A DNA stretch of 64,000 bases from Candidatus Gastranaerophilales bacterium (GTDB lineage Bacteria; Cyanobacteriota; Vampirovibrionia; Gastranaerophilales; Gastranaerophilaceae), in NCBI GenBank assembly GCA_944322545.1, contig CALUPF010000043.1, positions 1 to 64,000 on the forward strand, read 5' to 3'. The notes under the pieces were generated by a model that did no database searches, was not told where the DNA came from, and saw nothing but the letters and a program-made list of their open reading frames with translations. Positions 1 through 64,000 of the stretch are shown here, piece after piece (position 1 is the stretch's first letter; the number at the start of each line of letters is the position of its first letter). A program made the position numbers and the translations under genes.

Positions 1-118
1 CTGCTGCTTCATCCCATAAACCTGCGCCAATATTGCCATTATTAACTTTCACTCTGTACATACCGTTAGGTAATTTCATTACATTATAATTCCCAATAAT
101 TTCAAATTGTGCAACCAT
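1..118 (-). CDS. Clipped hypothetical protein (N-terminal 39 codons only)
   Basis: An open frame starts at an ATG (minus strand, base 118) and runs off the left edge. The visible protein begins MVAQFEIIGNYNVMKL and continues with a short beta-rich segment containing a PNGMYRVKVNNG stretch. There is no signal peptide or membrane segment in the visible part. I do not recognise the family, and there is no strong Shine-Dalgarno sequence. Continuous reading with sensible codon use supports a real gene, but function cannot be inferred. Confidence 0.5.
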   Translation of the reverse strand, partial: MVAQFEIIGNYNVMKLPNGMYRVKVNNGNIGAGLWDEAA

Positions 119-309
119 AAAACCAACATTTCATCGAATCATAAATATAACTAACCTTATATTTATAAACTATTTCGTCAAATATAAATTGCCCTATCAT
201 TTCTATTTGATTCGACTAAATTATTTTTTTTAACTGAGTTTGAAGAGAAATAATTAGTGTTTACAAAAGTTAATATTAATAAAAATTTAAAATCAAAAAA
301 AACAATTTT

Positions 310-2085
310 CTACAATAAAAACTTATCATTTCTAACTATTTCAATACAATCACCTGTTTCATCGTTTATTGCAGTTATAACGACATTTTTTCCACCAACC
401 ATAAAATCTGTATGAGCAGTAGATTGATTTATTTTTTCATCTTTCAGGTATTGTTGGAGTTTATCATATGAATCTATCTCAGAAGCACCCTTTACTGAAT
501 CAGGATAAGCATTACCCAAAGCTAAGTGTGATGATGCATTTTCATCTAGCAAGATATTATTGAATAACCTATTCATCTTTTCAATAGGAGAATCTGCAAC
601 AATTGCAACTTCACCTAATCTATCAGCATTTTCATGCGTTGAAATGTATTCTTTCAATACATCTTCGTTTTCACTAGCCTTAGAAGACACAACTTTTCCA
701 TCGAGAAATTCAAATTCAATATCTTTTAAAAGATGTCCATTCAAAGAAAGAGATTTAGTTGATCTTATTTTGCCTTGAGCTGAATCTGATAGAGGTGCAG
801 TAAATACCTCCTCACTAGGAACATTTGCAATAGTAATATGGTTAAATTTAGGTTTATCAAAAAGAGCTGTTTTAAAAACTGATTTTGGTGACATAGTCAC
901 TTTAAAATCCGTAATTCCATCAGGTTTTTGAGTTTTAGGATCTATGCTAACATAGTGAAAAGTTCTATATCCATCTTCTAATAATTTATTTAACTTATCA
1001 GCTCTATACTCTAAATTAGCAATATGTTCTTTTAAGTGTCCAACTCTATTTATTTTGCCAGCATCTTGATAAGCTTTAGCAATTAGTTTTAACTTATCAT
1101 CAGCAAACTCAGGATAGGCAGATACTGAAGATTTTGTCGTCGGAACATAATATACAGACCAAGGCAAATCTTGTGACATTTGAGAATTAGCAATATTATA
1201 TTCTTCGCTACTATTTAAAGCTTTTGAACGTCTGGAGATTCTTTCTTGAGAAATAAAATCACCTCTACTTGGATCAGGACCATATAAAGTAAGTTGAGCG
1301 ATATCTTTATCTAAATGTTCTTTCGCTTCACTTAAATAGTAATTAGGAAGCCTATCTAAAACTTCTTCATCGGCATATAACAACATATTCCTGCTATTAG
1401 CATTTGGGATGTAGGTATCTACAACATCTGTTTTATTTTTAGAATATAAATACTGCATTAATTTTTTCACAATAGGAATATGTTCACGCTCTGCTATTAT
1501 TTGCACAGGCTGACCTTTATGAAGATCTAATGCATCAATAAATATTTCTTTAGGATTAACTTTGAATAATTTTGTTATGCTGGGAGGAAGCTTAGTATAA
1601 CTTTTTAAATACAGCTCTTTAGCTTCAATTTTCATTACCTTAGCTTTTTTATATGGGTCATTATCCTGATTAAATTCAAAAAATAATGCACCATCTTTTT
1701 TAAGATCGTCAATTCTTAATTTTGTATAATCAAGCGTTTGAGTTTTATTATGTCTTTTTTTCAAAGCTTCCAAAGACTCTTCCATAACATCCATTTCAAC
1801 AATACCTGAATGTAGTTTATATGCTTCTTTGCTAAGAATTTCCATAAACGGTAAATAATAAGAATCTCCCTTAATATAAACAGGTTGTCCCTTTTTTAGC
1901 CCACTATCTTTCAACAAATTAACAGCATAATCGGTTAATCTTTGTTCAACAGGAACAGACGATCTTCTTGCAGTAAAACTAATCATATCAGACTTCAAAT
2001 TATTAAGTTTTGGCAAGAAATCTCTATGACTAATATTCTCATTTTTACTTTTATAATTAAAAAGATTAATCGGACTAATCTGCAT
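310..2085 (-). CDS. M29-family metalloaminopeptidase (AmpS-like) with N-terminal tag extension
   Basis: This is a 591-residue protein whose body matches M29 (AmpS/thermophilic) aminopeptidases, which remove N-terminal residues from peptides using a two-metal centre. The family's early segment is seen around residues 47-110 (a GLKKGQPVYIKGDSYYLPF-type stretch). The C-terminal half carries the conserved LGEVAIV Glu, the HLALGNAY His and the STAHTDFMVGG His/Asp expected to bind metal. M29 enzymes usually have about 370-420 residues, so this one is long. The excess includes about 45 residues at the N-terminus, starting MQISPI and containing ISFTAR at residues 35-40, a motif shared with other proteins here. 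Start ATG at 2085 has an upstream AGGAG. The peptidase assignment is firm; whether it is cytosolic or anchored is unknown. Confidence 0.85.
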   Translation of the reverse strand: MQISPINLFNYKSKNENISHRDFLPKLNNLKSDMISFTARRSSVPVEQRLTDYAVNLLKDSGLKKGQPVYIKGDSYYLPFMEILSKEAYKLHSGIVEMDVMEESLEALKKRHNKTQTLDYTKLRIDDLKKDGALFFEFNQDNDPYKKAKVMKIEAKELYLKSYTKLPPSITKLFKVNPKEIFIDALDLHKGQPVQIIAEREHIPIVKKLMQYLYSKNKTDVVDTYIPNANSRNMLLYADEEVLDRLPNYYLSEAKEHLDKDIAQLTLYGPDPSRGDFISQERISRRSKALNSSEEYNIANSQMSQDLPWSVYYVPTTKSSVSAYPEFADDKLKLIAKAYQDAGKINRVGHLKEHIANLEYRADKLNKLLEDGYRTFHYVSIDPKTQKPDGITDFKVTMSPKSVFKTALFDKPKFNHITIANVPSEEVFTAPLSDSAQGKIRSTKSLSLNGHLLKDIEFEFLDGKVVSSKASENEDVLKEYISTHENADRLGEVAIVADSPIEKMNRLFNNILLDENASSHLALGNAYPDSVKGASEIDSYDKLQQYLKDEKINQSTAHTDFMVGGKNVVITAINDETGDCIEIVRNDKFLL

Positions 2086-2207
2086 AAATACTCTCCTGTT
2101 TTAAATAATATTGAAGCAAAAATCATAAAAAAAAAAAATTTGCTATTTGATCATTTATTTATGCAATTTTTGTAACAAACAAAAACAAAAAATACACAGA
2201 TTCAGAA

Positions 2208-3032
2208 CTATCTGCATTCAAAGAAATTTAAAATTTTAAAACTGTGTCCATCTTGTTTAATTCTTTCAACAAAACCTATGTACATATTTTTAAATGCTTC
2301 TGAAATATTCTTGCTTTTTGAAAATGCTGTGCATGTTATATCATCTAAATCACTTTTTAGAAAAAATAAATTTTGAGAATTTCTATTAGATAACTTTGGA
2401 ATAAATTCATATTTACCGCCAAAAGAATCTACAACGTAAGCCTTTTTGCTTCCTCGAACAATATTATTTATAATATCAGAAGAAGAAAACGGTCGAAATG
2501 GTTGATTTACTTGTTCTAACTCAGAATACGTCCAAACATTATTTCCGACAAACTGTTTTGGATGATTGTGTATTACAACAGAATCTTTTGCTAAATCAGT
2601 CGGAACAGGACAATGCGTGCTAGAATTATTAGTTCCATAGTATTTTATCTTTCCATCTGTAGATAAAATAAAACTATTTTCTACTTTTGAATTTTTAATA
2701 TCATTCATTATCTTATTTGAAACCAACTTTTCATAACGATTTTTAACAATAAAATCGACCTTATCTTTTATAGACATGTTGTTCCACATTTTAGGAATTT
2801 CATTTGATGATTCTTTTTCGAATTTAGTAATAAAATATTCTGTATCACTCAAAGAGCATTTTTTCTTACTCAAACGTCTAAATGGGGTATATTTATCTAA
2901 GATCGTTTCATTAACATTTGGATATTTATGAGCACTTCCAAATAATTTTACATCACAATATTGTTTAGCCAAATATCTTTTTGGCTTTTTAGCATAAATA
3001 TTTAAAAATGTTGTTAAATTCAAGTGAGACAT
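2208..3032 (-). CDS. JAB/MPN-like putative metalloprotease (HNHP...SSSD)
   Basis: A 274-residue protein of no firm family. Near residues 150-190 it carries VVIHNHP followed about 25 residues later by FSSSDI. This matches the H-x-H-P...S-x-x-D signature of JAB/MPN (JAMM) metal-dependent peptidases and RadC-like domains. The distance between the two blocks is longer than in classical JAMM proteases, and the usual upstream catalytic Glu is not obvious (a Glu in VENSFIL is one candidate). The N-terminal 120 residues are basic and lysine-rich, with no signal peptide or membrane segment. It lies 122 bases upstream of the M29 peptidase on the same strand. Peptidase activity is inference; the fold call is moderately supported. 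Confidence 0.5.
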   Translation of the reverse strand: MSHLNLTTFLNIYAKKPKRYLAKQYCDVKLFGSAHKYPNVNETILDKYTPFRRLSKKKCSLSDTEYFITKFEKESSNEIPKMWNNMSIKDKVDFIVKNRYEKLVSNKIMNDIKNSKVENSFILSTDGKIKYYGTNNSSTHCPVPTDLAKDSVVIHNHPKQFVGNNVWTYSELEQVNQPFRPFSSSDIINNIVRGSKKAYVVDSFGGKYEFIPKLSNRNSQNLFFLKSDLDDITCTAFSKSKNISEAFKNMYIGFVERIKQDGHSFKILNFFECR

Positions 3033-3247
3033 AAACCTACATTACCTTATTTAAATAAAGTAATTTTATTATCAAAAATTGTCTAAAAATTATTATTTAC
3101 TAACTCTATCTTATAGATAAAATTATCGAACATAACAAAATCTCATCTAGTGCAATCAAAAGCTGATTGATAATATTCAAATATATTTCTCATATTTAAC
3201 AACGACAAAACCTAAATTACAAAAACAAAACTTTTTCATAAAAACAA

Positions 3248-3598
3248 TTATGGCTTATAAGCACAAGGAATATTTTCTTCCTCTAAATATCTGAGCCCCC
3301 ATTTGTTCAGCTCTATAATTGCAGGAATTAAAGATTTACCTCTTTCCGTCAATGAGTATTCTGTTTTTGGTGGAACAACAGGGTACAATTTTCTTTTTAT
3401 CAACCCGTCTGATTCAAGTTCTTTTAATTGTTGAATAAGCATTTTAGGAGTTGCATGGGAAATCAATTTTTGCAATTCATTGTATCTTAATGTCCTATCT
3501 ATCAAATGACCTAAAATCACACCTTTATATTTTCCACCAATAATTTCCATCGTCACTTCTAATGGACATTTATATTCATTCTGTTTTCTTTTAGCCAT
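3248..3598 (-). CDS. HxlR-family winged-helix transcriptional regulator
   Basis: A 116-residue winged-helix protein of the HxlR family. It has the family pattern C-P-L-E-V-T-M-E-I-I-G-G-K-Y-K near residue 10, then a recognition-helix region with TPKMLIQQLKELESDGLI and a wing ending in TEYSLTERGKSLIP. The N-terminal Cys is where YodB/HypR-type members sense thiol-reactive or electrophilic stress, but only one obvious Cys near the N-terminus plus one near the C-terminus is seen here. ATG at 3598 is preferred over the upstream GTG at 3604, since AGG lies 5 bases before the ATG. It is divergent from the MBL-fold hydrolase gene, which is its likely target along with itself. Confidence 0.9.
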   Translation of the reverse strand: MAKRKQNEYKCPLEVTMEIIGGKYKGVILGHLIDRTLRYNELQKLISHATPKMLIQQLKELESDGLIKRKLYPVVPPKTEYSLTERGKSLIPAIIELNKWGLRYLEEENIPCAYKP

Positions 3599-3619
3599 TA
3601 GCACCTACTTACTTTTTAG

Positions 3620-3660
3620 ATACTATTATACATAAAAGTATATATTATACAAAATAGTAC
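3620..3660. promoter_or_regulatory. Candidate HxlR operator between divergent genes
   Basis: The divergent intergenic region holds TACTAT at 3621-3626 and the inverted ATAGTA at 3654-3659, flanking AT-rich sequence with further near-symmetric TATAC elements. TACTA...TAGTA inverted repeats resemble sites of YodB/HypR-type HxlR regulators. The symmetry is imperfect, so this is a candidate only. Confidence 0.35.
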
Positions 3661-3715
3661 ATTCTTGTCATTAAAAAAATAAAAAGATAAACTAGACCCA
3701 AAAGGAGATTATGAT

Positions 3716-4495
3716 ATGAAAATTACACAAATCAGGAATGCAACAATAATAGTCGAATACTTAAACACAAAAATATTAATTGATCCTTGGCTTGGTCCGA
3801 AAGGCTATATGGCAGGCTTTGAAGCAGCTATTAACCCACAAATTCGACAACCAAGAGTAGATTTACCTTTTAAGATAAAAGATATAGTCAATGTTGACGC
3901 AGTAATTTTAACCCACTTTCACCCTGATCACTTTGACTCTTATGCAGCAGAAGCACTAAATAAAAATATTCCATTTTTTGTTCAAAATGAGACAGATTTA
4001 AAAATAATCAAAAGCTTTGGATTTAATAATGTCAAGTTAATATCTGATAAAGGAATAAAATTCAACAACTTTGAACTATATAAAACCAATTGCCAACACG
4101 GCAAAAAAGAAATAATAAAACCGTTATGCGATAAAATAGGTATGCCTTATGATGCAATGGGAGTAGTGTTTAAAGCTACGAACGAAAAAACTCTATATTT
4201 AGCTGGCGATACAATATGGTGCAAAGAAGTTGAAACTGCAATTAAAAAATTTAAACCGGATATTATTATACTTAATGCTTGCGCAGCAACTGTTGCAAAT
4301 GGCGAAAGAATAATTATGAATATAGAAGACATAAAAGAAGTCTTAAAAAATTCACCGAAATCTACAATTATAGCAAGCCATCTTGACACTGTGAGTCATC
4401 TTACTGTGACAAGAAATGATTTAAAAGAATTTAAACAAAATAATAATATTGAAAACTTAATAATACCTGATGACGGAGAATCTATAGAATATTAG
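3716..4495 (+). CDS. MBL-fold metal-dependent hydrolase (UlaG-like)
   Basis: A 259-residue metallo-beta-lactamase-fold protein. The motif HFHPDHFD near residue 65 is the H-x-H-x-D-H metal site. Further ligand regions are seen at the LAGDTIWC block (Asp) and the ASHLDTVSH block near the C-terminus. The overall layout (I-x-N-A-T near residue 7, LIDPWLGPKG near residue 20) resembles UlaG-like lactonases and related uncharacterised hydrolases. The substrate cannot be read from sequence. AAGGAG lies just before the ATG. It is divergent from the HxlR regulator, suggesting an inducible detoxification or stress role; that is inference. Confidence 0.8.
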   Translation: MKITQIRNATIIVEYLNTKILIDPWLGPKGYMAGFEAAINPQIRQPRVDLPFKIKDIVNVDAVILTHFHPDHFDSYAAEALNKNIPFFVQNETDLKIIKSFGFNNVKLISDKGIKFNNFELYKTNCQHGKKEIIKPLCDKIGMPYDAMGVVFKATNEKTLYLAGDTIWCKEVETAIKKFKPDIIILNACAATVANGERIIMNIEDIKEVLKNSPKSTIIASHLDTVSHLTVTRNDLKEFKQNNNIENLIIPDDGESIEY

Positions 4496-4502
4496 AGTTA
4501 AA

Positions 4503-5429
4503 CTAATCCATCATGTTTTTATCATCAATTGCTTTAATGATTTCATATGCAATTTTGTTATAGGGTACAGAAATATTATATTTTTGAGCAAGTTCACAAA
4601 TATAACCACTAAAAATATCAACTTCTGTTTGTCTTTTTGCATCTATATCCTGTAACATTGAAGTTCTTGTATCAGGTAACATTGTTTTTATAACCTCTAA
4701 GACTTCCGAAATAAGTTGTTGAGTATTTTTTACTCCACTTAACTTAGCAAGCTCAACAGCTTCTTCCATCAATTTAATTGCAAAATTATTAGCTTTTTCA
4801 GAGGTTTGAAAAACACCGTAAGACGCATTTAAAATAGCTGAAGCCTGATTATACCCAACATTCACTAAAAACTTCCACCATCTTGAATACTCCATATCAA
4901 CAGGAATTTCATAATTTATTTTTGTTGAATCAAAAAATTCTTTAAGTTTTAAAACCTTCTCAGAATATTTTGAATTGTCTTTTTCACCGAACACAGTTTT
5001 ATAAACGTCATCATGAACAACGTTTCTACCTACTCTAGTACTAGTATGTCCTATGTAATAAGAATAAAGCACCTTTTCTTTACCAAATACATCTGATAAA
5101 ATATCCTCGCTTTTTAAACCATTTAATAAAGATAAAATAATAGTTTCAGGACCAACAAAATTTTTAAGATTTTCAATAACTTCATCTAAAACATTATTTT
5201 TAGTTGCAATAATAATTAAATCAGCAACAAAATCAGTTCTTGAAGGTAATACATAATCAAAGTTATAACTTACTCCATTGAAAACCAATGGTGAACTTTT
5301 ATACCTTTCAAAACGAGAAGAATCAACTAAAACTTTTAATTCTATATCAGTTTTGGGTGCAATTTTAACGGCATAAATAGAACCAATTGCACCCAAACCA
5401 CATATTAAAACTTTTTTAATACTGCTCAT
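4503..5429 (-). CDS. Ketopantoate reductase family protein (PanE/ApbA)
   Basis: A 308-residue NADP-dependent 2-dehydropantoate 2-reductase-family protein. The N-terminal Rossmann motif reads VLICGLGAIGSIYA. A C-terminal helical domain includes the WWKFLVNVGYNQASAIL block (Lys and Asn positions typical of PanE). True PanE reduces ketopantoate to pantoate for CoA synthesis. Many paralogues act on other 2-oxo acids, and no other pantothenate gene is nearby, so the substrate is uncertain. The gene ends 7 bases from the convergent MBL hydrolase stop and starts 4 bases after the SIMPL gene stop, so it is probably co-transcribed with that gene. Confidence 0.8.
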   Translation of the reverse strand: MSSIKKVLICGLGAIGSIYAVKIAPKTDIELKVLVDSSRFERYKSSPLVFNGVSYNFDYVLPSRTDFVADLIIIATKNNVLDEVIENLKNFVGPETIILSLLNGLKSEDILSDVFGKEKVLYSYYIGHTSTRVGRNVVHDDVYKTVFGEKDNSKYSEKVLKLKEFFDSTKINYEIPVDMEYSRWWKFLVNVGYNQASAILNASYGVFQTSEKANNFAIKLMEEAVELAKLSGVKNTQQLISEVLEVIKTMLPDTRTSMLQDIDAKRQTEVDIFSGYICELAQKYNISVPYNKIAYEIIKAIDDKNMMD

Positions 5430-5433
5430 AAAA

Positions 5434-6183
5434 TTATTTTATTGTAAAAGTAGCATTCACAACAGCATTAATTTTTTTGTTTATGGCATTTGTATTATAA
5501 ATGCCATAGTCAGAAACATCAGTAGAATTTTCGGCAACAATTTGAAATACACCCATTTTAGCTGAATTCATCACTCCTATATGACCACCAGTACTTTTAA
5601 CCATACTTTCTGCTCTTTGTTTAGCATCTTTTGTTGCATCAGCTAAAATTTGGACCTTCAATTCATCTAAATTTGAAACATAATATTCAACCATATTTGA
5701 AGAAAGTTCAACATTTTTATCAACAAGCTTGCTAACATCTTGAGACAATTTTGTCACTGCATCAACATCTTTAGATGACACCTCTACATTTTGAGATAAT
5801 CTATATCCATCTACATCGTTAGAATCATAGCCATTTGATAATTTTTTATATACAGGATAAGAAGATACAGGTGTAAATTTAATGTCTTTTTCATTCATTC
5901 CATTAGCAACAAGAAAGTCTGTCACAGCTTTTTTATCCTGATCTATTTTAGCATATCCTGATTTTAAATCTTTACTTCTAACTTGATAATAAGCTTTCCA
6001 AACAGCCAAATCAGATTTAACGTTTCTACTTGCTGAACCTGTTACAGATAAGGCCTGTTTATTCAATTTCTGGTATGAAATTACAGCATTAGACAAAACA
6101 ATAGTAGAAAGCAAAGCTCCTAATGCAATGAAAACACCTAACAAAATAATCTGATAATCTTTAATTTCTTTGATATCTTTCAT
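5434..6183 (-). CDS. SIMPL (DUF541) domain protein, membrane-anchored
   Basis: A 249-residue protein with one N-terminal membrane segment (about residues 12-35, QIILLGVFIALGALLSTIVL) followed by an extracytoplasmic SIMPL/DUF541 domain. Recognisable family features are VTGSASRNVKSDLAVW after the anchor and the later AVTKLSQDVSKLVDKNVELS and DAKQRAESMV stretches. Family members are periplasmic or surface proteins of poorly defined function. ATG at 6183 is followed on the minus strand by the panE-like gene after 4 bases, suggesting one transcript. It is divergent from the DUF486 gene, with 65 bases between them. Confidence 0.85.
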   Translation of the reverse strand: MKDIKEIKDYQIILLGVFIALGALLSTIVLSNAVISYQKLNKQALSVTGSASRNVKSDLAVWKAYYQVRSKDLKSGYAKIDQDKKAVTDFLVANGMNEKDIKFTPVSSYPVYKKLSNGYDSNDVDGYRLSQNVEVSSKDVDAVTKLSQDVSKLVDKNVELSSNMVEYYVSNLDELKVQILADATKDAKQRAESMVKSTGGHIGVMNSAKMGVFQIVAENSTDVSDYGIYNTNAINKKINAVVNATFTIK

Positions 6184-6248
6184 AATAAACTCCTATATTT
6201 TTTTCGAATATTGTAATCCATTTTTTTATTTTTTGCTATCATTTATTT

Positions 6249-6590
6249 ATGATAAGACAATTTATGCCAATAATTTTATTAACTATATCAAATATTTTTA
6301 TGACTTTTGCTTGGTATGGGCATTTAAAGCATAAAAGTACGGCATTGTGGGCTGTAATTTTAATTAGTTGGGGAATTGCATTTTTCGAATATTGCTTCCA
6401 AGTTCCAGCTAATAGAATTGGTCATGAATATTATGATGCGGCACATTTAAAAACAATACAGGAAGTCATTACATTAATTGTTTTTTGCTTCTTCTCTGTG
6501 TTTTATTTAAAAGAAGAATTAAAATGGAACTATATAGTAGGTTTTTTGTTTATAATACTTGCAGTATTTTTCATATTTAAAAAGTGGTAA
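6249..6590 (+). CDS. DUF486 / DMT-superfamily small membrane protein
   Basis: A 113-residue integral membrane protein with four predicted transmembrane segments (about residues 4-22, 30-50, 70-88 and 94-112). The sequence pattern FMTFAWYGHLK, FEYCFQVPANRIGH and LKTIQEVITL is typical of the DUF486 family, related to small drug/metabolite transporters. Substrate unknown. Its stop codon lies inside the stem of a terminator hairpin shared with the convergent downstream gene. Confidence 0.85.
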   Translation: MIRQFMPIILLTISNIFMTFAWYGHLKHKSTALWAVILISWGIAFFEYCFQVPANRIGHEYYDAAHLKTIQEVITLIVFCFFSVFYLKEELKWNYIVGFLFIILAVFFIFKKW

Positions 6591-6616
6591 ATTCATAAGA
6601 ACTTACCACTTTTTTA
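6578..6616. terminator. Bidirectional terminator overlapping the DUF486 stop codon
   Basis: AAAAAGTGGTAA (6579-6590) pairs perfectly with TTACCACTTTTT (6603-6614) around a 12-base loop, with A- and T-runs on the two sides. It can serve both the plus-strand DUF486 gene and the minus-strand Spy-like gene. The last three codons and the stop of the DUF486 gene form the left arm. Confidence 0.8.
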
Positions 6617-6631
6617 TTGCTAAACAAAGGT

Positions 6632-7231
6632 TTACTTTTTAACTGGTTCCTTATGACAAGGACAATTACAATCTGCTGGTTCAGCCTGCTCCGGATGATG
6701 ACACTTACAACCACATTCAGGAGGACAAACAGGCTTAGCATCTTTTGGTGGTACAGGATGTGCAAATGGATGACGTGGACCCATTTTTTCCATCTCAGTT
6801 TTCATTTCTTGTTTTATTTTTTCTAATTCAGCTTTTTGCTCAGCAGAAAGAGTTGCTTCAAATTTTTTCATGCTTTCTGATCTAATTTCTCGTTCTTCAT
6901 CAATCAAAGAACGCATTTTTTCATGTTCTTTTCTTATTTTTTCTTTGATTGGTTTCATTGCTTTTTTTTCATCAGCTTTAATTTTTTCTAATTGAGCCTT
7001 TTGTGACTCTGTTAATTTTAGACGTTCATAAAATTCTGCTTTTTTTTGTTCTCTAAACTTTGCTCTTTCTTCTGGTCCCATTGGCTTGTGGAAATCAACA
7101 GGTGAAGGTTTTTCACATTTTTGCTCACAAGGTGCTTTTGCTGGACATACAGCTTGAGCTGAATCAGCAACAACAGCACCAGCTATAGCCATTGCACCCA
7201 AAAGCATTGATGTCATTAGTGTCTTTCTCAT
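6632..7231 (-). CDS. Spy/CpxP-like periplasmic protein with Cys/His-rich tail
   Basis: A 199-residue exported protein. The N-terminus is a signal peptide (MRKTLMTSMLLGAMAIAGAV, cleavage likely near the SAQA at residues 24-27). The middle (about residues 50-150) is a highly charged helical region with two LTxxQ-like elements (LTESQKAQLEKI and LSAEQKAELEKI), the hallmark of Spy/CpxP periplasmic stress proteins. The last ~45 residues are unusual: CPPECGCKCHHPEQ and CNCPCHKEP, with eight cysteines and several histidines, plus two more Cys pairs after the signal peptide. This suggests metal binding or disulfide-mediated surface attachment, which is inference. A C-terminal metal-rich tail is not part of classical Spy. 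Confidence 0.75.
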   Translation of the reverse strand: MRKTLMTSMLLGAMAIAGAVVADSAQAVCPAKAPCEQKCEKPSPVDFHKPMGPEERAKFREQKKAEFYERLKLTESQKAQLEKIKADEKKAMKPIKEKIRKEHEKMRSLIDEEREIRSESMKKFEATLSAEQKAELEKIKQEMKTEMEKMGPRHPFAHPVPPKDAKPVCPPECGCKCHHPEQAEPADCNCPCHKEPVKK

Positions 7232-7511
7232 ATAAGCCTCCTTACACTATTCTACAAAGTTATCGTCTGTAACGAATCTTAACAAATATATTGATAAAAT
7301 AAATACAGACAAATTATTTTATATACCAAGTATAATAATCTTTTTAGTACTGTCAATAGCTCTTAAAAATGAAATTAATTACTTATATGTAATGGTTAAA
7401 TCAAAAAAAGTGATAATTAGTGTTATATGTACAATTAAATAAAATATAGCCATTTGGCTAGTGTTAAAAAAGAAAAACAACCAATAATATTAATAGCTAA
7501 GGAGCACTATT

Positions 7512-8192
7512 GTGAAAAAAGAAAACGAACAGCAAAGAAAAATCAGAGTCTTTTTTGTAGAAGATTACCTATTAATAAGAAAATCTTTAGTACACATTTT
7601 AAATAAAGCTCCTGACATCGAAGTTATTAAAGACTTTGTTTCTGCTGAACAATGTTTAAAAGAGCTTGAAACAACTCAAGTAGATATTGTCATAATGGAT
7701 TTAGGACTACCAGGCATCAATGGACTTGAAGCAACTCAAAAAATAACAAAGCTATATCCAGAAATAAAAGTAATAATCTTGACCTCTCATGAAAACGAAA
7801 ATGAAGTGTTAGCAGCCATGTCTATGGGCGCAAAAGCATACTGTCTTAAAGAAATAGAATCAGAAACACTATACACGGTAATCAGACAAATACAAAAAGG
7901 TGCTTTATGGATACACCCACAGGTAGCTGATTTTGCATCAAAAACAATGCCCAAACCTAACTCGACAAATTTTGATAATTTATATACACAAGCTAAAGAT
8001 TTCGACCTTACAGAAAGAGAAAAAGAAGTTTTGAAACTTGTAGTCGAAGGTAAATCTAATACAGAAATTGCAGAAGAAATTGTGATCAGCACTCACACAG
8101 CCAAAGCACATGTTGGAAACATATTGGCAAAATTATCAGTAACAGACAGAGTACAAGCAGCAGTTAAAGCAGTAAGAAGTGGATTAATCTAA
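7512..8192 (+). CDS. NarL/FixJ-type response regulator
   Basis: A 226-residue two-component response regulator. The receiver domain (residues 10-125) shows the acidic pair in FVEDYLL, the phospho-acceptor Asp in IVIMDLGLPG and the conserved Lys in YCLKEI. The C-terminal LuxR-type helix-turn-helix (about 160-226) reads LTEREKEVLKLVVEGKSN and ends KLSVTDRVQAAVKAV. The start is GTG at 7512, with AAGGAG 7 bases upstream. It is followed after 17 bases by a histidine kinase gene, so the two form an operon and probable cognate pair. It closely resembles the regulator at 22010-22693. Target genes are unknown. Confidence 0.92.
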   Translation: MKKENEQQRKIRVFFVEDYLLIRKSLVHILNKAPDIEVIKDFVSAEQCLKELETTQVDIVIMDLGLPGINGLEATQKITKLYPEIKVIILTSHENENEVLAAMSMGAKAYCLKEIESETLYTVIRQIQKGALWIHPQVADFASKTMPKPNSTNFDNLYTQAKDFDLTEREKEVLKLVVEGKSNTEIAEEIVISTHTAKAHVGNILAKLSVTDRVQAAVKAVRSGLI

Positions 8193-8209
8193 AATTCAAG
8201 GAAAAACCT

Positions 8210-9898
8210 GTGTTCAAAAACAAAAACTATAAACTGGCTTTTATCCACTCAGTAGCATCAATTATCATAATATGGCTCATATTTACGCCATCTCTATTGT
8301 CTCATCAAAAAGAAGGCCTAATCGGACTTACTATAATAATTGCAATACATTTAAGTAAAAACCCGAAATTCAAAAAGCTAAAACGACGTAAAAATCTAAA
8401 TAAACAAAATGATTTTATGAAAACCTTTTTGAACAATTGTCCTGATTTGATATATAAGAAAAATTCATCATTGAATTACGTTGGCTGCAATCGTTCAATG
8501 CTAAGCTTATTAGACAGTAACAATTCAAACAACATAATAGGAAAAACAGACTATAATTTTTTCTCAGAACAAGTAGCAAAAAGGATAAGAACGTATGACA
8601 AATTAGTTATGGATACGGGAAAAATTGTTTCATATAAAGTTGAAAAAAGACTTAGTAACGGAAAAATAAAAATATATGACTCTTTTGTTGCCCCAATAAA
8701 AGAAAACAATGAAATAACAGGTCTTTTGGGTATTATGAGAGACATAACTCATACAGAAGAACTTAAACAAAAAATAATGCTTCAAAACGCACAATTGAAT
8801 GCAATGCTTGATAATATACCATTTGTACTATACCTAAAAGACATTAATGGTCACTGTATAAATGTGAATAGACAAACTCTTCTAATGATAGGAAAAGAAA
8901 AATATGAAATAATTGGAAAAACATCAGAAGATATACACAAAGAGCAATTTAAAATTTTAGACTCCACAAACATACAAAATTTAGACTATATAAAAAAACA
9001 AGATGAACTTGTTATTAAAAACAAAGAAACAATAACTATTGAACAAAAAATATTTTCAACAAAAACAAATAAAGAAGAGTGGCTTAAAATCATAAAATCT
9101 CCAATTTTTGACAAAGATAAAAATGTAATTGGAATAATTGTTGTGATTGAAAATATAAGTAAAGAAAAAGAAATTGAATCACAAAAAGAAACATTCGTTG
9201 CAACGCTAACTCATGACCTAAAAACACCGACATATGCTCAAACAAGAGCTATGAAACTTTTACAAGAAGAAATACTAGGATCTTTAAACAATGATCAAAA
9301 AGAGATGATAGAACAAACTTTAAACTCAAACCTATATATGACAGAGCTTATATCTACAATATTGTCTACATATAAATCAGATTCAGGGAAAACAGTTTTA
9401 AATAAAGAAGAATTTGATTTTTGTGAACTAGTTAATAGCACCTGCAAAGAAATCTCTAACCTAGCAAGAGAAAAAAGACAAAAAATAATATTTCAAACAA
9501 ATATAAAAAATAAAATCATTGCTGATAAGCTACAAATAAAAAGAGTAATTATAAACCTAGTTTCAAATGCAATATCACATGGTTTTCAAGATAGCGAAAT
9601 AAAAATAAAACTTGACGAAGATGATGAAAATATAAGTTTTAACGTCGAAAATCATAGCAAATACTTGTCTAAAGAAACGCTAAAAGAAATTTTTGAAAAG
9701 TATAAAACAGCACCAGAATCCAGATTCAAAAAAACCAGTACTGGTCTTGGTCTTTATCTTTCAAAACAAATTATAAACTCACACAAAGGAAAAATTTTTG
9801 CAGATAGCAAAGAAAATGATGAAACCTGCGTGTTTGGATTTACTATACCAAAGATAAAAAAGGACGAAATAAAAACATTAAACAACAATTCTGTTTAA
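8210..9898 (+). CDS. Membrane PAS-PAS histidine kinase
   Basis: A 562-residue sensor kinase. Two N-terminal membrane segments (about residues 7-26 and 32-45) are followed by two PAS-like domains (around DLIYKKNSSLNYVGCNRS and FVLYLKDINGHCINVNRQ). The HisKA phospho-acceptor region reads ATLTHDLKTP, and the HATPase domain carries NLVSNAISHG (N box) and STGLGLYLSK (G2). The start is GTG at 8210, with AAGGAA just upstream. It is the likely partner of the preceding NarL-type regulator, an unusual combination because NarL regulators more often pair with HisKA_3 kinases. The last 21 bases overlap the convergent GNAT gene. Confidence 0.9.
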   Translation: MFKNKNYKLAFIHSVASIIIIWLIFTPSLLSHQKEGLIGLTIIIAIHLSKNPKFKKLKRRKNLNKQNDFMKTFLNNCPDLIYKKNSSLNYVGCNRSMLSLLDSNNSNNIIGKTDYNFFSEQVAKRIRTYDKLVMDTGKIVSYKVEKRLSNGKIKIYDSFVAPIKENNEITGLLGIMRDITHTEELKQKIMLQNAQLNAMLDNIPFVLYLKDINGHCINVNRQTLLMIGKEKYEIIGKTSEDIHKEQFKILDSTNIQNLDYIKKQDELVIKNKETITIEQKIFSTKTNKEEWLKIIKSPIFDKDKNVIGIIVVIENISKEKEIESQKETFVATLTHDLKTPTYAQTRAMKLLQEEILGSLNNDQKEMIEQTLNSNLYMTELISTILSTYKSDSGKTVLNKEEFDFCELVNSTCKEISNLAREKRQKIIFQTNIKNKIIADKLQIKRVIINLVSNAISHGFQDSEIKIKLDEDDENISFNVENHSKYLSKETLKEIFEKYKTAPESRFKKTSTGLGLYLSKQIINSHKGKIFADSKENDETCVFGFTIPKIKKDEIKTLNNNSV

Positions 9899-10450
9899 AA
9901 CTTTCTGTATATGTCTATGATGTGAATGGATTAAATCAAAAATTATTTTTATTACATTATTAGTTAACTCAATAGGAACTCGTTCCACAGAAATAGGAAG
10001 AAAATACAAATCCATTGGAATGCATCCAGATTTATTAGGATAAAAGTATTCAATATTAAGTTTTTCAGCACCTAAAGATCTGTAAAATTTGATTCTTCTT
10101 ACTGTATTTATATCGTTTTCATCAAGCTTTTCAACCTCAAGATAAACACCTTTATAAGTATTGTATTTAGCTAATAAACATTTGAAAATTTTATGACCAT
10201 AACCTCTGGACTGAAATTGTTTTAAAACTGAGATATAGTCAATCCACAAAAATTTTTCTTCAACTAAATCACACAACAAAACATAACCTATAATTTCATC
10301 ATTTTCTTTAGCTAAATAAAGCTTATACTTAGCAGACAAAAGTAAATTATGATAAACAGAGTACTCATTAAGTTCAGATTCAGGAAACTGGGTTTTCATG
10401 TCTGAATAAATGTTATTAAAATTCGATATGTCTGAAATAACTAAATCCAT
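9878..10450 (-). CDS. GNAT-family N-acetyltransferase
   Basis: A 190-residue protein with the GNAT acetyl-CoA fold. Strands end in FLWIDYISVLKQFQSRGYGH, where QFQSRGYG is the R/Q-x-x-G-x-G/A pyrophosphate-binding loop (about residues 80-90). It is followed by a helix and the YKGVYLEVEK strand and IKFYRSLGAEKL, typical of the C-terminal GNAT motif. The acceptor is not predictable. Its 3' end overlaps the kinase gene by 21 bases tail to tail. Confidence 0.85.
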   Translation of the reverse strand: MDLVISDISNFNNIYSDMKTQFPESELNEYSVYHNLLLSAKYKLYLAKENDEIIGYVLLCDLVEEKFLWIDYISVLKQFQSRGYGHKIFKCLLAKYNTYKGVYLEVEKLDENDINTVRRIKFYRSLGAEKLNIEYFYPNKSGCIPMDLYFLPISVERVPIELTNNVIKIIFDLIHSHHRHIQKVLNRIVV

Positions 10451-10517
10451 GATTAAGATATTATAATAGAATATTGAAAAGAATTAAAATAAAATATTTT
10501 AGATAAAGAAGGAAAAA

Positions 10518-10868
10518 ATGAAAAAGCTATTTATTATAATTGCTACTATTATATTTATTCACAACATACCAGCATACGCTGCTAATTCTATGTTTGATGA
10601 CAATGGAAACTATTCAGGCAACTGGAAACAAATGACAAATGTATCATCTAGTAGTTCACAAAATTATAGCAGTAGCTCTTATTCGACAGCATCTTGGTAT
10701 AACAGCCAAAAACAAGCAAGACAACAAACCTTATATAACACACAAACAGATGTAGTGCCTTTTCGTTACAACACATTGAACTATACAAGAATCAGAAAAG
10801 TTAAAGGTGGATATGGGGACTACAATTCAAAATGTACAGACATAGGCGATGCTAGTTTTTGTCAGTAA
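10518..10868 (+). CDS. Small secreted Ser/Tyr/Asn-rich protein, unknown function
   Basis: A 116-residue protein with a signal peptide (residues 1-21, ending AYA before ANSMFDD). The mature part is rich in Ser, Tyr, Asn and Gln, with SSSSSQNYSSSSYSTASWY near residues 43-61. Two cysteines near the C-terminus (SKCTDIGDASFCQ) could form a disulfide. AAGGA precedes the ATG. I recognise no family. It is probably exported to the periplasm or surface, upstream of and in the same direction as gyrB but with its own gap of 97 bases. Confidence 0.65.
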   Translation: MKKLFIIIATIIFIHNIPAYAANSMFDDNGNYSGNWKQMTNVSSSSSQNYSSSSYSTASWYNSQKQARQQTLYNTQTDVVPFRYNTLNYTRIRKVKGGYGDYNSKCTDIGDASFCQ

Positions 10869-10899
10869 AAAAGTAAAACAGAATTTACAAATTGGTTAA

Positions 10900-10926
10900 T
10901 TGACTTTGTTTGTAGTAAAATATAGT
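10900..10926 (+). promoter_or_regulatory. Candidate promoter of gyrB
   Basis: TTGACT (10900-10905) and TATAGT (10921-10926) are separated by 15 bases, slightly short for a sigma-70-type promoter. They lie 40 bases upstream of the gyrB start. Confidence 0.4.
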
Positions 10927-10962
10927 TAAAGATAGAATTTAAGACTAATTGGGGATAGATAA

Positions 10963-13407
<2,445 letters not shown>

Positions 13408-13432
13408 AAACACAAACTTTGTAATATGAATA

Positions 13433-13462
13433 AAAAAAGAGGTCTTAAACCTCTTTTTTTAT
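13433..13462 (+). terminator. Rho-independent terminator of gyrB
   Basis: The AGAGGT / ACCTCT stem with a 5-base loop is flanked by an A-run upstream and seven T's downstream. It lies 26 bases after the gyrB stop. Confidence 0.85.
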
Positions 13463-13534
13463 TCTAAAATCACTAGCAAAAAAAATTTTTTACAGGTTTT
13501 ATAAACAAAAGAGAAGCTGAAAAAGAGGGAGAAA

Positions 13535-14788
13535 ATGAAAATATCTACGAACATTAATAACACAATGCAAAATAAAATGAACAAGAATCAATATTCGGTT
13601 TCATTTAAAGGCTATAGAATGAATATGCTTAAACAAGCAGTAAAAAAAACTAATGAAATAGGCAATTATGATTTTACGACTACCGTGTCTTATTATCTTG
13701 ATTTACCAACAAAAAATATAGATAAATACGCAACTAGACTTAAAAGATACAAAATGGATTTAATGTACAATCTTGCTTCTAAATTCTATTTTGAAAAATC
13801 TAAAATGAGTATGGATATTCAAAATAAAGCAAAAAATACCTTATTCAATATTTATGAAAAAGTCAAAAACCCACAAAATATCCATAACAAACTAATTAAC
13901 AGCAGTTTAAACTTCGAAGAAATTGATAATATCATTAATATTGCAGGTAATGATAAAAAGCAGCTTTCATTAATACAAAATCTGCTTAATATAGCAGATT
14001 ATCAAAAAGGAAAATATCAATTGAATTATAAAGAAATGAAAGACTTCTTATCAAGCCCACAACACGAAACAATTTCAAAAAATTTCGACAAATACAAATC
14101 ATTTTTAATTCTCAACAAAGATAAAGAAAATATCGTTGAACTATTAGAAAAAGAAATCCAAAAAGGATATAATGCAAAATATTTCGATGGTAAGTTAAAA
14201 ATAAACGATGTAATTGAAAATAGTTCTGTGCTTAAAAAGCTGAATAAAGAAGAACTTTTGAAGTATTATAGTGAACCAGGTTTAAATTTATTAGAAAAAA
14301 TTGATGAACTATATGCAGCAACAAAACAAAATGAACGACTAGAAATAGAAAATCAAACAGGTTTATTGCATGCAATATATAATTCAACAACAAACAAAAA
14401 CAAAGATATAAGAGAAAAAATTATTGATGTCGCGATAAAAAGGTTACCTTTCGAAGATAGAATGACTGAAGCACCTCTTGAATCTGTTTACAATATTTTT
14501 AATATAATAAACCAAAACGAAAAAGCTAATCAGTTTGTAAATACAGTTATTGAAAAAGACTACAACTTAATTTCTATAAAAAACCTAGAAGATAGCATTT
14601 TAAAAAGTGATCTAGATCTTGTAAAAAAATATCCTCAAGAAGCTAGAATTTATTTCCTACAAAACAATTCAACAGTTGGCTTCAGCAAAAAGCAAATTGA
14701 AGATATACAAAAACAAATTAAAGAAACAGCTGAAGAAAACTACACACCAACATTTAAAGATAAAATCACACGCTTATTTACTAAATAG
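13535..14788 (+). CDS. FKG-tagged helical protein, unknown function
   Basis: A 417-residue protein with no family I recognise. It begins MKISTN and carries VSFKGYRMN at residues 22-30, the N-terminal motif shared with several other proteins here. The rest is lysine- and asparagine-rich and looks almost entirely alpha-helical, possibly an armadillo/HEAT-like solenoid (repeated short helix pairs such as EEIDNIINIAGNDKKQLSLIQ... and SVYNIFNIINQNEKANQF). There is no signal peptide, membrane segment or catalytic motif. GAGGGAG lies 5 bases before the ATG. A terminator hairpin follows, so it is probably a single-gene transcript. Confidence 0.7.
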   Translation: MKISTNINNTMQNKMNKNQYSVSFKGYRMNMLKQAVKKTNEIGNYDFTTTVSYYLDLPTKNIDKYATRLKRYKMDLMYNLASKFYFEKSKMSMDIQNKAKNTLFNIYEKVKNPQNIHNKLINSSLNFEEIDNIINIAGNDKKQLSLIQNLLNIADYQKGKYQLNYKEMKDFLSSPQHETISKNFDKYKSFLILNKDKENIVELLEKEIQKGYNAKYFDGKLKINDVIENSSVLKKLNKEELLKYYSEPGLNLLEKIDELYAATKQNERLEIENQTGLLHAIYNSTTNKNKDIREKIIDVAIKRLPFEDRMTEAPLESVYNIFNIINQNEKANQFVNTVIEKDYNLISIKNLEDSILKSDLDLVKKYPQEARIYFLQNNSTVGFSKKQIEDIQKQIKETAEENYTPTFKDKITRLFTK

Positions 14789-14802
14789 ACAAGATACAAA
14801 GA

Positions 14803-14840
14803 CAAAAGTTAACTTCTAATAAAAAGTTAACTTTTGTTTC
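14803..14840 (+). terminator. Long perfect hairpin after the 417-residue gene
   Basis: CAAAAGTTAACTT (14803-14815) pairs perfectly over 13 bases with AAGTTAACTTTTG (14824-14836). The T-tail after the stem is short, so termination is likely but less certain than for the other hairpins. Confidence 0.55.
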
Positions 14841-14889
14841 ATAATAATAAATAAGCTAGCAAATAATATTTTTAGGGGTTTTAAAGCAA

Positions 14890-14907
14890 TTGAACGTATT
14901 TGTTCAA
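14890..14907. repeat. Inverted repeat TTGAAC-N6-GTTCAA at the start of the 853-residue gene
   Basis: TTGAAC (14890-14895) and GTTCAA (14902-14907) form a perfect 6-base inverted repeat with a 6-base spacer. It overlaps the longest possible start of the following gene. It resembles a dimeric regulator site, but the spacing differs from the GAAC-N4-GTTC LexA box of Gram-positives, so the binder is unknown. Confidence 0.4.
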
Positions 14908-17461
14908 TAACCCACAAAGGGAAAGAATATATAATAGGTATTTTTTTCAAGTGATTAAAACAAGACAAATTGACATAAAAAATCAATATGGTCTAGAGCG
15001 AAAAGTATTCCACCACAAGCAATTGGAAGTCGGGGATTCGCTCCAAAAAGCGCAATACAATCAAATACAAAATAAATACAACTCAAAACCCTTGCAAGGT
15101 GGCGTACAAACGCAGATATCTTTCAAGGGTTTTAAGCTATCTGCAATCCAAAATTTTTCACAAACAACAATATCCCCAATACCGGAAAAACTAACCCAAA
15201 AAGTATTTGACTCTTTAAAAAGAATAAGCAAAGAACAATATTCGAACTACGATGATATAAGAAAAAAATATGTACAACTCATAAAAACAAATAAGAATGT
15301 TCGAAAAAGCTTGGGTATACCTGAAAAAGTAGTAGAAAAAATATCAGAAGATAATCTTTACTACATTCCACAAAAAAAACTACCATTTAAATTTATTGAA
15401 CAGTTAGTATCTCCAATCACAGGTGTATATAAAAGTATTAAAAAAGTTTTCATATCAAAAGAAAAACTAGCTGAAATAAATAAAAACAAAAAAATAGTCT
15501 CAGACTACTCAGCATTAGAAGGATTAATAAAATCCCATGAAATATGGGAAAATGGCTACAGAAAAACTAGCGGCAATCAAAAATGGACATATGATAGCGA
15601 ATTTTTAATTCCAGATGAAATTTTAGATGGAAAAATTAGTAGAAGAAGAAAAAAATTCGTTGACCCTGAAAAGGGTAAATATTCAATGACATCTTTAATG
15701 CTAGGCAACAGATTTATATCTGGTATTGTATATTCTTATTTTCTAGGAACTGATGCATACAATACAACAATGAGATACAGCAATGACAAGCATGAAGCAA
15801 ATATGCAAAGAACCTCTCGTATTGCGCAAGAATTTTCAAGAATAGGTTTAAGCATGTATATACAAAACCTATTATATGGAACATTTGAAGCAGCTGTAAA
15901 CAAAAGTCTTTCAACAGCATTGTTTGTTTCTGGATCAACTGCTGCATTTTCAGAAATATTAGGAAGAAAATTAGTTGGTAAACCAATTATGCCATCTGAT
16001 AAAGAAACGCTAGATAGACTAGAAAAAGAAATGGCAGAAAAAAAAGGAATTTTACCTGCAATTGGAAGATTATTGACAAATGTCAAGAAAAAGCCAACAA
16101 CTCAAACAAATACAACACAAAATTCAGCAAATAAACAACTACAATTTGCACAATTTGCAGATGTAAAACCTAACGAAAAAACATTTAATGCTTTTTCAAA
16201 AAAGAAAACTGAATCAAAAGCCCCATCATTCAAAGGTTATTTTGAAGTAGAAAAACTTGTAAATAAAAAAGAACTTAAATCGGTTCTTTCTGCTTTACAT
16301 GCTGCAGACTCTCAAGAATACGAAAACATAAAAAAAATCATAACAAAAGCTATTTCTAAATCATTATATTTCCAAAAATTCAAAGATGACATAATAAAAC
16401 AACACCCAGAAAAAGCCAAACTTTTTGAGAATTTAGATGACATATTAAACATTGAAGAGCTAAATAATATACCAATAGGAAAAGAAAAAACAGCATGGGG
16501 ACAATTAACAAAAAGCGTATTCGTCCCGGTAATGTTTGTAAAAAATACAATTCAAAGATTCATTCGTGTTTTTAAAAACATTTATAGACAAGTTACAAAC
16601 AAAACCAACAATGCAATTTTAAAAGAACTCGATAGCATTGCAATTAGCCAAAAACCAAAAGACAAAGAAAAACTTGAAAAATTCAACGCATATTACAAAA
16701 AAAGAATAGAACAAAAAGCATGGAAAAATTCTAGTTTAAGTGATGAAGAAAAAAGAATTAGACTATTTAAAGAATTCAAATCTTTAGCAAACAAAGACGC
16801 TGAAGATATAGAAGGCGCAAAAAATATCCTTTTGTGGATGAGCAATCAAATAAAAAGAGAAAAAATTACTATTCAAAAAGACGGTACACTCTCTGAAAAA
16901 GATGTACAAAAAGTTAAAGAAATAATGAAAAAAGCTGTAATGCTAGCTGACGGATCTAAACATGTTGAATATGACGGAAACACAATAACTCAAACAAATA
17001 TCAACTTATCAAGAGCAATTACAACACTATTTTTGGTAACAGATGCATACAACTTAACAATGCAATACAGTGGCGATAACAGAAAAGATGCGAACAAAAG
17101 TGCTAAAAACAGAGCTGCACAAGAAATTTCAAGAATTAGTGTTTCTGCATATATCATGGCATTTGTTCATAACCTTTTAGGTAAACTATGTAACTCAAGC
17201 CTTGGAGGAGCTTTTGCTTTAACAGCTATGACGTCAACTATTAATGATTCTTTATCAAGAAAAGTAGTAGGTGTTCCGCTAACTGCTAAAAGCCAAGCAG
17301 AGCTAAAAGAAATAGACAAAAATAATCACAAATCTAAAAATCCAATCAAAAAAGCACTTGCATATTCTATTGGTAAAAAAGGTGCAATGCCAACACAACA
17401 AGAAAAAGCAGAAATTAACTACTTTGAAAACAAATTTTTCATACAACCAGAAATAAATTAA
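14900..17461 (+). CDS. Large FKG protein with two duplicated modules
   Basis: An open frame of up to 853 residues, unknown family. ISFKGFK lies at residues 73-79 and a second SFKGY at 443-447. Each is followed 200-270 residues later by a related segment: near residue 284, TDAYNTTMRYS...QEFSRIGLSMYI...GRKLVGKP; near residue 714, TDAYNLTMQYS...QEISRISVSAYI...SRKVVGVP. The protein is thus two diverged copies of one ~380-residue module. Each copy has hydrophobic helices around the TDAYN/SRI region that may contact membrane. The start is doubtful: the longest frame begins at TTG 14900 inside an inverted repeat, without a well-placed Shine-Dalgarno sequence; GTG 14951 is an alternative, and no in-frame ATG occurs until about residue 263. 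Confidence 0.75.
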   Translation: MFNNPQRERIYNRYFFQVIKTRQIDIKNQYGLERKVFHHKQLEVGDSLQKAQYNQIQNKYNSKPLQGGVQTQISFKGFKLSAIQNFSQTTISPIPEKLTQKVFDSLKRISKEQYSNYDDIRKKYVQLIKTNKNVRKSLGIPEKVVEKISEDNLYYIPQKKLPFKFIEQLVSPITGVYKSIKKVFISKEKLAEINKNKKIVSDYSALEGLIKSHEIWENGYRKTSGNQKWTYDSEFLIPDEILDGKISRRRKKFVDPEKGKYSMTSLMLGNRFISGIVYSYFLGTDAYNTTMRYSNDKHEANMQRTSRIAQEFSRIGLSMYIQNLLYGTFEAAVNKSLSTALFVSGSTAAFSEILGRKLVGKPIMPSDKETLDRLEKEMAEKKGILPAIGRLLTNVKKKPTTQTNTTQNSANKQLQFAQFADVKPNEKTFNAFSKKKTESKAPSFKGYFEVEKLVNKKELKSVLSALHAADSQEYENIKKIITKAISKSLYFQKFKDDIIKQHPEKAKLFENLDDILNIEELNNIPIGKEKTAWGQLTKSVFVPVMFVKNTIQRFIRVFKNIYRQVTNKTNNAILKELDSIAISQKPKDKEKLEKFNAYYKKRIEQKAWKNSSLSDEEKRIRLFKEFKSLANKDAEDIEGAKNILLWMSNQIKREKITIQKDGTLSEKDVQKVKEIMKKAVMLADGSKHVEYDGNTITQTNINLSRAITTLFLVTDAYNLTMQYSGDNRKDANKSAKNRAAQEISRISVSAYIMAFVHNLLGKLCNSSLGGAFALTAMTSTINDSLSRKVVGVPLTAKSQAELKEIDKNNHKSKNPIKKALAYSIGKKGAMPTQQEKAEINYFENKFFIQPEIN

Positions 17462-17496
17462 ATTACAAAACAAAATATTTAATATAAGATATAAAA

Positions 17497-18483
17497 ATGG
17501 ATAGAGAAAATATAAAACAAACAAATCAAACACCTGAATTCCAACATTACACAGTAATGGCAAATGAAGCGGTAGATGCGCTAAATTGCGAACCAGGCAA
17601 AATATACGTAGATGCAACATTAGGTGGTGGTGGTCACAGCGAATTAATTTTGAAAAAAATCCAACCTGATGGAAAACTCATTTCTTTTGATATAGACAAT
17701 GATGCAATTGCTTATGCAAAAAACAGACTAAAAAACTATAAAAATATAACAATCGTTAAAGAGTCTTATACAAACATTAAAAAAGTATTAGAAGACCTCG
17801 GAATCAAAGAAATAACAGGAGGAATAGTCTTTGATCTCGGTGCGTCTTATCACCAATTAACTAAACAAGAGCGTGGATTTAGTTTTATGAAAGATGCTCC
17901 ACTTGACATGAGATTCAATCAAGACAGTGACTTTAGCGCTTATGATGTAGTTAATTCCTACAATGAAGAAGACCTGATTAGAATTATTAGTGAATATGGT
18001 GAAGAAAAATTTACAAAAAGAATTGTAAAAAATATTATAAATTACAGAAATACTAAAAACATAGCAACCACGGGAGAATTGGCTGAAATCATAAAAAAAT
18101 CAGTACCTCATACAAACTCAAAAATACACCCTGCAACCCGCGTATTTCAAGCGATTCGAATAGAAGTAAATCAAGAGTTACAAAACATTAAAAATACATT
18201 AAATGAAGTGCTCCCATTATTATCAATTGGTGCTATAATTAGTGTAATAAGTTTTCATTCTTTGGAAGATAGACTTGTTAAACAGTGTTTCAAGTATTAT
18301 TCGGCAAAGTGCCGTTGCAAACCGAATGAGCCGGTTTGTCACTGTAAACCACCAATGCTTGAACTAATAAACAAAAAGCCAATATTGGCAACAGAATTAG
18401 AGACTAAGGAGAACCCTCCATCAAGATCTGCAAAATTGAGGGTAGCTAAAAAAATATCGTCATGGGAGAACGAAATTGACTAG
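17497..18483 (+). CDS. rsmH: 16S rRNA (cytosine1402-N4)-methyltransferase RsmH
   Basis: A 328-residue SAM-dependent methyltransferase that modifies C1402 in the ribosomal P site. The SAM-binding motif VDATLGGGGHSELILKK is near residue 40. GGIVFDLGASYHQL, FSFMKDAPLDMRF and HPATRVFQAIRIEVN are all characteristic, as is ISVISFHSLEDRLVK near the C-terminus. A Cys-rich stretch (CRCKPNEPVCHCKPP) lies around residue 270, as in many RsmH proteins. It overlaps the next gene by 8 bases, consistent with the usual rsmH-ftsL order of the division cluster. Confidence 0.96.
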   Translation: MDRENIKQTNQTPEFQHYTVMANEAVDALNCEPGKIYVDATLGGGGHSELILKKIQPDGKLISFDIDNDAIAYAKNRLKNYKNITIVKESYTNIKKVLEDLGIKEITGGIVFDLGASYHQLTKQERGFSFMKDAPLDMRFNQDSDFSAYDVVNSYNEEDLIRIISEYGEEKFTKRIVKNIINYRNTKNIATTGELAEIIKKSVPHTNSKIHPATRVFQAIRIEVNQELQNIKNTLNEVLPLLSIGAIISVISFHSLEDRLVKQCFKYYSAKCRCKPNEPVCHCKPPMLELINKKPILATELETKENPPSRSAKLRVAKKISSWENEID

Positions 18484-18949
18484 ACCTGTAACAGACAGAA
18501 GAAGCAATCAATATCAAAATTATAATCAACAATATAGACAAAATCCGGCAACAAATCCAATAATCGACGGATATTTCCCCACCCATAAAACTTATAAAGA
18601 AATGGCGATTACAAGAGTGAATAGAACACTATGTGCAATATTAATTTTATTTATTTTAACATCTGCTGTTAGCTACTATTTTGTGACAGCAAATGAAATC
18701 ACTCTAAACAAATATAGAAAAGAAACACTTGCATTAAATGATGAAAATGTTGAGTTACAAAACAAATTAGACTATTTAAAATCATACTATAACGTTGATC
18801 GTGCAATGCAGAAACAACATTTATTACAAAAAGCTAAAACAGTCATTGAAGTAAAAGATGCACCAGCAACAGCACCTGTTAACAACAATGTGATAGCAAA
18901 AGCAGCAGAAGCTTCTCAAAAACCTTTTCAATGGTCAATAGGATTTTAA
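18476..18949 (+). CDS. FtsL-like bitopic membrane protein with coiled coil
   Basis: A 157-residue protein. About 44 cytoplasmic, Asn/Gln/Tyr-rich residues are followed by one membrane helix (about residues 46-66, TLCAILILFILTSAVSYYFV) and then a coiled coil (about 70-105, ETLALNDENVELQNKLDYL) with an Ala-rich tail. This topology and its place directly after rsmH match the divisome protein FtsL, whose sequence is poorly conserved. The start is TTG at 18476, supported by GGGAG 7 bases upstream, inside the end of rsmH. No penicillin-binding protein gene follows, so the division role rests on position and shape. Confidence 0.65.
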   Translation: MTRPVTDRRSNQYQNYNQQYRQNPATNPIIDGYFPTHKTYKEMAITRVNRTLCAILILFILTSAVSYYFVTANEITLNKYRKETLALNDENVELQNKLDYLKSYYNVDRAMQKQHLLQKAKTVIEVKDAPATAPVNNNVIAKAAEASQKPFQWSIGF

Positions 18950-18952
18950 TTT

Positions 18953-19279
18953 ATGCAGGAAGATTTTCTTTCTGAGATTTCTAAAATAAATGAAGAAATA
19001 GCAAAACGTGGTGATATTTACGAATTATATTACGAACGAGGCTATTTATACTTTCTTGCTAACGACGATGTCAAAGCCAAAGAAGATTACAAAAAAGCAA
19101 TTTCAATAGGTCTTGATCCAACAGAATTGCCTTATTACACATTTTCTAACTCTAATTCAAAAAGAAGAGAATTTTTACTACCTGAAAAAATAATGGTATT
19201 CTTACTTTTAATTATGATTATAGGTGCAATGTTACTACAATTTGGACACATACTGGTAAAAATTAAAAACTTCTTCTAA
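18953..19279 (+). CDS. Small TPR-like protein with C-terminal membrane anchor
   Basis: A 108-residue protein. Residues 15-50 look like a TPR unit (YELYYERGYLYFLANDDVKA then KEDYKKAISIGLDP). A single hydrophobic helix follows near the C-terminus (about 78-100, KIMVFLLLIMIIGAMLLQFG). It starts 3 bases after the FtsL-like gene stop and is probably translated from the same transcript. It is tail-anchored, with the TPR in the cytoplasm. No specific function can be given. Confidence 0.65.
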   Translation: MQEDFLSEISKINEEIAKRGDIYELYYERGYLYFLANDDVKAKEDYKKAISIGLDPTELPYYTFSNSNSKRREFLLPEKIMVFLLLIMIIGAMLLQFGHILVKIKNFF

Positions 19280-19281
19280 AT

Positions 19282-20133
19282 CTAACCTTTAACAGCACCG
19301 TCATTTTCACCAGATATGAAGTATCTTTGCATTGCAATAAAAAATACAAGAATAGGTATTGTAGATATAATCGAACCGGCAGCAATAAATCTCCAGTTTG
19401 CACTGAACATACCTTGCAAATCATTAACACCAACAGGCAAAGTGTATAAAGCTTTTTTAGTTAAAACAATACTTGGCCATAAAAACTCACCCCAAGAACC
19501 AATAAAAGTAAAAATAGCCAAAACAGCCAAAGTGGGTTTCACCATTGGCAATAAAACTTTCCACCAAATCTGAAAAACATTACAACCATCAACAAAAGCG
19601 GCTTCTTCCATTTCTTTAGGAATAGCTAAAAAAGCCTGTCTCATTAAAAATATACCAAATGCATTAACGGCAAATGGTAAAATAAGCCCTAAATACCCCA
19701 TAACAGAATTGACTGAATCAACCATATTAAGCTTTAAAACTATCAAATAAACAGGAAGCATTATAGCCTGAAAAGGAATCATTATAGTAGCAAGCGTTGC
19801 ATAAAAAACTGTTTTTTTACCTTTAAATTCCATTCTAGCTAAGGGATAAGCAGCTAATGCTGACAATATCAAATTCAACAAAACAGTAAAACCAGCTACC
19901 ACCATGCTGTTAAAGAAATAAAGCATAAAAGGTATTTGATTCCATACACCTTTGAAATTTTCTAACGTAGGAGCTTCAGGAAAAAACACAGGCGGATACT
20001 GAAAAATATTTTCAGTATTACCTTTCATTGCAGTTGATAAAAGCCATAAAAAAGGGAATATAGAAAGCAACGACACAACAATCAGTGTTGAATGTATAAA
20101 AAATCCTTTTGATATGCTTTTAAAATTTCTCAT
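19282..20133 (-). CDS. Carbohydrate ABC transporter permease, MalG type
   Basis: A 283-residue inner-membrane permease with six predicted helices. The EAA loop (EEAAFVDGCNVFQIWWKVLLP, about residues 185-205) contacts the transporter ATPase. Similarity is to MalG/UgpE-type sugar permeases. It is the last gene of a five-gene minus-strand operon and follows its MalF-type partner after 12 bases. No solute-binding protein or ATPase gene is in the window; a shared ATPase encoded elsewhere is the usual explanation for such sets. Substrate unknown. Confidence 0.92.
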   Translation of the reverse strand: MRNFKSISKGFFIHSTLIVVSLLSIFPFLWLLSTAMKGNTENIFQYPPVFFPEAPTLENFKGVWNQIPFMLYFFNSMVVAGFTVLLNLILSALAAYPLARMEFKGKKTVFYATLATIMIPFQAIMLPVYLIVLKLNMVDSVNSVMGYLGLILPFAVNAFGIFLMRQAFLAIPKEMEEAAFVDGCNVFQIWWKVLLPMVKPTLAVLAIFTFIGSWGEFLWPSIVLTKKALYTLPVGVNDLQGMFSANWRFIAAGSIISTIPILVFFIAMQRYFISGENDGAVKG

Positions 20134-20145
20134 TTAGTAACAACC

Positions 20146-21018
20146 TCATAACTGGTACTGCTTATTTTCAAAAAATACGAAATTAATAATAGATAAAACT
20201 AAAACAATAACTAATAAAAGAACTGACGCTGCTGAAGCAACACCCAAATCGAGATTTTCAAAAGCTCTTTCATATATGTAATAAACTATTGTTTTGCTAG
20301 AATCTAAAGGCCCACCTTTTGTCATTACATATATCTCCGCAAAAACTTTCATCGCAGAAATTGATGAAATCGTAGAAACCAACCCGATTGTAGGCATAAG
20401 ATGTGGCAAAGTTACAGTCAAATGTTTTGTAACAGGATCCGCACCATCAACATCACATGCTTCATACAAATCTTTAGGCACACCCATTAAGGCTGAAAGA
20501 TAAATCATCATGTAATAGCCAATACCTTTCCAAATAGTAACAATAATAACAGAGTATAAAGCAACATTCGGATCTGTTAGCCAACCAACTGCAGGAATAT
20601 GAAATAAAGCCATCACATAATTCAAAATACCTTGTTGAGCATATAGCCACTTAAACGCAATTGCAGCAACAACTATTGATACAATAACAGGCAAATAAAT
20701 TAAAATTTTATATAATGTAATTCCTTTAATTTTTTGATTTATCAATATCGCAATAATTAAAGGGAAAATAACCAAAAAAGGTACTGCAACAAACAAATAA
20801 ATAAATGTATTTAACAAAACCTTATAAAATACAGGAGATTTTATAAGTAATAAATAATTATCTAATGAAACAAACATAGGATTATAAATATTGGAATTAT
20901 AGTCAAAAAAGCTCAATATTATTGTTTCAAAAAAAGGAATGAAAAAAAACAAAACTAAGATTACACCAGCAGGGAGCAAAAACAAATAAGGAACATATTT
21001 TTTATAATATTTATACAA
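20146..21018 (-). CDS. Carbohydrate ABC transporter permease, MalF/UgpA type
   Basis: A 290-residue permease with six membrane helices and the EAA loop CDVDGADPVTKHLTVTLPHL (about residues 190-210). The start is TTG at 21018, immediately after the stop codon of the upstream gene. A G-run Shine-Dalgarno sequence in the end of that gene lies 7 bases before it. It pairs with the MalG-type permease downstream to form the membrane channel of a sugar-type (CUT1-like) importer. The direct abutment to the TolB-like gene indicates translational coupling. Confidence 0.92.
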   Translation of the reverse strand: MYKYYKKYVPYLFLLPAGVILVLFFFIPFFETIILSFFDYNSNIYNPMFVSLDNYLLLIKSPVFYKVLLNTFIYLFVAVPFLVIFPLIIAILINQKIKGITLYKILIYLPVIVSIVVAAIAFKWLYAQQGILNYVMALFHIPAVGWLTDPNVALYSVIIVTIWKGIGYYMMIYLSALMGVPKDLYEACDVDGADPVTKHLTVTLPHLMPTIGLVSTISSISAMKVFAEIYVMTKGGPLDSSKTIVYYIYERAFENLDLGVASAASVLLLVIVLVLSIINFVFFENKQYQL

Positions 21019-22008
21019 TTATTTTCCCCCCTCTGTTCTTAAAGAAGAACCATTTTGTGACACTTCAAAATTTGTATTAGTCAAAGACATCAACATAGTT
21101 CTATCACCTTGATAATCAATTGACCAAGCTCCAAGGTATTTGGGTTTTTCTCCTGTCGAAGCGTAAGCAAAAACTATAACTCTATCTGGATTCAAAGAAT
21201 CCCAACCAATCGGATAAATATCCCAACGGTAATCGATTAAATGTAAATCATGATTTTCACGCCAATAATATCTTATAGCTTCCCTTACTTCACTTAAATC
21301 TTTCATTCGTCCAGTTTCAAAATCATAAACAAGAAGATTTGTTTTCCATAGTCCATCTGGAGTGTAAGAGATTTTTTCTTTTAAAGCAATTCTTTTGCCA
21401 TCAGCCGACCAATCTACAATTGTAAGAGTTTTTTGGATATCCAACTCTAAAGCATCCATGCCTGTTTTGTACAAAGTCTTTTTACCATGATTTACATGAG
21501 CATTTTCAATTCTTTTAACAACATCTTGATTTGATGTATCAAGGTTCATCAAATACAATTCAGAAGATGCCGTTCTAGTAGATGGGTAATAATAAACAGT
21601 GGTAAAAGCCATTTTATCAAACTGAGGAGATACAACCCCAATTGAATTTACCTTCCTTGTCTTTTTCAAGCTATTTAAATTGATATCAATTAAACCTGGA
21701 GGATTATTATATTTTCTCAAATAAATATTCGGATTCGGTAAATCAACAAGCTTTGTATCTTTTTCAAACTGAGGTTCTGGAATATTTTTTGCTTCTTCAG
21801 CAGCCTTATTCACAGCTCTATAGTAATCCTGCATAGTCTTAGGCATATTATTAACAGGAGCAGGATGAGCCTTTTTATAACTTTGCGTCCAAAAAAATTT
21901 AGAAGCAACATCTCTTTCAAAATCAAAAGCAAAAACACTTTGAATTGAAAAAGAAAATAAACAAACTAATAATAAAAATGCATTTTTTAAAGAAATGCAA
22001 TTAAACAT
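21019..22008 (-). CDS. Exported TolB/WD40-like beta-propeller protein
   Basis: A 329-residue protein with a signal peptide (hydrophobic residues about 8-27, ending VFAFDFE). The mature part has propeller-like blades: VSPQFDKMAFTTVYYYPST, TIVDWSADGKRIALKEK and PIGWDSLNPDRVIVFAYAS follow the 'S-x-D-G-x-x-I-A' pattern of TolB/PD40 repeats. ATG at 22008 is preferred to the upstream TTG because AGGGG lies about 10 bases before it; the ATG is one base after the regulator's stop. Its place between a two-component pair and ABC permeases suggests an extracytoplasmic sensing or binding role, which is inference. Confidence 0.65.
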   Translation of the reverse strand: MFNCISLKNAFLLLVCLFSFSIQSVFAFDFERDVASKFFWTQSYKKAHPAPVNNMPKTMQDYYRAVNKAAEEAKNIPEPQFEKDTKLVDLPNPNIYLRKYNNPPGLIDINLNSLKKTRKVNSIGVVSPQFDKMAFTTVYYYPSTRTASSELYLMNLDTSNQDVVKRIENAHVNHGKKTLYKTGMDALELDIQKTLTIVDWSADGKRIALKEKISYTPDGLWKTNLLVYDFETGRMKDLSEVREAIRYYWRENHDLHLIDYRWDIYPIGWDSLNPDRVIVFAYASTGEKPKYLGAWSIDYQGDRTMLMSLTNTNFEVSQNGSSLRTEGGK

Positions 22009-22009
22009 T

Positions 22010-22693
22010 TTAAACAAGCCCCTCTCTCATGGCTGTAACAGCAGCTTGTGTTCTATCATCCACATATAGTTTTTGCAAAATACTATGAACATGAGCTTTT
22101 GCTGTTGCTCTTGTGATAAAGAGTTTTTCTGCAATTTCAGGATTAGACAACCCATCCACAATCAAAGCTAGAACTTCCATCTCCCTATCAGTTAAACCAA
22201 AAGTATTTTTAGCTGTTTTATAATTAACCTCAGTTACAGAAGCTTCAGATGTTGTTTGATTCTGTCTTTGAACATTCGACAAAACAAGTCTCGCAATAGC
22301 CGGATCCAACCAAGCTGTTCCTTCATTCACCGCAACTATAGCAGATGTAAGTTGTTCTGGCGTTGCACCTTTCATAATATATCCATCAGCACCAGCAGCT
22401 AATGCGGCAAAAACATCGTCATCATTATCTCTTGATGTAAAAATCAAAATCTTACAATTCAAATTCAACTCTTTTATCTGACGAGTGGCTTCTATACCAT
22501 CTATGACTGGCAAACCTATATCCATTAAAACAACATCTGGTAAATATTCTTTAGCCATATCAACACCTTGTTGACCATCCTCTGCCTGAGCAACAAGTGT
22601 AATACCATCCGTTTTTTCAATGACTAAAGCTGTACCCATCCTTATCATTGTATGATCTTCAACTAATAATACTTTTATTTCTTTATCCGCCAT
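22010..22693 (-). CDS. NarL/FixJ-type response regulator
   Basis: A 227-residue regulator. The receiver domain has the phospho-acceptor Asp in VVLMDIGLPVIDG (about residue 57), an acidic pair in LLVEDHTMIR and the Lys in GYIMKGA. The LuxR-type DNA-binding domain reads LTDREMEVLALIVDGLSN and ends KLYVDDRTQAAVTAM. It begins 9 bases after the hybrid kinase stop, so the pair is co-expressed and probably cognate. It is closely similar in length and sequence to the regulator at 7512-8192, indicating duplicated signalling modules. Confidence 0.93.
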   Translation of the reverse strand: MADKEIKVLLVEDHTMIRMGTALVIEKTDGITLVAQAEDGQQGVDMAKEYLPDVVLMDIGLPVIDGIEATRQIKELNLNCKILIFTSRDNDDDVFAALAAGADGYIMKGATPEQLTSAIVAVNEGTAWLDPAIARLVLSNVQRQNQTTSEASVTEVNYKTAKNTFGLTDREMEVLALIVDGLSNPEIAEKLFITRATAKAHVHSILQKLYVDDRTQAAVTAMREGLV

Positions 22694-22702
22694 AAATATT
22701 CC

Positions 22703-24262
22703 TTAAACTGTTTGTTTTGTTTTTAGTGATTTTGGAATCATCACTGAAAATACACTACCTTTTGAAACTTGGCTTTCTGCCCAAATTTTACCATTATGAG
22801 CTTCTATAATTTGTCTTGACAAATATAACCCCAAACCAGTTCCCGCTGAACGCTTTTGACTAGTTCCTTGAGAAAATCTTTTGAATAATTTAGTTAAATC
22901 ATTTTGAGGTATTCCGATTCCGTTATCCTTTACACTTAAAATCAAATCCCCTTCTTTATCTGAAGTTGAAACCTCAATACAGCCATTTTCTTTTGTATGA
23001 TTTAACGCATTTCCACACAAATTTAACAAGACTCTTCTTAATTCATTTCTATCCGCAGTAAGTTCAGCACCATCAGTATTTTCATAAATAATTTTTAAAT
23101 CTATATGCTTTTTATCTGCTAATGGTTGAACTTGAGCGACACAATCTTCTATAAAACTTTTTAAAGAAAATGTTGTCTTACAAAGATTTAATTTTCCTGA
23201 CTCATATTTGTAAACTTCTAACAAAGCATTAACCAATCCTAACATGTCTTCATTGCTTTTTTTCATAGTATCAAGCAAAGTTCTTTGTCTGTCTTCAATA
23301 TCACCTAATGAACCATCCAAAAAGAACTGCAAAGTTTGTATAGCAGCCAACAAAGGAGTTCTCAAATCATGTGTTAATGTTGCTATGAAATCATCTCTCA
23401 AACGTTCCATTTCTTTTTGTAAGCTTACATTTCTAACAACACCAACATAATTAGTTTCAGACCCAGATTCATCATAAAGAATTGGAGCAAAATTAATCTC
23501 TACTGGAATTTTTTTGTCGTTTATAAAATTCTTTATAGCTAAATCACGTAATAAAACTTCTCTTTTTTCATTAGTTATTTTTTGCAATTTTGATTCGTCA
23601 GAGACAATCAACTCTTCTAAACTTTTTCCTTCAAGCAAATGTTTATCTAAACCTGTTATATTCTCAAATGCAGGATTTGCTTGAATAATCTTTTTATCAG
23701 ATGAAACAATAATGATACCATCTGCACAATAATTAATAATTGCACTCAACTTGGTATTAGACTCAACTAAATCAGCTGTTTTTTGCATTACTATTTCTTC
23801 TAAAGAATGTGAATACTTTTCTAATTGTGCCTTTGCAATCGAAAGTTCTTCAATTTTCTGATTTAAATCAGAGATTAAACCACTTCTTTCTATTCCATTT
23901 CTTATATTGATGATTAGGTCTTCATTGTCCCATGGTTTTTCTATATATTTATAAATTCCAACTTCATTTATAGCTTTAATTGCATTTTCTTTATCAGCGT
24001 AACCAGTAAGCAATATCATACTCACATCATTATATAGCTCTTTCACTTTTGAAAGAAATTCAAAACCATTCATTTCAGGCATCATAAAATCGGATAATAC
24101 CAAATCAGGTCTATTATCCTTTAAATAGTCAAGAGCTTTTTTAGGCTCAGTAAAATATTCAACATTCTCAAAACCCTCTAGTTTGAGAAGCATCTTCAAT
24201 GTAGATAAAAGTGTAGAATCGTCATCTACAGCAACAATTTTTTTAGACTTTAAATTTTCCAT
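22703..24262 (-). CDS. Hybrid sensor: receiver-coiled coil-PAS-histidine kinase
   Basis: A 519-residue soluble kinase. An N-terminal receiver domain (VAVDDDSTLL, LVLSDFMMPEMNG, Lys in YIEKPW) is followed by a coiled coil (about 130-170), a PAS domain (CADGIIIVSSDKKIIQANPA), HisKA (ATLTHDLRTPLLA) and HATPase (NLCGNALNH; SAGTGLGLYLSRQI). No membrane segment is seen, so it acts in the cytoplasm. I take ATG 24262 (MENLKSKK) as start because the receiver fold begins right after it; a longer TTG frame to 24292 exists. First gene of the operon with a NarL-type regulator, a TolB-like protein and two ABC permeases. Confidence 0.9.
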   Translation of the reverse strand: MENLKSKKIVAVDDDSTLLSTLKMLLKLEGFENVEYFTEPKKALDYLKDNRPDLVLSDFMMPEMNGFEFLSKVKELYNDVSMILLTGYADKENAIKAINEVGIYKYIEKPWDNEDLIINIRNGIERSGLISDLNQKIEELSIAKAQLEKYSHSLEEIVMQKTADLVESNTKLSAIINYCADGIIIVSSDKKIIQANPAFENITGLDKHLLEGKSLEELIVSDESKLQKITNEKREVLLRDLAIKNFINDKKIPVEINFAPILYDESGSETNYVGVVRNVSLQKEMERLRDDFIATLTHDLRTPLLAAIQTLQFFLDGSLGDIEDRQRTLLDTMKKSNEDMLGLVNALLEVYKYESGKLNLCKTTFSLKSFIEDCVAQVQPLADKKHIDLKIIYENTDGAELTADRNELRRVLLNLCGNALNHTKENGCIEVSTSDKEGDLILSVKDNGIGIPQNDLTKLFKRFSQGTSQKRSAGTGLGLYLSRQIIEAHNGKIWAESQVSKGSVFSVMIPKSLKTKQTV

Positions 24263-24332
24263 AACGATACTAATAATCCTCAATATTAACAATATCCCAT
24301 TTTTTAAGACAGGACAAATATTTTACAAATGT

Positions 24333-24480
24333 AAAAAAAACCTCTTCAAAAAGAAGAGGTGAGCACTAAGTACAAGCAATCAGAAGAGTTGAGGATTTAC
24401 TATGTAAATATAGCTCAGGACAATAGCTATTTCATTCGACAAAACAGCCATGTTATAAAATAATGCTTTAGGGTTATATT
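24333..24480 (-). ncRNA. Candidate small RNA or 5' leader ending in an intrinsic terminator
   Basis: ACCTCTTC and GAAGAGGT (24340-24347 and 24353-24360) form a perfect 8-bp stem with a 5-base loop. Read on the minus strand it is followed by an unbroken T-run (24333-24339). No minus-strand gene ends upstream of it: the next gene to the right (24579) is on the plus strand. The transcript it stops must therefore start in the 220 bases between, and a second hairpin (ATAGCT/AGCTAT, 24410-24430) lies inside. It is either a free small RNA or an attenuated leader of the kinase operon starting at 24262. The 5' end is a guess. I see nothing else in the 24263-24578 gap except the plus-strand promoter. 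Confidence 0.5.
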
Positions 24481-24504
24481 TTGTAATCTTTATACAATAT
24501 TAAT

Positions 24505-24534
24505 TTGCTTTTTAAACATTCAGCTTGATATAAT
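24505..24534 (+). promoter_or_regulatory. Promoter of the Gfo/Idh/MocA gene
   Basis: TTGCTT (24505-24510) and a consensus TATAAT (24529-24534) are separated by 18 bases. The start codon at 24579 has AGGGGAAG just upstream. Confidence 0.6.
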
Positions 24535-24578
24535 GAATGGGATAGAGTGAATATAAATATATTAAACAGGGGAAGTAA

Positions 24579-25577
24579 ATGAATTCGTGTAAAGTTGCAG
24601 TTTTAGGTGCAGGAATTTGGGGAAAGAATTTAGTAAGAAATTTTTATAATTTGAACTATCTTCACACTGTATGTGATATGGACGAAGAAAATAGAAAAAG
24701 AGTTGCAAATGACTATCCTGAAGTTCATTTAACTCCAGATTTTTCTGAAGTTTTGAATAACAAAGAGATAGATGCAGTTGTTGTTGCAACACCTAGCCAC
24801 ACTCACTTTAAGCTCGTAAAAATGGCATTAGAAGCAGGAAAACACGTATATGTAGAAAAACCAATCGCAACAACTAGCAAAGAAGCTTTAATTCTAAAAG
24901 AAATTGCAGAATCGAAAAATCTTGTTTTGATGGTTGGTCACCTTTTGTTATACCACCCTGCAGTAAACAGATTAAAAATGATTGTTCAATCTGGAGAATT
25001 AGGTGAAATAAAATACGTTCAATCTGATCGTTTGAATATAAACTATTTTAAAAATGACAGAAGTGTTATGTGGGATTTAGCACCACATGACGTTTCAATG
25101 GTAAGCTATATTTTAGGAGAAGAACCTAAAAGAGTTATCTCTGCAATGGGTGTAAGCTCTGAAGATACAGAAATCATGGATATAACTCATATTGAAATTG
25201 AATATGAATCAGGTTGTGTTGCTCATATTTCAGACAGTTGGATACATCCACAAAAAAGAGTAAACTTAATGCTCAGAGGAACAAAAGGATCAGCAATGTT
25301 TGACGATACTTTGGCAGAAAACAAACTCCAAGTGTTCAAAAATGACAAACCAAATTCAGGCAGTAATATAGCTTTAGATTATTTAGAAATTGAACCATTA
25401 AAACTAGAATGTGAACATTTTGTAAAATGTATAGAAAATGGTACAAAAGCTAGAAGTGATGGAGAAAACGGATATTTTGTAGTTAAGATACTGGAAGATG
25501 CTGAAAAAATTATGCTCGGTGAAAAGAGAAAACTCCTTGATGAACACAATTTTGCACTTTCACGTTCAAAACAATAA
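24579..25577 (+). CDS. Gfo/Idh/MocA-family NAD(P)-dependent oxidoreductase
   Basis: A 332-residue sugar-type dehydrogenase. The Rossmann fold begins AVLGAGIWGKNLVRNF, and the family signature AGKHVYVEKPIATT gives the catalytic EKP (about residue 94). MVGHLLLYHPAVNRLK and WDLAPHDVSMVSYILG are characteristic of the branch containing UDP-N-acetylglucosamine 3-dehydrogenase/WlbA-like enzymes of surface-sugar synthesis. The exact substrate is uncertain. It is followed after 25 bases by a CDP-alcohol phosphatidyltransferase gene in the same direction, so a shared role in envelope synthesis is possible. Confidence 0.9.
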   Translation: MNSCKVAVLGAGIWGKNLVRNFYNLNYLHTVCDMDEENRKRVANDYPEVHLTPDFSEVLNNKEIDAVVVATPSHTHFKLVKMALEAGKHVYVEKPIATTSKEALILKEIAESKNLVLMVGHLLLYHPAVNRLKMIVQSGELGEIKYVQSDRLNINYFKNDRSVMWDLAPHDVSMVSYILGEEPKRVISAMGVSSEDTEIMDITHIEIEYESGCVAHISDSWIHPQKRVNLMLRGTKGSAMFDDTLAENKLQVFKNDKPNSGSNIALDYLEIEPLKLECEHFVKCIENGTKARSDGENGYFVVKILEDAEKIMLGEKRKLLDEHNFALSRSKQ

Positions 25578-25602
25578 TTGGGATAAAAAAGGAGATTAAG
25601 AT

Positions 25603-26277
25603 ATGGCAAATTTAATTACTATAGCACGAATGATAATTGCATTTATTGCAATATGTCTATTGTTCTATCAAACACCTGCTAGTTATATTACAGCATTTTT
25701 CTTAACAGCAATAGCTATTTGGTTCGATGGATTAGATGGATTTGTTGCTCGTTTACTGAATGAAAGCTCAAAATTCGGTGCAGTACTAGATATTTTGGGT
25801 GATAGGGTTGTAGAAAATATCTATTGGATAGTCTTTGCAGTGTTGGGCTGGATTCCTGTGTGGGTTCCACTAATTGTTGTCACAAGAGGTATTTTAACTG
25901 ACGGTGTTAGAAGTATTGCTTTAGAACAAGGATACACAGCTTTTGGTTCAACCACAATGATGAAAACAAAACTAGGACACTTTCTTGTTGCATCAAACTT
26001 TTCAAGAGGTTCTTATGCTGTAACAAAAGCGCTTGCATTTGCATTAATGATTCTTTGCAACTTCCCATTTGCATCAATGAATCTATTTTTACAAGGCAGT
26101 GACCCAGACCTTTCTGCAAAAGCTGTTTCAGCTTGGACTCATTTCCATAGTATTTGCATACACATATGTCCAATTGCTCATTTTTGCGTATATGCAGCAG
26201 TTGCTTTTTGTGTAATAAGAGGATTACCTGTATTAATTGAAAGTAGAAGATTTTTTGTAGAAGACAAAGAAAACTAA
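25603..26277 (+). CDS. CDP-alcohol phosphatidyltransferase
   Basis: A 224-residue integral membrane enzyme with the complete family motif D-x2-D-G-x2-A-R-x8-G-x3-D-x3-D, here DGLDGFVAR then GAVLDILGD (about residues 47-72), which binds CDP and Mg2+. Five or six hydrophobic helices surround it. The family includes PgsA and phosphatidylinositol-phosphate synthases; the acceptor alcohol cannot be decided. AAGGAG lies before the ATG. A long terminator hairpin follows. Confidence 0.88.
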   Translation: MANLITIARMIIAFIAICLLFYQTPASYITAFFLTAIAIWFDGLDGFVARLLNESSKFGAVLDILGDRVVENIYWIVFAVLGWIPVWVPLIVVTRGILTDGVRSIALEQGYTAFGSTTMMKTKLGHFLVASNFSRGSYAVTKALAFALMILCNFPFASMNLFLQGSDPDLSAKAVSAWTHFHSICIHICPIAHFCVYAAVAFCVIRGLPVLIESRRFFVEDKEN

Positions 26278-26296
26278 AAAAAATAAACTAAAATAG

Positions 26297-26347
26297 AAAT
26301 CTACCTGTTATTTTTGTATATGATAAAATAAGGTAGATTTTTATTTT
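26297..26347 (+). terminator. Long-stem terminator
   Basis: AAATCTACC (26297-26305) pairs with GGTAGATTT (26332-26340). The stem extends inwards through TTATTTT/AAAATAA, and TTATTTTG follows. It separates the phosphatidyltransferase gene from trmL. Confidence 0.75.
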
Positions 26348-26367
26348 GTCAAAAAGAGAAAAAAATT

Positions 26368-26829
26368 ATGGATATAAAAACAAAGTTAAATATAGTTCTT
26401 TTTGAACCAGAAATCCCACAAAATACAGGAAATATTGCAAGACTAGCAGCTTGTACGAATTCAAATCTTTATCTTGTAGGAAAACTGGGTTTTTCAATAG
26501 ATAGTAGACACGTAAAAAGAGCTGGTCTTGATTATTGGGATTCCGTTCACATTGAAAGAGTAGAAAGTTTAGAAAAACTCTGGGAGCAGTTTCCTAATAA
26601 CAGATTTTTCTATCTGACAACTAAGTCAAAAAATTTATATACAGATATTGAATTTAAAGATGGAGATTTTCTTGTATTTGGACCTGAGACAAGAGGTCTT
26701 GATGAAAATCTTTTAAAAGAAAAAAGTGAATATGCTATAACTATACCAATGCAAAATGGACAAAGAAGTCTTAATTTATCAAATTCAGTAGCTATTGTTG
26801 TATATGAAGCCCTAAGACAACTAATGTAA
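26368..26829 (+). CDS. trmL: tRNA (cytidine/uridine-34 2'-O)-methyltransferase TrmL
   Basis: A 153-residue SPOUT methyltransferase of the TrmL/YibK family, which methylates the ribose of the tRNA wobble base. Conserved blocks are EIPQNTGNIARLAACTNS near the N-terminus, FGPETRGLDE in the middle and the knot-forming IPMQNGQRSLNLSNSVAIVV at the C-terminus. Length is normal for the minimal SPOUT fold. It starts a plus-strand group with nnrD (15-base gap) and the lipoate ligase-like gene. Confidence 0.93.
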   Translation: MDIKTKLNIVLFEPEIPQNTGNIARLAACTNSNLYLVGKLGFSIDSRHVKRAGLDYWDSVHIERVESLEKLWEQFPNNRFFYLTTKSKNLYTDIEFKDGDFLVFGPETRGLDENLLKEKSEYAITIPMQNGQRSLNLSNSVAIVVYEALRQLM

Positions 26830-26844
26830 ATCAGGAACAAAACT

Positions 26845-27726
26845 GTGAATACATTTATAACAAAAAAATTAATAAAAGAATTTTTACCAACTAGACCTAA
26901 AAATTCAAACAAAGGAACATTCGGCAAGGTGTTAAATATAGCAGGCTGCTATAATTATCAAGGTGCAGCTTACCTATCATCAATTACACCATTAAAAATT
27001 GGAGCAGGACTTGTTACTTTAGCAACCATTGAATCTGTTATTAATAATATTGCAGCCAATATGCCTTGTGTTACATTTTATCCATTAAGGGATTTTCAAA
27101 AAAATTATATAGCAAGTGATGCATTTTCTGAACTAAAAAAAGTCATTGAACAATACACTGTATATTCAATTGGTCCAGGGTTATCGACAGAACCTGCATT
27201 ATATTCCTTTGTTGATGATTTTATAAAATATGCAAATACAAAAAAAAATAAAGTTGTAATAGATGCTGATGCATTAAATATAATTTCAAAACTCGATATA
27301 AATAAACTACCAGAAAATTCAATAATAACACCACATCCAATGGAGCTATCACGATTACTCAAAATATCAATAGATGAAATTCAAGCAAATAGAATAGAAG
27401 CTGCAAAAAAAACAACTAAAAAATATGGATGTGCCACAATTTTAAAGGGAAATGAAACTGTTGTATGTACAAAAGATTTAGAAATTTATACAAATACAAC
27501 AGGAAATTCATCAATGGCAAAAGCTGGTAGTGGTGATGTTCTAACAGGTATATTATCAGGACTTTTAGCTCAAGGCTTAACCACTAAACAAGCTGCACTA
27601 TTAGGCGTTTATTTACATGGACTATCTGGAGATATCGCCCGAAGAGACCTTAGCGAATACTCTGTACTAGCTAGCGATTTGATAAAATACCTACCAGAAG
27701 CTATCAAAGTAATCAAGGAAGAATAA
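26845..27726 (+). CDS. nnrD: ADP-dependent NAD(P)H-hydrate dehydratase (stand-alone)
   Basis: A 293-residue ribokinase-fold repair enzyme that dehydrates damaged NAD(P)H hydrate using ADP or ATP. Motifs include FGKVLNIAGCYNYQGAAYL, GPGL, VIDADALN, TPHPMELSRLL and the catalytic-anion-hole AKAGSGDVLTGILSG. Many bacteria fuse this to an N-terminal epimerase (NnrE); that domain is absent here, so it must be encoded elsewhere or missing. The start is GTG at 26845, with AGGAAC upstream. It ends one base before the next gene starts. Confidence 0.92.
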   Translation: MNTFITKKLIKEFLPTRPKNSNKGTFGKVLNIAGCYNYQGAAYLSSITPLKIGAGLVTLATIESVINNIAANMPCVTFYPLRDFQKNYIASDAFSELKKVIEQYTVYSIGPGLSTEPALYSFVDDFIKYANTKKNKVVIDADALNIISKLDINKLPENSIITPHPMELSRLLKISIDEIQANRIEAAKKTTKKYGCATILKGNETVVCTKDLEIYTNTTGNSSMAKAGSGDVLTGILSGLLAQGLTTKQAALLGVYLHGLSGDIARRDLSEYSVLASDLIKYLPEAIKVIKEE

Positions 27727-27727
27727 A

Positions 27728-28456
27728 ATGAATGCATACTTTATTCCATATGAAATCCATGCAGGGAAATACAATATGGACTTTGATGAGCTTTTATTAA
27801 ACAAAGCTATAGAAACTCATCTAAAATCGCCAATTTTAAGATTTTACGGGTGGGAACCGTCTTGTGTATCTCTAGGAAGAAATCAAGATGAAAGCCATGT
27901 AAATAAAGATTATTGCCAAAAAGCAGGAATTGATATAGTTAGAAGACTAACTGGAGGTAGAGCTCTTTTACATGCAAATGAACTTACCTACTCATTTGTT
28001 TGCCCATTTGATTTTTTAAGTCACGGTGAAACAATAATTCAATCATATAAAGAAATATCAGGAGCAATTGCATTAGGCTTTGAAGAATTAGGAATAAAAG
28101 CAGAATTTCCAACACAAAAAAAAGCATCTACAAAATTTGAGTATTGCATGTCATTAGCAACTGGAGCTGATTTAAGTTTTCAAGGAAAAAAAATAGTTGG
28201 TTCTGCTCAATTCAGAAAACAAGGATATATCCTCCAACATGGATCAATTCTTCTTGATTACAATCCACAAATAATATCTAATATATTTTCAGAAAAAATA
28301 AGTACTGAAAAAATAGCAACAATAGAGTCTATCGACTCAACAATAACGATAGAACGTTTATCACAAGCTTTAAAAACAGGGTTTGAAAATTATTTTAAGA
28401 TTCATTGGCTAAATCAGAACGAAGTATCTTTGCTCCTCGAAGATAAACATGTTTAA
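27728..28456 (+). CDS. Lipoate-protein ligase A / octanoyltransferase-family protein
   Basis: A 242-residue biotin/lipoate-ligase-fold protein. RRLTGGRALLHANELTYSF (about residues 77-95) is the lipoyl-AMP-binding motif, and KKIVGSAQFRKQGYILQHGS carries the conserved Lys. WEPSCVSLGRNQD near residue 40 is also typical. It may be LplA, an LipM-type octanoyltransferase or LipL; a Cys in FEYCMSLATGADL is at a position worth comparing with the LipM catalytic Cys. The start follows the nnrD stop by one base. The last 62 bases overlap the convergent chorismate mutase gene. Confidence 0.85.
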   Translation: MNAYFIPYEIHAGKYNMDFDELLLNKAIETHLKSPILRFYGWEPSCVSLGRNQDESHVNKDYCQKAGIDIVRRLTGGRALLHANELTYSFVCPFDFLSHGETIIQSYKEISGAIALGFEELGIKAEFPTQKKASTKFEYCMSLATGADLSFQGKKIVGSAQFRKQGYILQHGSILLDYNPQIISNIFSEKISTEKIATIESIDSTITIERLSQALKTGFENYFKIHWLNQNEVSLLLEDKHV

Positions 28457-28766
28457 TTTCATCTTGTTTTTTGTCCGTATTTACAACCATTAAAATCCTA
28501 AGACATCTTTTGAGACTAGGTTCAATATCCATTTCATTCATACATAATAAAGGCACATACTGAACAGGAAAATTGCGTCTTACAAATTTTGCAGGAAATG
28601 CAGATTTCAAATCTTTTGTAAGAGTAAAAACAACATGTGATATATTTTCAAATTCGACTTCATTCAACTCAATCATTTTCGAAAATAACTCAACAGTTGC
28701 ATTTTCCAAAAGTTCTTGATTATCATCTTCAACTGTAATTGCGCCTCTTATGCCTCTTGATAACAT
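28395..28766 (-). CDS. aroH: Chorismate mutase, AroH type
   Basis: A 123-residue monofunctional AroH-class chorismate mutase converting chorismate to prephenate in Phe/Tyr synthesis. Nearly every conserved segment is visible: RGIRGAITVEDDN at the N-terminus, VVFTLTKDLKSAFPAKFVRR, VPLLCMNEMD and HVYLRGAKILRSDL. It lies 13 bases downstream of fmt on the same strand. Its 3' end overlaps the plus-strand lipoate ligase-like gene by 62 bases, and both frames look genuine. Confidence 0.93.
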   Translation of the reverse strand: MLSRGIRGAITVEDDNQELLENATVELFSKMIELNEVEFENISHVVFTLTKDLKSAFPAKFVRRNFPVQYVPLLCMNEMDIEPSLKRCLRILMVVNTDKKQDEIKHVYLRGAKILRSDLANES

Positions 28767-28779
28767 ATATTACCCTTCT

Positions 28780-29718
28780 TTATTCAAAAATCTGGCCAGG
28801 TTTTAGTTTTACACCATTTGACCATGCATACGCATCCATTTCAGATTTGCCTTCTGGCTTCAATCTTTTAATTAATAATAAACCCTTTTTTGTTCCTACT
28901 GCAATCCCATCAGCGGATATTTTTACAATCTCACCACATGGAAAAGCTTCATCAGCTTCAACAACAGATGTTTGTAATATTTTAATATTTTTTCCTGAAA
29001 ACATAGTAGCAGCACAAGGCCAAGTAGTCATAGAACGAACATGATTATGAAGTTCTTGAGCTGAACGAGTCCAATCAATTTTACTATCTTCTTTTTTAAA
29101 TTTTTTCGCTATAGTTACTAAAGACTCATCTTGTTTCACAGGTTCAAATAGTTTATTGTACAAACCTTTCAACGTTGGATACATTATAAATGGAGCTTTA
29201 TCACTAATTATTGACATTAGCTCAGCATCTGTCATATCCTGAGATATTTTAATTTTTTCTTGTTTGCAAATATCACCTGCATCTAAATCTAAAACAGTCA
29301 ACATCGTTGTGACACCTGTTTCCTCATCACCGTTATAAATAGCACGTTGAATAGGATTAGCACCACGATATTTAGGCAACAATGAAGCATGTAGATTAAC
29401 CGTTGCTATTTTAGGTATGTCTAAAACTTCCTGTGTGAGTATCTGTCCAAAAGCAAATGTTACAAAAAAATCAGGATTTAAGCTTTTTAATTTATTTTTC
29501 AAAGCTTCATCATTTTTAATGGATTCTGTTTGAAAAACATCAATATCATGAGCAAGAGCAAAATCCTTAACAGGTGGAGGGGTAAGCTTTTTACCGCGCC
29601 CACATGGTCTGTCAGGTTGAGTAACAACTGCCATTATATTTATATCATTAAAATTTAATAGTTTTTGCAGACAATTCACAGCAATTTGAGGTGTCGCCAT
29701 ATATACAATATTAATCAA
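28780..29718 (-). CDS. fmt: Methionyl-tRNA formyltransferase
   Basis: A 312-residue enzyme that formylates initiator Met-tRNA with 10-formyl-THF. INIVYMATPQIAVNCLQKL at the start, the catalytic TVNLHASLLPKYRGANPIQ and the MLTVLDLDAGDI segment are diagnostic. A C-terminal OB-like domain follows. The start is TTG at 29718 because the family's conserved N-terminus begins there and AGGAG lies 7 bases upstream. It overlaps the def stop by 8 bases, the classic def-fmt arrangement. Confidence 0.96.
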   Translation of the reverse strand: MINIVYMATPQIAVNCLQKLLNFNDINIMAVVTQPDRPCGRGKKLTPPPVKDFALAHDIDVFQTESIKNDEALKNKLKSLNPDFFVTFAFGQILTQEVLDIPKIATVNLHASLLPKYRGANPIQRAIYNGDEETGVTTMLTVLDLDAGDICKQEKIKISQDMTDAELMSIISDKAPFIMYPTLKGLYNKLFEPVKQDESLVTIAKKFKKEDSKIDWTRSAQELHNHVRSMTTWPCAATMFSGKNIKILQTSVVEADEAFPCGEIVKISADGIAVGTKKGLLLIKRLKPEGKSEMDAYAWSNGVKLKPGQIFE

Positions 29719-30322
29719 CGTTTTTCTCCTCAGCCACTACTGTTTCTCCCGGATTTGATGGAATATCAGCCAACAACTCATCTAACTGCGGCTCATCAAC
29801 TAATCTATCTCCATCAACAGGATCAAGACCTTTTTCCGCCAAAATTCGATCAGCTTCAAATCTATTTCGACAATGGTCTATAAACAAAACACCATCTAGA
29901 TGATCAAATTCATGTTGAATTGCTCTTGCCAATAAACTGCCGCCTTTAGCTTCTTTTATGAAAGCTTTTCCATTCAAACCTAATGCTTTTACCGTTACAT
30001 CAGAATATCTTTTGACATCAGTATAAGCCTCAGGAAAACTCAAACAGCCTTCATAACTACTACAAGCTCCTGATTTTTTTATGATTTTGGGATTTATAAA
30101 AACCATAGGATTGAGTTTTTCGTTACCAGTTGCAACATCAATTACAAAAACTCTCAAGTTTTCACCAACTTGAGGAGCCGCAAGCCCAACGCCATTATTT
30201 GCATACATTGTATCCAACAAATCATAAACTAACGTTTGTATTTTTTTTGATATCTTAGAAACTTCTTTAGAAGGTTTTCTTAAAGAATCTTCGCCATATT
30301 TAACTATTTTTCTTATAGACAT
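29711..30322 (-). CDS. def: Peptide deformylase
   Basis: A 203-residue metallo-deformylase that removes the N-formyl group from new proteins. All three motifs are present: GVGLAAPQVG, EGCLSFPEAY (metal Cys) and QHEFDHLDGVLFID (metal histidines, catalytic Glu). A C-terminal acidic extension of about 30 residues follows the core. It overlaps fmt by 8 bases. Confidence 0.97.
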   Translation of the reverse strand: MSIRKIVKYGEDSLRKPSKEVSKISKKIQTLVYDLLDTMYANNGVGLAAPQVGENLRVFVIDVATGNEKLNPMVFINPKIIKKSGACSSYEGCLSFPEAYTDVKRYSDVTVKALGLNGKAFIKEAKGGSLLARAIQHEFDHLDGVLFIDHCRNRFEADRILAEKGLDPVDGDRLVDEPQLDELLADIPSNPGETVVAEEKNVD

Positions 30323-30365
30323 TTTTTAACCTATCTTTTAAATATTCTTTAATAATAATATCACA

Positions 30366-30815
30366 CTATGGGCGTTGAGAATCAAGCTCTTTTCTAATAT
30401 CTTCAACTGTAACATATTGAACTGGTGATTTTTCATCTTTTTGTAAATAAACATCTTTTATCCCAGCTTGAACGATAAATCTTTTGCAAAGAATACAAAT
30501 AAAATTATGACCATATATATACATAGTGGCATTTTGACATCTATCTTGTCCAGCTTGAATAATAGCGTTTTGTTCTGCATGAATGCTTCTGCATGTTTCA
30601 TACATAGTTCCTGAAGGAATATTGTTTTCTATACGATAGCATTTTCCTATTTCATAACAAGATGTAACTTTAGATGGCGTACCATTATAACCAGTAGCTT
30701 TGATTTTTTTATCTTCACCTACAATTACAGCACCAACTTTAGCTCTAAAACAATTTGAACGTGTAGCACAAGTTTTAGCGATTTCTAAAAAATACTCATT
30801 CCAAGGTTTAATCAT
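30366..30815 (-). CDS. dCMP deaminase (ComEB-like)
   Basis: A 149-residue zinc deaminase. The metal site is HAEQNAI (about residue 78) with the downstream Cys pair CILC (about residue 109). RSNCFRAKVGAVIVGEDKK and GYNGTPSKVTSC are typical of deoxycytidylate deaminases feeding dUMP to thymidylate synthesis. It lies 15 bases downstream of a prepilin gene and 43 bases upstream of def on the minus strand. Confidence 0.9.
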   Translation of the reverse strand: MIKPWNEYFLEIAKTCATRSNCFRAKVGAVIVGEDKKIKATGYNGTPSKVTSCYEIGKCYRIENNIPSGTMYETCRSIHAEQNAIIQAGQDRCQNATMYIYGHNFICILCKRFIVQAGIKDVYLQKDEKSPVQYVTVEDIRKELDSQRP

Positions 30816-30830
30816 AATTTATTCCTTTAC

Positions 30831-31415
30831 CTATCTACTATACACATTATTATTCATACTCTTAATTAAAGCATCAATTTGTTTTTGAATATCCTCTTCT
30901 GACATGGAAGCACTAGAATTTTTATACACATCATCAGAAGATGAAGCTCTACGAGAAAATCTATTTGAACGACTACCAGACAAAGTTGTATTACCTTGTC
31001 CAGATTGCAATATTTGTTGTAAAGAGTTAAGAATTGTCAAAATTTTCTTCTGATTTTCCATCATTGTTTTATAGTCAAACCCAACAGAATAATCCTGAGA
31101 ATTATTTCCAACAAAAGAAGAGGAACCATCTTCATCAATCCAGCCAATTGTTTGGCCAGCTCTATTTTTAAATTCTAAACGTCCAGCAACAACAATACTT
31201 TGCGATTTTCCATTCGAAACTTCACCTAAAATGATGTCCTTATGACCTGATGGATATAAAGCATCATTATAGTTAGCATAAAAGCTCCAAGGCTGTTCAA
31301 TAGGGCGTTTTTTAGCCTTTTTAGTTATCATTGGCATTGTCATAATGACGATTATACAAACAATCAAAAGTGTAATAAGGGCTTCTGCTAAAGAAAATCC
31401 AAAAACTCTATTCAT
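30831..31415 (-). CDS. Type IV prepilin-like protein
   Basis: A 194-residue protein with a class III (prepilin) signal: MNRVFG then FSLAEALITLLIVCIIVIMT. This gives cleavage after Gly6, Phe at +1 and the conserved Glu at +5, with a hydrophobic helix of about 20 residues. The mature part includes a short globular region (FYANYNDALYPSGHKD, VAGRLEFKNRAGQTIGWIDE) and a Ser/Arg-rich low-complexity tail. It is probably a minor pseudopilin of a type II secretion or type IV pilus system whose other genes are not in the window. Confidence 0.85.
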   Translation of the reverse strand: MNRVFGFSLAEALITLLIVCIIVIMTMPMITKKAKKRPIEQPWSFYANYNDALYPSGHKDIILGEVSNGKSQSIVVAGRLEFKNRAGQTIGWIDEDGSSSFVGNNSQDYSVGFDYKTMMENQKKILTILNSLQQILQSGQGNTTLSGSRSNRFSRRASSSDDVYKNSSASMSEEDIQKQIDALIKSMNNNVYSR

Positions 31416-31528
31416 AAACCTTCCTTAAATCCTGACAATATAATTATTTTATTTTTATTTAAAGCGAAAGTAAAGAACTTATTATAAAAAGAAATCTAAA
31501 AAACCAACAAATAGAGGAAAAAAAGTAC

Positions 31529-31556
31529 TTGCACTAATTTAAAATTCAAATATAAT
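31529..31556 (+). promoter_or_regulatory. Promoter of the HU gene
   Basis: TTGCAC (31529-31534) and a consensus TATAAT (31551-31556) are separated by 16 bases. They lie 37 bases upstream of the start codon, which has AAAAGGGG just before it. Confidence 0.6.
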
Positions 31557-31592
31557 AAGAAATGTACATTTTAGAAAAGGGGTTTAAATACT

Positions 31593-31886
31593 ATGAACAA
31601 AGAAGAATTAGTACAAGAAGTTGCAAAAAAAGCTAAAGTTACTCAAAAAGAAGCTGCTGATGTAGTTAACGCTTTAATGGATACAATTGAAAAAACTGTT
31701 GCTAAAGGTAAAAAAGTTACTTTAGTTGGCTTCGGTACTTTTGAATCTAGAAAAAGAGCTGCTAGAACTGGCCGCAACCCACAAACTGGTAAAGAAATTA
31801 AAATTGCTGCTAAAACAGTTCCTGCTTTCTCAGCTGGTAAAAAATTCAAAGAAGCTGTTGATGGCAAAGTAGCTGCTAAAAAATAG
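31593..31886 (+). CDS. hup: HU-family DNA-binding protein
   Basis: A 97-residue histone-like nucleoid protein. It starts MNKEELVQEVAKKAKVTQKE, then TLVGFGTFESRKRAARTGRN forms the beta-arm base and PQTGKEIKIAAKTVPAFSAG the DNA-intercalating arm (Pro residue present). Codon use is biased to a few codons (GCT, AAA, GTT), typical of a highly expressed gene and unlike its neighbours. A single-gene transcript with its own promoter and a strong terminator. Confidence 0.96.
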   Translation: MNKEELVQEVAKKAKVTQKEAADVVNALMDTIEKTVAKGKKVTLVGFGTFESRKRAARTGRNPQTGKEIKIAAKTVPAFSAGKKFKEAVDGKVAAKK

Positions 31887-31904
31887 TTTTTCTTTCTAAA
31901 TAAG

Positions 31905-31938
31905 AAAAAAGACGGTTTCAATAAACCGTCTTTTTTTT
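31905..31938. terminator. Bidirectional terminator between HU and tolC genes
   Basis: GACGGTTT (31911-31918) and AAACCGTC (31923-31930) flank a 4-base loop (CAAT). An A-run lies on the left and eight T's on the right, so it works for the HU gene and for the convergent tolC-type gene. Confidence 0.88.
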
Positions 31939-31951
31939 GTATAGAAACTAA

Positions 31952-33358
31952 CTAAATATTTTCTTTAGCTTGGTTATTAAAACTATATAAATCCTGTCCA
32001 CCTACTGCTTTATAAAGGCCTATTGCAGAAATTAGACAATTAATTTTATTAGATACTTCATCACGTTTAACTAGCAACATTTGTTCATCACTATATAAAA
32101 CATCTAAAGCAGAAGCTGCACCAATTTCATTTTTTTGTGTCATCAAATGATGTTTTTTAGATTCTAAAATAACCCTGTCTTGACTTTGTTTATAATTTTT
32201 TTCAGCTGTTTTTAAAGCAACAGAATTATCATTAACTTCTTGAATCGATGTCAAAATTGTTTTTTGATAATTTTGCATAGCTTCTTCATATTGATATTTT
32301 TTGAGTTTCAAAATAGCCATTTTTCTACCACCTGAGAACAAGTCAAAGGAAGGCATAATACCGGCATTAGCTAATTGAGAATAACTATTAAACATCTTGC
32401 TCCACTGGTAAGCATTAAAACCTAATTGTCCATATATAACAAACTTAGGAAGAAATTCTCTTCTCGCTACTCTAACATCATAACCAATCTTTTTTATATA
32501 GTCTTCTGCTCTTAAATAATCAGGACGGTTTTCAACGACAGATGTTTCATAAGAATCAGGAATATTTTCTAATAATGAAATACTATCATAATCGGAGCGT
32601 TTTAATTGCTTGTTGGAATCTGCAAGATATACTTTAAGCTGATTTTCTAATACAGTTCGTGTTTTTATTAAATTATTCAACTCTTCTTTAAACGAAGTCA
32701 AAAGTTTTTGCTCATTTAAAACTTCGTTTTCTGTACATAAGCCATTTTTAAATTTAATTTCTGTTTTTTGTGCGATTTCTTCTTGCAAAGAAACTAACTT
32801 TTCTTGTATTTCAATAAGCTTATCTGTTTTTATAATATTAAAATATTCAGCAGCAAAAGCAGAAGTCAAAGCTATATAACTGGCTCTTTCATCCTGCTTT
32901 ATCATTTCTAACTGTTTTTCAATACTTTTTGTTTTTAGTCTATTTTCACCCCATATATCAATCTCATAACTAGCTGTTAATGGCAATTGAAATTGATATT
33001 GAGAAAAGGAAGGTATGATAAGATTTCCAAATTGCTGATTACTAGAAGGCATTATTCTACCTAAATTTCCGTCAAAACTTACTTGAGGCAACTCGTTAGC
33101 AAAAGAAATCTTAACCATTTTTTCGCCTTCTTTAACCTTCAAAGCAGCAATTTTTAAATCATAGTTTTTCTCATAAAGTTCTTGTATATATCCGGTTAAA
33201 ACAGGATCATTAAATCTTTGCCACCAGGATAAATTCAAATATTCTATTTTTTGAGCTTTTCCTTGTTCTTCTTTTTTATTTTTAGCTACAGCTATATTTG
33301 ACGAGAAAAAAAGCACAACAATAAATAATGTTATTAATGCGGTTAATGTTTTTTTCAT
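31952..33358 (-). CDS. TolC/OprM-type outer-membrane efflux protein
   Basis: A 468-residue outer-membrane factor. Signal peptide: MKKTLTALITLFIVVLFF to VAKNKK (about residues 1-27). The body has two repeated helical-hairpin halves with LNLSWWQRFNDPVL at the start, LPLTASYEIDIWGENR in the first half and ENRPDYLRAEDYIKK in the second, as in RND/EmrAB outer-membrane partners. ATG 33358 is chosen because the signal peptide begins there; the longer frame would start inside the palindromic operator region. It is divergent from marR-emrA-emrB, so it probably forms their exit duct, jointly controlled by MarR. Confidence 0.92.
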   Translation of the reverse strand: MKKTLTALITLFIVVLFFSSNIAVAKNKKEEQGKAQKIEYLNLSWWQRFNDPVLTGYIQELYEKNYDLKIAALKVKEGEKMVKISFANELPQVSFDGNLGRIMPSSNQQFGNLIIPSFSQYQFQLPLTASYEIDIWGENRLKTKSIEKQLEMIKQDERASYIALTSAFAAEYFNIIKTDKLIEIQEKLVSLQEEIAQKTEIKFKNGLCTENEVLNEQKLLTSFKEELNNLIKTRTVLENQLKVYLADSNKQLKRSDYDSISLLENIPDSYETSVVENRPDYLRAEDYIKKIGYDVRVARREFLPKFVIYGQLGFNAYQWSKMFNSYSQLANAGIMPSFDLFSGGRKMAILKLKKYQYEEAMQNYQKTILTSIQEVNDNSVALKTAEKNYKQSQDRVILESKKHHLMTQKNEIGAASALDVLYSDEQMLLVKRDEVSNKINCLISAIGLYKAVGGQDLYSFNNQAKENI

Positions 33359-33381
33359 AAAAATTTTTCTTTCATTTTTTA

Positions 33382-33409
33382 TTCTTGTGTTATGATAATA
33401 ACACAAGAA
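33382..33409. promoter_or_regulatory. Perfect palindrome, probable MarR operator
   Basis: TTCTTGTGTTAT (33382-33393) and its exact complement ATAACACAAGAA (33398-33409) are separated by GATA. The 28-base site sits between the divergent tolC-type and marR genes. Its length and perfect symmetry fit a winged-helix MarR dimer repressing both directions. Confidence 0.8.
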
Positions 33410-33433
33410 GATTTTAAAATAAAGTTTTTAACT

Positions 33434-33904
33434 ATGCAAGAAACACAAACAAACAATTTACTTAATAAAAAAGTCGGAGCAATGCTAGTTGCAACAGGTA
33501 TCCTTTCAAGAGTTATGGCCTTACAGGAGTATGCTGTACAAAAATTTGAAATAACACCTGAGCAATATTTAATTTTATCAATAATTATGGATTCAGGAAC
33601 AGAGCTTTACCAAAGACAAATTTCAGAAATTACCTATAAAGACAGACCAAATGTGAGTAGAATTCTAAATATATTAGAGGAAAAAGGTTTAATAAAAAGA
33701 ATAGAAGATGTGAATAAAAGAAAAATACACAAAATTGCAATAACAGAAAAAGGCATTGCCTTAAGAAAAAAAATACAACCTACAATGTATAAATTAAGAG
33801 CTATTACTACTGAAGGAATTAGTGATGAAGATTTAGAAAAAACATTACAAATTCTGGAAAAAATGCAAATTAATATGAAAGATAAAGTAACATTACAAAT
33901 ATAA
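33434..33904 (+). CDS. MarR-family transcriptional regulator
   Basis: A 156-residue winged-helix repressor. After an N-terminal dimerisation helix, the DNA-binding part reads YQRQISEITYKDRPNVSRIL, then ILEEKGLIKRIEDVNKRKIH and KIAITEKGIALR (wing). The longer frame from 33392 would begin inside the palindrome, so ATG 33434 is preferred even though its Shine-Dalgarno sequence is weak. First gene of marR-emrA-emrB; by analogy with EmrR it probably represses its own operon and the divergent tolC gene until a toxic compound binds. Confidence 0.9.
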   Translation: MQETQTNNLLNKKVGAMLVATGILSRVMALQEYAVQKFEITPEQYLILSIIMDSGTELYQRQISEITYKDRPNVSRILNILEEKGLIKRIEDVNKRKIHKIAITEKGIALRKKIQPTMYKLRAITTEGISDEDLEKTLQILEKMQINMKDKVTLQI

Positions 33905-33921
33905 TTGAAAAGGAAAAATAC

Positions 33922-35043
33922 ATGAGTACAGACGAAACAAAAAACAATAACGAAGAAATTCAAAAACAAGAAACAGAAGAAAACGTAGACATTGAAACAG
34001 AAAGCAATGAAGAAGAAGATAATAGACCAAGTTACAAGAAAAAAAGGGTAATTGTTCCTGCTGTTACAGCGATTATATTTTTCTTGATAGGTATATATTT
34101 CATGATTCACTCAATATACTACCAATCAACAGATGACGCTTTTGTTGAAGGACATATAGTTTCAGTTGCACCAAGGGTTGCTGGTCCTGTAGAACAAATG
34201 TTAATAACTGATAACCAACCCGTAAAAAAAGGGGATTTATTAATTGTAATAGATCCTAATGATTATGAAGTAAAATTAGCTCAAGCAAAAGCAAAGCTAG
34301 CTGAAGCAAAAGCAAGCTTAAATATATCTGAAAAGGACATTACAAAATCAGAATCAGGCTTAGAAGAATCAGGACATGATGTAGTTTCAACAAAATCAAA
34401 ACTAGATTTTGCTCAAAAAGATTTCAAAAGATATTCTTCAATGTACAAAGAAGGAATCACATCTAAACAAGAATATGACTCAAGCAAAACAGGTTTAACA
34501 GTGGCGCAATCAAACTATAACTCAGCTATTGAAAAAGAGAAAGCAGCTAAAGCAATGCTAGAATCAGCAAAAGCAAAAAAAGAAGCAACTCTCGCTGAAA
34601 TAGAAAAACTCGAAGCAGAAGTAAAAGAAGATGAACTAAATCTTTCATATACAAAGATTTACGCACCACAAGATGGATTAATTACAAACAGAAATGTTGA
34701 ACAAGGAAACTACGTTCAAATAGCGCAACCAATGTTTGCAATTGTTCCTGAAAAAGTTTGGATTGTTGCTAATTTCAAAGAAACACAACTTACAAATATG
34801 AAAAAAGGACAACCTGTAAACATAAAAATTGATACATATCCTGGCAAAAAATTCAAAGGAAGAGTCGACAGTATTCAAAGAGCAACTGGAGCAAAAGCTA
34901 GTCTATTCCCTCCTGAAAATGCCGTAGGTAGTTATGTAAAAATTGTGCAAAGGGTTCCAGTGAAAATTGTATTTGAAGAAGATATTTCAAAATACAACAT
35001 AGTACCAGGTATGTCAGTAGTACCTGAAGTTAAAGTTAAGTAG
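33922..35043 (+). CDS. emrA: EmrA/HlyD-type membrane fusion protein
   Basis: A 373-residue periplasmic adaptor. An acidic cytoplasmic N-terminus (about 45 residues) is followed by one membrane helix (about 48-68, VIVPAVTAIIFFLIGIYF). The STDDAFVEGHIVSVAPRVAG beta-barrel/lipoyl entry, a long coiled coil (about 105-235) and the lipoyl return segment LSYTKIYAPQDGLITNRNV follow. It bridges the EmrB-type pump and the TolC-type channel. It starts 17 bases after marR with AAAGGA upstream, and is followed by emrB after 12 bases. Confidence 0.93.
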   Translation: MSTDETKNNNEEIQKQETEENVDIETESNEEEDNRPSYKKKRVIVPAVTAIIFFLIGIYFMIHSIYYQSTDDAFVEGHIVSVAPRVAGPVEQMLITDNQPVKKGDLLIVIDPNDYEVKLAQAKAKLAEAKASLNISEKDITKSESGLEESGHDVVSTKSKLDFAQKDFKRYSSMYKEGITSKQEYDSSKTGLTVAQSNYNSAIEKEKAAKAMLESAKAKKEATLAEIEKLEAEVKEDELNLSYTKIYAPQDGLITNRNVEQGNYVQIAQPMFAIVPEKVWIVANFKETQLTNMKKGQPVNIKIDTYPGKKFKGRVDSIQRATGAKASLFPPENAVGSYVKIVQRVPVKIVFEEDISKYNIVPGMSVVPEVKVK

Positions 35044-35055
35044 GCATAATAATTC

Positions 35056-36624
35056 ATGAGCACTAGCGAACTAACAACAGCAACAGGCAATCCATTGCCT
35101 AAAATAGACCGAAAAGAAACACCAATTTGGCTTGTTGCAATATCAATATTATTGCCAACTTCTTTTGCAATGCTTGCAACTTCTGCAACAAACGTTGCAA
35201 TTCCATATATTGCAGGATACTTTGGATCAACTGTTGATGAAGCAAACTGGGTTATTACAACTTATATGATTGCAAATGCAATTCTTATCCCATTAACAGG
35301 TTGGCTAGAAAACTACATGGGAAGAGTGCTGTTTTTAAAAGTGTTCATAACTATCTTCACAATTGGATCATTAGTATGCGCAATGGCACCAAGCTTAAAT
35401 ATGTTGGTATTAGGCAGGTTAATACAAGGTATAGGTGGTGGCCCAATGATGCCAATATCACAAGCCATATTGATTGCCAGTTTCCCATATAATAAAAGAG
35501 GCCAAGCAATGGCTCTATTTGGCTTGGCTGTAATGGTATTTTCAATACTAGGTCCAACATTTGGTGGTTTCATTGTAGACAATTCAGCCTGGCAATGGAT
35601 ATACTTAGCAAATATACCAATAGGAATATTTTCAGTAGTTTTGGTTCACAGTAATATTGCAGAACTAAAAAATAGGGTAAGACCGACAAAAGTTGACTTC
35701 GTTGGTTTTATTGCACTTGTAATATGGCTTTTGACAATGCAAATTGTTCTAGATAAAGGCCAACAATACAATTGGTTTGACTGCACTTGGGTTTGCTGGC
35801 TTACAGGAATTTCAGCTTTTGCCTTTGTCTTTTTTATTATATGGGAATTAGAATACAAAGCCCCAATTGTTAATTTAAGAGTATTTAAAGATAAAAACTT
35901 CTTCATAGGGACAATACTAGGTTCATCAGTAAATATGATTATTTATGTAACAATTGTTTTGTTACCAAGCTTTTTACAAAGTCTAATGGGATACAATGCT
36001 ATGTTATCAGGTCTTTCACTTGCCCCAAGGGTATTTTCTTGCATAGTGATGCTACTTTTAATAGGACCTATGGTTGAATATCTTGATAATAGAGTTTTAA
36101 TTGCAACAGGCTTTTTCTTTTTGGGTCTATCAACGATTATGTATGCAAACCTAAATTTATCAATATCATTTGACTATGTTGTAATACCTAATTTATTGAT
36201 GGGGATTGGAGTAATTTTGGTATTTATTCCTGTATCTGGGCTAGTTCTTGGCACATTGCCAAAATCAGAACTATCAAATGGTGCAGGTTTACATAGTCTT
36301 TGCAAGTGTGTAATGACAGCATTCGTTGTATCTATGTCTTCTACATTAGTTGCAAGATTATCTCAACTGCATCAAACTTATTTAGTAAGACATTTATCAA
36401 ACTTCAACCTAATATTTCAGCACAAAATACACGCACTAGCTGGAAATTTCATGGCTTTATCGAGTAATGTTGCAACTCATAAAGCAGGAGCATTATTATA
36501 TAAGCAACTATTAGCTCAGTCTAAACTAATGGCTTATGTTGATGTTTTCGAAATGTTTGCATTGATAGCGTTTATTTTAATACCATTTGGATTTTTATTA
36601 AAAGTTCCTAAAAAAGAAAACTAA
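35056..36624 (+). CDS. emrB: EmrB/QacA-type MFS drug efflux pump (14 TM, DHA2)
   Basis: A 522-residue major-facilitator exporter with 14 predicted helices. DHA2 hallmarks include VAIPYIAGYFGSTVDEANWV near helix 1, the motif A-like GWLENYMGRVLFLK and the motif C region FSILGPTFGGFIVDNSAWQW. Driven by the proton gradient, it would export hydrophobic toxins through EmrA and the TolC-type protein encoded in this locus. The operon ends with a strong terminator right at the stop codon. Confidence 0.94.
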   Translation: MSTSELTTATGNPLPKIDRKETPIWLVAISILLPTSFAMLATSATNVAIPYIAGYFGSTVDEANWVITTYMIANAILIPLTGWLENYMGRVLFLKVFITIFTIGSLVCAMAPSLNMLVLGRLIQGIGGGPMMPISQAILIASFPYNKRGQAMALFGLAVMVFSILGPTFGGFIVDNSAWQWIYLANIPIGIFSVVLVHSNIAELKNRVRPTKVDFVGFIALVIWLLTMQIVLDKGQQYNWFDCTWVCWLTGISAFAFVFFIIWELEYKAPIVNLRVFKDKNFFIGTILGSSVNMIIYVTIVLLPSFLQSLMGYNAMLSGLSLAPRVFSCIVMLLLIGPMVEYLDNRVLIATGFFFLGLSTIMYANLNLSISFDYVVIPNLLMGIGVILVFIPVSGLVLGTLPKSELSNGAGLHSLCKCVMTAFVVSMSSTLVARLSQLHQTYLVRHLSNFNLIFQHKIHALAGNFMALSSNVATHKAGALLYKQLLAQSKLMAYVDVFEMFALIAFILIPFGFLLKVPKKEN

Positions 36625-36656
36625 AAGAGGCAGTTAAATACTGCCTCTTTTTTTAG
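36624..36656 (+). terminator. Terminator of the marR-emrAB operon
   Basis: AGAGGCAGT (36626-36634) pairs with ACTGCCTCT (36640-36648) around a 5-base loop, followed by a T-run. The A-run upstream may also let it serve the convergent rubrerythrin gene. Confidence 0.88.
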
Positions 36657-36671
36657 GGTTGCAATTATTGA

Positions 36672-37211
36672 TTAATAACGGTTTTCAACTTTAAAGAAAT
36701 ATGCTTTTGGATGCTTGCACACAGGACAAACTTCAACAGCTTTTTTACCTGTATGTCTAAAGCCACAATTTGCACATTCCCATTCAACATCTTCGTCTTT
36801 TTCAAAAACTTTGCCTTCAACCAAATTATCAAGAAGTTTTTTATATCTTTCTTCATGATGTTTTTCGATTTCAGCAACTTTTTCAAACAAGAACGCTATA
36901 TCATTAAAGCCTTCTTCTTTAGCTTCTTTAGCAAATTGTGCATACATTTCAGTCCATTCATAATTTTCGCCATTTGCTGCGTCTTCTAGGTTCTTCATTG
37001 TATTTGCAATTTGACCATCATGCAAAAGCTTAAACCAGAGCTTTGCATGTTCTTTTTCATTTTCTGCTGTTGCTTCAAAGATTTTAGATATCTGCACGTA
37101 ACCTTCCTTTTTAGCTTGTGATGCATAATAAGTATATTTATTGCGTGCCTGAGATTCTCCTGCAAATGCTTCCATCAAATTCTTTTCAGTTTTAGACCCT
37201 TTTAAATCCAT
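36672..37211 (-). CDS. rbr: Rubrerythrin
   Basis: A 179-residue non-haem iron peroxidase. The ferritin-like four-helix bundle carries the di-iron ligands in [40 protein letters not shown] and [14 protein letters not shown]-terminal rubredoxin domain follows (CANCGFRH and CPVCKHPKA). It reduces hydrogen peroxide in anaerobes. Third gene of the perR-like, rubredoxin, rubrerythrin transcript. AGGAG lies before the ATG. Confidence 0.97.
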
Positions 37212-37237
37212 AACGTTCTCCTTAGATAAAACAATAT

Positions 37238-37375
37238 TTACTCTTCTGAAAAATCATCCTTACCAACACCACATAAAGGACATGCATAATCATCTGGTAA
37301 ATCTTCAAATGCAACATTACCATTTTCAGAAGGATCATATACATAACCACATACATTACATACGAATTTTTTCAT
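37238..37375 (-). CDS. Rubredoxin
   Basis: A 45-residue protein: [15 protein letters not shown] near the N-terminus and [11 protein letters not shown] near the C-terminus give the Fe-Cys4 site. Both C-x-x-C-G motifs, the [11 protein letters not shown] linker and the small size are typical of rubredoxin, the one-electron donor to rubrerythrin. The start at 37375 is chosen because GGAG lies 8 bases before it; another ATG two codons upstream is too close to that site. It lies between the PerR-like and rubrerythrin genes. Confidence 0.93.
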
Positions 37376-37392
37376 TTTCATTTCTCCTTAGT

Positions 37393-37851
37393 TTACTTTT
37401 CTATCTTTTCTAGGCATTTTTTACAAATACCTCTTATCTGTAAATTAACATCTTTTATTGTACCATATTGTTCAGCATTCTTTGGCAATACAAGTTCCTC
37501 ACCTGGTTCAAGAAAAATGTCGTACACCTCATTACATTTTATGCAAAGAAAATGATGATGAGGCGTCATATCTGCATCAAACCTAGCTTTAGGCAATTGG
37601 TTATCTACACGAAAAATCATATTCAACTCTTCGAGAGAAGCCAATGTCCTATAAATGGTATCAACAGACACATTAGGCATTCTTTCTTTTACAGATTCAT
37701 ATATAGTTTCAGCATCAGGATGTGCGCAGGATTTTGCAACCTCCTTAAAGATTTCAATCCTTTGTTGCGTAACTCTCATGCCTTGTTTTTGACATGCGAG
37801 TTTCAACTGTTCAACACGCTCATTTAGATATACATCCTTGTCCTTAATCAT
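37393..37851 (-). CDS. Fur-family peroxide-type repressor (PerR-like)
   Basis: A 152-residue Fur-family metalloregulator. The winged helix contains RVTQQRIEIFKEVAKS, HPDAETIYESVKERMPNVSV and DTIYRTLASLEELNMI. The sensory site is RFDADMTPHHHFLCIKC with Asp and His ligands, and structural zinc sits at CIKC and CKKC near the C-terminus. Leading an operon with rubredoxin and rubrerythrin suggests a PerR role (sensing peroxide through iron-catalysed His oxidation) rather than iron control; this is contextual inference. A perfect palindrome lies between its promoter and its start codon, implying autoregulation. Confidence 0.9.
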   Translation of the reverse strand: MIKDKDVYLNERVEQLKLACQKQGMRVTQQRIEIFKEVAKSCAHPDAETIYESVKERMPNVSVDTIYRTLASLEELNMIFRVDNQLPKARFDADMTPHHHFLCIKCNEVYDIFLEPGEELVLPKNAEQYGTIKDVNLQIRGICKKCLEKIEK

Positions 37852-37860
37852 AATGATTCC

Positions 37861-37911
37861 TTAATAAGAACTATTCTTATTAAAGTATAACAGATTTTAC
37901 ATTTTATGCAA
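37861..37911 (-). promoter_or_regulatory. perR-like operon promoter with perfect 23-base operator
   Basis: On the minus strand TTGCAT (37906-37911), a 16-base spacer and TATACT (37884-37889) form a good promoter. Directly downstream, TTAATAAGAA-CTA-TTCTTATTAA (37861-37883) is a perfect inverted repeat covering the expected transcription start and reaching the Shine-Dalgarno region. AT-rich symmetry of this size suits a Fur/PerR box. Confidence 0.8.
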
Positions 37912-37968
37912 CCCTATTTAGATATGTTCTAAAACAATACCCGAAAAGAACATGCTCTAAACACTCAA

Positions 37969-39267
37969 TTACAGATTGATATTATCTTGCTTAACAACAG
38001 AGCTAAAATTATCAACACCAATCTCTTGAATCAAAGCAATATAAGCATTGTAGTATACACCAATTGCACTTATATATTCATTTAATAATTCTTGATGTGC
38101 ATGTTCAACAACGATCAAACTTGTTAAAGGAGTTTTTCCTTTTTTATATCTTTGTTTTGAAAGCTTAAGAATCTCTGATGACTCTTTCAAAATAGAATCG
38201 TAATGCTCAACGTTCTCTTTAGCTATTATGAATTTATCATGGTTTGTATGGATAACATTTTTTGTGATGTTTATTATTGAGTTGTACTCTAGTTGAGCTT
38301 TTTCATAATTTAACTTCGCATTTTTAATCTCAGGTGTATAAAGATACAAAGAAGGAATATCAAAACCAGCACCAACATAAGCACCAGGTGTACCATCATG
38401 AGCGAATGCATAACCTCCTGACAAATACAAATCTGGAATTCTTTGTTTCGCTGCTACACTAATATCTCTTTTCGCTTTTAAGATTTTAGCCTCTGCCATT
38501 TTTATATCATAACGATTTCCAAACGCCGCAGCTTCTAACTCATCATAACCAGGGAGATTTATTTCTGCCACAAAACTTTTATCAAACAAAGACGACTCTT
38601 TTGTGTCGTATAAAGTTAAGTTGTTTTCTAAATTCAAAACCCTGTTAAAGTTATACTGGGCAGTCCTAACATTTGCTTGGGCTTTATTAATCTGAATTAG
38701 TTGTTTTTTCAACCTCATATCAGCTTGCAACAAATCAATCTCATAATTTTCAGACTTCTTAGGACGGTTTTTAGCAATTTCATACAAATCTTCTAAAAGA
38801 AGTTTTCTTTCTTCCATTATTTCTAAGTCTGACTTAGCTAACAAAAGATTAAAATAAGCTGTTCTTATTCTAAGTTTCAACTTAAACTCATAATCTTTAA
38901 TTTTATTTTCAGTGTAAGCTAAGTCTGCTTCTGCAGATCTTTTTCTTGCTCCTCTTTTTGTAATTTCAATCGGTAAAGAAAGACCAAATTGAGAAGAATT
39001 ACCACGAGCAATCCTACCCATCAAAAAATTTGATTGAAACTGTGGGTTTTTCAAAGCATTTGCCGCTTTAATATCATTTTGAGAGATGCCAAGATTTTTT
39101 CTTTGTTCTTGCAGTTCTATATTCCCAACCAATGCCATATCCATAGCATCTTGAAGACCAATTTTAAATCTATCGTCCTCAGAATGAGCAAGTTCTGACG
39201 ATGTATCTGCTAATACAGTCAAACAAGAAAAAATAAATAAAGCTAATGTAATAAAAACCTTTTTCAT
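37969..39267 (-). CDS. TolC-family outer-membrane protein
   Basis: A 432-residue outer-membrane efflux-type protein (OEP). Signal peptide: MKKVFITLALFIFSCLTVLA (residues 1-20). The mature part repeats the helical hairpin: LQDAMDMALVGNIELQEQRKN, then FGLSLPIEITKRGARK (first beta strand) and AGFDIPSLYLYTPEI (second). Longer upstream frame is discarded because the signal peptide sets the start. No pump genes adjoin it, so its partner is unknown. It resembles CusC/CzcC-like members more than the TolC-type protein at 31952. Confidence 0.88.
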   Translation of the reverse strand: MKKVFITLALFIFSCLTVLADTSSELAHSEDDRFKIGLQDAMDMALVGNIELQEQRKNLGISQNDIKAANALKNPQFQSNFLMGRIARGNSSQFGLSLPIEITKRGARKRSAEADLAYTENKIKDYEFKLKLRIRTAYFNLLLAKSDLEIMEERKLLLEDLYEIAKNRPKKSENYEIDLLQADMRLKKQLIQINKAQANVRTAQYNFNRVLNLENNLTLYDTKESSLFDKSFVAEINLPGYDELEAAAFGNRYDIKMAEAKILKAKRDISVAAKQRIPDLYLSGGYAFAHDGTPGAYVGAGFDIPSLYLYTPEIKNAKLNYEKAQLEYNSIINITKNVIHTNHDKFIIAKENVEHYDSILKESSEILKLSKQRYKKGKTPLTSLIVVEHAHQELLNEYISAIGVYYNAYIALIQEIGVDNFSSVVKQDNINL

Positions 39268-39373
39268 ACAATAATATTTTAAAATAAAAAATTTATTTAA
39301 CAAAATTTTTGAGCTGAATTGTAAAAAATAGTGTATTATAGATTTGTGCAGGATAGAAAAGAAAGGATATATT

Positions 39374-40588
39374 ATGTGGGAAAAAGACGTAAATATCAAT
39401 GAAGTCCAAGAAATTCGTATGAAAACAAACGTATTTTTTGGAGTAGGCGCTATAAAAAAAATAGAAGACATAGCACAAGCACTAAAAAAGAAAAACATTG
39501 ATAAAGTAATTGTTATCAGTGGTAAAGGAGCTTATAAAGTAACTGGTGCTTGGGATTTTGTTGAAAAAGCACTGAACAATAACAATATAGGATTTATAAA
39601 TTACGCAAAAGTAACACCAAATCCAACTACAGCCGCAATCGATGAAGCTGTGACAATGGCTAAAGAATTTGGTGCAAAAGCTGTTATAGCAATTGGTGGA
39701 GGCTCACCAATCGATACAGGTAAAAGTGCAGCTATTCTTATGGAATATCCTGATAAAACAGCAGCTGAGTTATATGAATTCAAATTTACACCTGAAAAAG
39801 CAGCTCCAATCGTTGCAATTAACTTAACACACGGTACAGGTACAGAAGTAAACAGATTTGCAGTTGCAACAAACCTAGAAAAAAACTTCAAACCTGCAAT
39901 TGCATATGATTGCATATACCCATCATACTCAATTGATGATCCACAATTAATGACAAAATTATCTAAAAATCAAACATTATACACATCAATTGACGCAGTA
40001 AACCACGTTGTAGAAGCAGCAACATCAACTGTTGCATCGCCATACGCTGTAACATTAGCAAAAGAAACAATAAGATTAGTTGCAAAATATTTACCAAAAG
40101 CTGCAGCTGACTTAGAAAACCCTGAATGGAGATATTATCTATTATATGCTTCTATGTTAGGTGGTGCTGGCTTTGATAATGGATTATTGCACTTTACTCA
40201 TGCTTTGGAACACCCACTTAGCGCAGTTAAACCAGAACTATCACATGGCTTAGGTCTTGCAATGTTACTACCTGCAGTTATAAAAGCAATTTACCCAGCT
40301 AAAGCTGAAACATTGGCAGATATTCTTGAGCCTATTGCTCCAGGTCTTAAAGGAACTGCTGATGAAGCAGAAAAAGCTGCACTTTTAGTTGAAAAATGGC
40401 TATCAGATGTAGGTGTTCCTCAAAAGTTAACAGACGATGGCTTCAGTGAAGATGATGTTGATAAACTTGTTAATCTATGCTTCACAACACCTTCTTTAGA
40501 TGGACTTTTAGGTATAGCACCAGTCAAAGCAACTAAAGAAGTTGTAGCTCAGATTTATAAAGAATCAATGAAACCTTACACAAAATAA
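39374..40588 (+). CDS. Iron-containing alcohol dehydrogenase
   Basis: A 404-residue group III (Fe) alcohol dehydrogenase. The NAD(P)-binding GGGSPIDTGKSAAI (about residue 107) is followed by THGTGTEVNRFAV. Metal ligands are expected in SIDAVNHVVEAATS (Asp, His), HFTHALEHPLSAV (two His) and SHGLGLAML. ATG 39374 with AAAGGA upstream is preferred over the longer GTG frame. In a fermentative anaerobe it would reduce an aldehyde to an alcohol to regenerate NAD+, but the substrate is not certain. Confidence 0.92.
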   Translation: MWEKDVNINEVQEIRMKTNVFFGVGAIKKIEDIAQALKKKNIDKVIVISGKGAYKVTGAWDFVEKALNNNNIGFINYAKVTPNPTTAAIDEAVTMAKEFGAKAVIAIGGGSPIDTGKSAAILMEYPDKTAAELYEFKFTPEKAAPIVAINLTHGTGTEVNRFAVATNLEKNFKPAIAYDCIYPSYSIDDPQLMTKLSKNQTLYTSIDAVNHVVEAATSTVASPYAVTLAKETIRLVAKYLPKAAADLENPEWRYYLLYASMLGGAGFDNGLLHFTHALEHPLSAVKPELSHGLGLAMLLPAVIKAIYPAKAETLADILEPIAPGLKGTADEAEKAALLVEKWLSDVGVPQKLTDDGFSEDDVDKLVNLCFTTPSLDGLLGIAPVKATKEVVAQIYKESMKPYTK

Positions 40589-40593
40589 TAAGT

Positions 40594-40628
40594 AAAAAGC
40601 TCCTTTTTTAAAGGAGCTTTTTTTATTT
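40594..40628 (+). terminator. Terminator of the Fe-alcohol dehydrogenase gene
   Basis: AAAAGCTCCTTT pairs with AAAGGAGCTTTT around a short T-rich loop and is followed by T's. Confidence 0.85.
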
Positions 40629-40687
40629 TTCAATTATATAAAAGCTATGATATAATTTATTTGAAAATACAGAAATGGAGCAAAATT

Positions 40688-41188
40688 ATGGAATACAAAG
40701 GTAAAGCATTTAAATTCGGTGACAATATTAGTACAGATCACATTGCTCCAGGACGACTTTTTCACCTACGTTCAGACTTAAATGAATTTGCAAAACATGT
40801 TTTAGAAGACGCTGATGAAACATTTGCATCTAGAATGAAAAAAGGAGATTTTGTTGTTGCAGGTAATAATTTTGGTCTCGGATCATCTAGAGAACACGCT
40901 CCTCAAATAATAAAAATTGCAGGGGTAAGTGCTGTATTAGCAAAATCTTTTGCAAGAATATTTTATAGAAATGCAATTAATATTGGTCTTCTTTTAATTG
41001 AATGTGACACAGACAAAATAAATGCTGGTGACGAATTAGAAGTAGACATAAAAAAAGGTGTAGTAAAAAATCTTACACAAAATACAGAAATAACATTTTC
41101 GCCATTACCTGATGTCATGATTAAACTTCTTCACGATGGAGGTTTAATTGAACATCTAAAAAAACATGGTGATTTTGATCTTGTGTAA
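40688..41188 (+). CDS. leuD: 3-isopropylmalate dehydratase-type small subunit (LeuD family)
   Basis: A 166-residue aconitase-swivel protein. FGDNISTDHIAPGRLF at the N-terminus and the substrate-recognition loop NNFGLGSSREHAPQIIKIAG (about residues 62-80) are diagnostic, followed by VLAKSFARIFYRNAINIGL. ATG 40688 has TGGAG 7 bases upstream. It would act as the small subunit with a large LeuC-type Fe-S subunit, either in leucine synthesis or a homologous pathway (homoaconitase, citramalate). No large-subunit gene adjoins it, which is unusual because leuC and leuD are usually neighbours. Confidence 0.88.
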   Translation: MEYKGKAFKFGDNISTDHIAPGRLFHLRSDLNEFAKHVLEDADETFASRMKKGDFVVAGNNFGLGSSREHAPQIIKIAGVSAVLAKSFARIFYRNAINIGLLLIECDTDKINAGDELEVDIKKGVVKNLTQNTEITFSPLPDVMIKLLHDGGLIEHLKKHGDFDLV

Positions 41189-41200
41189 GATTACAACAAC

Positions 41201-41611
41201 TTAAATATTTTTTTGATAAGCCTGAGTTATAAAATCAGGAAGTCTTCTAAACATTTTATTTGTGCTTGTGTCTACAGCAACACAAGTGACTGTTGCAGAT
41301 ATATTTACTATACCGGTATCTTTATTTTTCAAAATTTGTTTAAAAACTATAGCACTAGGTCTTAAATCTTCAACATAAGTTTCTAAAATCAAATTGTCAT
41401 CCAATTTAGCTGAAACCTTATATTTTATATTTAACTCAACGACAGGAAGAATACAGCCATCTTCTTGCATTTTCTTAAGATCTAGGCCCATAACTTTATC
41501 AGTATATTCAATACGTCCTGCTTCAAGCCATCTTAGATATGCACCGTGCCACACGACTCCGTATGCATCAGTATCAGCATAATAAACTCTTATTTCATCG
41601 ATATGTTTCAT
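41201..41611 (-). CDS. YbgC/FadM-type acyl-CoA thioesterase
   Basis: A 136-residue hot-dog fold thioesterase of the 4HBT/YbgC group. The signature VYYADTDAYGVVWHGAYLRW (about residues 8-27) holds the catalytic Asp and the His, and LEAGRIEYTDKVMGLDL follows. These enzymes hydrolyse acyl-CoA or acyl-ACP; some are linked to the Tol-Pal system, but no tol genes are present here. Last gene of a minus-strand series after the TPR gene; it ends 12 bases from the convergent leuD-type gene. Confidence 0.9.
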   Translation of the reverse strand: MKHIDEIRVYYADTDAYGVVWHGAYLRWLEAGRIEYTDKVMGLDLKKMQEDGCILPVVELNIKYKVSAKLDDNLILETYVEDLRPSAIVFKQILKNKDTGIVNISATVTCVAVDTSTNKMFRRLPDFITQAYQKNI

Positions 41612-41634
41612 TACTTCCCCAAATATTCTATTTA

Positions 41635-43230
41635 CTAATCGAATAAACCTTGAATTTTATCCGAAATTTCTTGTGGATCTAATTCATTAGTTACATTATT
41701 CAAATCCATTGCAATTTGATAGAGTTTTGCTGCCTCAACTTTATCACCTCTAATCGCAACAGAACGTCCTAAATTATAATGAGCAAGTGCATAGTTAGGA
41801 TTATATTTAATCGCTTTTTCAAACAACTCAATCGCATTTTGAACACGACCTAAATCATCCAAATAAATAACACCTAGGTTATTATATGCAATGTCATATG
41901 TAGGATCATATTTTATTGAAAGTTCGTATTCTTTTATAGCTTCATCAATGTCACCTTTACCCCAATGTAAAAAGCCTAAATTACAATGAATTTTAGCATT
42001 TGTCGGATCCAATTCTAAAGCTCGTCTATATACTGTCAATGCATTGTTATATTCTTGCTTGTCGTAAAAAGCACTACCTAGATTAATAAAAATATCAATA
42101 TCAGTAGGCGTTAAAAGATAAGCTGACTGATAAGCACTAATAGCAGCATCTGTATTCTTTTCTGACTCTTGAAAAACATAACCTAATGTTTGAGCAATAA
42201 CACTAGTCCATTCAGGTCTAGGATTTAAAGTTATTGCATTTTGATAATAAGAAATAGCTTCTTTTGCATCACCTTTAAGATACAAAATATTAGCTAAATT
42301 ACTGTAATATTCAGCAACATTTGGCTGTATTTCAATTAGTTTTTGATATGATTCAATAGCGCTATCTAAATCACCAAGTTCCTCATAAACAGAACATAAA
42401 GAACGATAAGCAGTAATATTTAAACTATCAATTATAATCGCCATTTTGTACTCTAAAATGGCATCTTCATATCTGCCCATAGCTCTGTAGATATCACCTA
42501 AAAGACAATACAAAAGAATAAAACCTGGTGCTTTTTCTAAAGCATCACGATATAAATCAACAGCTTCATTGATACCATTTCTAGCTACTAATATCCAACC
42601 CTTAATAAGCATTGGCAAAAACTGCATATAGGAAATAACTTTTCCTACACTTTTTATTGCCTCTTTATCAAAAGGTAATGTTAAAAAGGCTAATAATAAC
42701 TCTTTTCTTTTTTGAAAAGCAATTTTAAACCCCTTAACAGTCATAACTCTGTATAGGTTGTAGCACAAAAAGTGTGCACGAGAAGAACTAAAAGGTTTTT
42801 CCTTTATAGCCTTTCTAGCAAAATCCATAGCATCAGGGAAATGAGCTTTTCTAGTATGACAACAAGCAAGCATATAATATGCATTAGCTTGCTTAGAATC
42901 TTTTTCGACAGAAAGATTAAAATAGTTTATGGCTCTGTCTATTTCATTTTTATAGTAGAAAGCCATACCAATTTTATAATAAATTTCCGCTGAATTTATA
43001 TAAGATTCAAGAGCTCTTTGATATTCAGTAATAGCTTCATCCAAATATTGACGAGCTTGATGAATATCCAAATGCCACTCAATGTATAAATCACCTAAAC
43101 GAACGTGCAATTCAGCATTTGTCGGATCTTTAGCTAACTCAATCTGACATTTTTCAATAGCCCTTTGCAAACTTCCGTTTGTCTTAAAATTATTATTATT
43201 TCTTTTTCTATGTTGTAGAATTTTAAACAT
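41635..43230 (-). CDS. Large TPR-repeat protein
   Basis: A 531-residue protein made almost entirely of tetratricopeptide repeats, roughly a dozen units of 34 residues. Clear examples are IYYKIGMAFYYKNEIDRAIN, IHCNLGFLHWGKGDIDEAIK and ALAHYNLGRSVAIRGDKVEA. There is no signal peptide or membrane anchor, so it is probably a cytoplasmic scaffold. It lies between a PilZ-domain gene and a thioesterase gene; no specific partner can be named. Confidence 0.88.
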   Translation of the reverse strand: MFKILQHRKRNNNNFKTNGSLQRAIEKCQIELAKDPTNAELHVRLGDLYIEWHLDIHQARQYLDEAITEYQRALESYINSAEIYYKIGMAFYYKNEIDRAINYFNLSVEKDSKQANAYYMLACCHTRKAHFPDAMDFARKAIKEKPFSSSRAHFLCYNLYRVMTVKGFKIAFQKRKELLLAFLTLPFDKEAIKSVGKVISYMQFLPMLIKGWILVARNGINEAVDLYRDALEKAPGFILLYCLLGDIYRAMGRYEDAILEYKMAIIIDSLNITAYRSLCSVYEELGDLDSAIESYQKLIEIQPNVAEYYSNLANILYLKGDAKEAISYYQNAITLNPRPEWTSVIAQTLGYVFQESEKNTDAAISAYQSAYLLTPTDIDIFINLGSAFYDKQEYNNALTVYRRALELDPTNAKIHCNLGFLHWGKGDIDEAIKEYELSIKYDPTYDIAYNNLGVIYLDDLGRVQNAIELFEKAIKYNPNYALAHYNLGRSVAIRGDKVEAAKLYQIAMDLNNVTNELDPQEISDKIQGLFD

Positions 43231-43309
43231 TTTCGTCCGAATCGTTTATCTAAATATATATTAAAATACACAACGCTTTTTTGCAAACACTCAACATTTA
43301 TCAAAAGCT

Positions 43310-43924
43310 TTAGTATTTTTTATTTTGCTCTCGTTCTAATTGAATACATTTTTGAATAATCTTATTCCTATCTGATTCAGCAATTTGGGTAAATTCAAAA
43401 AGATACTCATCATCTTTATAGAAATGTTTCTTTTGAACGAAGCCTATAATTTTTATCATTGGCTCATATGCATTCAATCTAAGCTGTGACTTAAATTCTT
43501 GCATATTGCTAATAACTTTATCAGTAGAAAACCTAATCCCGCCACCACCTATATCAATTGTCATTGTCCTAATATTCCCATCCGGACTTTCTAAATACAG
43601 GTCAGTCATATATGGTTGTCTTAGGTACTTTCTCCGCTGAATAACTTGTTGGTCTTCATTAAATTCAATGACAAATTTACCATCAAAAGGAGCATCAAAA
43701 ACAATTGAATCAATTATCATAATTCCAGAAAATGTATAAATAAAAGCTTTAATTTCCGTTCCCTCTATAAGATAAGGAATAAATTCCTTCTTTGATTCAG
43801 GAAAAGACAAAGTCAATCTATCAAAATCAGGGTTAATAATATAACAGTCAATTCTAGATTTTCTGCTGCCTGTTTCAAATTCTATCTGAACCTTAAGTCC
43901 TCTTTTAATTGGATTATTTGCCAT
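43310..43924 (-). CDS. PilZ-domain protein (c-di-GMP receptor)
   Basis: A 204-residue protein. The N-terminal ~100 residues resemble the YcgR-like domain that precedes PilZ (VQIEFETGSRKSRIDCYII, RLTLSFPESKKEFIPYL). The PilZ domain holds the c-di-GMP-binding RRKYLRQP (R-x-x-x-R) near residue 103 and DIGGGGIRFS (D/N-x-S/G-x-x-G) near residue 130. It is a probable effector for the diguanylate cyclase/phosphodiesterase at 54606-56498. It starts 14 bases after the M16-type gene on the same strand. Confidence 0.88.
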   Translation of the reverse strand: MANNPIKRGLKVQIEFETGSRKSRIDCYIINPDFDRLTLSFPESKKEFIPYLIEGTEIKAFIYTFSGIMIIDSIVFDAPFDGKFVIEFNEDQQVIQRRKYLRQPYMTDLYLESPDGNIRTMTIDIGGGGIRFSTDKVISNMQEFKSQLRLNAYEPMIKIIGFVQKKHFYKDDEYLFEFTQIAESDRNKIIQKCIQLEREQNKKY

Positions 43925-43938
43925 AATAGAAATATTCC

Positions 43939-45165
43939 CTATATTTGCGCCAAGTATTCTTTAGGAGCCAAAACAGTCAATACATATGGATCTTTTATAC
44001 AAAGATTTGCAACTCTTTGTACATCTTCAATTGTGACGCTTTTAATTAAGTTAATTAGTTTTTCTTCATAATCACAACCTAAGCCTTTGTCTTCATAAAA
44101 AGCAATCATACTAGCTTGTTGCAAATTAGTTTCCATGAAAAATTGACGTTTTCCAATTAAATTGTTTTTGGCATTTTCTAGTTCTTCACTAGAAACCGGT
44201 ATATTTTTGATTTTGTCTAATTCAATTTTAAAGCCTTCTAAACTAGTTTTTATATTTTTAGGTTCTGTTGCAATATAAACATTGAACAAAGCGGCTTTAT
44301 CATACACTTCGTAACTGCTTCTAACAACATAAGCTAAACCTTTTTTGTCTCTTAATTCAAGAAACAATCTTGAAGATAACCCACTAGAACCTAACATGGT
44401 ATTCATTACCATAATTGCAGGATAATCTTTGTCAAAAATAGTAGGAACATGCCAGCCCTGTATAATTTGAGCTTGAGAAGCATCTTCTTTTTCTATTTTT
44501 ATAAGTTTTGTTTCTTTTAGATTTGCATAAGGTATATTAGATTTAGTATCAGTATTATGAATACTTGAAAAATATTTTTTCAACAGTGATTTCACATTTT
44601 CCTCATCAAAATCACCAACAACGCTTATTACCTTTGAAGAATTTGTAATAAGTTTTTTGTATGCATCTATTACTTGATCTTTAGTAATATAGTCAATATC
44701 TTCAAGAATTTTAGTATATGTATGCCCATAAGGATGATTTTCATAGACATTTTTGTAAAATCCATCCATAGCCTTAGACTTAGGTTCGTCTAGTTCTGCC
44801 TGTATTTCACCTTTTAGCTTAATGACTTCTTTATCGAACTCGTCAAAAGTTGAATTTAAGATTATATCAGAAAGGATTTCCAAACCTTTTTCAAAATCTT
44901 CATTTAAACACTGCAATTTAAAACGAACAAAATCATGTTTCATTTCACTATAACAATCAATTGCATTTTCGTCTAATTCTTGTGCCAGTTTTTCAGATGA
45001 TCTATTTTTAGTGCCTTGAAGAAACAATCTATTCAAAATGGTGTAAAGCCCTGCTTTAGATTCTGGTTCTTCTATTTTGAAATAAAAACACAATGCATGT
45101 CTTGGAGTGTTTTTATTGTTTTTTAAAATTACAGGTATATCGTTATCTAAAATTATTTTTTTCAT
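43939..45165 (-). CDS. M16-family peptidase-like protein lacking the zinc motif
   Basis: A 408-residue pitrilysin-fold protein. It aligns with M16 halves (LFLQGTKNRSSEKLAQELDE and MVMNTMLGSSGLSSRLFLEL, RDKKGLAYVVRSSYEVYDKA), but the H-x-x-E-H zinc site is absent: the equivalent region reads AGLYTILNRLF. The R-x-x-x-x-x-Y-type substrate-binding residues toward the C-terminal part (GLAYVVRSSYEVY) are kept. It is therefore the probable non-catalytic partner of the active subunit encoded 3 bases upstream, as in heterodimeric bacterial M16 proteases. Confidence 0.88.
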   Translation of the reverse strand: MKKIILDNDIPVILKNNKNTPRHALCFYFKIEEPESKAGLYTILNRLFLQGTKNRSSEKLAQELDENAIDCYSEMKHDFVRFKLQCLNEDFEKGLEILSDIILNSTFDEFDKEVIKLKGEIQAELDEPKSKAMDGFYKNVYENHPYGHTYTKILEDIDYITKDQVIDAYKKLITNSSKVISVVGDFDEENVKSLLKKYFSSIHNTDTKSNIPYANLKETKLIKIEKEDASQAQIIQGWHVPTIFDKDYPAIMVMNTMLGSSGLSSRLFLELRDKKGLAYVVRSSYEVYDKAALFNVYIATEPKNIKTSLEGFKIELDKIKNIPVSSEELENAKNNLIGKRQFFMETNLQQASMIAFYEDKGLGCDYEEKLINLIKSVTIEDVQRVANLCIKDPYVLTVLAPKEYLAQI

Positions 45166-45168
45166 TGT

Positions 45169-46506
45169 TTATCCTTCCGGTAATAAAACTGCAGTAACTG
45201 CATTATCTAAAGACAAATATTTTTGCACTGTTTCATTCAACTCGTCTATTGTATAAGCGTCTAAAGTTTCAACATAAGTTTCAACTAAGTCTAAATTATT
45301 GCAAACGGTCATATAATAGCCAATATTTTCAGCAATATCAGAAACTGTTTCTGAACTTTCTGCAAAACGAGCTTTTAGTTTTTTCTTAGCTTTATTAAAC
45401 TCTTGCTGAGTAATATCACCACTTAAAACTTTTTGCATTTCATTTTTAATTAAAGCTAAAGCTTCATCTTTTTTCTCAGCTTTAAAATTTGCTTGAACAA
45501 AGAAATTTGCGCCATCTTTAAAATTATAAAAATCTGTTGTGACAACGTTAAATACAGGCTCATTAACTTTTTCAATCAAGTTTTGATACATTCTTGAACT
45601 TTGTCCTTCGCCAGTTATTACATTAACAATCTCTAACCCTATGTTTTCTTTAACATCACAAGCAACTGGACCCAACCAACCTGTAATAACAAATCCTGTA
45701 TTAATCTTACCTCTTAATTCAATATATTTAGGTTCATTAACAGGTTTATCTATTTTATGTTGTGGATTTTGATAATTTTCTCTTCCTTTAAAATCGAACT
45801 CTTTAATAACTTTTTCAAGAACTTCTTCGTGGTTAAAATCCCCAACAACAATAGTGGTTATATTGTTTGGAGTGTAATGTTTTTTATAATAATCAAGGAT
45901 TGTTTCTCTTGAAATTGATGCAATTGTTTCAGGAAAACCTATTACATCTCTTTTGTATGGATGTTCACAATACATATTAGCATTTGTTGCGTTATAAACC
46001 TTTGTCCAAGGCTGATCTTGTCTCATTCTAATTTCTTCAATTACAACATGGCGTTCTCGCTTTTGTGAAACATTGTCATCACCTAAAGTAAAAGCAGGTC
46101 CAATTTCATCTTCAGGAATCACAGGATCTAGCATCATATCTGCGTGCAATTCAATAGCCTCTTTAAAATATGCGCCATCTGGCCCTTGGGGCAAGGTTAC
46201 ATAATAAAACGTGTAGTCTTTCCAAGTTGCCGCATTAACAATTGCACCTTTTGATTCTAATGTTTTATCAAAATATCCAGCTTTATGCTTATGTGTACCT
46301 TTAAACATCAAATGCTCTAAAAAGTGAGAAATACCATTATTCTCATCATTTTCATTAATAGATCCAGTTTTTACCCAACTAGAAATATTAACAAGCCCAC
46401 CTTCTTTATGAGCTAGTACAATTTTATGCCCACATTCCCTTTCATATATTTCAACAGGACGCGTTAGATATGGATATTTAATTTCTTTTTTTATCGTTTT
46501 TTCCAC
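45169..46506 (-). CDS. M16-family zinc metallopeptidase (catalytic subunit)
   Basis: A 445-residue M16B-type peptidase with the inverted zinc motif in GISHFLEHLMFKGTHKH (about residues 58-74: H-x-x-E-H) and the distal Glu expected in the VVIEEIRMRQDQPW helix. It cleaves unfolded peptides within a clamshell chamber. The start is GTG at 46506, with GAGG 7 bases upstream. It has no signal peptide, so it probably acts in the cytoplasm. Paired with the zinc-less paralogue that follows after 3 bases. Confidence 0.93.
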   Translation of the reverse strand: MEKTIKKEIKYPYLTRPVEIYERECGHKIVLAHKEGGLVNISSWVKTGSINENDENNGISHFLEHLMFKGTHKHKAGYFDKTLESKGAIVNAATWKDYTFYYVTLPQGPDGAYFKEAIELHADMMLDPVIPEDEIGPAFTLGDDNVSQKRERHVVIEEIRMRQDQPWTKVYNATNANMYCEHPYKRDVIGFPETIASISRETILDYYKKHYTPNNITTIVVGDFNHEEVLEKVIKEFDFKGRENYQNPQHKIDKPVNEPKYIELRGKINTGFVITGWLGPVACDVKENIGLEIVNVITGEGQSSRMYQNLIEKVNEPVFNVVTTDFYNFKDGANFFVQANFKAEKKDEALALIKNEMQKVLSGDITQQEFNKAKKKLKARFAESSETVSDIAENIGYYMTVCNNLDLVETYVETLDAYTIDELNETVQKYLSLDNAVTAVLLPEG

Positions 46507-46589
46507 GTTTGTACCTCAAATTTACAATATCACTTGTGACATTGTATCAAATAACCTGATGAATTACACGTATATACGGTGTATTTTAG

Positions 46590-48041
46590 CTATTTTATAT
46601 TCCAAAAATCAGGATGCAACATCGCCAAAAAAGGAATAAGCTCTAATCTACCAACCAACATATTAAAAATACAAATACACTTTGAAATTGGATGAAACAT
46701 ATCAAATGAACCCATAGGCCCAATTACGCCAAAACCAGGACCAATGTTTCCCAATGTAGTAATACTACCAGTCAACCCCATAATAGTATTATTTTCGAAT
46801 ATTGAAATAATTAAAGTTGATAACCCAAATATTAGAAAATAAAAAAGTATAAAAGCTAATATCTGCTGAATTATTTCAGGAGGGACAATAGCTCTGTTTA
46901 TTTTCAAAGGATAAACAGCATTTGGATGAAGAATTTTTGCTATCTCTCTTCTTAAATATTTGAAAAGAAACACCCATCTCACAACCTTCATTCCACCACC
47001 AGCAGATCCAGCACAAGCACCACAAAAAAACAGACAAAATAATAGAATCTTTGCAGGTAAAACCCACTGTGCAAAGTCTACAGAAGCAAAACCTGCCGTA
47101 ATTATGACACTTGTGACCTGAAAAAATGCAGATGTTATCGCATCAAAAGCACCATATGAATTTTGCAAATATAACACTAAAGCTATTGCTAAAGAAAATA
47201 AAATAGTTATACCTGTATAAACTTTGAATTCTTCATCTTTTAGTAAAACTAACAAAGACTTATTCAAAAAGACTTTACACAACAATGCAAAGTTTACACC
47301 GGCAATAAACAGAAAACAAATCATTATCCAACAAATAAGATTTGAGTGGTACCCCATAATACTTATAGCATTAGGAGAAAAACCACCACCAGATAAAGTA
47401 GAAAAAGAATTACAAAAAGCATCAAACAAAGGCATTCCAGCTAACTTCAAAAGAATAATTTCTAAAAGAGTTAATATTAAATATATAGTCCAAACTGCTG
47501 AAGCCGTGTGTCTTATTCTAGGTGTAATTTTATCTTCAGTAGGCCCAGGCGCCTCAGCAAAAAACATCTGCCTTCCTGCAACAGCAAATTGAGGCAATAC
47601 AGCAATAAATAAAACTATTATACCCATACCACCTAGCCATTGACTCATAGAACGCCAAAAAAACATTGTCTTTGGATATGAATAATTTGTTAATATCGTT
47701 GCACCTGTCGTCGTAATACCAGAAACAGACTCAAACAATGAATTCAAAGGACTCAATCCATAAAATAAATATGGAATCATACCAACTAAAGAAAACATTA
47801 TCCAAGATAAAGCAACAACACATAATGCTTCTGATTTTTTAATATCGTTAAGGCTCTCAAAAGTATCAGACTTTTTTCTTATTATAAAACTCAAAGCTAA
47901 ACATATAAAAGATGCTAAAACAAAAGGAATGACAGAGTGAAAATCTTTATAATACAAAGCAACTATAACAGGAGCAAGTATAACCAACGAAATACATCTC
48001 AAAATCAAACCTAATGCAGTATAAATATATACAAGTCTCAT
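46590..48041 (-). CDS. trkH: Potassium uptake channel subunit TrkH/KtrB
   Basis: A 483-residue membrane protein with four M1-P-M2 repeats. Selectivity-filter-like loops include SGITTTGATIL (about residue 105), LSGGGFSPNAIS, TAGFASVDF and TLGNIGPGFG. NSLFESVSGITTTGAT is the first filter. It forms the K+-conducting pore of the Trk system and is encoded 7 bases downstream of trkA, its regulatory subunit. Confidence 0.94.
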   Translation of the reverse strand: MRLVYIYTALGLILRCISLVILAPVIVALYYKDFHSVIPFVLASFICLALSFIIRKKSDTFESLNDIKKSEALCVVALSWIMFSLVGMIPYLFYGLSPLNSLFESVSGITTTGATILTNYSYPKTMFFWRSMSQWLGGMGIIVLFIAVLPQFAVAGRQMFFAEAPGPTEDKITPRIRHTASAVWTIYLILTLLEIILLKLAGMPLFDAFCNSFSTLSGGGFSPNAISIMGYHSNLICWIMICFLFIAGVNFALLCKVFLNKSLLVLLKDEEFKVYTGITILFSLAIALVLYLQNSYGAFDAITSAFFQVTSVIITAGFASVDFAQWVLPAKILLFCLFFCGACAGSAGGGMKVVRWVFLFKYLRREIAKILHPNAVYPLKINRAIVPPEIIQQILAFILFYFLIFGLSTLIISIFENNTIMGLTGSITTLGNIGPGFGVIGPMGSFDMFHPISKCICIFNMLVGRLELIPFLAMLHPDFWNIK

Positions 48042-48048
48042 AGTTCAA

Positions 48049-49377
48049 TTAGCCTCTAAAAAAATCAATAATCTTTTGAGAATTTTCTTCTCTAGTAAAT
48101 ATTAATAAAGAATCATTCGCCTTTAATAAAGTATTACCTTTGGGTATCAACACTCCTGAATTACGCTGAATGATTGCAATAATTGCCTTCTCTGGTAATT
48201 TCAAATCCATAACAGCAGTTTCTTTAAAATCGGCAGGAATTTGAGCTTCAATGATTCTACCCTGCCCTCTTTCAACTGTAGCTAGAATCTCAACGTCTGT
48301 TTCTATCAAATTATTTCTTATTTCATTAATAGCCGCCTCTTTAGGAGAAATCGCAACATCTATACCAACCTTTTCAAATAGTCCAATATTAGTTGGCTTA
48401 GAAACCCTTGTGATTATCTTTTTGGCTCCCATTTGTTTAGTTAATAGTGAGCATAAAAGATTTTTTTCATCGTTATTAGTTACACAAATAACAACATCAC
48501 AATCACCGATGTCTTCTTGTTCTAACAACTCCATATTAGTTCCATCACCATATAAAACTAATGTGTTTTTCAAAACTTCTGTGATATCCTCACATCTTTT
48601 GTAATCTTTTTCTATAATTTTAGTTTTTATATTTATCTTTTCTAAATTCTCAGCAAGCATCAAACCAACACTACCACCACCTATAATAGCTGCTGTTTTC
48701 ACTTTAGATTTACTTTGGAAAATTTCTCTAGCTAAGATATCCAAAGATGTTGAATATCCCATAAAAATAACTTTGTCATTAAGTTTAAACTCTGTTTCAC
48801 CATCAGGAATAAACAGATTTTCTTCCCTTGTTATAGCAACAATCAAGGTATCATTAACAAAATGACAATCTTTAATTTTTTTGTTTAAAAGCGAAGAATC
48901 TTCCTTGATTCTATATTCTAGCAGTCTTGCTTTACCACCAGCAAAATTCTCAACATCAACAGCTTCAGGGACTGTAATTATTCTGAAAATCTCTTGAGTT
49001 AAGAGTTCTTCTGGCCATACAACATAATCTATCATTTCATATTGAGTATTTTTCATCAGTTTCAAAGATTCAATATACTCTGGCTTACTCACAAAACAAA
49101 CTGTCTTAGCTCTGCTTAAACGACTAACAGTCAAACAAGAAACGATATTAGCTTCATCAAAATTAGAACAAGCAATAAAAACATCTGCATCATCAATATT
49201 AGCAGAATTCAAAGTATTAATGTTTGACCCATTACCTGAAATATAACTAATATCGAGCTTATTTAAAGCATCAGTCCTATTTTCATCTTTATCTATTATA
49301 GTTACATCGTGATCTTCAAAAAATTCTGTTGCGATGAGACAACCTATCTCACTTGCACCAAAGACGACTATTTTCAT
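48049..49377 (-). CDS. trkA: Trk system potassium transporter regulatory subunit TrkA
   Basis: A 442-residue cytoplasmic protein with two tandem RCK (NAD-binding TrkA-N plus TrkA-C) halves. The first Rossmann motif is VVFGASEIGCLIATEFF at the N-terminus; the second is AAIIGGGSVGLMLAENLE (about residue 230). TrkA-C segments (GGKARLLEYRIKEDSSLLNK and RGQGRIIEAQIPADF) follow each. It gates TrkH in response to nucleotides. It lies directly upstream of trkH, the usual operon order. Confidence 0.95.
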   Translation of the reverse strand: MKIVVFGASEIGCLIATEFFEDHDVTIIDKDENRTDALNKLDISYISGNGSNINTLNSANIDDADVFIACSNFDEANIVSCLTVSRLSRAKTVCFVSKPEYIESLKLMKNTQYEMIDYVVWPEELLTQEIFRIITVPEAVDVENFAGGKARLLEYRIKEDSSLLNKKIKDCHFVNDTLIVAITREENLFIPDGETEFKLNDKVIFMGYSTSLDILAREIFQSKSKVKTAAIIGGGSVGLMLAENLEKINIKTKIIEKDYKRCEDITEVLKNTLVLYGDGTNMELLEQEDIGDCDVVICVTNNDEKNLLCSLLTKQMGAKKIITRVSKPTNIGLFEKVGIDVAISPKEAAINEIRNNLIETDVEILATVERGQGRIIEAQIPADFKETAVMDLKLPEKAIIAIIQRNSGVLIPKGNTLLKANDSLLIFTREENSQKIIDFFRG

Positions 49378-49450
49378 AAATATAATCCTATATCATTTTC
49401 CATAAAGATAACATAAAGATTCAAAATATTACAAATTTATTACCAAAGAT

Positions 49451-49478
49451 TTGGCAATCAGCATTTTTGTTTTACAAT
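49451..49478 (+). promoter_or_regulatory. Promoter of yidC
   Basis: TTGGCA (49451-49456) and TACAAT (49473-49478) are separated by 16 bases. They lie 44 bases upstream of the TTG start. Confidence 0.5.
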
Positions 49479-49522
49479 ATTATTTAGCTAAAAGACTAAT
49501 TAATACATAGGGGAGAGATAAA

Positions 49523-50650
49523 TTGGATTTTACAACATTAACAATAGATTTTTTAAAACAATTAAGTAATATATTTGGAAGCTATGGATTAGGCATTATT
49601 GCTCTAACTGTGATTATTAGACTTGCTATGTGGCCATTAAATGTTTCACAACAACGTTCTATGAAAACAATGCAAACATTGCAGCCTAAAATGAAAGCAA
49701 TACAAGACAGATACAAAAACAATCCACAAGTAATGCAACAAAAAATGATGGAGTTCTACAAAGAACACCAATTCAATCCAATGGCGGGATGTCTTCCATT
49801 ACTTATTCAAATGCCTATATTCATACTTTTATATTCATCATTAATGAGCCCTCAATTCATATCAATGGCTGGTCAATCAAATTTCCTGTTCATCAATAGA
49901 CTTGATGCAACATTGAAAGGTAATGCAGGCATATCAAATGATGGAAAATTTTCTGTTACGAATAAAGACACATTTTCTTTAAACAAAAATATAAAAGTCT
50001 TTATTGGCGATGAAGAACTTAAAAACGTTAAACTATCAAATCCAAGAACAGCATTAAAAGTTCAAGGAGATATAATTCCTGGAGAACCTGTAGATTTAAA
50101 AATAAGCCTTGATGATTTTGATTTAAAATTCAGTCAGCTTGGAAAAATTTCAAGTGCTGAAGCTACTGTTACAGACAACAATACGAGAGAAATTGAACAT
50201 ATTAAATTTGAAAGAAAAGGAGACATCTTAGCAGCGTCTGTGCCGACTGCAGCAGCCAAATCTTCATTTAATTATGACGTATTACTTTTAGTTGTTATAT
50301 TTGGTCTTTCAATGTTCTTGACTCAAAAAATAATGATGGCAACTAATAAAACATCAGCACCAGATCCAACACAAGAAGCAATGCAAAAAACATTAGGAAC
50401 AATGATGCCAGTTATGTTAACAGCAACATTTTTGTTCATTCCAATACCAGCTGGTGTATTGCTATATTTAATTACTAGTAACATAATACAAGTTGCTCAA
50501 ACTTTAATTATAAATAAACAATTAGATGCAGAAGCACAAAAGAAAAAAGAATCTAAAAATAACATAGTTAGTGATGATGTTTTGAAAAACACTAAAAAAG
50601 TTGAAGCTAAAGAAGTTAAAAACGTTGATTCAGAAAACGAAACCAAATAA
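49523..50650 (+). CDS. yidC: YidC/Oxa1-type membrane protein insertase
   Basis: A 375-residue insertase. The first helix GLGIIALTVIIRLAMWPLNV carries the conserved positive Arg in the groove. A cytoplasmic coiled hairpin (QQRSMKTMQTLQPKMKAIQD) and the second helix with GCLPLLIQMPIFILLYSSL follow. About 120 residues (roughly 115-240) then form an extracytoplasmic beta-rich insertion before helices 3-5. The short N-terminus without a large periplasmic P1 domain is like Gram-positive and cyanobacterial forms. The start is TTG at 49523, with GGGGAG upstream. The next gene, a carbonic anhydrase, is 14 bases away. Confidence 0.93.
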   Translation: MDFTTLTIDFLKQLSNIFGSYGLGIIALTVIIRLAMWPLNVSQQRSMKTMQTLQPKMKAIQDRYKNNPQVMQQKMMEFYKEHQFNPMAGCLPLLIQMPIFILLYSSLMSPQFISMAGQSNFLFINRLDATLKGNAGISNDGKFSVTNKDTFSLNKNIKVFIGDEELKNVKLSNPRTALKVQGDIIPGEPVDLKISLDDFDLKFSQLGKISSAEATVTDNNTREIEHIKFERKGDILAASVPTAAAKSSFNYDVLLLVVIFGLSMFLTQKIMMATNKTSAPDPTQEAMQKTLGTMMPVMLTATFLFIPIPAGVLLYLITSNIIQVAQTLIINKQLDAEAQKKKESKNNIVSDDVLKNTKKVEAKEVKNVDSENETK

Positions 50651-50664
50651 AAAAGGAGATTTTT

Positions 50665-51240
50665 ATGAACGAAAGAGCCCAAAAAGCACTTGAAAATCTA
50701 CTTGAAGGTAACAAAAATTTTATAAATGGTGAAAACAAAGCCGTACATAGAAAAGTTGATGATCTAAAAAGTTTACAAAATGGCCAATCACCAATAGCTT
50801 GTGTAGTCACTTGTTCTGACTCAAGAGTAATTCCTGAATTAGTTTTCGATAAAGGATTTGGTGACATTTTTGTTGTCAGATGTGCAGGAGCTGTAATTGG
50901 TGAAAATATTTTAGAAAGTGTTGAATACGCTGTTGATCATCTAAAAGTACCTTTAGTTATGGTGCTTAGTCACGATGATTGTGGTGTAATGAAAGCAGCT
51001 AAAGCATTATACCCTAAAGAGCCTGATCACTTGGAGCTTTTAATGCGCTCAGTATATGAAATTATAGACTCAGAAACAGAATGTTACAATGAGCTTGCAA
51101 AAAACTATACATTGACCAAAAAAAGAAAATTGCTTAAACGATCAAAAATTTTAAGACAAGCACACCACGATGGCAAATTTGAAATAGTTAGAGCTTATCT
51201 AAAATTTGATACAGGTGAAGTTTCAATAGTGGAAGACTAA
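50665..51240 (+). CDS. Beta-class carbonic anhydrase
   Basis: A 191-residue zinc enzyme interconverting CO2 and bicarbonate. Zinc ligands are in VVTCSDSRVIPEL (Cys, with the Asp-Arg dyad) and LSHDDCGVMKAA (His, Cys). FVVRCAGAVIGENILESVEY is characteristic of the family. AAGGAG lies 7 bases before the ATG; it is probably co-transcribed with yidC. The stop codon lies in the loop of a terminator hairpin. Confidence 0.94.
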   Translation: MNERAQKALENLLEGNKNFINGENKAVHRKVDDLKSLQNGQSPIACVVTCSDSRVIPELVFDKGFGDIFVVRCAGAVIGENILESVEYAVDHLKVPLVMVLSHDDCGVMKAAKALYPKEPDHLELLMRSVYEIIDSETECYNELAKNYTLTKKRKLLKRSKILRQAHHDGKFEIVRAYLKFDTGEVSIVED

Positions 51241-51258
51241 TCTTCCACTATTTGTTTT
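51224..51258 (+). terminator. Terminator overlapping the carbonic anhydrase stop codon
   Basis: ATAGTGGAAGA (51226-51236) and TCTTCCACTAT (51241-51251) form a perfect 11-bp stem. The loop CTAA contains the stop codon's TAA, and TTGTTTT follows. Confidence 0.8.
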
Positions 51259-52096
51259 AATTGTGGTTATTATTTTTGTTAGAAAATTTTGACCCCAATG
51301 AGGCACCAATACCAACCCCAAAGACTAAAGCTAGTATTATGTGAGTAATAATATCTTTTTCTAAGTCTCTTGTGTATTCATCGTCTGACTCTTTTTCTAG
51401 ACGACTAAATTCGTCTTCTAATCTTTCTGTGAAAGATTTATTGAGTTCTATTATCTCATTATTTTTTTTATTTATCATATACAACTTATCATTGTGATTT
51501 CTATGAAGAAGAAACTCTTGTCTATCTAATTTTTTATTAGTTGGATCTTGAAGTTGTATATTTATATCTCTTGCCCCATCAATTTTTGCACTAAATTTAT
51601 AAACAGATTCTACTTTATTTTGCTCTGTCTCATTATAAACCTTTGCAACTCCAGTTAATTCTTTAAAATTTTCATCGTTAGATTTCAAGGAAAAATCAAT
51701 TTTCTTATTAGCAAGTACAACAGAAACATCGTAATGATTTTTATCTCTTTTTTCTATTCTTGCACTGTCTGATAAAATCAGGTCAGACAACTGATAATAA
51801 AAAAACTTATCATCTTTTAAAGCTGTATTAAAAGCAGAATCTCTTAACTCGTAGCCCAAATTAGAATCAATCAACTCATTAGTATCTTTTTCAAAAAGTG
51901 ACTCATTAGTAGTATTTGAACTGCAAGATGGTGTCATCGTGGCAATAGCCATTGCTAAGGCCAAAACTTTAGGATCAACTGATTTAATTGATTTTTGTGA
52001 ATTATCATTGTTTAAATTAGGTGTATCATTTTTTTTAGACTTAAAATTTAAAACTTTATTATAAGCTTGAAAATTAGATACTGAAAATACTCTCAT
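51257..52096 (-). CDS. Tagged membrane-associated protein, unknown function
   Basis: A 279-residue protein of unknown family. It begins MRVFSV and has VLNFKSKK at residues 15-22, a variant of the xFKG tag. A hydrophobic stretch (about residues 44-57, LALAMAIATMTPSC) ends in a Cys with only a weak lipobox resemblance. A charged beta-rich middle follows, and a C-terminal membrane helix (about 253-268, ITHIILALVFGVGIGASLG) precedes a basic tail. The export-signal-like segment lies behind the tag rather than at the N-terminus, which is unusual. AAGGA precedes the ATG. Confidence 0.7.
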   Translation of the reverse strand: MRVFSVSNFQAYNKVLNFKSKKNDTPNLNNDNSQKSIKSVDPKVLALAMAIATMTPSCSSNTTNESLFEKDTNELIDSNLGYELRDSAFNTALKDDKFFYYQLSDLILSDSARIEKRDKNHYDVSVVLANKKIDFSLKSNDENFKELTGVAKVYNETEQNKVESVYKFSAKIDGARDINIQLQDPTNKKLDRQEFLLHRNHNDKLYMINKKNNEIIELNKSFTERLEDEFSRLEKESDDEYTRDLEKDIITHIILALVFGVGIGASLGSKFSNKNNNHN

Positions 52097-52185
52097 AAAA
52101 AATCCTTCTATTAAAACATAGTATTCAAATAAGTATTAATAAAGAATTTTTTTGTTATAAAACAAAAACATTTTTACATATCTTA

Positions 52186-53247
52186 TTAATTTATGAGCAT
52201 ACAATCGCCATAACTATAAAATTTATATTTATCTTTAATAGCTTCTTTATAAGCATCAAAAACAAAATCTTTTCCAGCAAAAGCAGAAACTAACATTATC
52301 AAAGTTGACTTCGGCAAGTGAAAATTTGTGATTAATCTATCAACAACTTTATATTCAAACCCTGGGTAAATAAACAAAGTTGAATCATCTATTACTTCAA
52401 GAATTTCATCGTATTTTTTCATACAAGATTCTAAAGTCCTAACAGTAGTTGTACCAACCGCAGTAATTCTTTTGCCTTGTTTTTTAGCTTCATTAATTAT
52501 TCTTGCAGTTTGTGCCGAAATTTCATACTCCTCTGAATCCATTTTGTGCTCTAAGATGTTATCAACTTTCACAGGTCTAAATGTTCCAATACCAACATTT
52601 AATGTTACATAACAAATTTGCACACCTTTTGCTTTCAATTTATCAAGAATTTCATCAGTAAAGTGCAAACCAGCGGTAGGAGCAGCAACCGATCCTTCTC
52701 GTTGAGCATAAACAGTTTGATATCTATCATAATCTAAAGTTTTTAACTGTTCATCAGTCATAGTTCTTTCTATGTAAGGCGGTAGAGGAATGTTGCCAAC
52801 CTTATCCAATATCTCATAGAAATTACCATCATAATGAAGCTCAACAAGCCATTTACCTTCATTTTGTCTCGTTAAAACTTTTACATAAAGATCTGGTGAA
52901 ATTTCAATCAACATTTCTTCCTTAATTCTTTTTGAAGGCTTAATCAAAACTTCCCATGTCTTATCACCGATTTGTTTTAAAAGAAAAACTTCAATATTAG
53001 CACCGGTATTTTTCTTACCAAATAGTCTAGCTGGTATTACTTTTGTATTATTAAGTACAAGAACATCGTTTTCATCAAAATAATCAACTATATCAAAAAA
53101 ATGTTTATGCTGAATAGATCTATCAGCTCTATTCAAAACCATCATCCTACACTCATCACGTTTTTGTGAAGGAAGTTGTGCTATAAGCTCTTTAGGCAAT
53201 TCATAATCATATTCTGAAATCGAATATTTATCTTGAGTTTTATCCAC
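52186..53247 (-). CDS. queA: tRNA ribosyltransferase-isomerase QueA
   Basis: A 353-residue enzyme that transfers and isomerises the ribosyl moiety of SAM onto preQ1-modified tRNA to give epoxyqueuosine. Conserved segments include YDYELPKELIAQLPSQKRDE, VLNNTKVIPARLFG, REGSVAAPTAGLHFTDE, LNVGIGTFRPV and TNFHLPKSTLIMLVSAFAG. The start is GTG at 53247, where the family N-terminus begins. It is 13 bases downstream of asd on the same strand. Confidence 0.95.
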   Translation of the reverse strand: MDKTQDKYSISEYDYELPKELIAQLPSQKRDECRMMVLNRADRSIQHKHFFDIVDYFDENDVLVLNNTKVIPARLFGKKNTGANIEVFLLKQIGDKTWEVLIKPSKRIKEEMLIEISPDLYVKVLTRQNEGKWLVELHYDGNFYEILDKVGNIPLPPYIERTMTDEQLKTLDYDRYQTVYAQREGSVAAPTAGLHFTDEILDKLKAKGVQICYVTLNVGIGTFRPVKVDNILEHKMDSEEYEISAQTARIINEAKKQGKRITAVGTTTVRTLESCMKKYDEILEVIDDSTLFIYPGFEYKVVDRLITNFHLPKSTLIMLVSAFAGKDFVFDAYKEAIKDKYKFYSYGDCMLIN

Positions 53248-53260
53248 GACATCGCACTTT

Positions 53261-54277
53261 CTAAAATAACTGCATTTCTATTACTTTTTCAGCAATTCTA
53301 ACAGTATTCAATGCTGCTCCGATTCTGATATTATCGGCAACACACCATAAATCAATTGCATTATCAAAAGCAATATTTTTTCTAATTCTACCAACGTAAA
53401 CAGGGTCTTTTCCAGCTGCATCTTGAGGAGTTGGATACACAAAGTTCTCAGTATCATCCATAACTTCAACGCCCCAAGCATTTTCCAACAACTCTCTAGC
53501 TTTTTCAGCTGAAATTTCCTTTTCAAATTCAATTGTAACTGCTTCTGAGTGTCCATGGAAAACAGGAACACGAACAGCGGTACAAGAAATAGGCACATCT
53601 TCACCTAAATGAAGAATTTTTCTTGTTTCATTAGTAACTTTCATTTCTTCTTTTGTATAACCATTGTCACAGAACACATCAATTTGAGGAATAACGTTAT
53701 ACGCAATTGGTTTTTTGAATTTTACATTTTCAAAATCTTTACCTTCATTAGCAGCAATTGTATTATCTCTGAGCTCATTTATTGCAGCCAACCCAGCTCC
53801 GGAAACTGCTTGATAAGTGCTAACAATAAGTCTTTTAATTTTTGCATAATCGTGTAATGGTTTTAATACAAGCATTAACTGTGAAGTTGAACAGTTTGGA
53901 TTTGGAATAATACCTTTATGATTTCTCAAGTCATCATCATTAACGCCTACAATAACCAAAGGACAATCTTTATCCATTCTATAAGCACTTGAATTATCAA
54001 TGAAAACACAACCTCTTTTTACAGCCTCTGGAGCTAAAGCTAAAGATGTAGATCCACCAGCAGACGCAAGAACAATATTTACACCTTCAAATGCTTCAGG
54101 AGTAGCTTCAATAATAGTATGTTCCTCACCTTTGAAAGTTATTGTTTTTCCAGCACTTCTTTTACTAGCTAAAAATTTAATTTCATTGTATTGAACATTT
54201 TCTTCAACTAAAATTTTTAAAATTTCTCTTCCTACTACACCAGTTGCACCTAAAACTGCGATATTCGGTTTTCTCAT
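53261..54277 (-). CDS. asd: Aspartate-semialdehyde dehydrogenase
   Basis: A 338-residue enzyme of the aspartate pathway leading to lysine/diaminopimelate, threonine and methionine. The NADP motif AVLGATGVVGREILKIL is at the N-terminus. The catalytic Cys is in PNPNCSTSQLMLVLKPL (about residue 130), and VPVFHGHSEAVTIEFE carries the active His. ATG 54277 with GAGG 5 bases upstream is preferred over a GTG eight codons earlier. Operon with queA. Confidence 0.95.
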   Translation of the reverse strand: MRKPNIAVLGATGVVGREILKILVEENVQYNEIKFLASKRSAGKTITFKGEEHTIIEATPEAFEGVNIVLASAGGSTSLALAPEAVKRGCVFIDNSSAYRMDKDCPLVIVGVNDDDLRNHKGIIPNPNCSTSQLMLVLKPLHDYAKIKRLIVSTYQAVSGAGLAAINELRDNTIAANEGKDFENVKFKKPIAYNVIPQIDVFCDNGYTKEEMKVTNETRKILHLGEDVPISCTAVRVPVFHGHSEAVTIEFEKEISAEKARELLENAWGVEVMDDTENFVYPTPQDAAGKDPVYVGRIRKNIAFDNAIDLWCVADNIRIGAALNTVRIAEKVIEMQLF

Positions 54278-54605
54278 TTCCACCTCTAATTCCTGTGACA
54301 CTATTAAATTATAGTATAAAAAATAACAAAAGATACGCTAATTAACAAACAGTACAATATTACATTTGTAACAAAAGAAACTGTAAAATTTGAAACAGCT
54401 AATTGGCTTAAAACCAAAGATAATCTTGATATTCAAGATAAGAAGTTTAATCAAAAGCAAAAAAATCAAAATTTTATATCTTTACAAATGTATATAAATC
54501 TTGATACAATACAAAAAATTGTAAAAATTGTTAATCAATTATTTCCCATGTTGGCAAATTTTTTTAGTCAGTGTTTTTATACTATTCGTATCAGGAAGGT
54601 GTGAA
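54278..54605 (+). promoter_or_regulatory. 328-base gap with promoter and leader of the GGDEF/HD-GYP gene
   Basis: TTTACA (54481-54486), an 18-base spacer and TACAAT (54505-54510) form a likely plus-strand promoter. It gives a leader of about 90 bases before the TTG start at 54606. An asd-operon promoter must lie in the left part on the minus strand, but I cannot single one out. No RNA gene or riboswitch is recognised. Confidence 0.5.
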
Positions 54606-56498
54606 TTGAAATTTAATAATTTTCATAATACCGATAAGTTCACTGAAAATGTGAATGAAAATATATCAAAGCACACTGCTGCTAATGGAAACTCGGATTT
54701 TACTGTCAAACACTCTAATCCGATTATTCCTAATGGACTGATATCAAAAATAAACACTATTAATAACCGTACAACAGCAAACAAAATGTATGCAGGTTAC
54801 AATCAAAAAAACTGGAGAGTTTCAGAAAACATTGATTACCAAGAAGTTATAAAATTTATTAATGAGGTAACACAAGGAAAAGAAACGCAAAACGAGCTTT
54901 TCTATTCACTACATAACATTTTTACAAACAAACTCAATTCAACCTTTACAGCATTTGGCCTGTATTGTGAACAGTCAAAATGCATAAACTTCAAAATAAT
55001 AGACAAAATAGGAAGCACATTTACAAGCAGAACTTTAATCAATGGATCTGAAAATCCAGTAGAAAAGGCTTTTTTAACAAAGACTGCGCAATATGTTCCT
55101 AGCAGCAGCTTTTTAAATGTTCATTACTTGAACGACTCAGCTGTAGGAATTATTCCACTAATTTCAGTAAAAGACTGCATTGGTGTAATGCTTGTTGGCG
55201 ACAACAACTATGAAAATAATGCAGAAATATATAAATTAATGGCAAATTATTTAGCATTATTTATTAGAAATCTAGATTTATCAACAAAAGTCTTAATGAA
55301 CACTGATACTGATGCATTAACAAATTTAAATAACCATAGAAAATTCCAAGAGTTACTAGCTTTAGAAATAGAAAAAGCTAAAAGAACACAAACAGAAACT
55401 TCTATTGTAATATTCGATATTAACAACATATCTCAAATCAATAGAGACTTCGGAGCCGCAAAAGGCGATGAAATTATAAGACTTGTTGCTGACAAAATCA
55501 AACAAGGAATAAGAAATAATGACTCTGCAGCAAGATATGGCGGTGACGAAATTGCGATTATTCTTCCTGAAACAAACTCAGCAGAAGCAAAATACCTAGC
55601 TGAATATTTGACGTATTCACTTTCTTGCTGTCTAGTTGATGATGTAGGACCAGTAAAAGTTTCTGTTGGTATTGCTACTTATCCAAACTCAACACAAGAT
55701 TTGGAAAAACTATTGATACTAGCAGAACAAGCAATGTATATCTCAAAAAGCAAAGGTTACAAAAATGGAATGTCAACAATTGTATGTTCTGAAGACTTTG
55801 ATTTTTGGGATGATACAGCATTAAGTTCATTTGCATCAGTTATAGCAAAAAGACACGCTTCTATTGGTATTAACTTCGATGAAGAATTAGTAAACAAATT
55901 CCACTCAGAAGAAATTATCAACCAAAGTCACTTAATTGAAGTTGTAACTTCTCTAGCTAGCGCAATTGATGCAAAAGATGAATACACAAAAGGTCATTCT
56001 TCATCTGTATCTAGATATGCAGAAGCTCTTGCAAGAGCGTTAAATATGCCAGAAAAAGATGTAGAACGCATAAAATTAGGTGCACTATTACACGATATCG
56101 GTAAAATAGGCATCCCTGAATCAGTTTTGAAAAAACCATCTAAATTAAATGACGAAGAATGGGAGATAATGAAACAACACCCAACAATTGGAGCAGAAAA
56201 GGTACTGTTGCCTAACGAATCTCTTCACGATTTGATTCCAATAGTAAAATATCACCATGAACACTGGGATGGTTCAGGATATCCAGAAAAGCTTAAGGGT
56301 GAAGATATTCCACTTGCTGCCAGAATAGTATCTGTTGCAGATGCATATCATGCGTTGATTTCTGACAGACCTTATCGTAAAGGAATGTCAAATGAAAAAG
56401 CCTGTGAAATCTTAAAAGTTGGTGCAGGCATTCAGTGGGACAAAAACCTAGTTAGAGCATTTATCAATATTTCAGAATCACTCTATACTAAAATTTAG
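54606..56498 (+). CDS. GAF-GGDEF-HD-GYP cyclic-di-GMP enzyme
   Basis: A 630-residue signalling protein. A GAF-like sensory domain (about residues 70-230) is followed by a GGDEF domain (DALTNLNNHRKF to AARYGGDEIAIILPE; GGDEI is a competent cyclase signature) and an HD-GYP domain (LLHDIGKIGIPESVL, HPTIGAEKVL, YHHEHWDGSGYPEKLKG). It may both make and degrade c-di-GMP. The start is set at TTG 54606 because GGAAGG lies 6 bases upstream. A longer frame from 54528 would add a hydrophobic segment but has no ribosome site, so the protein is probably soluble. The PilZ protein at 43310 is a possible receptor. Confidence 0.92.
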   Translation: MKFNNFHNTDKFTENVNENISKHTAANGNSDFTVKHSNPIIPNGLISKINTINNRTTANKMYAGYNQKNWRVSENIDYQEVIKFINEVTQGKETQNELFYSLHNIFTNKLNSTFTAFGLYCEQSKCINFKIIDKIGSTFTSRTLINGSENPVEKAFLTKTAQYVPSSSFLNVHYLNDSAVGIIPLISVKDCIGVMLVGDNNYENNAEIYKLMANYLALFIRNLDLSTKVLMNTDTDALTNLNNHRKFQELLALEIEKAKRTQTETSIVIFDINNISQINRDFGAAKGDEIIRLVADKIKQGIRNNDSAARYGGDEIAIILPETNSAEAKYLAEYLTYSLSCCLVDDVGPVKVSVGIATYPNSTQDLEKLLILAEQAMYISKSKGYKNGMSTIVCSEDFDFWDDTALSSFASVIAKRHASIGINFDEELVNKFHSEEIINQSHLIEVVTSLASAIDAKDEYTKGHSSSVSRYAEALARALNMPEKDVERIKLGALLHDIGKIGIPESVLKKPSKLNDEEWEIMKQHPTIGAEKVLLPNESLHDLIPIVKYHHEHWDGSGYPEKLKGEDIPLAARIVSVADAYHALISDRPYRKGMSNEKACEILKVGAGIQWDKNLVRAFINISESLYTKI

Positions 56499-56504
56499 TT
56501 TATT

Positions 56505-57062
56505 TTAGTATTTTCCACTACAATAAAATTCTCTTATTGTGTTAAAGTCCCTATTTGAAGCATGTATACCAATTACACTAGTATCAGGATACATTATATC
56601 ATTTCTGTTAGAAGAGTGGCCCATAATACCCAAAGCATGTCCAATTTCATGTACGGCTACTGCGTAAGCTTCCCGTTTGGATATAGATTGTTTTGAATTA
56701 GGCCTTTTATATCTAATTTGAATATTGGCTCTAGTCATATACTTACCCACACTATAATGTTGAGTAAGTCCAACTTGGTTACCGGATAGGTTTTCTACAA
56801 AATACACTCTAATATTCGCATATTTTTCGCTATTTGCATCTACAAATTTCAAACAGCCACCACCAGCAATCATCCATTCTCGAAAAGCATCATAAACAGT
56901 TGACGTATAATAAGTATTTGGTTGAACCCAAACAGTAATTCTTTTAGCATTTTTCCATACAGCATAATGTGTTAACTCATTTATATAATTAGGTGAATAT
57001 GCAGAAACAGGTAAAGACACAAAAACAAAAGAAAATAATAAAAGTTTTATCAGTAATTTCAT
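56505..57062 (-). CDS. Secreted matrixin-like zinc metalloprotease
   Basis: A 185-residue exported protease. Signal peptide: MKLLIKLLLFSFVFVSLPVSA (residues 1-21). The catalytic zinc motif VHEIGHALGIMGHS (about residues 135-148) is the H-E-x-x-H-x-x-G-x-x-H of metzincins. It is followed by NDIMYP, the Met-turn. The length matches a bare catalytic domain without prodomain or haemopexin repeats. ATG 57062 is chosen because GGAG lies 6 bases upstream. It probably acts in the periplasm or outside the cell. No inhibitor or maturation gene adjoins it. Confidence 0.9.
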   Translation of the reverse strand: MKLLIKLLLFSFVFVSLPVSAYSPNYINELTHYAVWKNAKRITVWVQPNTYYTSTVYDAFREWMIAGGGCLKFVDANSEKYANIRVYFVENLSGNQVGLTQHYSVGKYMTRANIQIRYKRPNSKQSISKREAYAVAVHEIGHALGIMGHSSNRNDIMYPDTSVIGIHASNRDFNTIREFYCSGKY

Positions 57063-57130
57063 AAAAAGCTCCATTGATGAATAAATCTATATATCAAATG
57101 CCACAAAATTCAAAAATTAAAACACAAATA

Positions 57131-57163
57131 AAAAAGAGGTATTCAAAAGAATACCTCTTTTTA
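57131..57163. terminator. Bidirectional terminator downstream of nifJ
   Basis: AAAAAGAGGTATTC pairs with GAATACCTCTTTTT around a 4-base AAAA loop. It lies 18 bases after the nifJ stop (minus strand); the A-run gives T's on that strand. Confidence 0.88.
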
Positions 57164-57180
57164 TAAGATATAAAATTATC

Positions 57181-60100
57181 TTACTTCAACAACTCACCAA
57201 CTGATTTGAATACAGCCATTCTCTTAGCTGCATCTTCTTGAGCTTGGTTGTAAAGAGCTTCAGCAGCTTCAGGATTTGTTTTAAGAAGTTGTTTGTAACG
57301 TCCTTCACTTCTAATGAATTCCTGGAAGTCGCCTTTAGGTTCTTTAGCATCCCAAGTGAATGGTTGTTCGTTAGCAGGATTATATCTGTAAAGTGGGAAA
57401 TAACCTGCTTCAACAGCACGTTTTTGTTCAGTTTGAGTTTTACTCATATCGATACCGTGAGCGATACAAGGTGCATAAGCAAAGATGATAGATGGTCCAT
57501 CATATGCTTCAGCTTCTTGGAATGCTTTAAGAGTTTGAGCTCTATCTGCACCCAAAGCAACTGATGCAACATAAACATAGCCATAAGACATACTCATCAA
57601 GCCCATGTTTTTCTTGTAAGTTTTCTTACCACCTGTAGCAAACTTAGCAACAGCACCTGTAGGTGTTGATTTAGAAGCTTGACCACCAGTGTTAGAGTAA
57701 ACTTCTGTATCAAGAACGAGGATATTAACGTTTTTGTTTTGAGCAAGAACGTGGTCAATACCGCCGTATCCGATATCGTTAGCCCAACCGTCACCACCGA
57801 TAATCCATACAGATTTATCAGTAAAGTAGTCTTGAAGTTCTTTAACCTTAGCTAAATCAGAACATCCGCAATCAGCATATTTTGCGATAACTTCTTTAGC
57901 TTTGTTTTGAGCAGCGATAGCTTCATCTGTTTTTGAATTATCAAAATGAGCCATAGCAGCTTCAAGAGCTTCTTTAAGGTCAGCAGGAGTTTTTTCATTT
58001 TCAAGAACTTTTTCAACATAAGTTTTCAAAGTATCTCTGTTTTGATCTACTGCTAATCTCATACCAAAACCAAACTCAGCGTTGTCTTCGAACAATGAGT
58101 TAGCCCAAGCTGGACCTCTGCCTTCTTTAGTAGTTGTGTAAGGAATTGTTGGGAATGTACCAGAATAGATTGAAGAACAACCTGTTGCGTTAGCAACAAT
58201 AGCATTTTCACCAAACAATTGTGATACCAATTTAACGTATGGAGTTTCACCACAACCTGCACAAGCACCAGAGAACTCGAATAATGGTTTTCTAAGCATT
58301 GCACCTTTAATAGTTTTTGTTGTATTTTTACCCATTACGTTATCTGGCAATTCGTCAAAGAATTTTTCATTAACGCATTCGCCAGCAGCTTCCTCAGCCT
58401 CAACAGAAGACCAAGTAAGAGCTTGTTTTTCAGGGTTTTTGTTTGCAGGACATTGGTCAACACAAACACCACAACCTGTACAATCTTTGCAGTATACTTG
58501 AACTTTGAAGTGTTCACCATTAGCATTTGGTTTAGCTTCAATTGTGTTGAATGATTCTGGAGCGCCGTCCAAGTTTTCTTTTTCAACCAATTTAGTTCTG
58601 ATAGCTGCGTGAGGACAAGCAGAAGCACAAATACCGCATTGGATACAAGCTTCTGAATTCCAATGAGGAACTCTTGGTGCAATAGCACGTTTTTCTAAGC
58701 AAGAAGTACCTGTTGGAATAACACCGTCAATAGACATAGCTGATACAGGAATATCATCACCTTTTTGTCTCATTGATGGTTCAATGATTTTCTTAGCAAA
58801 ATCGCTTGCGTCATCTGAAATGAATTTTACAGGATCAGCACAAGCTACACCGTCTAATGAAGAAGGAATAACAACTTCTTCACAAGCATCGATAGCAGCA
58901 TCAATCAATGCTAAGTTCATGTTAACAACATCATCACCTTTTTTCTTGAAGGTTTTCTTAGTCATTTCTTTCATACCTTCATAAGCTTGTTCAAAAGGAA
59001 TGATTCCTGATACTTTGAAGTAAGCAACCATCATTACAGTGTTAGCACCTTTACCTCTTAAACCAGGTTGTTTTTTGATAAGAGATTCAGCATCAACATT
59101 GTAGAATTTAATTTTCTTATTGATGATAGTTTCTTGCATATCTCTTGTTAAGTGAGAGAATGCTTCTTCTTTTGACCAAGGGCTGTTCAATAAGAATACA
59201 CCGTTTTCTTTGATACCTTTCAACAAGTCATATCTTCCGATGTATGAATGGGCTGAACAAGATACAAAGTCAGGTGCTGTAATCAAGTATGTTGATTTGA
59301 TTTGTTTATCACCAAATCTCAAGTGAGAAACAGTTACACCAAAAGATTTTTTAGAGTCATAAGCAAAGTATGCTTGAGCATCTTTGTTTGTATATTGACC
59401 AATAATCTTAATAGAGTTTTTGTTAGCACCAACAGTACCGTCAGAACCCAAGCCCCAGAACATACAGTTTGTTGTTCCTTCTGGTTCTGTAACAATGTGT
59501 TCTTCTACTTTCAATGATTTGTTAGTAACGTCATCTTCGATACCAACTGTAAAGCCGTGGAAGCCATTGTTTTCAGCATGTTTATAAATAGCAAGAACCA
59601 TTGATGGAGTGAATTCTTTAGAAGACAAACCATAACGTCCACCAATTACTCTGATGTCTTTGTTTTCTAATGCTGCAACCACGTCAACATATAAAGGTTC
59701 ACCGATAGAACCAGGTTCTTTAGTTCTGTCAAGAACTGTAATACGTTTAACAGATTTTGGTAAAGCTTCGTTAAAGCGTTTAACGTCGAATGGTCTGTAC
59801 AATCTAACTTTAACCAAACCGTATTTAGTACCACGATTAGCGTTGAGGTATTCGATTGTTTCTTCAATAGTTTCACAACCTGAACCGATAGCAACGATAA
59901 CATCTGTTGCATCAGGAGCACCAACATAATCAAATGGATGATATTGTCTACCAGTTACAGCAGCAACTTTATCCATATATTCTTGAACAATATCTGGAAC
60001 AGCATCGTAGTATTTGTTAACTGTTTCACGACCTTGGAAGTATACGTCTGTGTTTTGAGCACCAACTTTACAAATTGGAGCTTCTGGTCTCATTGCTCTA

Positions 60101-60714
60101 TTTCTGAACTCTTCGATGTATTTTGGTTCAACTAATTTTGCAATATCTTCATAAGAAATTTCTTCGATTTTGTGTACTTCGTGAGAAGTTCTAAAGCCAT
60201 CAAAGAATTGTAAGAAAGGAACTTTTGACTTGTAAGTAGCTAAGTGAGCAACTAAAGCCATATCCATTTCTTCTTGAACAGAGTTAGCAGCTAACATTGC
60301 ATAACCTGTGTTACGACAACCCATAACATCTGTATGGTCACCAAAAATTGCCAAAGATTGTGCTGCTAAAGCACGAGCAGAAACGTGAATTACGTGTGGA
60401 AGCATTTCACCTGCAACTTTGTGCATAACAGGAATCATCAAAAGTAAACCTTGTGAAGCTGTATATGTAGAAGTCAAAGCACCTGCAGCTAAAGAGCCAT
60501 GAACAGCACCAGCAGCACCTGCTTCTGATTGCATTTCAGCAACGCTTACTTCTTTGCCCCATATGTTTTTCTTGTGTTGTGAAGCCCATTCGTCAACCCA
60601 TTCACCCATTGTTGATGAAGGAGTAATAGGGTAAATTGCTGATACTTCGCTTAATGCGTAGGCAATATGCGCAGCAGCGTAGTTACCATCAACTGTTATT
60701 GTTTTACCTGGCAT
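57181..60714 (-). CDS. nifJ: Pyruvate:ferredoxin (flavodoxin) oxidoreductase, single-chain
   Basis: A 1177-residue homodimeric-type PFOR that converts pyruvate and CoA to acetyl-CoA, CO2 and reduced ferredoxin. Domain I starts AHIAYALSEVSAIYPITPSS; two 4Fe-4S motifs lie at CIQCGICASACPH (about residue 688) and CTGCGVCVDQCP (about 745). The TPP domain has the cluster Cys pair in CAGCGETPYVKL and the Mg-TPP motif GGDGWANDIGYGGID (about 970), then VYSNTGGQASKSTP. Codon use is strongly biased and it has AAGGAGG upstream, suggesting high expression. This is the central oxidative step of an anaerobic fermentation. Single gene with its own terminator. Confidence 0.98.
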   Translation of the reverse strand: MPGKTITVDGNYAAAHIAYALSEVSAIYPITPSSTMGEWVDEWASQHKKNIWGKEVSVAEMQSEAGAAGAVHGSLAAGALTSTYTASQGLLLMIPVMHKVAGEMLPHVIHVSARALAAQSLAIFGDHTDVMGCRNTGYAMLAANSVQEEMDMALVAHLATYKSKVPFLQFFDGFRTSHEVHKIEEISYEDIAKLVEPKYIEEFRNRAMRPEAPICKVGAQNTDVYFQGRETVNKYYDAVPDIVQEYMDKVAAVTGRQYHPFDYVGAPDATDVIVAIGSGCETIEETIEYLNANRGTKYGLVKVRLYRPFDVKRFNEALPKSVKRITVLDRTKEPGSIGEPLYVDVVAALENKDIRVIGGRYGLSSKEFTPSMVLAIYKHAENNGFHGFTVGIEDDVTNKSLKVEEHIVTEPEGTTNCMFWGLGSDGTVGANKNSIKIIGQYTNKDAQAYFAYDSKKSFGVTVSHLRFGDKQIKSTYLITAPDFVSCSAHSYIGRYDLLKGIKENGVFLLNSPWSKEEAFSHLTRDMQETIINKKIKFYNVDAESLIKKQPGLRGKGANTVMMVAYFKVSGIIPFEQAYEGMKEMTKKTFKKKGDDVVNMNLALIDAAIDACEEVVIPSSLDGVACADPVKFISDDASDFAKKIIEPSMRQKGDDIPVSAMSIDGVIPTGTSCLEKRAIAPRVPHWNSEACIQCGICASACPHAAIRTKLVEKENLDGAPESFNTIEAKPNANGEHFKVQVYCKDCTGCGVCVDQCPANKNPEKQALTWSSVEAEEAAGECVNEKFFDELPDNVMGKNTTKTIKGAMLRKPLFEFSGACAGCGETPYVKLVSQLFGENAIVANATGCSSIYSGTFPTIPYTTTKEGRGPAWANSLFEDNAEFGFGMRLAVDQNRDTLKTYVEKVLENEKTPADLKEALEAAMAHFDNSKTDEAIAAQNKAKEVIAKYADCGCSDLAKVKELQDYFTDKSVWIIGGDGWANDIGYGGIDHVLAQNKNVNILVLDTEVYSNTGGQASKSTPTGAVAKFATGGKKTYKKNMGLMSMSYGYVYVASVALGADRAQTLKAFQEAEAYDGPSIIFAYAPCIAHGIDMSKTQTEQKRAVEAGYFPLYRYNPANEQPFTWDAKEPKGDFQEFIRSEGRYKQLLKTNPEAAEALYNQAQEDAAKRMAVFKSVGELLK

Positions 60715-60858
60715 AATATAAATTCCTCCTTATTTTTATACCAATACCAAACTACATACCCATATGTTAATACAAACATTTATTTAATACAAACAAAATG
60801 ACGGCTTTTAGGCAAATTTTACAAACGCCAAAACCTATATATTTTGACAGATTTTGAA

Positions 60859-62094
60859 CTACTTTAAAGCACTAATCATTGCAAACAATCTTTGTAATTC
60901 ATCTTCCTTTTGAGCTGGTTTATAAAACTGAAAACCATGCATATTAGAAAACTGTTCTTTCAAAGATTCCTCAAAATCCTCATATTTTTTAACAGCTTTT
61001 TCTCCACTTTGTTGAGCAACTTTTTCACAAAACTGTTTATAGTATTCCTTTTTATTTACACTAAATGGCACATAATGTTCTACTGAATACTTATATTTTT
61101 CGATATCTGGAATTTCTGATTTATCAATGTTTCTTAAAAAGTCTCCATCATCAAAGCCTTCTTTGTAAAGATCATATAAAAGAGTTTTCTCATCCCACTT
61201 TGCATGACCTACTTCGTGACCGATTGTTTCAGTTAAGGCTTCTCTTGGCATTGCTAAATCCCTAGAAGATTTAAGATTAATATTTACCTTACCAGAATTA
61301 GAGAAAAAGCCACACTGTGTGGATGCTTGTTTATAAAGAACAACTTCGGGTCCCTCACATATAAAATTAGCATCTTGGATACAAGCATCAGCCATCCTAT
61401 ATGCAAATTTATTTTTTGAACTAACATAAGGTAAAAAATAAGTATTTTTTGCTATTTTAGCTAATTCAGGAGATGAAGAATCCGACTTTAATAAGTTAAA
61501 ATAACCAACTTTAAACTTATCTGTAAGGTATTCGTTTCTTATATATTTCGCTTTTTCACCATTTCTTCTTTGTTCTAGCAAAATATTTTCATAATTTGAT
61601 TTATTAAAAATACCGTCATTTAGTATAGGTTTTATTGTTTTTCTAAAATGAGATAATATTGTTTTTTTCTCATCTGTTACAGAATAAAAATCTTCAGTAA
61701 CACTACTTATTTTCCCATTTTCTCTTGTATAAGAACGCACTCTATTCCCGGAAATTTGAAGAACTTCATCATCAGAAGAATTAATATATCTTTCCCAAGG
61801 AATAAACTTTTCATACCACTTTATAGTTTCTTTTGTATTTTTCCCATCAACTTGATTTATATATCTTTTAACAAGCTGGCCATTTTTATCACGAAAAGTA
61901 AAAACATCAGTATAAGTATTTTTAGGAGAAAAGTTTCTTCCAACCCTTACAAAATCATAAGAAACAGCATTTTCAGGAACTATATAACGATTTCTAATTG
62001 TCTTAGTTAGTCTCACAGCCTGTCTTTTTTTTAATAAAACAGAACCGTTTGATGTAAATTTTGAAATAAGATTTTTAGCATTTACTGTATTCAT
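60859..62094 (-). CDS. Zincin-like protein with HEVGH motif, unknown family
   Basis: A 411-residue protein. The motif TIGHEVGHAKWDEK (about residues 296-309) contains H-E-x-x-H, typical of gluzincin/metzincin metallopeptidases. The third ligand is not obvious; Glu or His residues downstream (KEGFDDGDF, VEHYVPF) are candidates. The N-terminal part has beta-rich, repeat-like segments (VFTFRDKNGQLVKRYINQVD, RVRSYTRENGKISSVTED). There is no signal peptide. ISKFTSNG near residue 10 loosely recalls the tag of nearby proteins but is too divergent to count. ATG 62094 has AAAGG upstream. Protease activity is inferred from the motif alone. Confidence 0.6.
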   Translation of the reverse strand: MNTVNAKNLISKFTSNGSVLLKKRQAVRLTKTIRNRYIVPENAVSYDFVRVGRNFSPKNTYTDVFTFRDKNGQLVKRYINQVDGKNTKETIKWYEKFIPWERYINSSDDEVLQISGNRVRSYTRENGKISSVTEDFYSVTDEKKTILSHFRKTIKPILNDGIFNKSNYENILLEQRRNGEKAKYIRNEYLTDKFKVGYFNLLKSDSSSPELAKIAKNTYFLPYVSSKNKFAYRMADACIQDANFICEGPEVVLYKQASTQCGFFSNSGKVNINLKSSRDLAMPREALTETIGHEVGHAKWDEKTLLYDLYKEGFDDGDFLRNIDKSEIPDIEKYKYSVEHYVPFSVNKKEYYKQFCEKVAQQSGEKAVKKYEDFEESLKEQFSNMHGFQFYKPAQKEDELQRLFAMISALK

Positions 62095-62167
62095 ATAATT
62101 AGCCTTTAACAAAAACTGACTATATAAAACCCAGCAAACTTTAAATTTGATAGTTTATTAAGCCTTC

Positions 62168-62779
62168 TTAATTCAATTTTACAAAATCAGGAACAACATT
62201 TTTTGCCGCTTTAAGTTTGGTATATTGTTGCTTTAATTTTTCTTTTTCCGCTGGAGTTGCATTTTTAGCTTTATCATTCATTTGGTTATACAATTCTGTT
62301 TCTACAGCATTTTCCCTGATATAAACGTCCATATCTTTACCTTTTTTAAAGGTATTAATTTTGGCATTATACATAGCTTTAGGAGCATTGTAAACTGTAT
62401 AACCCAATGCTATTAAAGCAACAAAACCAGCAATCACTGCAATAGGTCCACCTATTTTTTGAGCAATTGTCAACTTTTCACCTGGCTTCATTGCTCTTTT
62501 TTGTATTTTTTGTGAAACCTTTCCCGCCATTTCACCTATAAATTGTGCGCCATCCCCATCATCAGCAACTGCAGCTAAAAGACGAAGACCAAAATACAAT
62601 CCTGCAACAGCAGTTGCCAACAATGCATTTGAACGTTCTCCAGTTTTTTTAATAGGATTTTTGTCATATACTGGCTTTTTTAAAGCATTATCATTTCTTT
62701 TTTTAGCTTGATTATCTGCTTTTGATTGTTCAGCCTTAAAAGCCACTAAATAACTATTATTTAATGGTAAAACTCTCAT
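62168..62779 (-). CDS. Tagged two-helix membrane protein (paralogue A)
   Basis: A 203-residue protein of unknown family. It begins MRVLPLNN and has VAFKAEQ at residues 12-18, a variant of the xFKG tag. A basic linker then leads to two hydrophobic segments (about 54-70, ALLATAVAGLYFGLRLLAA, and about 109-130, GGPIAVIAGFVALIALGYTV). A charged helical C-terminus ends VPDFVKLN. The NPIKKTGERSNALLAT and NTFKKGKDMDVYIRE segments match NPISRNKEKALATLS and NAFAREKEMAVFSRD in the next upstream gene, showing the two are paralogues 14 bases apart. Confidence 0.7.
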   Translation of the reverse strand: MRVLPLNNSYLVAFKAEQSKADNQAKKRNDNALKKPVYDKNPIKKTGERSNALLATAVAGLYFGLRLLAAVADDGDGAQFIGEMAGKVSQKIQKRAMKPGEKLTIAQKIGGPIAVIAGFVALIALGYTVYNAPKAMYNAKINTFKKGKDMDVYIRENAVETELYNQMNDKAKNATPAEKEKLKQQYTKLKAAKNVVPDFVKLN

Positions 62780-62793
62780 TTTTTAGATTTACT

Positions 62794-63273
62794 CTATTTT
62801 TGTACCAACAATGTTTGTGCTTTATTAGCCATTTGAAGTTTCAAATTATCATCCAATTTTTTATCTAATGAAACTTCTGGATCCAAAACTTCTTTATGAA
62901 CTTCTTCTGTCAAAGAAGATTTAAGTTCCTTATCTCTAGAAAAAACAGCCATTTCTTTTTCACGAGCAAAAGCATTTACAGCTGTATTATACAATTTTGA
63001 AGGTAGTGTTAATGCAGCAGTAACAACTGCGGCTGCAGCACCAATTAAAGCAGATTTTTTAGCACCAATTTTTAAAGTAGTAGCTAAACCTGCAACAATA
63101 GCGCCTAAGACAACAGAGCCACCAACTACTGACAATGTAGCTAAAGCTTTTTCTTTGTTTCTTGAAATAGGATTTTCATACTTCGGAACACTTGTTTTAT
63201 CTGCTTCCTGATTATCTTGAGCAAAGCTAACTTTTGAAGCAGAATTTAATAGACTTAAACCTCTTACATTCAT
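62794..63273 (-). CDS. Tagged two-helix membrane protein (paralogue B)
   Basis: A 159-residue protein of unknown family. It begins MNVRGLSLLN and has KVSFAQD at residues 14-20, matching the tag position of its neighbour. Two Gly/Ala-rich hydrophobic segments (about 46-66, LSVVGGSVVLGAIVAGLATT, and about 72-92, ALIGAAAAVVTAALTLPSK) precede a charged helical tail. It is a shorter, diverged paralogue of the gene at 62168-62779 and is transcribed with it. Function unknown; topology suggests an inner-membrane hairpin with tag and tail on the same side. Confidence 0.7.
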   Translation of the reverse strand: MNVRGLSLLNSASKVSFAQDNQEADKTSVPKYENPISRNKEKALATLSVVGGSVVLGAIVAGLATTLKIGAKKSALIGAAAAVVTAALTLPSKLYNTAVNAFAREKEMAVFSRDKELKSSLTEEVHKEVLDPEVSLDKKLDDNLKLQMANKAQTLLVQK

Positions 63274-63384
63274 CTTAATATCTCCTATTTATTAAACTAA
63301 CAATAACCTCATGCACACTTCATTGAAAAACCATAATGAAAAATTTTTGACAAAAAAGAGAAACTAAAGAAATATAAATTTACA

Positions 63385-64000
63385 TTATATAATTTTATAA
63401 ATCATATTTCTTTCATCCGGTTTGTTTTCGCAAATCGTGAAAGCATCTTTTAAATAAACAGAAGCTTGCTTCAATTTTTCATCATTATTTGCATATAAAA
63501 CAGCTATCGTTTCACCTTTTTTAACAGGTTCAGAATATATTTTTCGTAAGAAAACGCCAGCACTGTAATCAATAGAATCAGTTTTTTTCTCACGACCTGC
63601 ACCTAACAATTTACACGTATATGCTATTTTATAAGCGTCTATATTTGCAACATAACCATCTTTGTCACTAGTTATTTCAAAAGTTTTTGTTGCCTGATTG
63701 AAAGAATTATAATCATCTATAACTTTTGTATCGCCACCTTGTGAAACTATTAATTTTTTCAAATAATCAAGAGCTTTTCCTGTCTTTATTGTTTCATCAA
63801 TAATTTCATATGCTTGCTTTTTATCTTTAGCTTTTTTCAATTGCACAAGAGCTAAAGAAGCCATTTCATAGGTAAGCTCTTTTATATCAGGAGTCATATT
63901 ACCTTTCAAAAATTCGATAGATTCAATAACTTCCAAAGAATTCCCAACTGCTCTGCCTAATGGCTGTTCCATAGATGTAATAACAGCATGGAATTTCTTG
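63385..64000 (-). CDS. Pyrimidine-nucleoside phosphorylase, C-terminal part (clipped)
   Basis: The frame runs in from the right edge; about 205 residues are visible. FHAVITSMEQPLGRAVGNSL is the diagnostic motif of thymidine/pyrimidine-nucleoside phosphorylases, followed by the SLEVIESIEFLKG helix. The C-terminal PYNP domain contains DGYVANIDAYKIAYTCKLLGAG and KIYSEPVKKGETIAVLYAN. It cleaves pyrimidine nucleosides with phosphate for salvage. The internal ATG at 63972 is not the start, as the conserved motif begins upstream of it. DeoA versus Pdp cannot be decided from this part. Confidence 0.93.
   Translation of the reverse strand, partial: KKFHAVITSMEQPLGRAVGNSLEVIESIEFLKGNMTPDIKELTYEMASLALVQLKKAKDKKQAYEIIDETIKTGKALDYLKKLIVSQGGDTKVIDDYNSFNQATKTFEITSDKDGYVANIDAYKIAYTCKLLGAGREKKTDSIDYSAGVFLRKIYSEPVKKGETIAVLYANNDEKLKQASVYLKDAFTICENKPDERNMIYKII

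Follow-up and report, generated by a model that had tools for sequence, protein, structure and literature searches.

The window analysed here comprises 64,000 nucleotides of a Candidatus Gastranaerophilales genome (assembly GCA_944322545.1, contig CALUPF010000043.1, positions 1 to 64,000 of the forward strand). On its plus strand, an open reading frame at 14900–17461 encodes a protein with two SFKG tags, one following an N-terminal leader and one in the middle of the chain. We refer to this protein and its orthologues as family A; the features of the gene are listed in Table 1. Between positions 10966 and 18949, the gene order is gyrB, a gene for a 417-aa tagged protein, family A, rsmH, and an ftsL-like gene. 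The order family A–rsmH–ftsL is kept in most congeners, not in Ca. Adamsella. An assignment of function from the gene neighbourhood was rejected, as family A lies beside rsmH and ftsL in its genus only. A long AT-rich inverted repeat, ACAAAAGTTAACTT..AAGTTAACTTTTGT, occupies positions 14802–14837, after the 417-aa gene and ahead of family A, and a terminator scan classified it as terminator-like on the minus strand.

Table 1. Features of the family A gene and its tagged neighbour (window coordinates; residues in 836-aa numbering)
Feature	Position	Strand	Evidence
Family A gene, 836 aa, probable GTG start	14951..17461	+	Orthologue start alignment, upstream AGGT; in all 22 congeners
Disordered leader, residues 1-57; conserved QYGLKRK, PL, and IS just before tag	14951..15121	+	Alignment, pLDDT < 50
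Predicted intragenic mRNA hairpin with inner stem	15085..15133	+	Folding energy; 23/23 congeners; third-position covariation across order
Hairpin arms AAAACCCTTG and CAAGGGTTTT	15085-15094, 15124-15133	+	Inverted repeat
N-terminal tag SFKG, residues 57-60	15119..15130	+	S, F, G invariant in 25 orthologues; overlaps hairpin 3' arm
Helical domain 1, residues 61-245	15131..15685	+	AF2 pLDDT ~80-90 over most
Conserved hydrophobic block 1, residues 246-366 (TDAYNTTMRYS ... QEFSRI ... GRKLVGKP)	15686..16048	+	
Hypervariable linker, residues 382-425	16094..16225	+	Mean top-residue fraction 0.47
Internal tag SFKG, residues 426-429	16226..16237	+	Identical in 23/23 congeners, codons vary synonymously
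Helical domain 2, residues 430-672	16238..16966	+	AF2 pLDDT ~70-90
Conserved hydrophobic block 2, residues 676-800 (TDAYNLTMQYS ... QEISRI ... RKVVGVP)	16976..17350	+	
Unrelated upstream gene for a 417-aa protein tagged at residues 22-28 (VSFKGYR)	13535..14788	+	Adjoins family A in many congeners

Start codon and internal repeat

A first-pass annotation of this DNA had described an 853-residue protein, which results if the frame is read from TTG 14900. Frame and end position stand, but the true start is probably GTG 14951, which yields 836 residues, because the frames of orthologues align from a GTG or ATG at about this position and a Shine-Dalgarno-like AGGT lies upstream. Several orthologues have a stop codon shortly 5' of the aligned start. 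The FKG motifs, at residues 75–77 and 444–446 of the longer version, occupy residues 58–60 and 427–429 in the 836-aa numbering used below. Leader indels among orthologues are multiples of three, and we therefore consider the leader to be coding. A start codon downstream of the hairpin was rejected for the same reason and because none is conserved there. Two further short motifs are fixed in family A, namely N...F..F, which just precedes the internal tag (residues 408–415), and, at the extreme C-terminus, NxFFIxPEIN.

The same annotation had proposed two tagged modules fused in tandem, and both FKG motifs and every sequence block quoted for it were found at the places given. The repeat is real. 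Self-alignment of the two halves scored 203, as compared to a mean of 46.8 (sd 7.1, maximum 75) for 500 shuffled sequences, and a profile–profile comparison of the modules, begun at the tags, was colinear over 300 columns with E = 1e-21. The strongest likeness resides in the C-terminal blocks of the two halves (residues ~246–366 versus ~676–800). Between tag and block, the helical domains show only weak similarity (E = 0.0011, profile–profile) but share the order of their secondary-structure elements in the AlphaFold2 model.

Distribution and duplication history

Searches of Pfam, NCBIfam, PHROGs, PDB sequences, and PDB folds gave no significant match to the protein, and the family is unnamed in these libraries. 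Family A has an orthologue in all 22 congeners examined. A related protein, designated family B, occurs in genomes across the order; it has 1004 aa in this genome and mostly 740–970 elsewhere, and no conserved neighbours across genera. A profile of the C-terminal block, used in a search whose first look is loose and which could miss very distant relatives, matched 169/289 genomes of a class sample and 118/292 of a phylum sample, all of them in Gastranaerophilales. Within the searches made, the family thus appears confined to this order. Some genera gave no block matches although their genomes are 99% complete. The genera g36 and g37 have no family members, and g36 still has tagged proteins. 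Some genera have an expanded family, with three to six paralogues of the double-block type in a genome (G209, G266, and G211).

The number of block matches per genome was even in all but two of the 169 genomes, and the two odd cases lie at contig ends. Essentially every complete member possesses both module copies. A separate single-module gene was not found in any genome examined. Two candidates for natural single-module genes, in G142 and G055, were rejected, as the assemblies contain N at the apparent break. In a tree of 95 blocks, first and second copies formed separate clades (support 100/99), each comprising both A and B sequences. Because of this topology, we conclude that the tree records one duplication, older than both the divergence of A from B and the order's spread.

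Structure prediction

The AlphaFold2 model of the whole protein had a mean pLDDT of 59.7. It contained two confident helical domains (residues ~65–240 and ~430–670); the leader and the linker were disordered, and both hydrophobic blocks were modelled with poor confidence. Module 1 modelled alone with 50 alignment rows reached 71.8. Both tags fall where disordered sequence gives way to a folded domain, in marginal regions that the models predict with low confidence. Each block consists of three charge-depleted helices, in which N, Q, S, and R are invariant and D and G near-invariant. Across the family, the charge-depleted stretches span about 13, 14, and 18 columns and are of low hydropathy. 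In the protein studied here, the best 19-residue means of 0.8–1.4 are borderline for membrane spans. The lack of charges in these helices suggests that the protein is likely membrane-associated.

Codon constraint and RNA structure at the N-terminal tag

The codons encoding the N-terminal PL...SFKG are nearly fixed. TTC, AAG, GGT, CCC, and TTG were present in every congener sequence retaining the respective residue, whereas the top codon at conserved residues elsewhere in the gene had a mean share of 0.65. The constraint arises from the inverted repeat AAAACCCTTG / CAAGGGTTTT, which is predicted to fold into a hairpin (dG –23.1 kcal/mol, z –4.4) some 140 nt after the start of the coding sequence. 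In all 23 congeners (23/23), the FKG codons form the 3' arm and pair with the upstream Pro-Leu codons. Elsewhere in the order, the same codons pair through other bases, as in ACCTTTAAA/TTTAAAGGT, GCCCTTAAA/TTTAAGGGC, CCCCTTAAA/TTTAAGGGG, and others. Among 31 diverse genes, three synonymous third-position pairs were of the Watson-Crick type in 28/31, 30/31, and 30/31 cases, as compared to means of 14.2, 15.5, and 24.8 in shuffles, which ignore relatedness. On the tree, the pair type must have changed at least 11 times for the first of them and at least 6 times for the second. Even missense changes were compensated: Leu to Ser coincided with Lys to Glu, and G·U pairs accommodated the replacement of Lys by Gly or Glu. 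The stems comprised 9–19 bp, with z values of –2 to –6 relative to synonymous shuffles in 30/31 genes, the exception being locus L039. This covariation shows selection for a predicted RNA structure at the N-terminal motif, and the G·U pairs speak for RNA rather than a DNA site. The first-pass annotation had read the N-terminal FKG as a peptide tag. Its invariance does not count as evidence for the peptide alone, because the codons constitute the conserved hairpin arm.

The 12 nt on the 3' side of the stem are rich in T (mean 6.6 versus about 3.1), and a clean, terminator-like T-run follows the stem in about half of the genes only. A terminator scan with a loop limit of 8 did not list the hairpin, and Rfam contained no match to it. 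Where the stem pattern is present in congener genomes, it occurs once or twice, one instance being the family A copy; no other coding-sequence hairpin carrying PL..FKG was found in the sampled stretches. As neither the internal tags nor most other tagged genes have such a stem, we rejected the hairpin as a general trait of tagged genes. Moreover, in divergent paralogues, [IVL][SN]FxG is retained at this position although the hairpin is missing. Taken together, these comparisons indicate that peptide and hairpin are separable layers. The leader alignment contains two additional stems at window positions ~14960–15065, ATTGA/TCAAT and AGCGAA/TTCGCT. Both are confined to the genus, and the Ser codon TCG of the latter is retained in 21/22 sequences.

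The internal tag

The internal SFKG was identical in 23/23 congeners, in which its four positions are encoded by 4, 2, 2, and 4 different codons, respectively, and the surrounding linker is hypervariable (mean top-residue fraction 0.47 in the 23 congeners). Fixed residues with varying codons in such a linker strongly support peptide-level selection on a short linear motif. The notion that the tag was retained where it cannot act as an N-terminus is thereby borne out.

At the same site of family B, [ST]Fx[GA] was present in 14/32 sequences, as compared to 1.6 in shuffles, and looser forms such as AFKA were common. In part of family B, the internal motif is missing or degenerate and the fusion is kept. 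N-terminally, the motif occurred in 8/9 members of family A and 22/32 of family B; behind block 1, it occurred in 9/9 and 14/32, respectively, as compared to 0.3–1.6 in shuffles throughout. It was absent from the C-terminal tail and near background in the helical domains. That the tag was copied along with the module, as had been proposed, is the simplest reading of this pattern. It is unproven, since the motif also resides on many unrelated proteins, so that two independent gains are conceivable.

The tag on other proteins

In a survey based on simple ORF calls on genome samples, FKG was about three to four times denser at residues 5–40 than past residue 80 in ~460 kb of the genome studied here. 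This N-terminal enrichment was clear in this genome and weak or absent in samples of some other genera. A family of amidohydrolases (L233–L247; about 11 loci, ten from this genus) carries [SN]FKG directly before strand 1 (KIIDSHTH), with freely varying leaders and codons and with one FKR and one FRG among the loci. The family of the 417-aa neighbour also has the tag behind a freely varying leader; its orthologues in the genus, at ~30% identity, keep MxI..I plus [SA]FK[GS]. The tag was furthermore detected in a genus that has neither family A nor family B, and some tags begin as early as residue 3–8. This occurrence on the amidohydrolase, on the 417-aa family, and in a genus lacking A and B indicates, at the level of sequence comparison, that the motif is an addition to unrelated proteins. 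The literature searched yielded no publications on an FxG motif. Prepilin-type processing between KG and F was rejected, as no hydrophobic helix follows the tag.

Discussion

Our preferred reading, to which we assign a probability of roughly 55%, is that of a two-module pseudo-dimer, perhaps membrane-associated, with [S/T]FxG as a docking motif and a regulatory mRNA hairpin. One ancient internal tandem duplication produced this lineage-specific protein. In each module, a disordered leader or linker ending in [S/T]FxG leads into a helical domain, which is followed by a hydrophobic block of three helices with the invariant polar residues D..N, Q, N.S, R, and G. Because both modules are kept in one chain, an obligate pseudo-dimer is most likely, perhaps tied to or embedded in the membrane. 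FxG may be a peptide read by a putative partner common to many tagged proteins of these bacteria. It would function without a free N-terminus, so that two copies may provide two docking points. The hairpin most likely limits or times expression, either by transcription attenuation or by a translational pause. A broader proposal, an order-wide docking or sorting code of [S/T/N]FxG used N-terminally, internally, and in tandem, with the hairpin in the tag codons, preserved by compensatory synonymous and missense changes, setting the expression of the principal two-module client, is considerably less probable.

The position of both tags at the border of a disordered stretch and a folded domain, the hypervariable leaders and linker, and the amidohydrolase tag abutting the first strand would also suit a processing site, at which a protease removes the leader and parts the modules like a small polyprotein. 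However, the modules are never encoded apart in the genomes examined, family B has loosened its internal motif while the fusion stays, and tags starting at residue 3–8 would lose almost nothing on cutting. Thus, we regard processing as unlikely, including the cleavage site between the modules that the first-pass annotation had offered as an option. We judge it just as improbable that the N-terminal FKG is a mere by-product of the hairpin and the internal FKG separate and unrelated. The almost invariant N-terminal codons, unlike the remainder of the gene, and the replacement of Lys by Glu or Gly where pairing survives through G·U or a compensatory Leu-to-Ser change are in line with this explanation, but the motif also occurs where no hairpin is present, in the divergent paralogues and in other proteins. 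FKG as an N-terminal cap or strand of each module's fold, another of the earlier options, is very unlikely: in both modules, and likewise in unrelated tagged proteins, it stands immediately ahead of the first helix or strand, but model confidence is low at both motifs and the folds that follow are unrelated, including that of the amidohydrolase.

Returning to the pseudo-dimer with docking motif and hairpin, its elements have counterparts in known systems. Transporters with tandem repeats are internally duplicated membrane proteins. Like them, family A has two homologous halves in one chain, hydrophobic helices, and conserved polar residues; unlike them, it has no detectable relation to a solved or named family, and its membrane location is predicted. 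In leaders, intrinsic terminators and attenuators are built from a stable stem close to the 5' end with a U-rich stretch behind it. The hairpin resembles them in its stem and in the U-rich stretch that often comes after it, but it lies in continuously open coding sequence, has a large apical part, and has a good U-tract in only about half of the cases. Rickettsia palindromic elements of ~150 bp are inserted in many unrelated genes (PMC10969869). Both they and the hairpin are palindromes translated in frame inside a coding gene, whereas the hairpin, in contrast to these and to MITE-like coding insertions, resides at one fixed site in one protein family. mRNA-programmed translation pauses are described for membrane protein genes (PMC4359368). 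As in our case, where the protein may be a membrane protein, the element is encoded in the RNA and lies near the beginning of the coding sequence; the element in family A differs in being a predicted hairpin. Internal duplication and coding-region RNA structure are thus known kinds of feature, and their combination here is new to us.

The non-photosynthetic gut cyanobacteria of this order have hardly been studied at the molecular level. A doubled family restricted to the order, together with a motif on unrelated proteins, may point to an unknown process of protein sorting or assembly. The hairpin represents a clean case of RNA pairing constraining amino acids, as seen in the Leu-Ser and Lys-Glu co-change. 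Part of an apparent protein tag seems to double as a signal in the messenger RNA, and motif conservation should not be read as protein function without a codon check.

Tag-like N termini in the window

Several other proteins encoded in the window begin with sequences reminiscent of the tag. An M29 metallopeptidase (310–2085, minus strand) has a tag-like N-terminal extension, MQISPIN...MISFTAR, in place of which a distant relative (L204) has TVSFGNN. The proteins encoded at 51257–52096, 62168–62779, and 62794–63273, all on the minus strand, start with MxV..(L/V)..[VL].F[KA], similar to degenerate tags. In the first of these, a hydrophobic, lipobox-like stretch (ATMTPSC) comes after the tag-like start.
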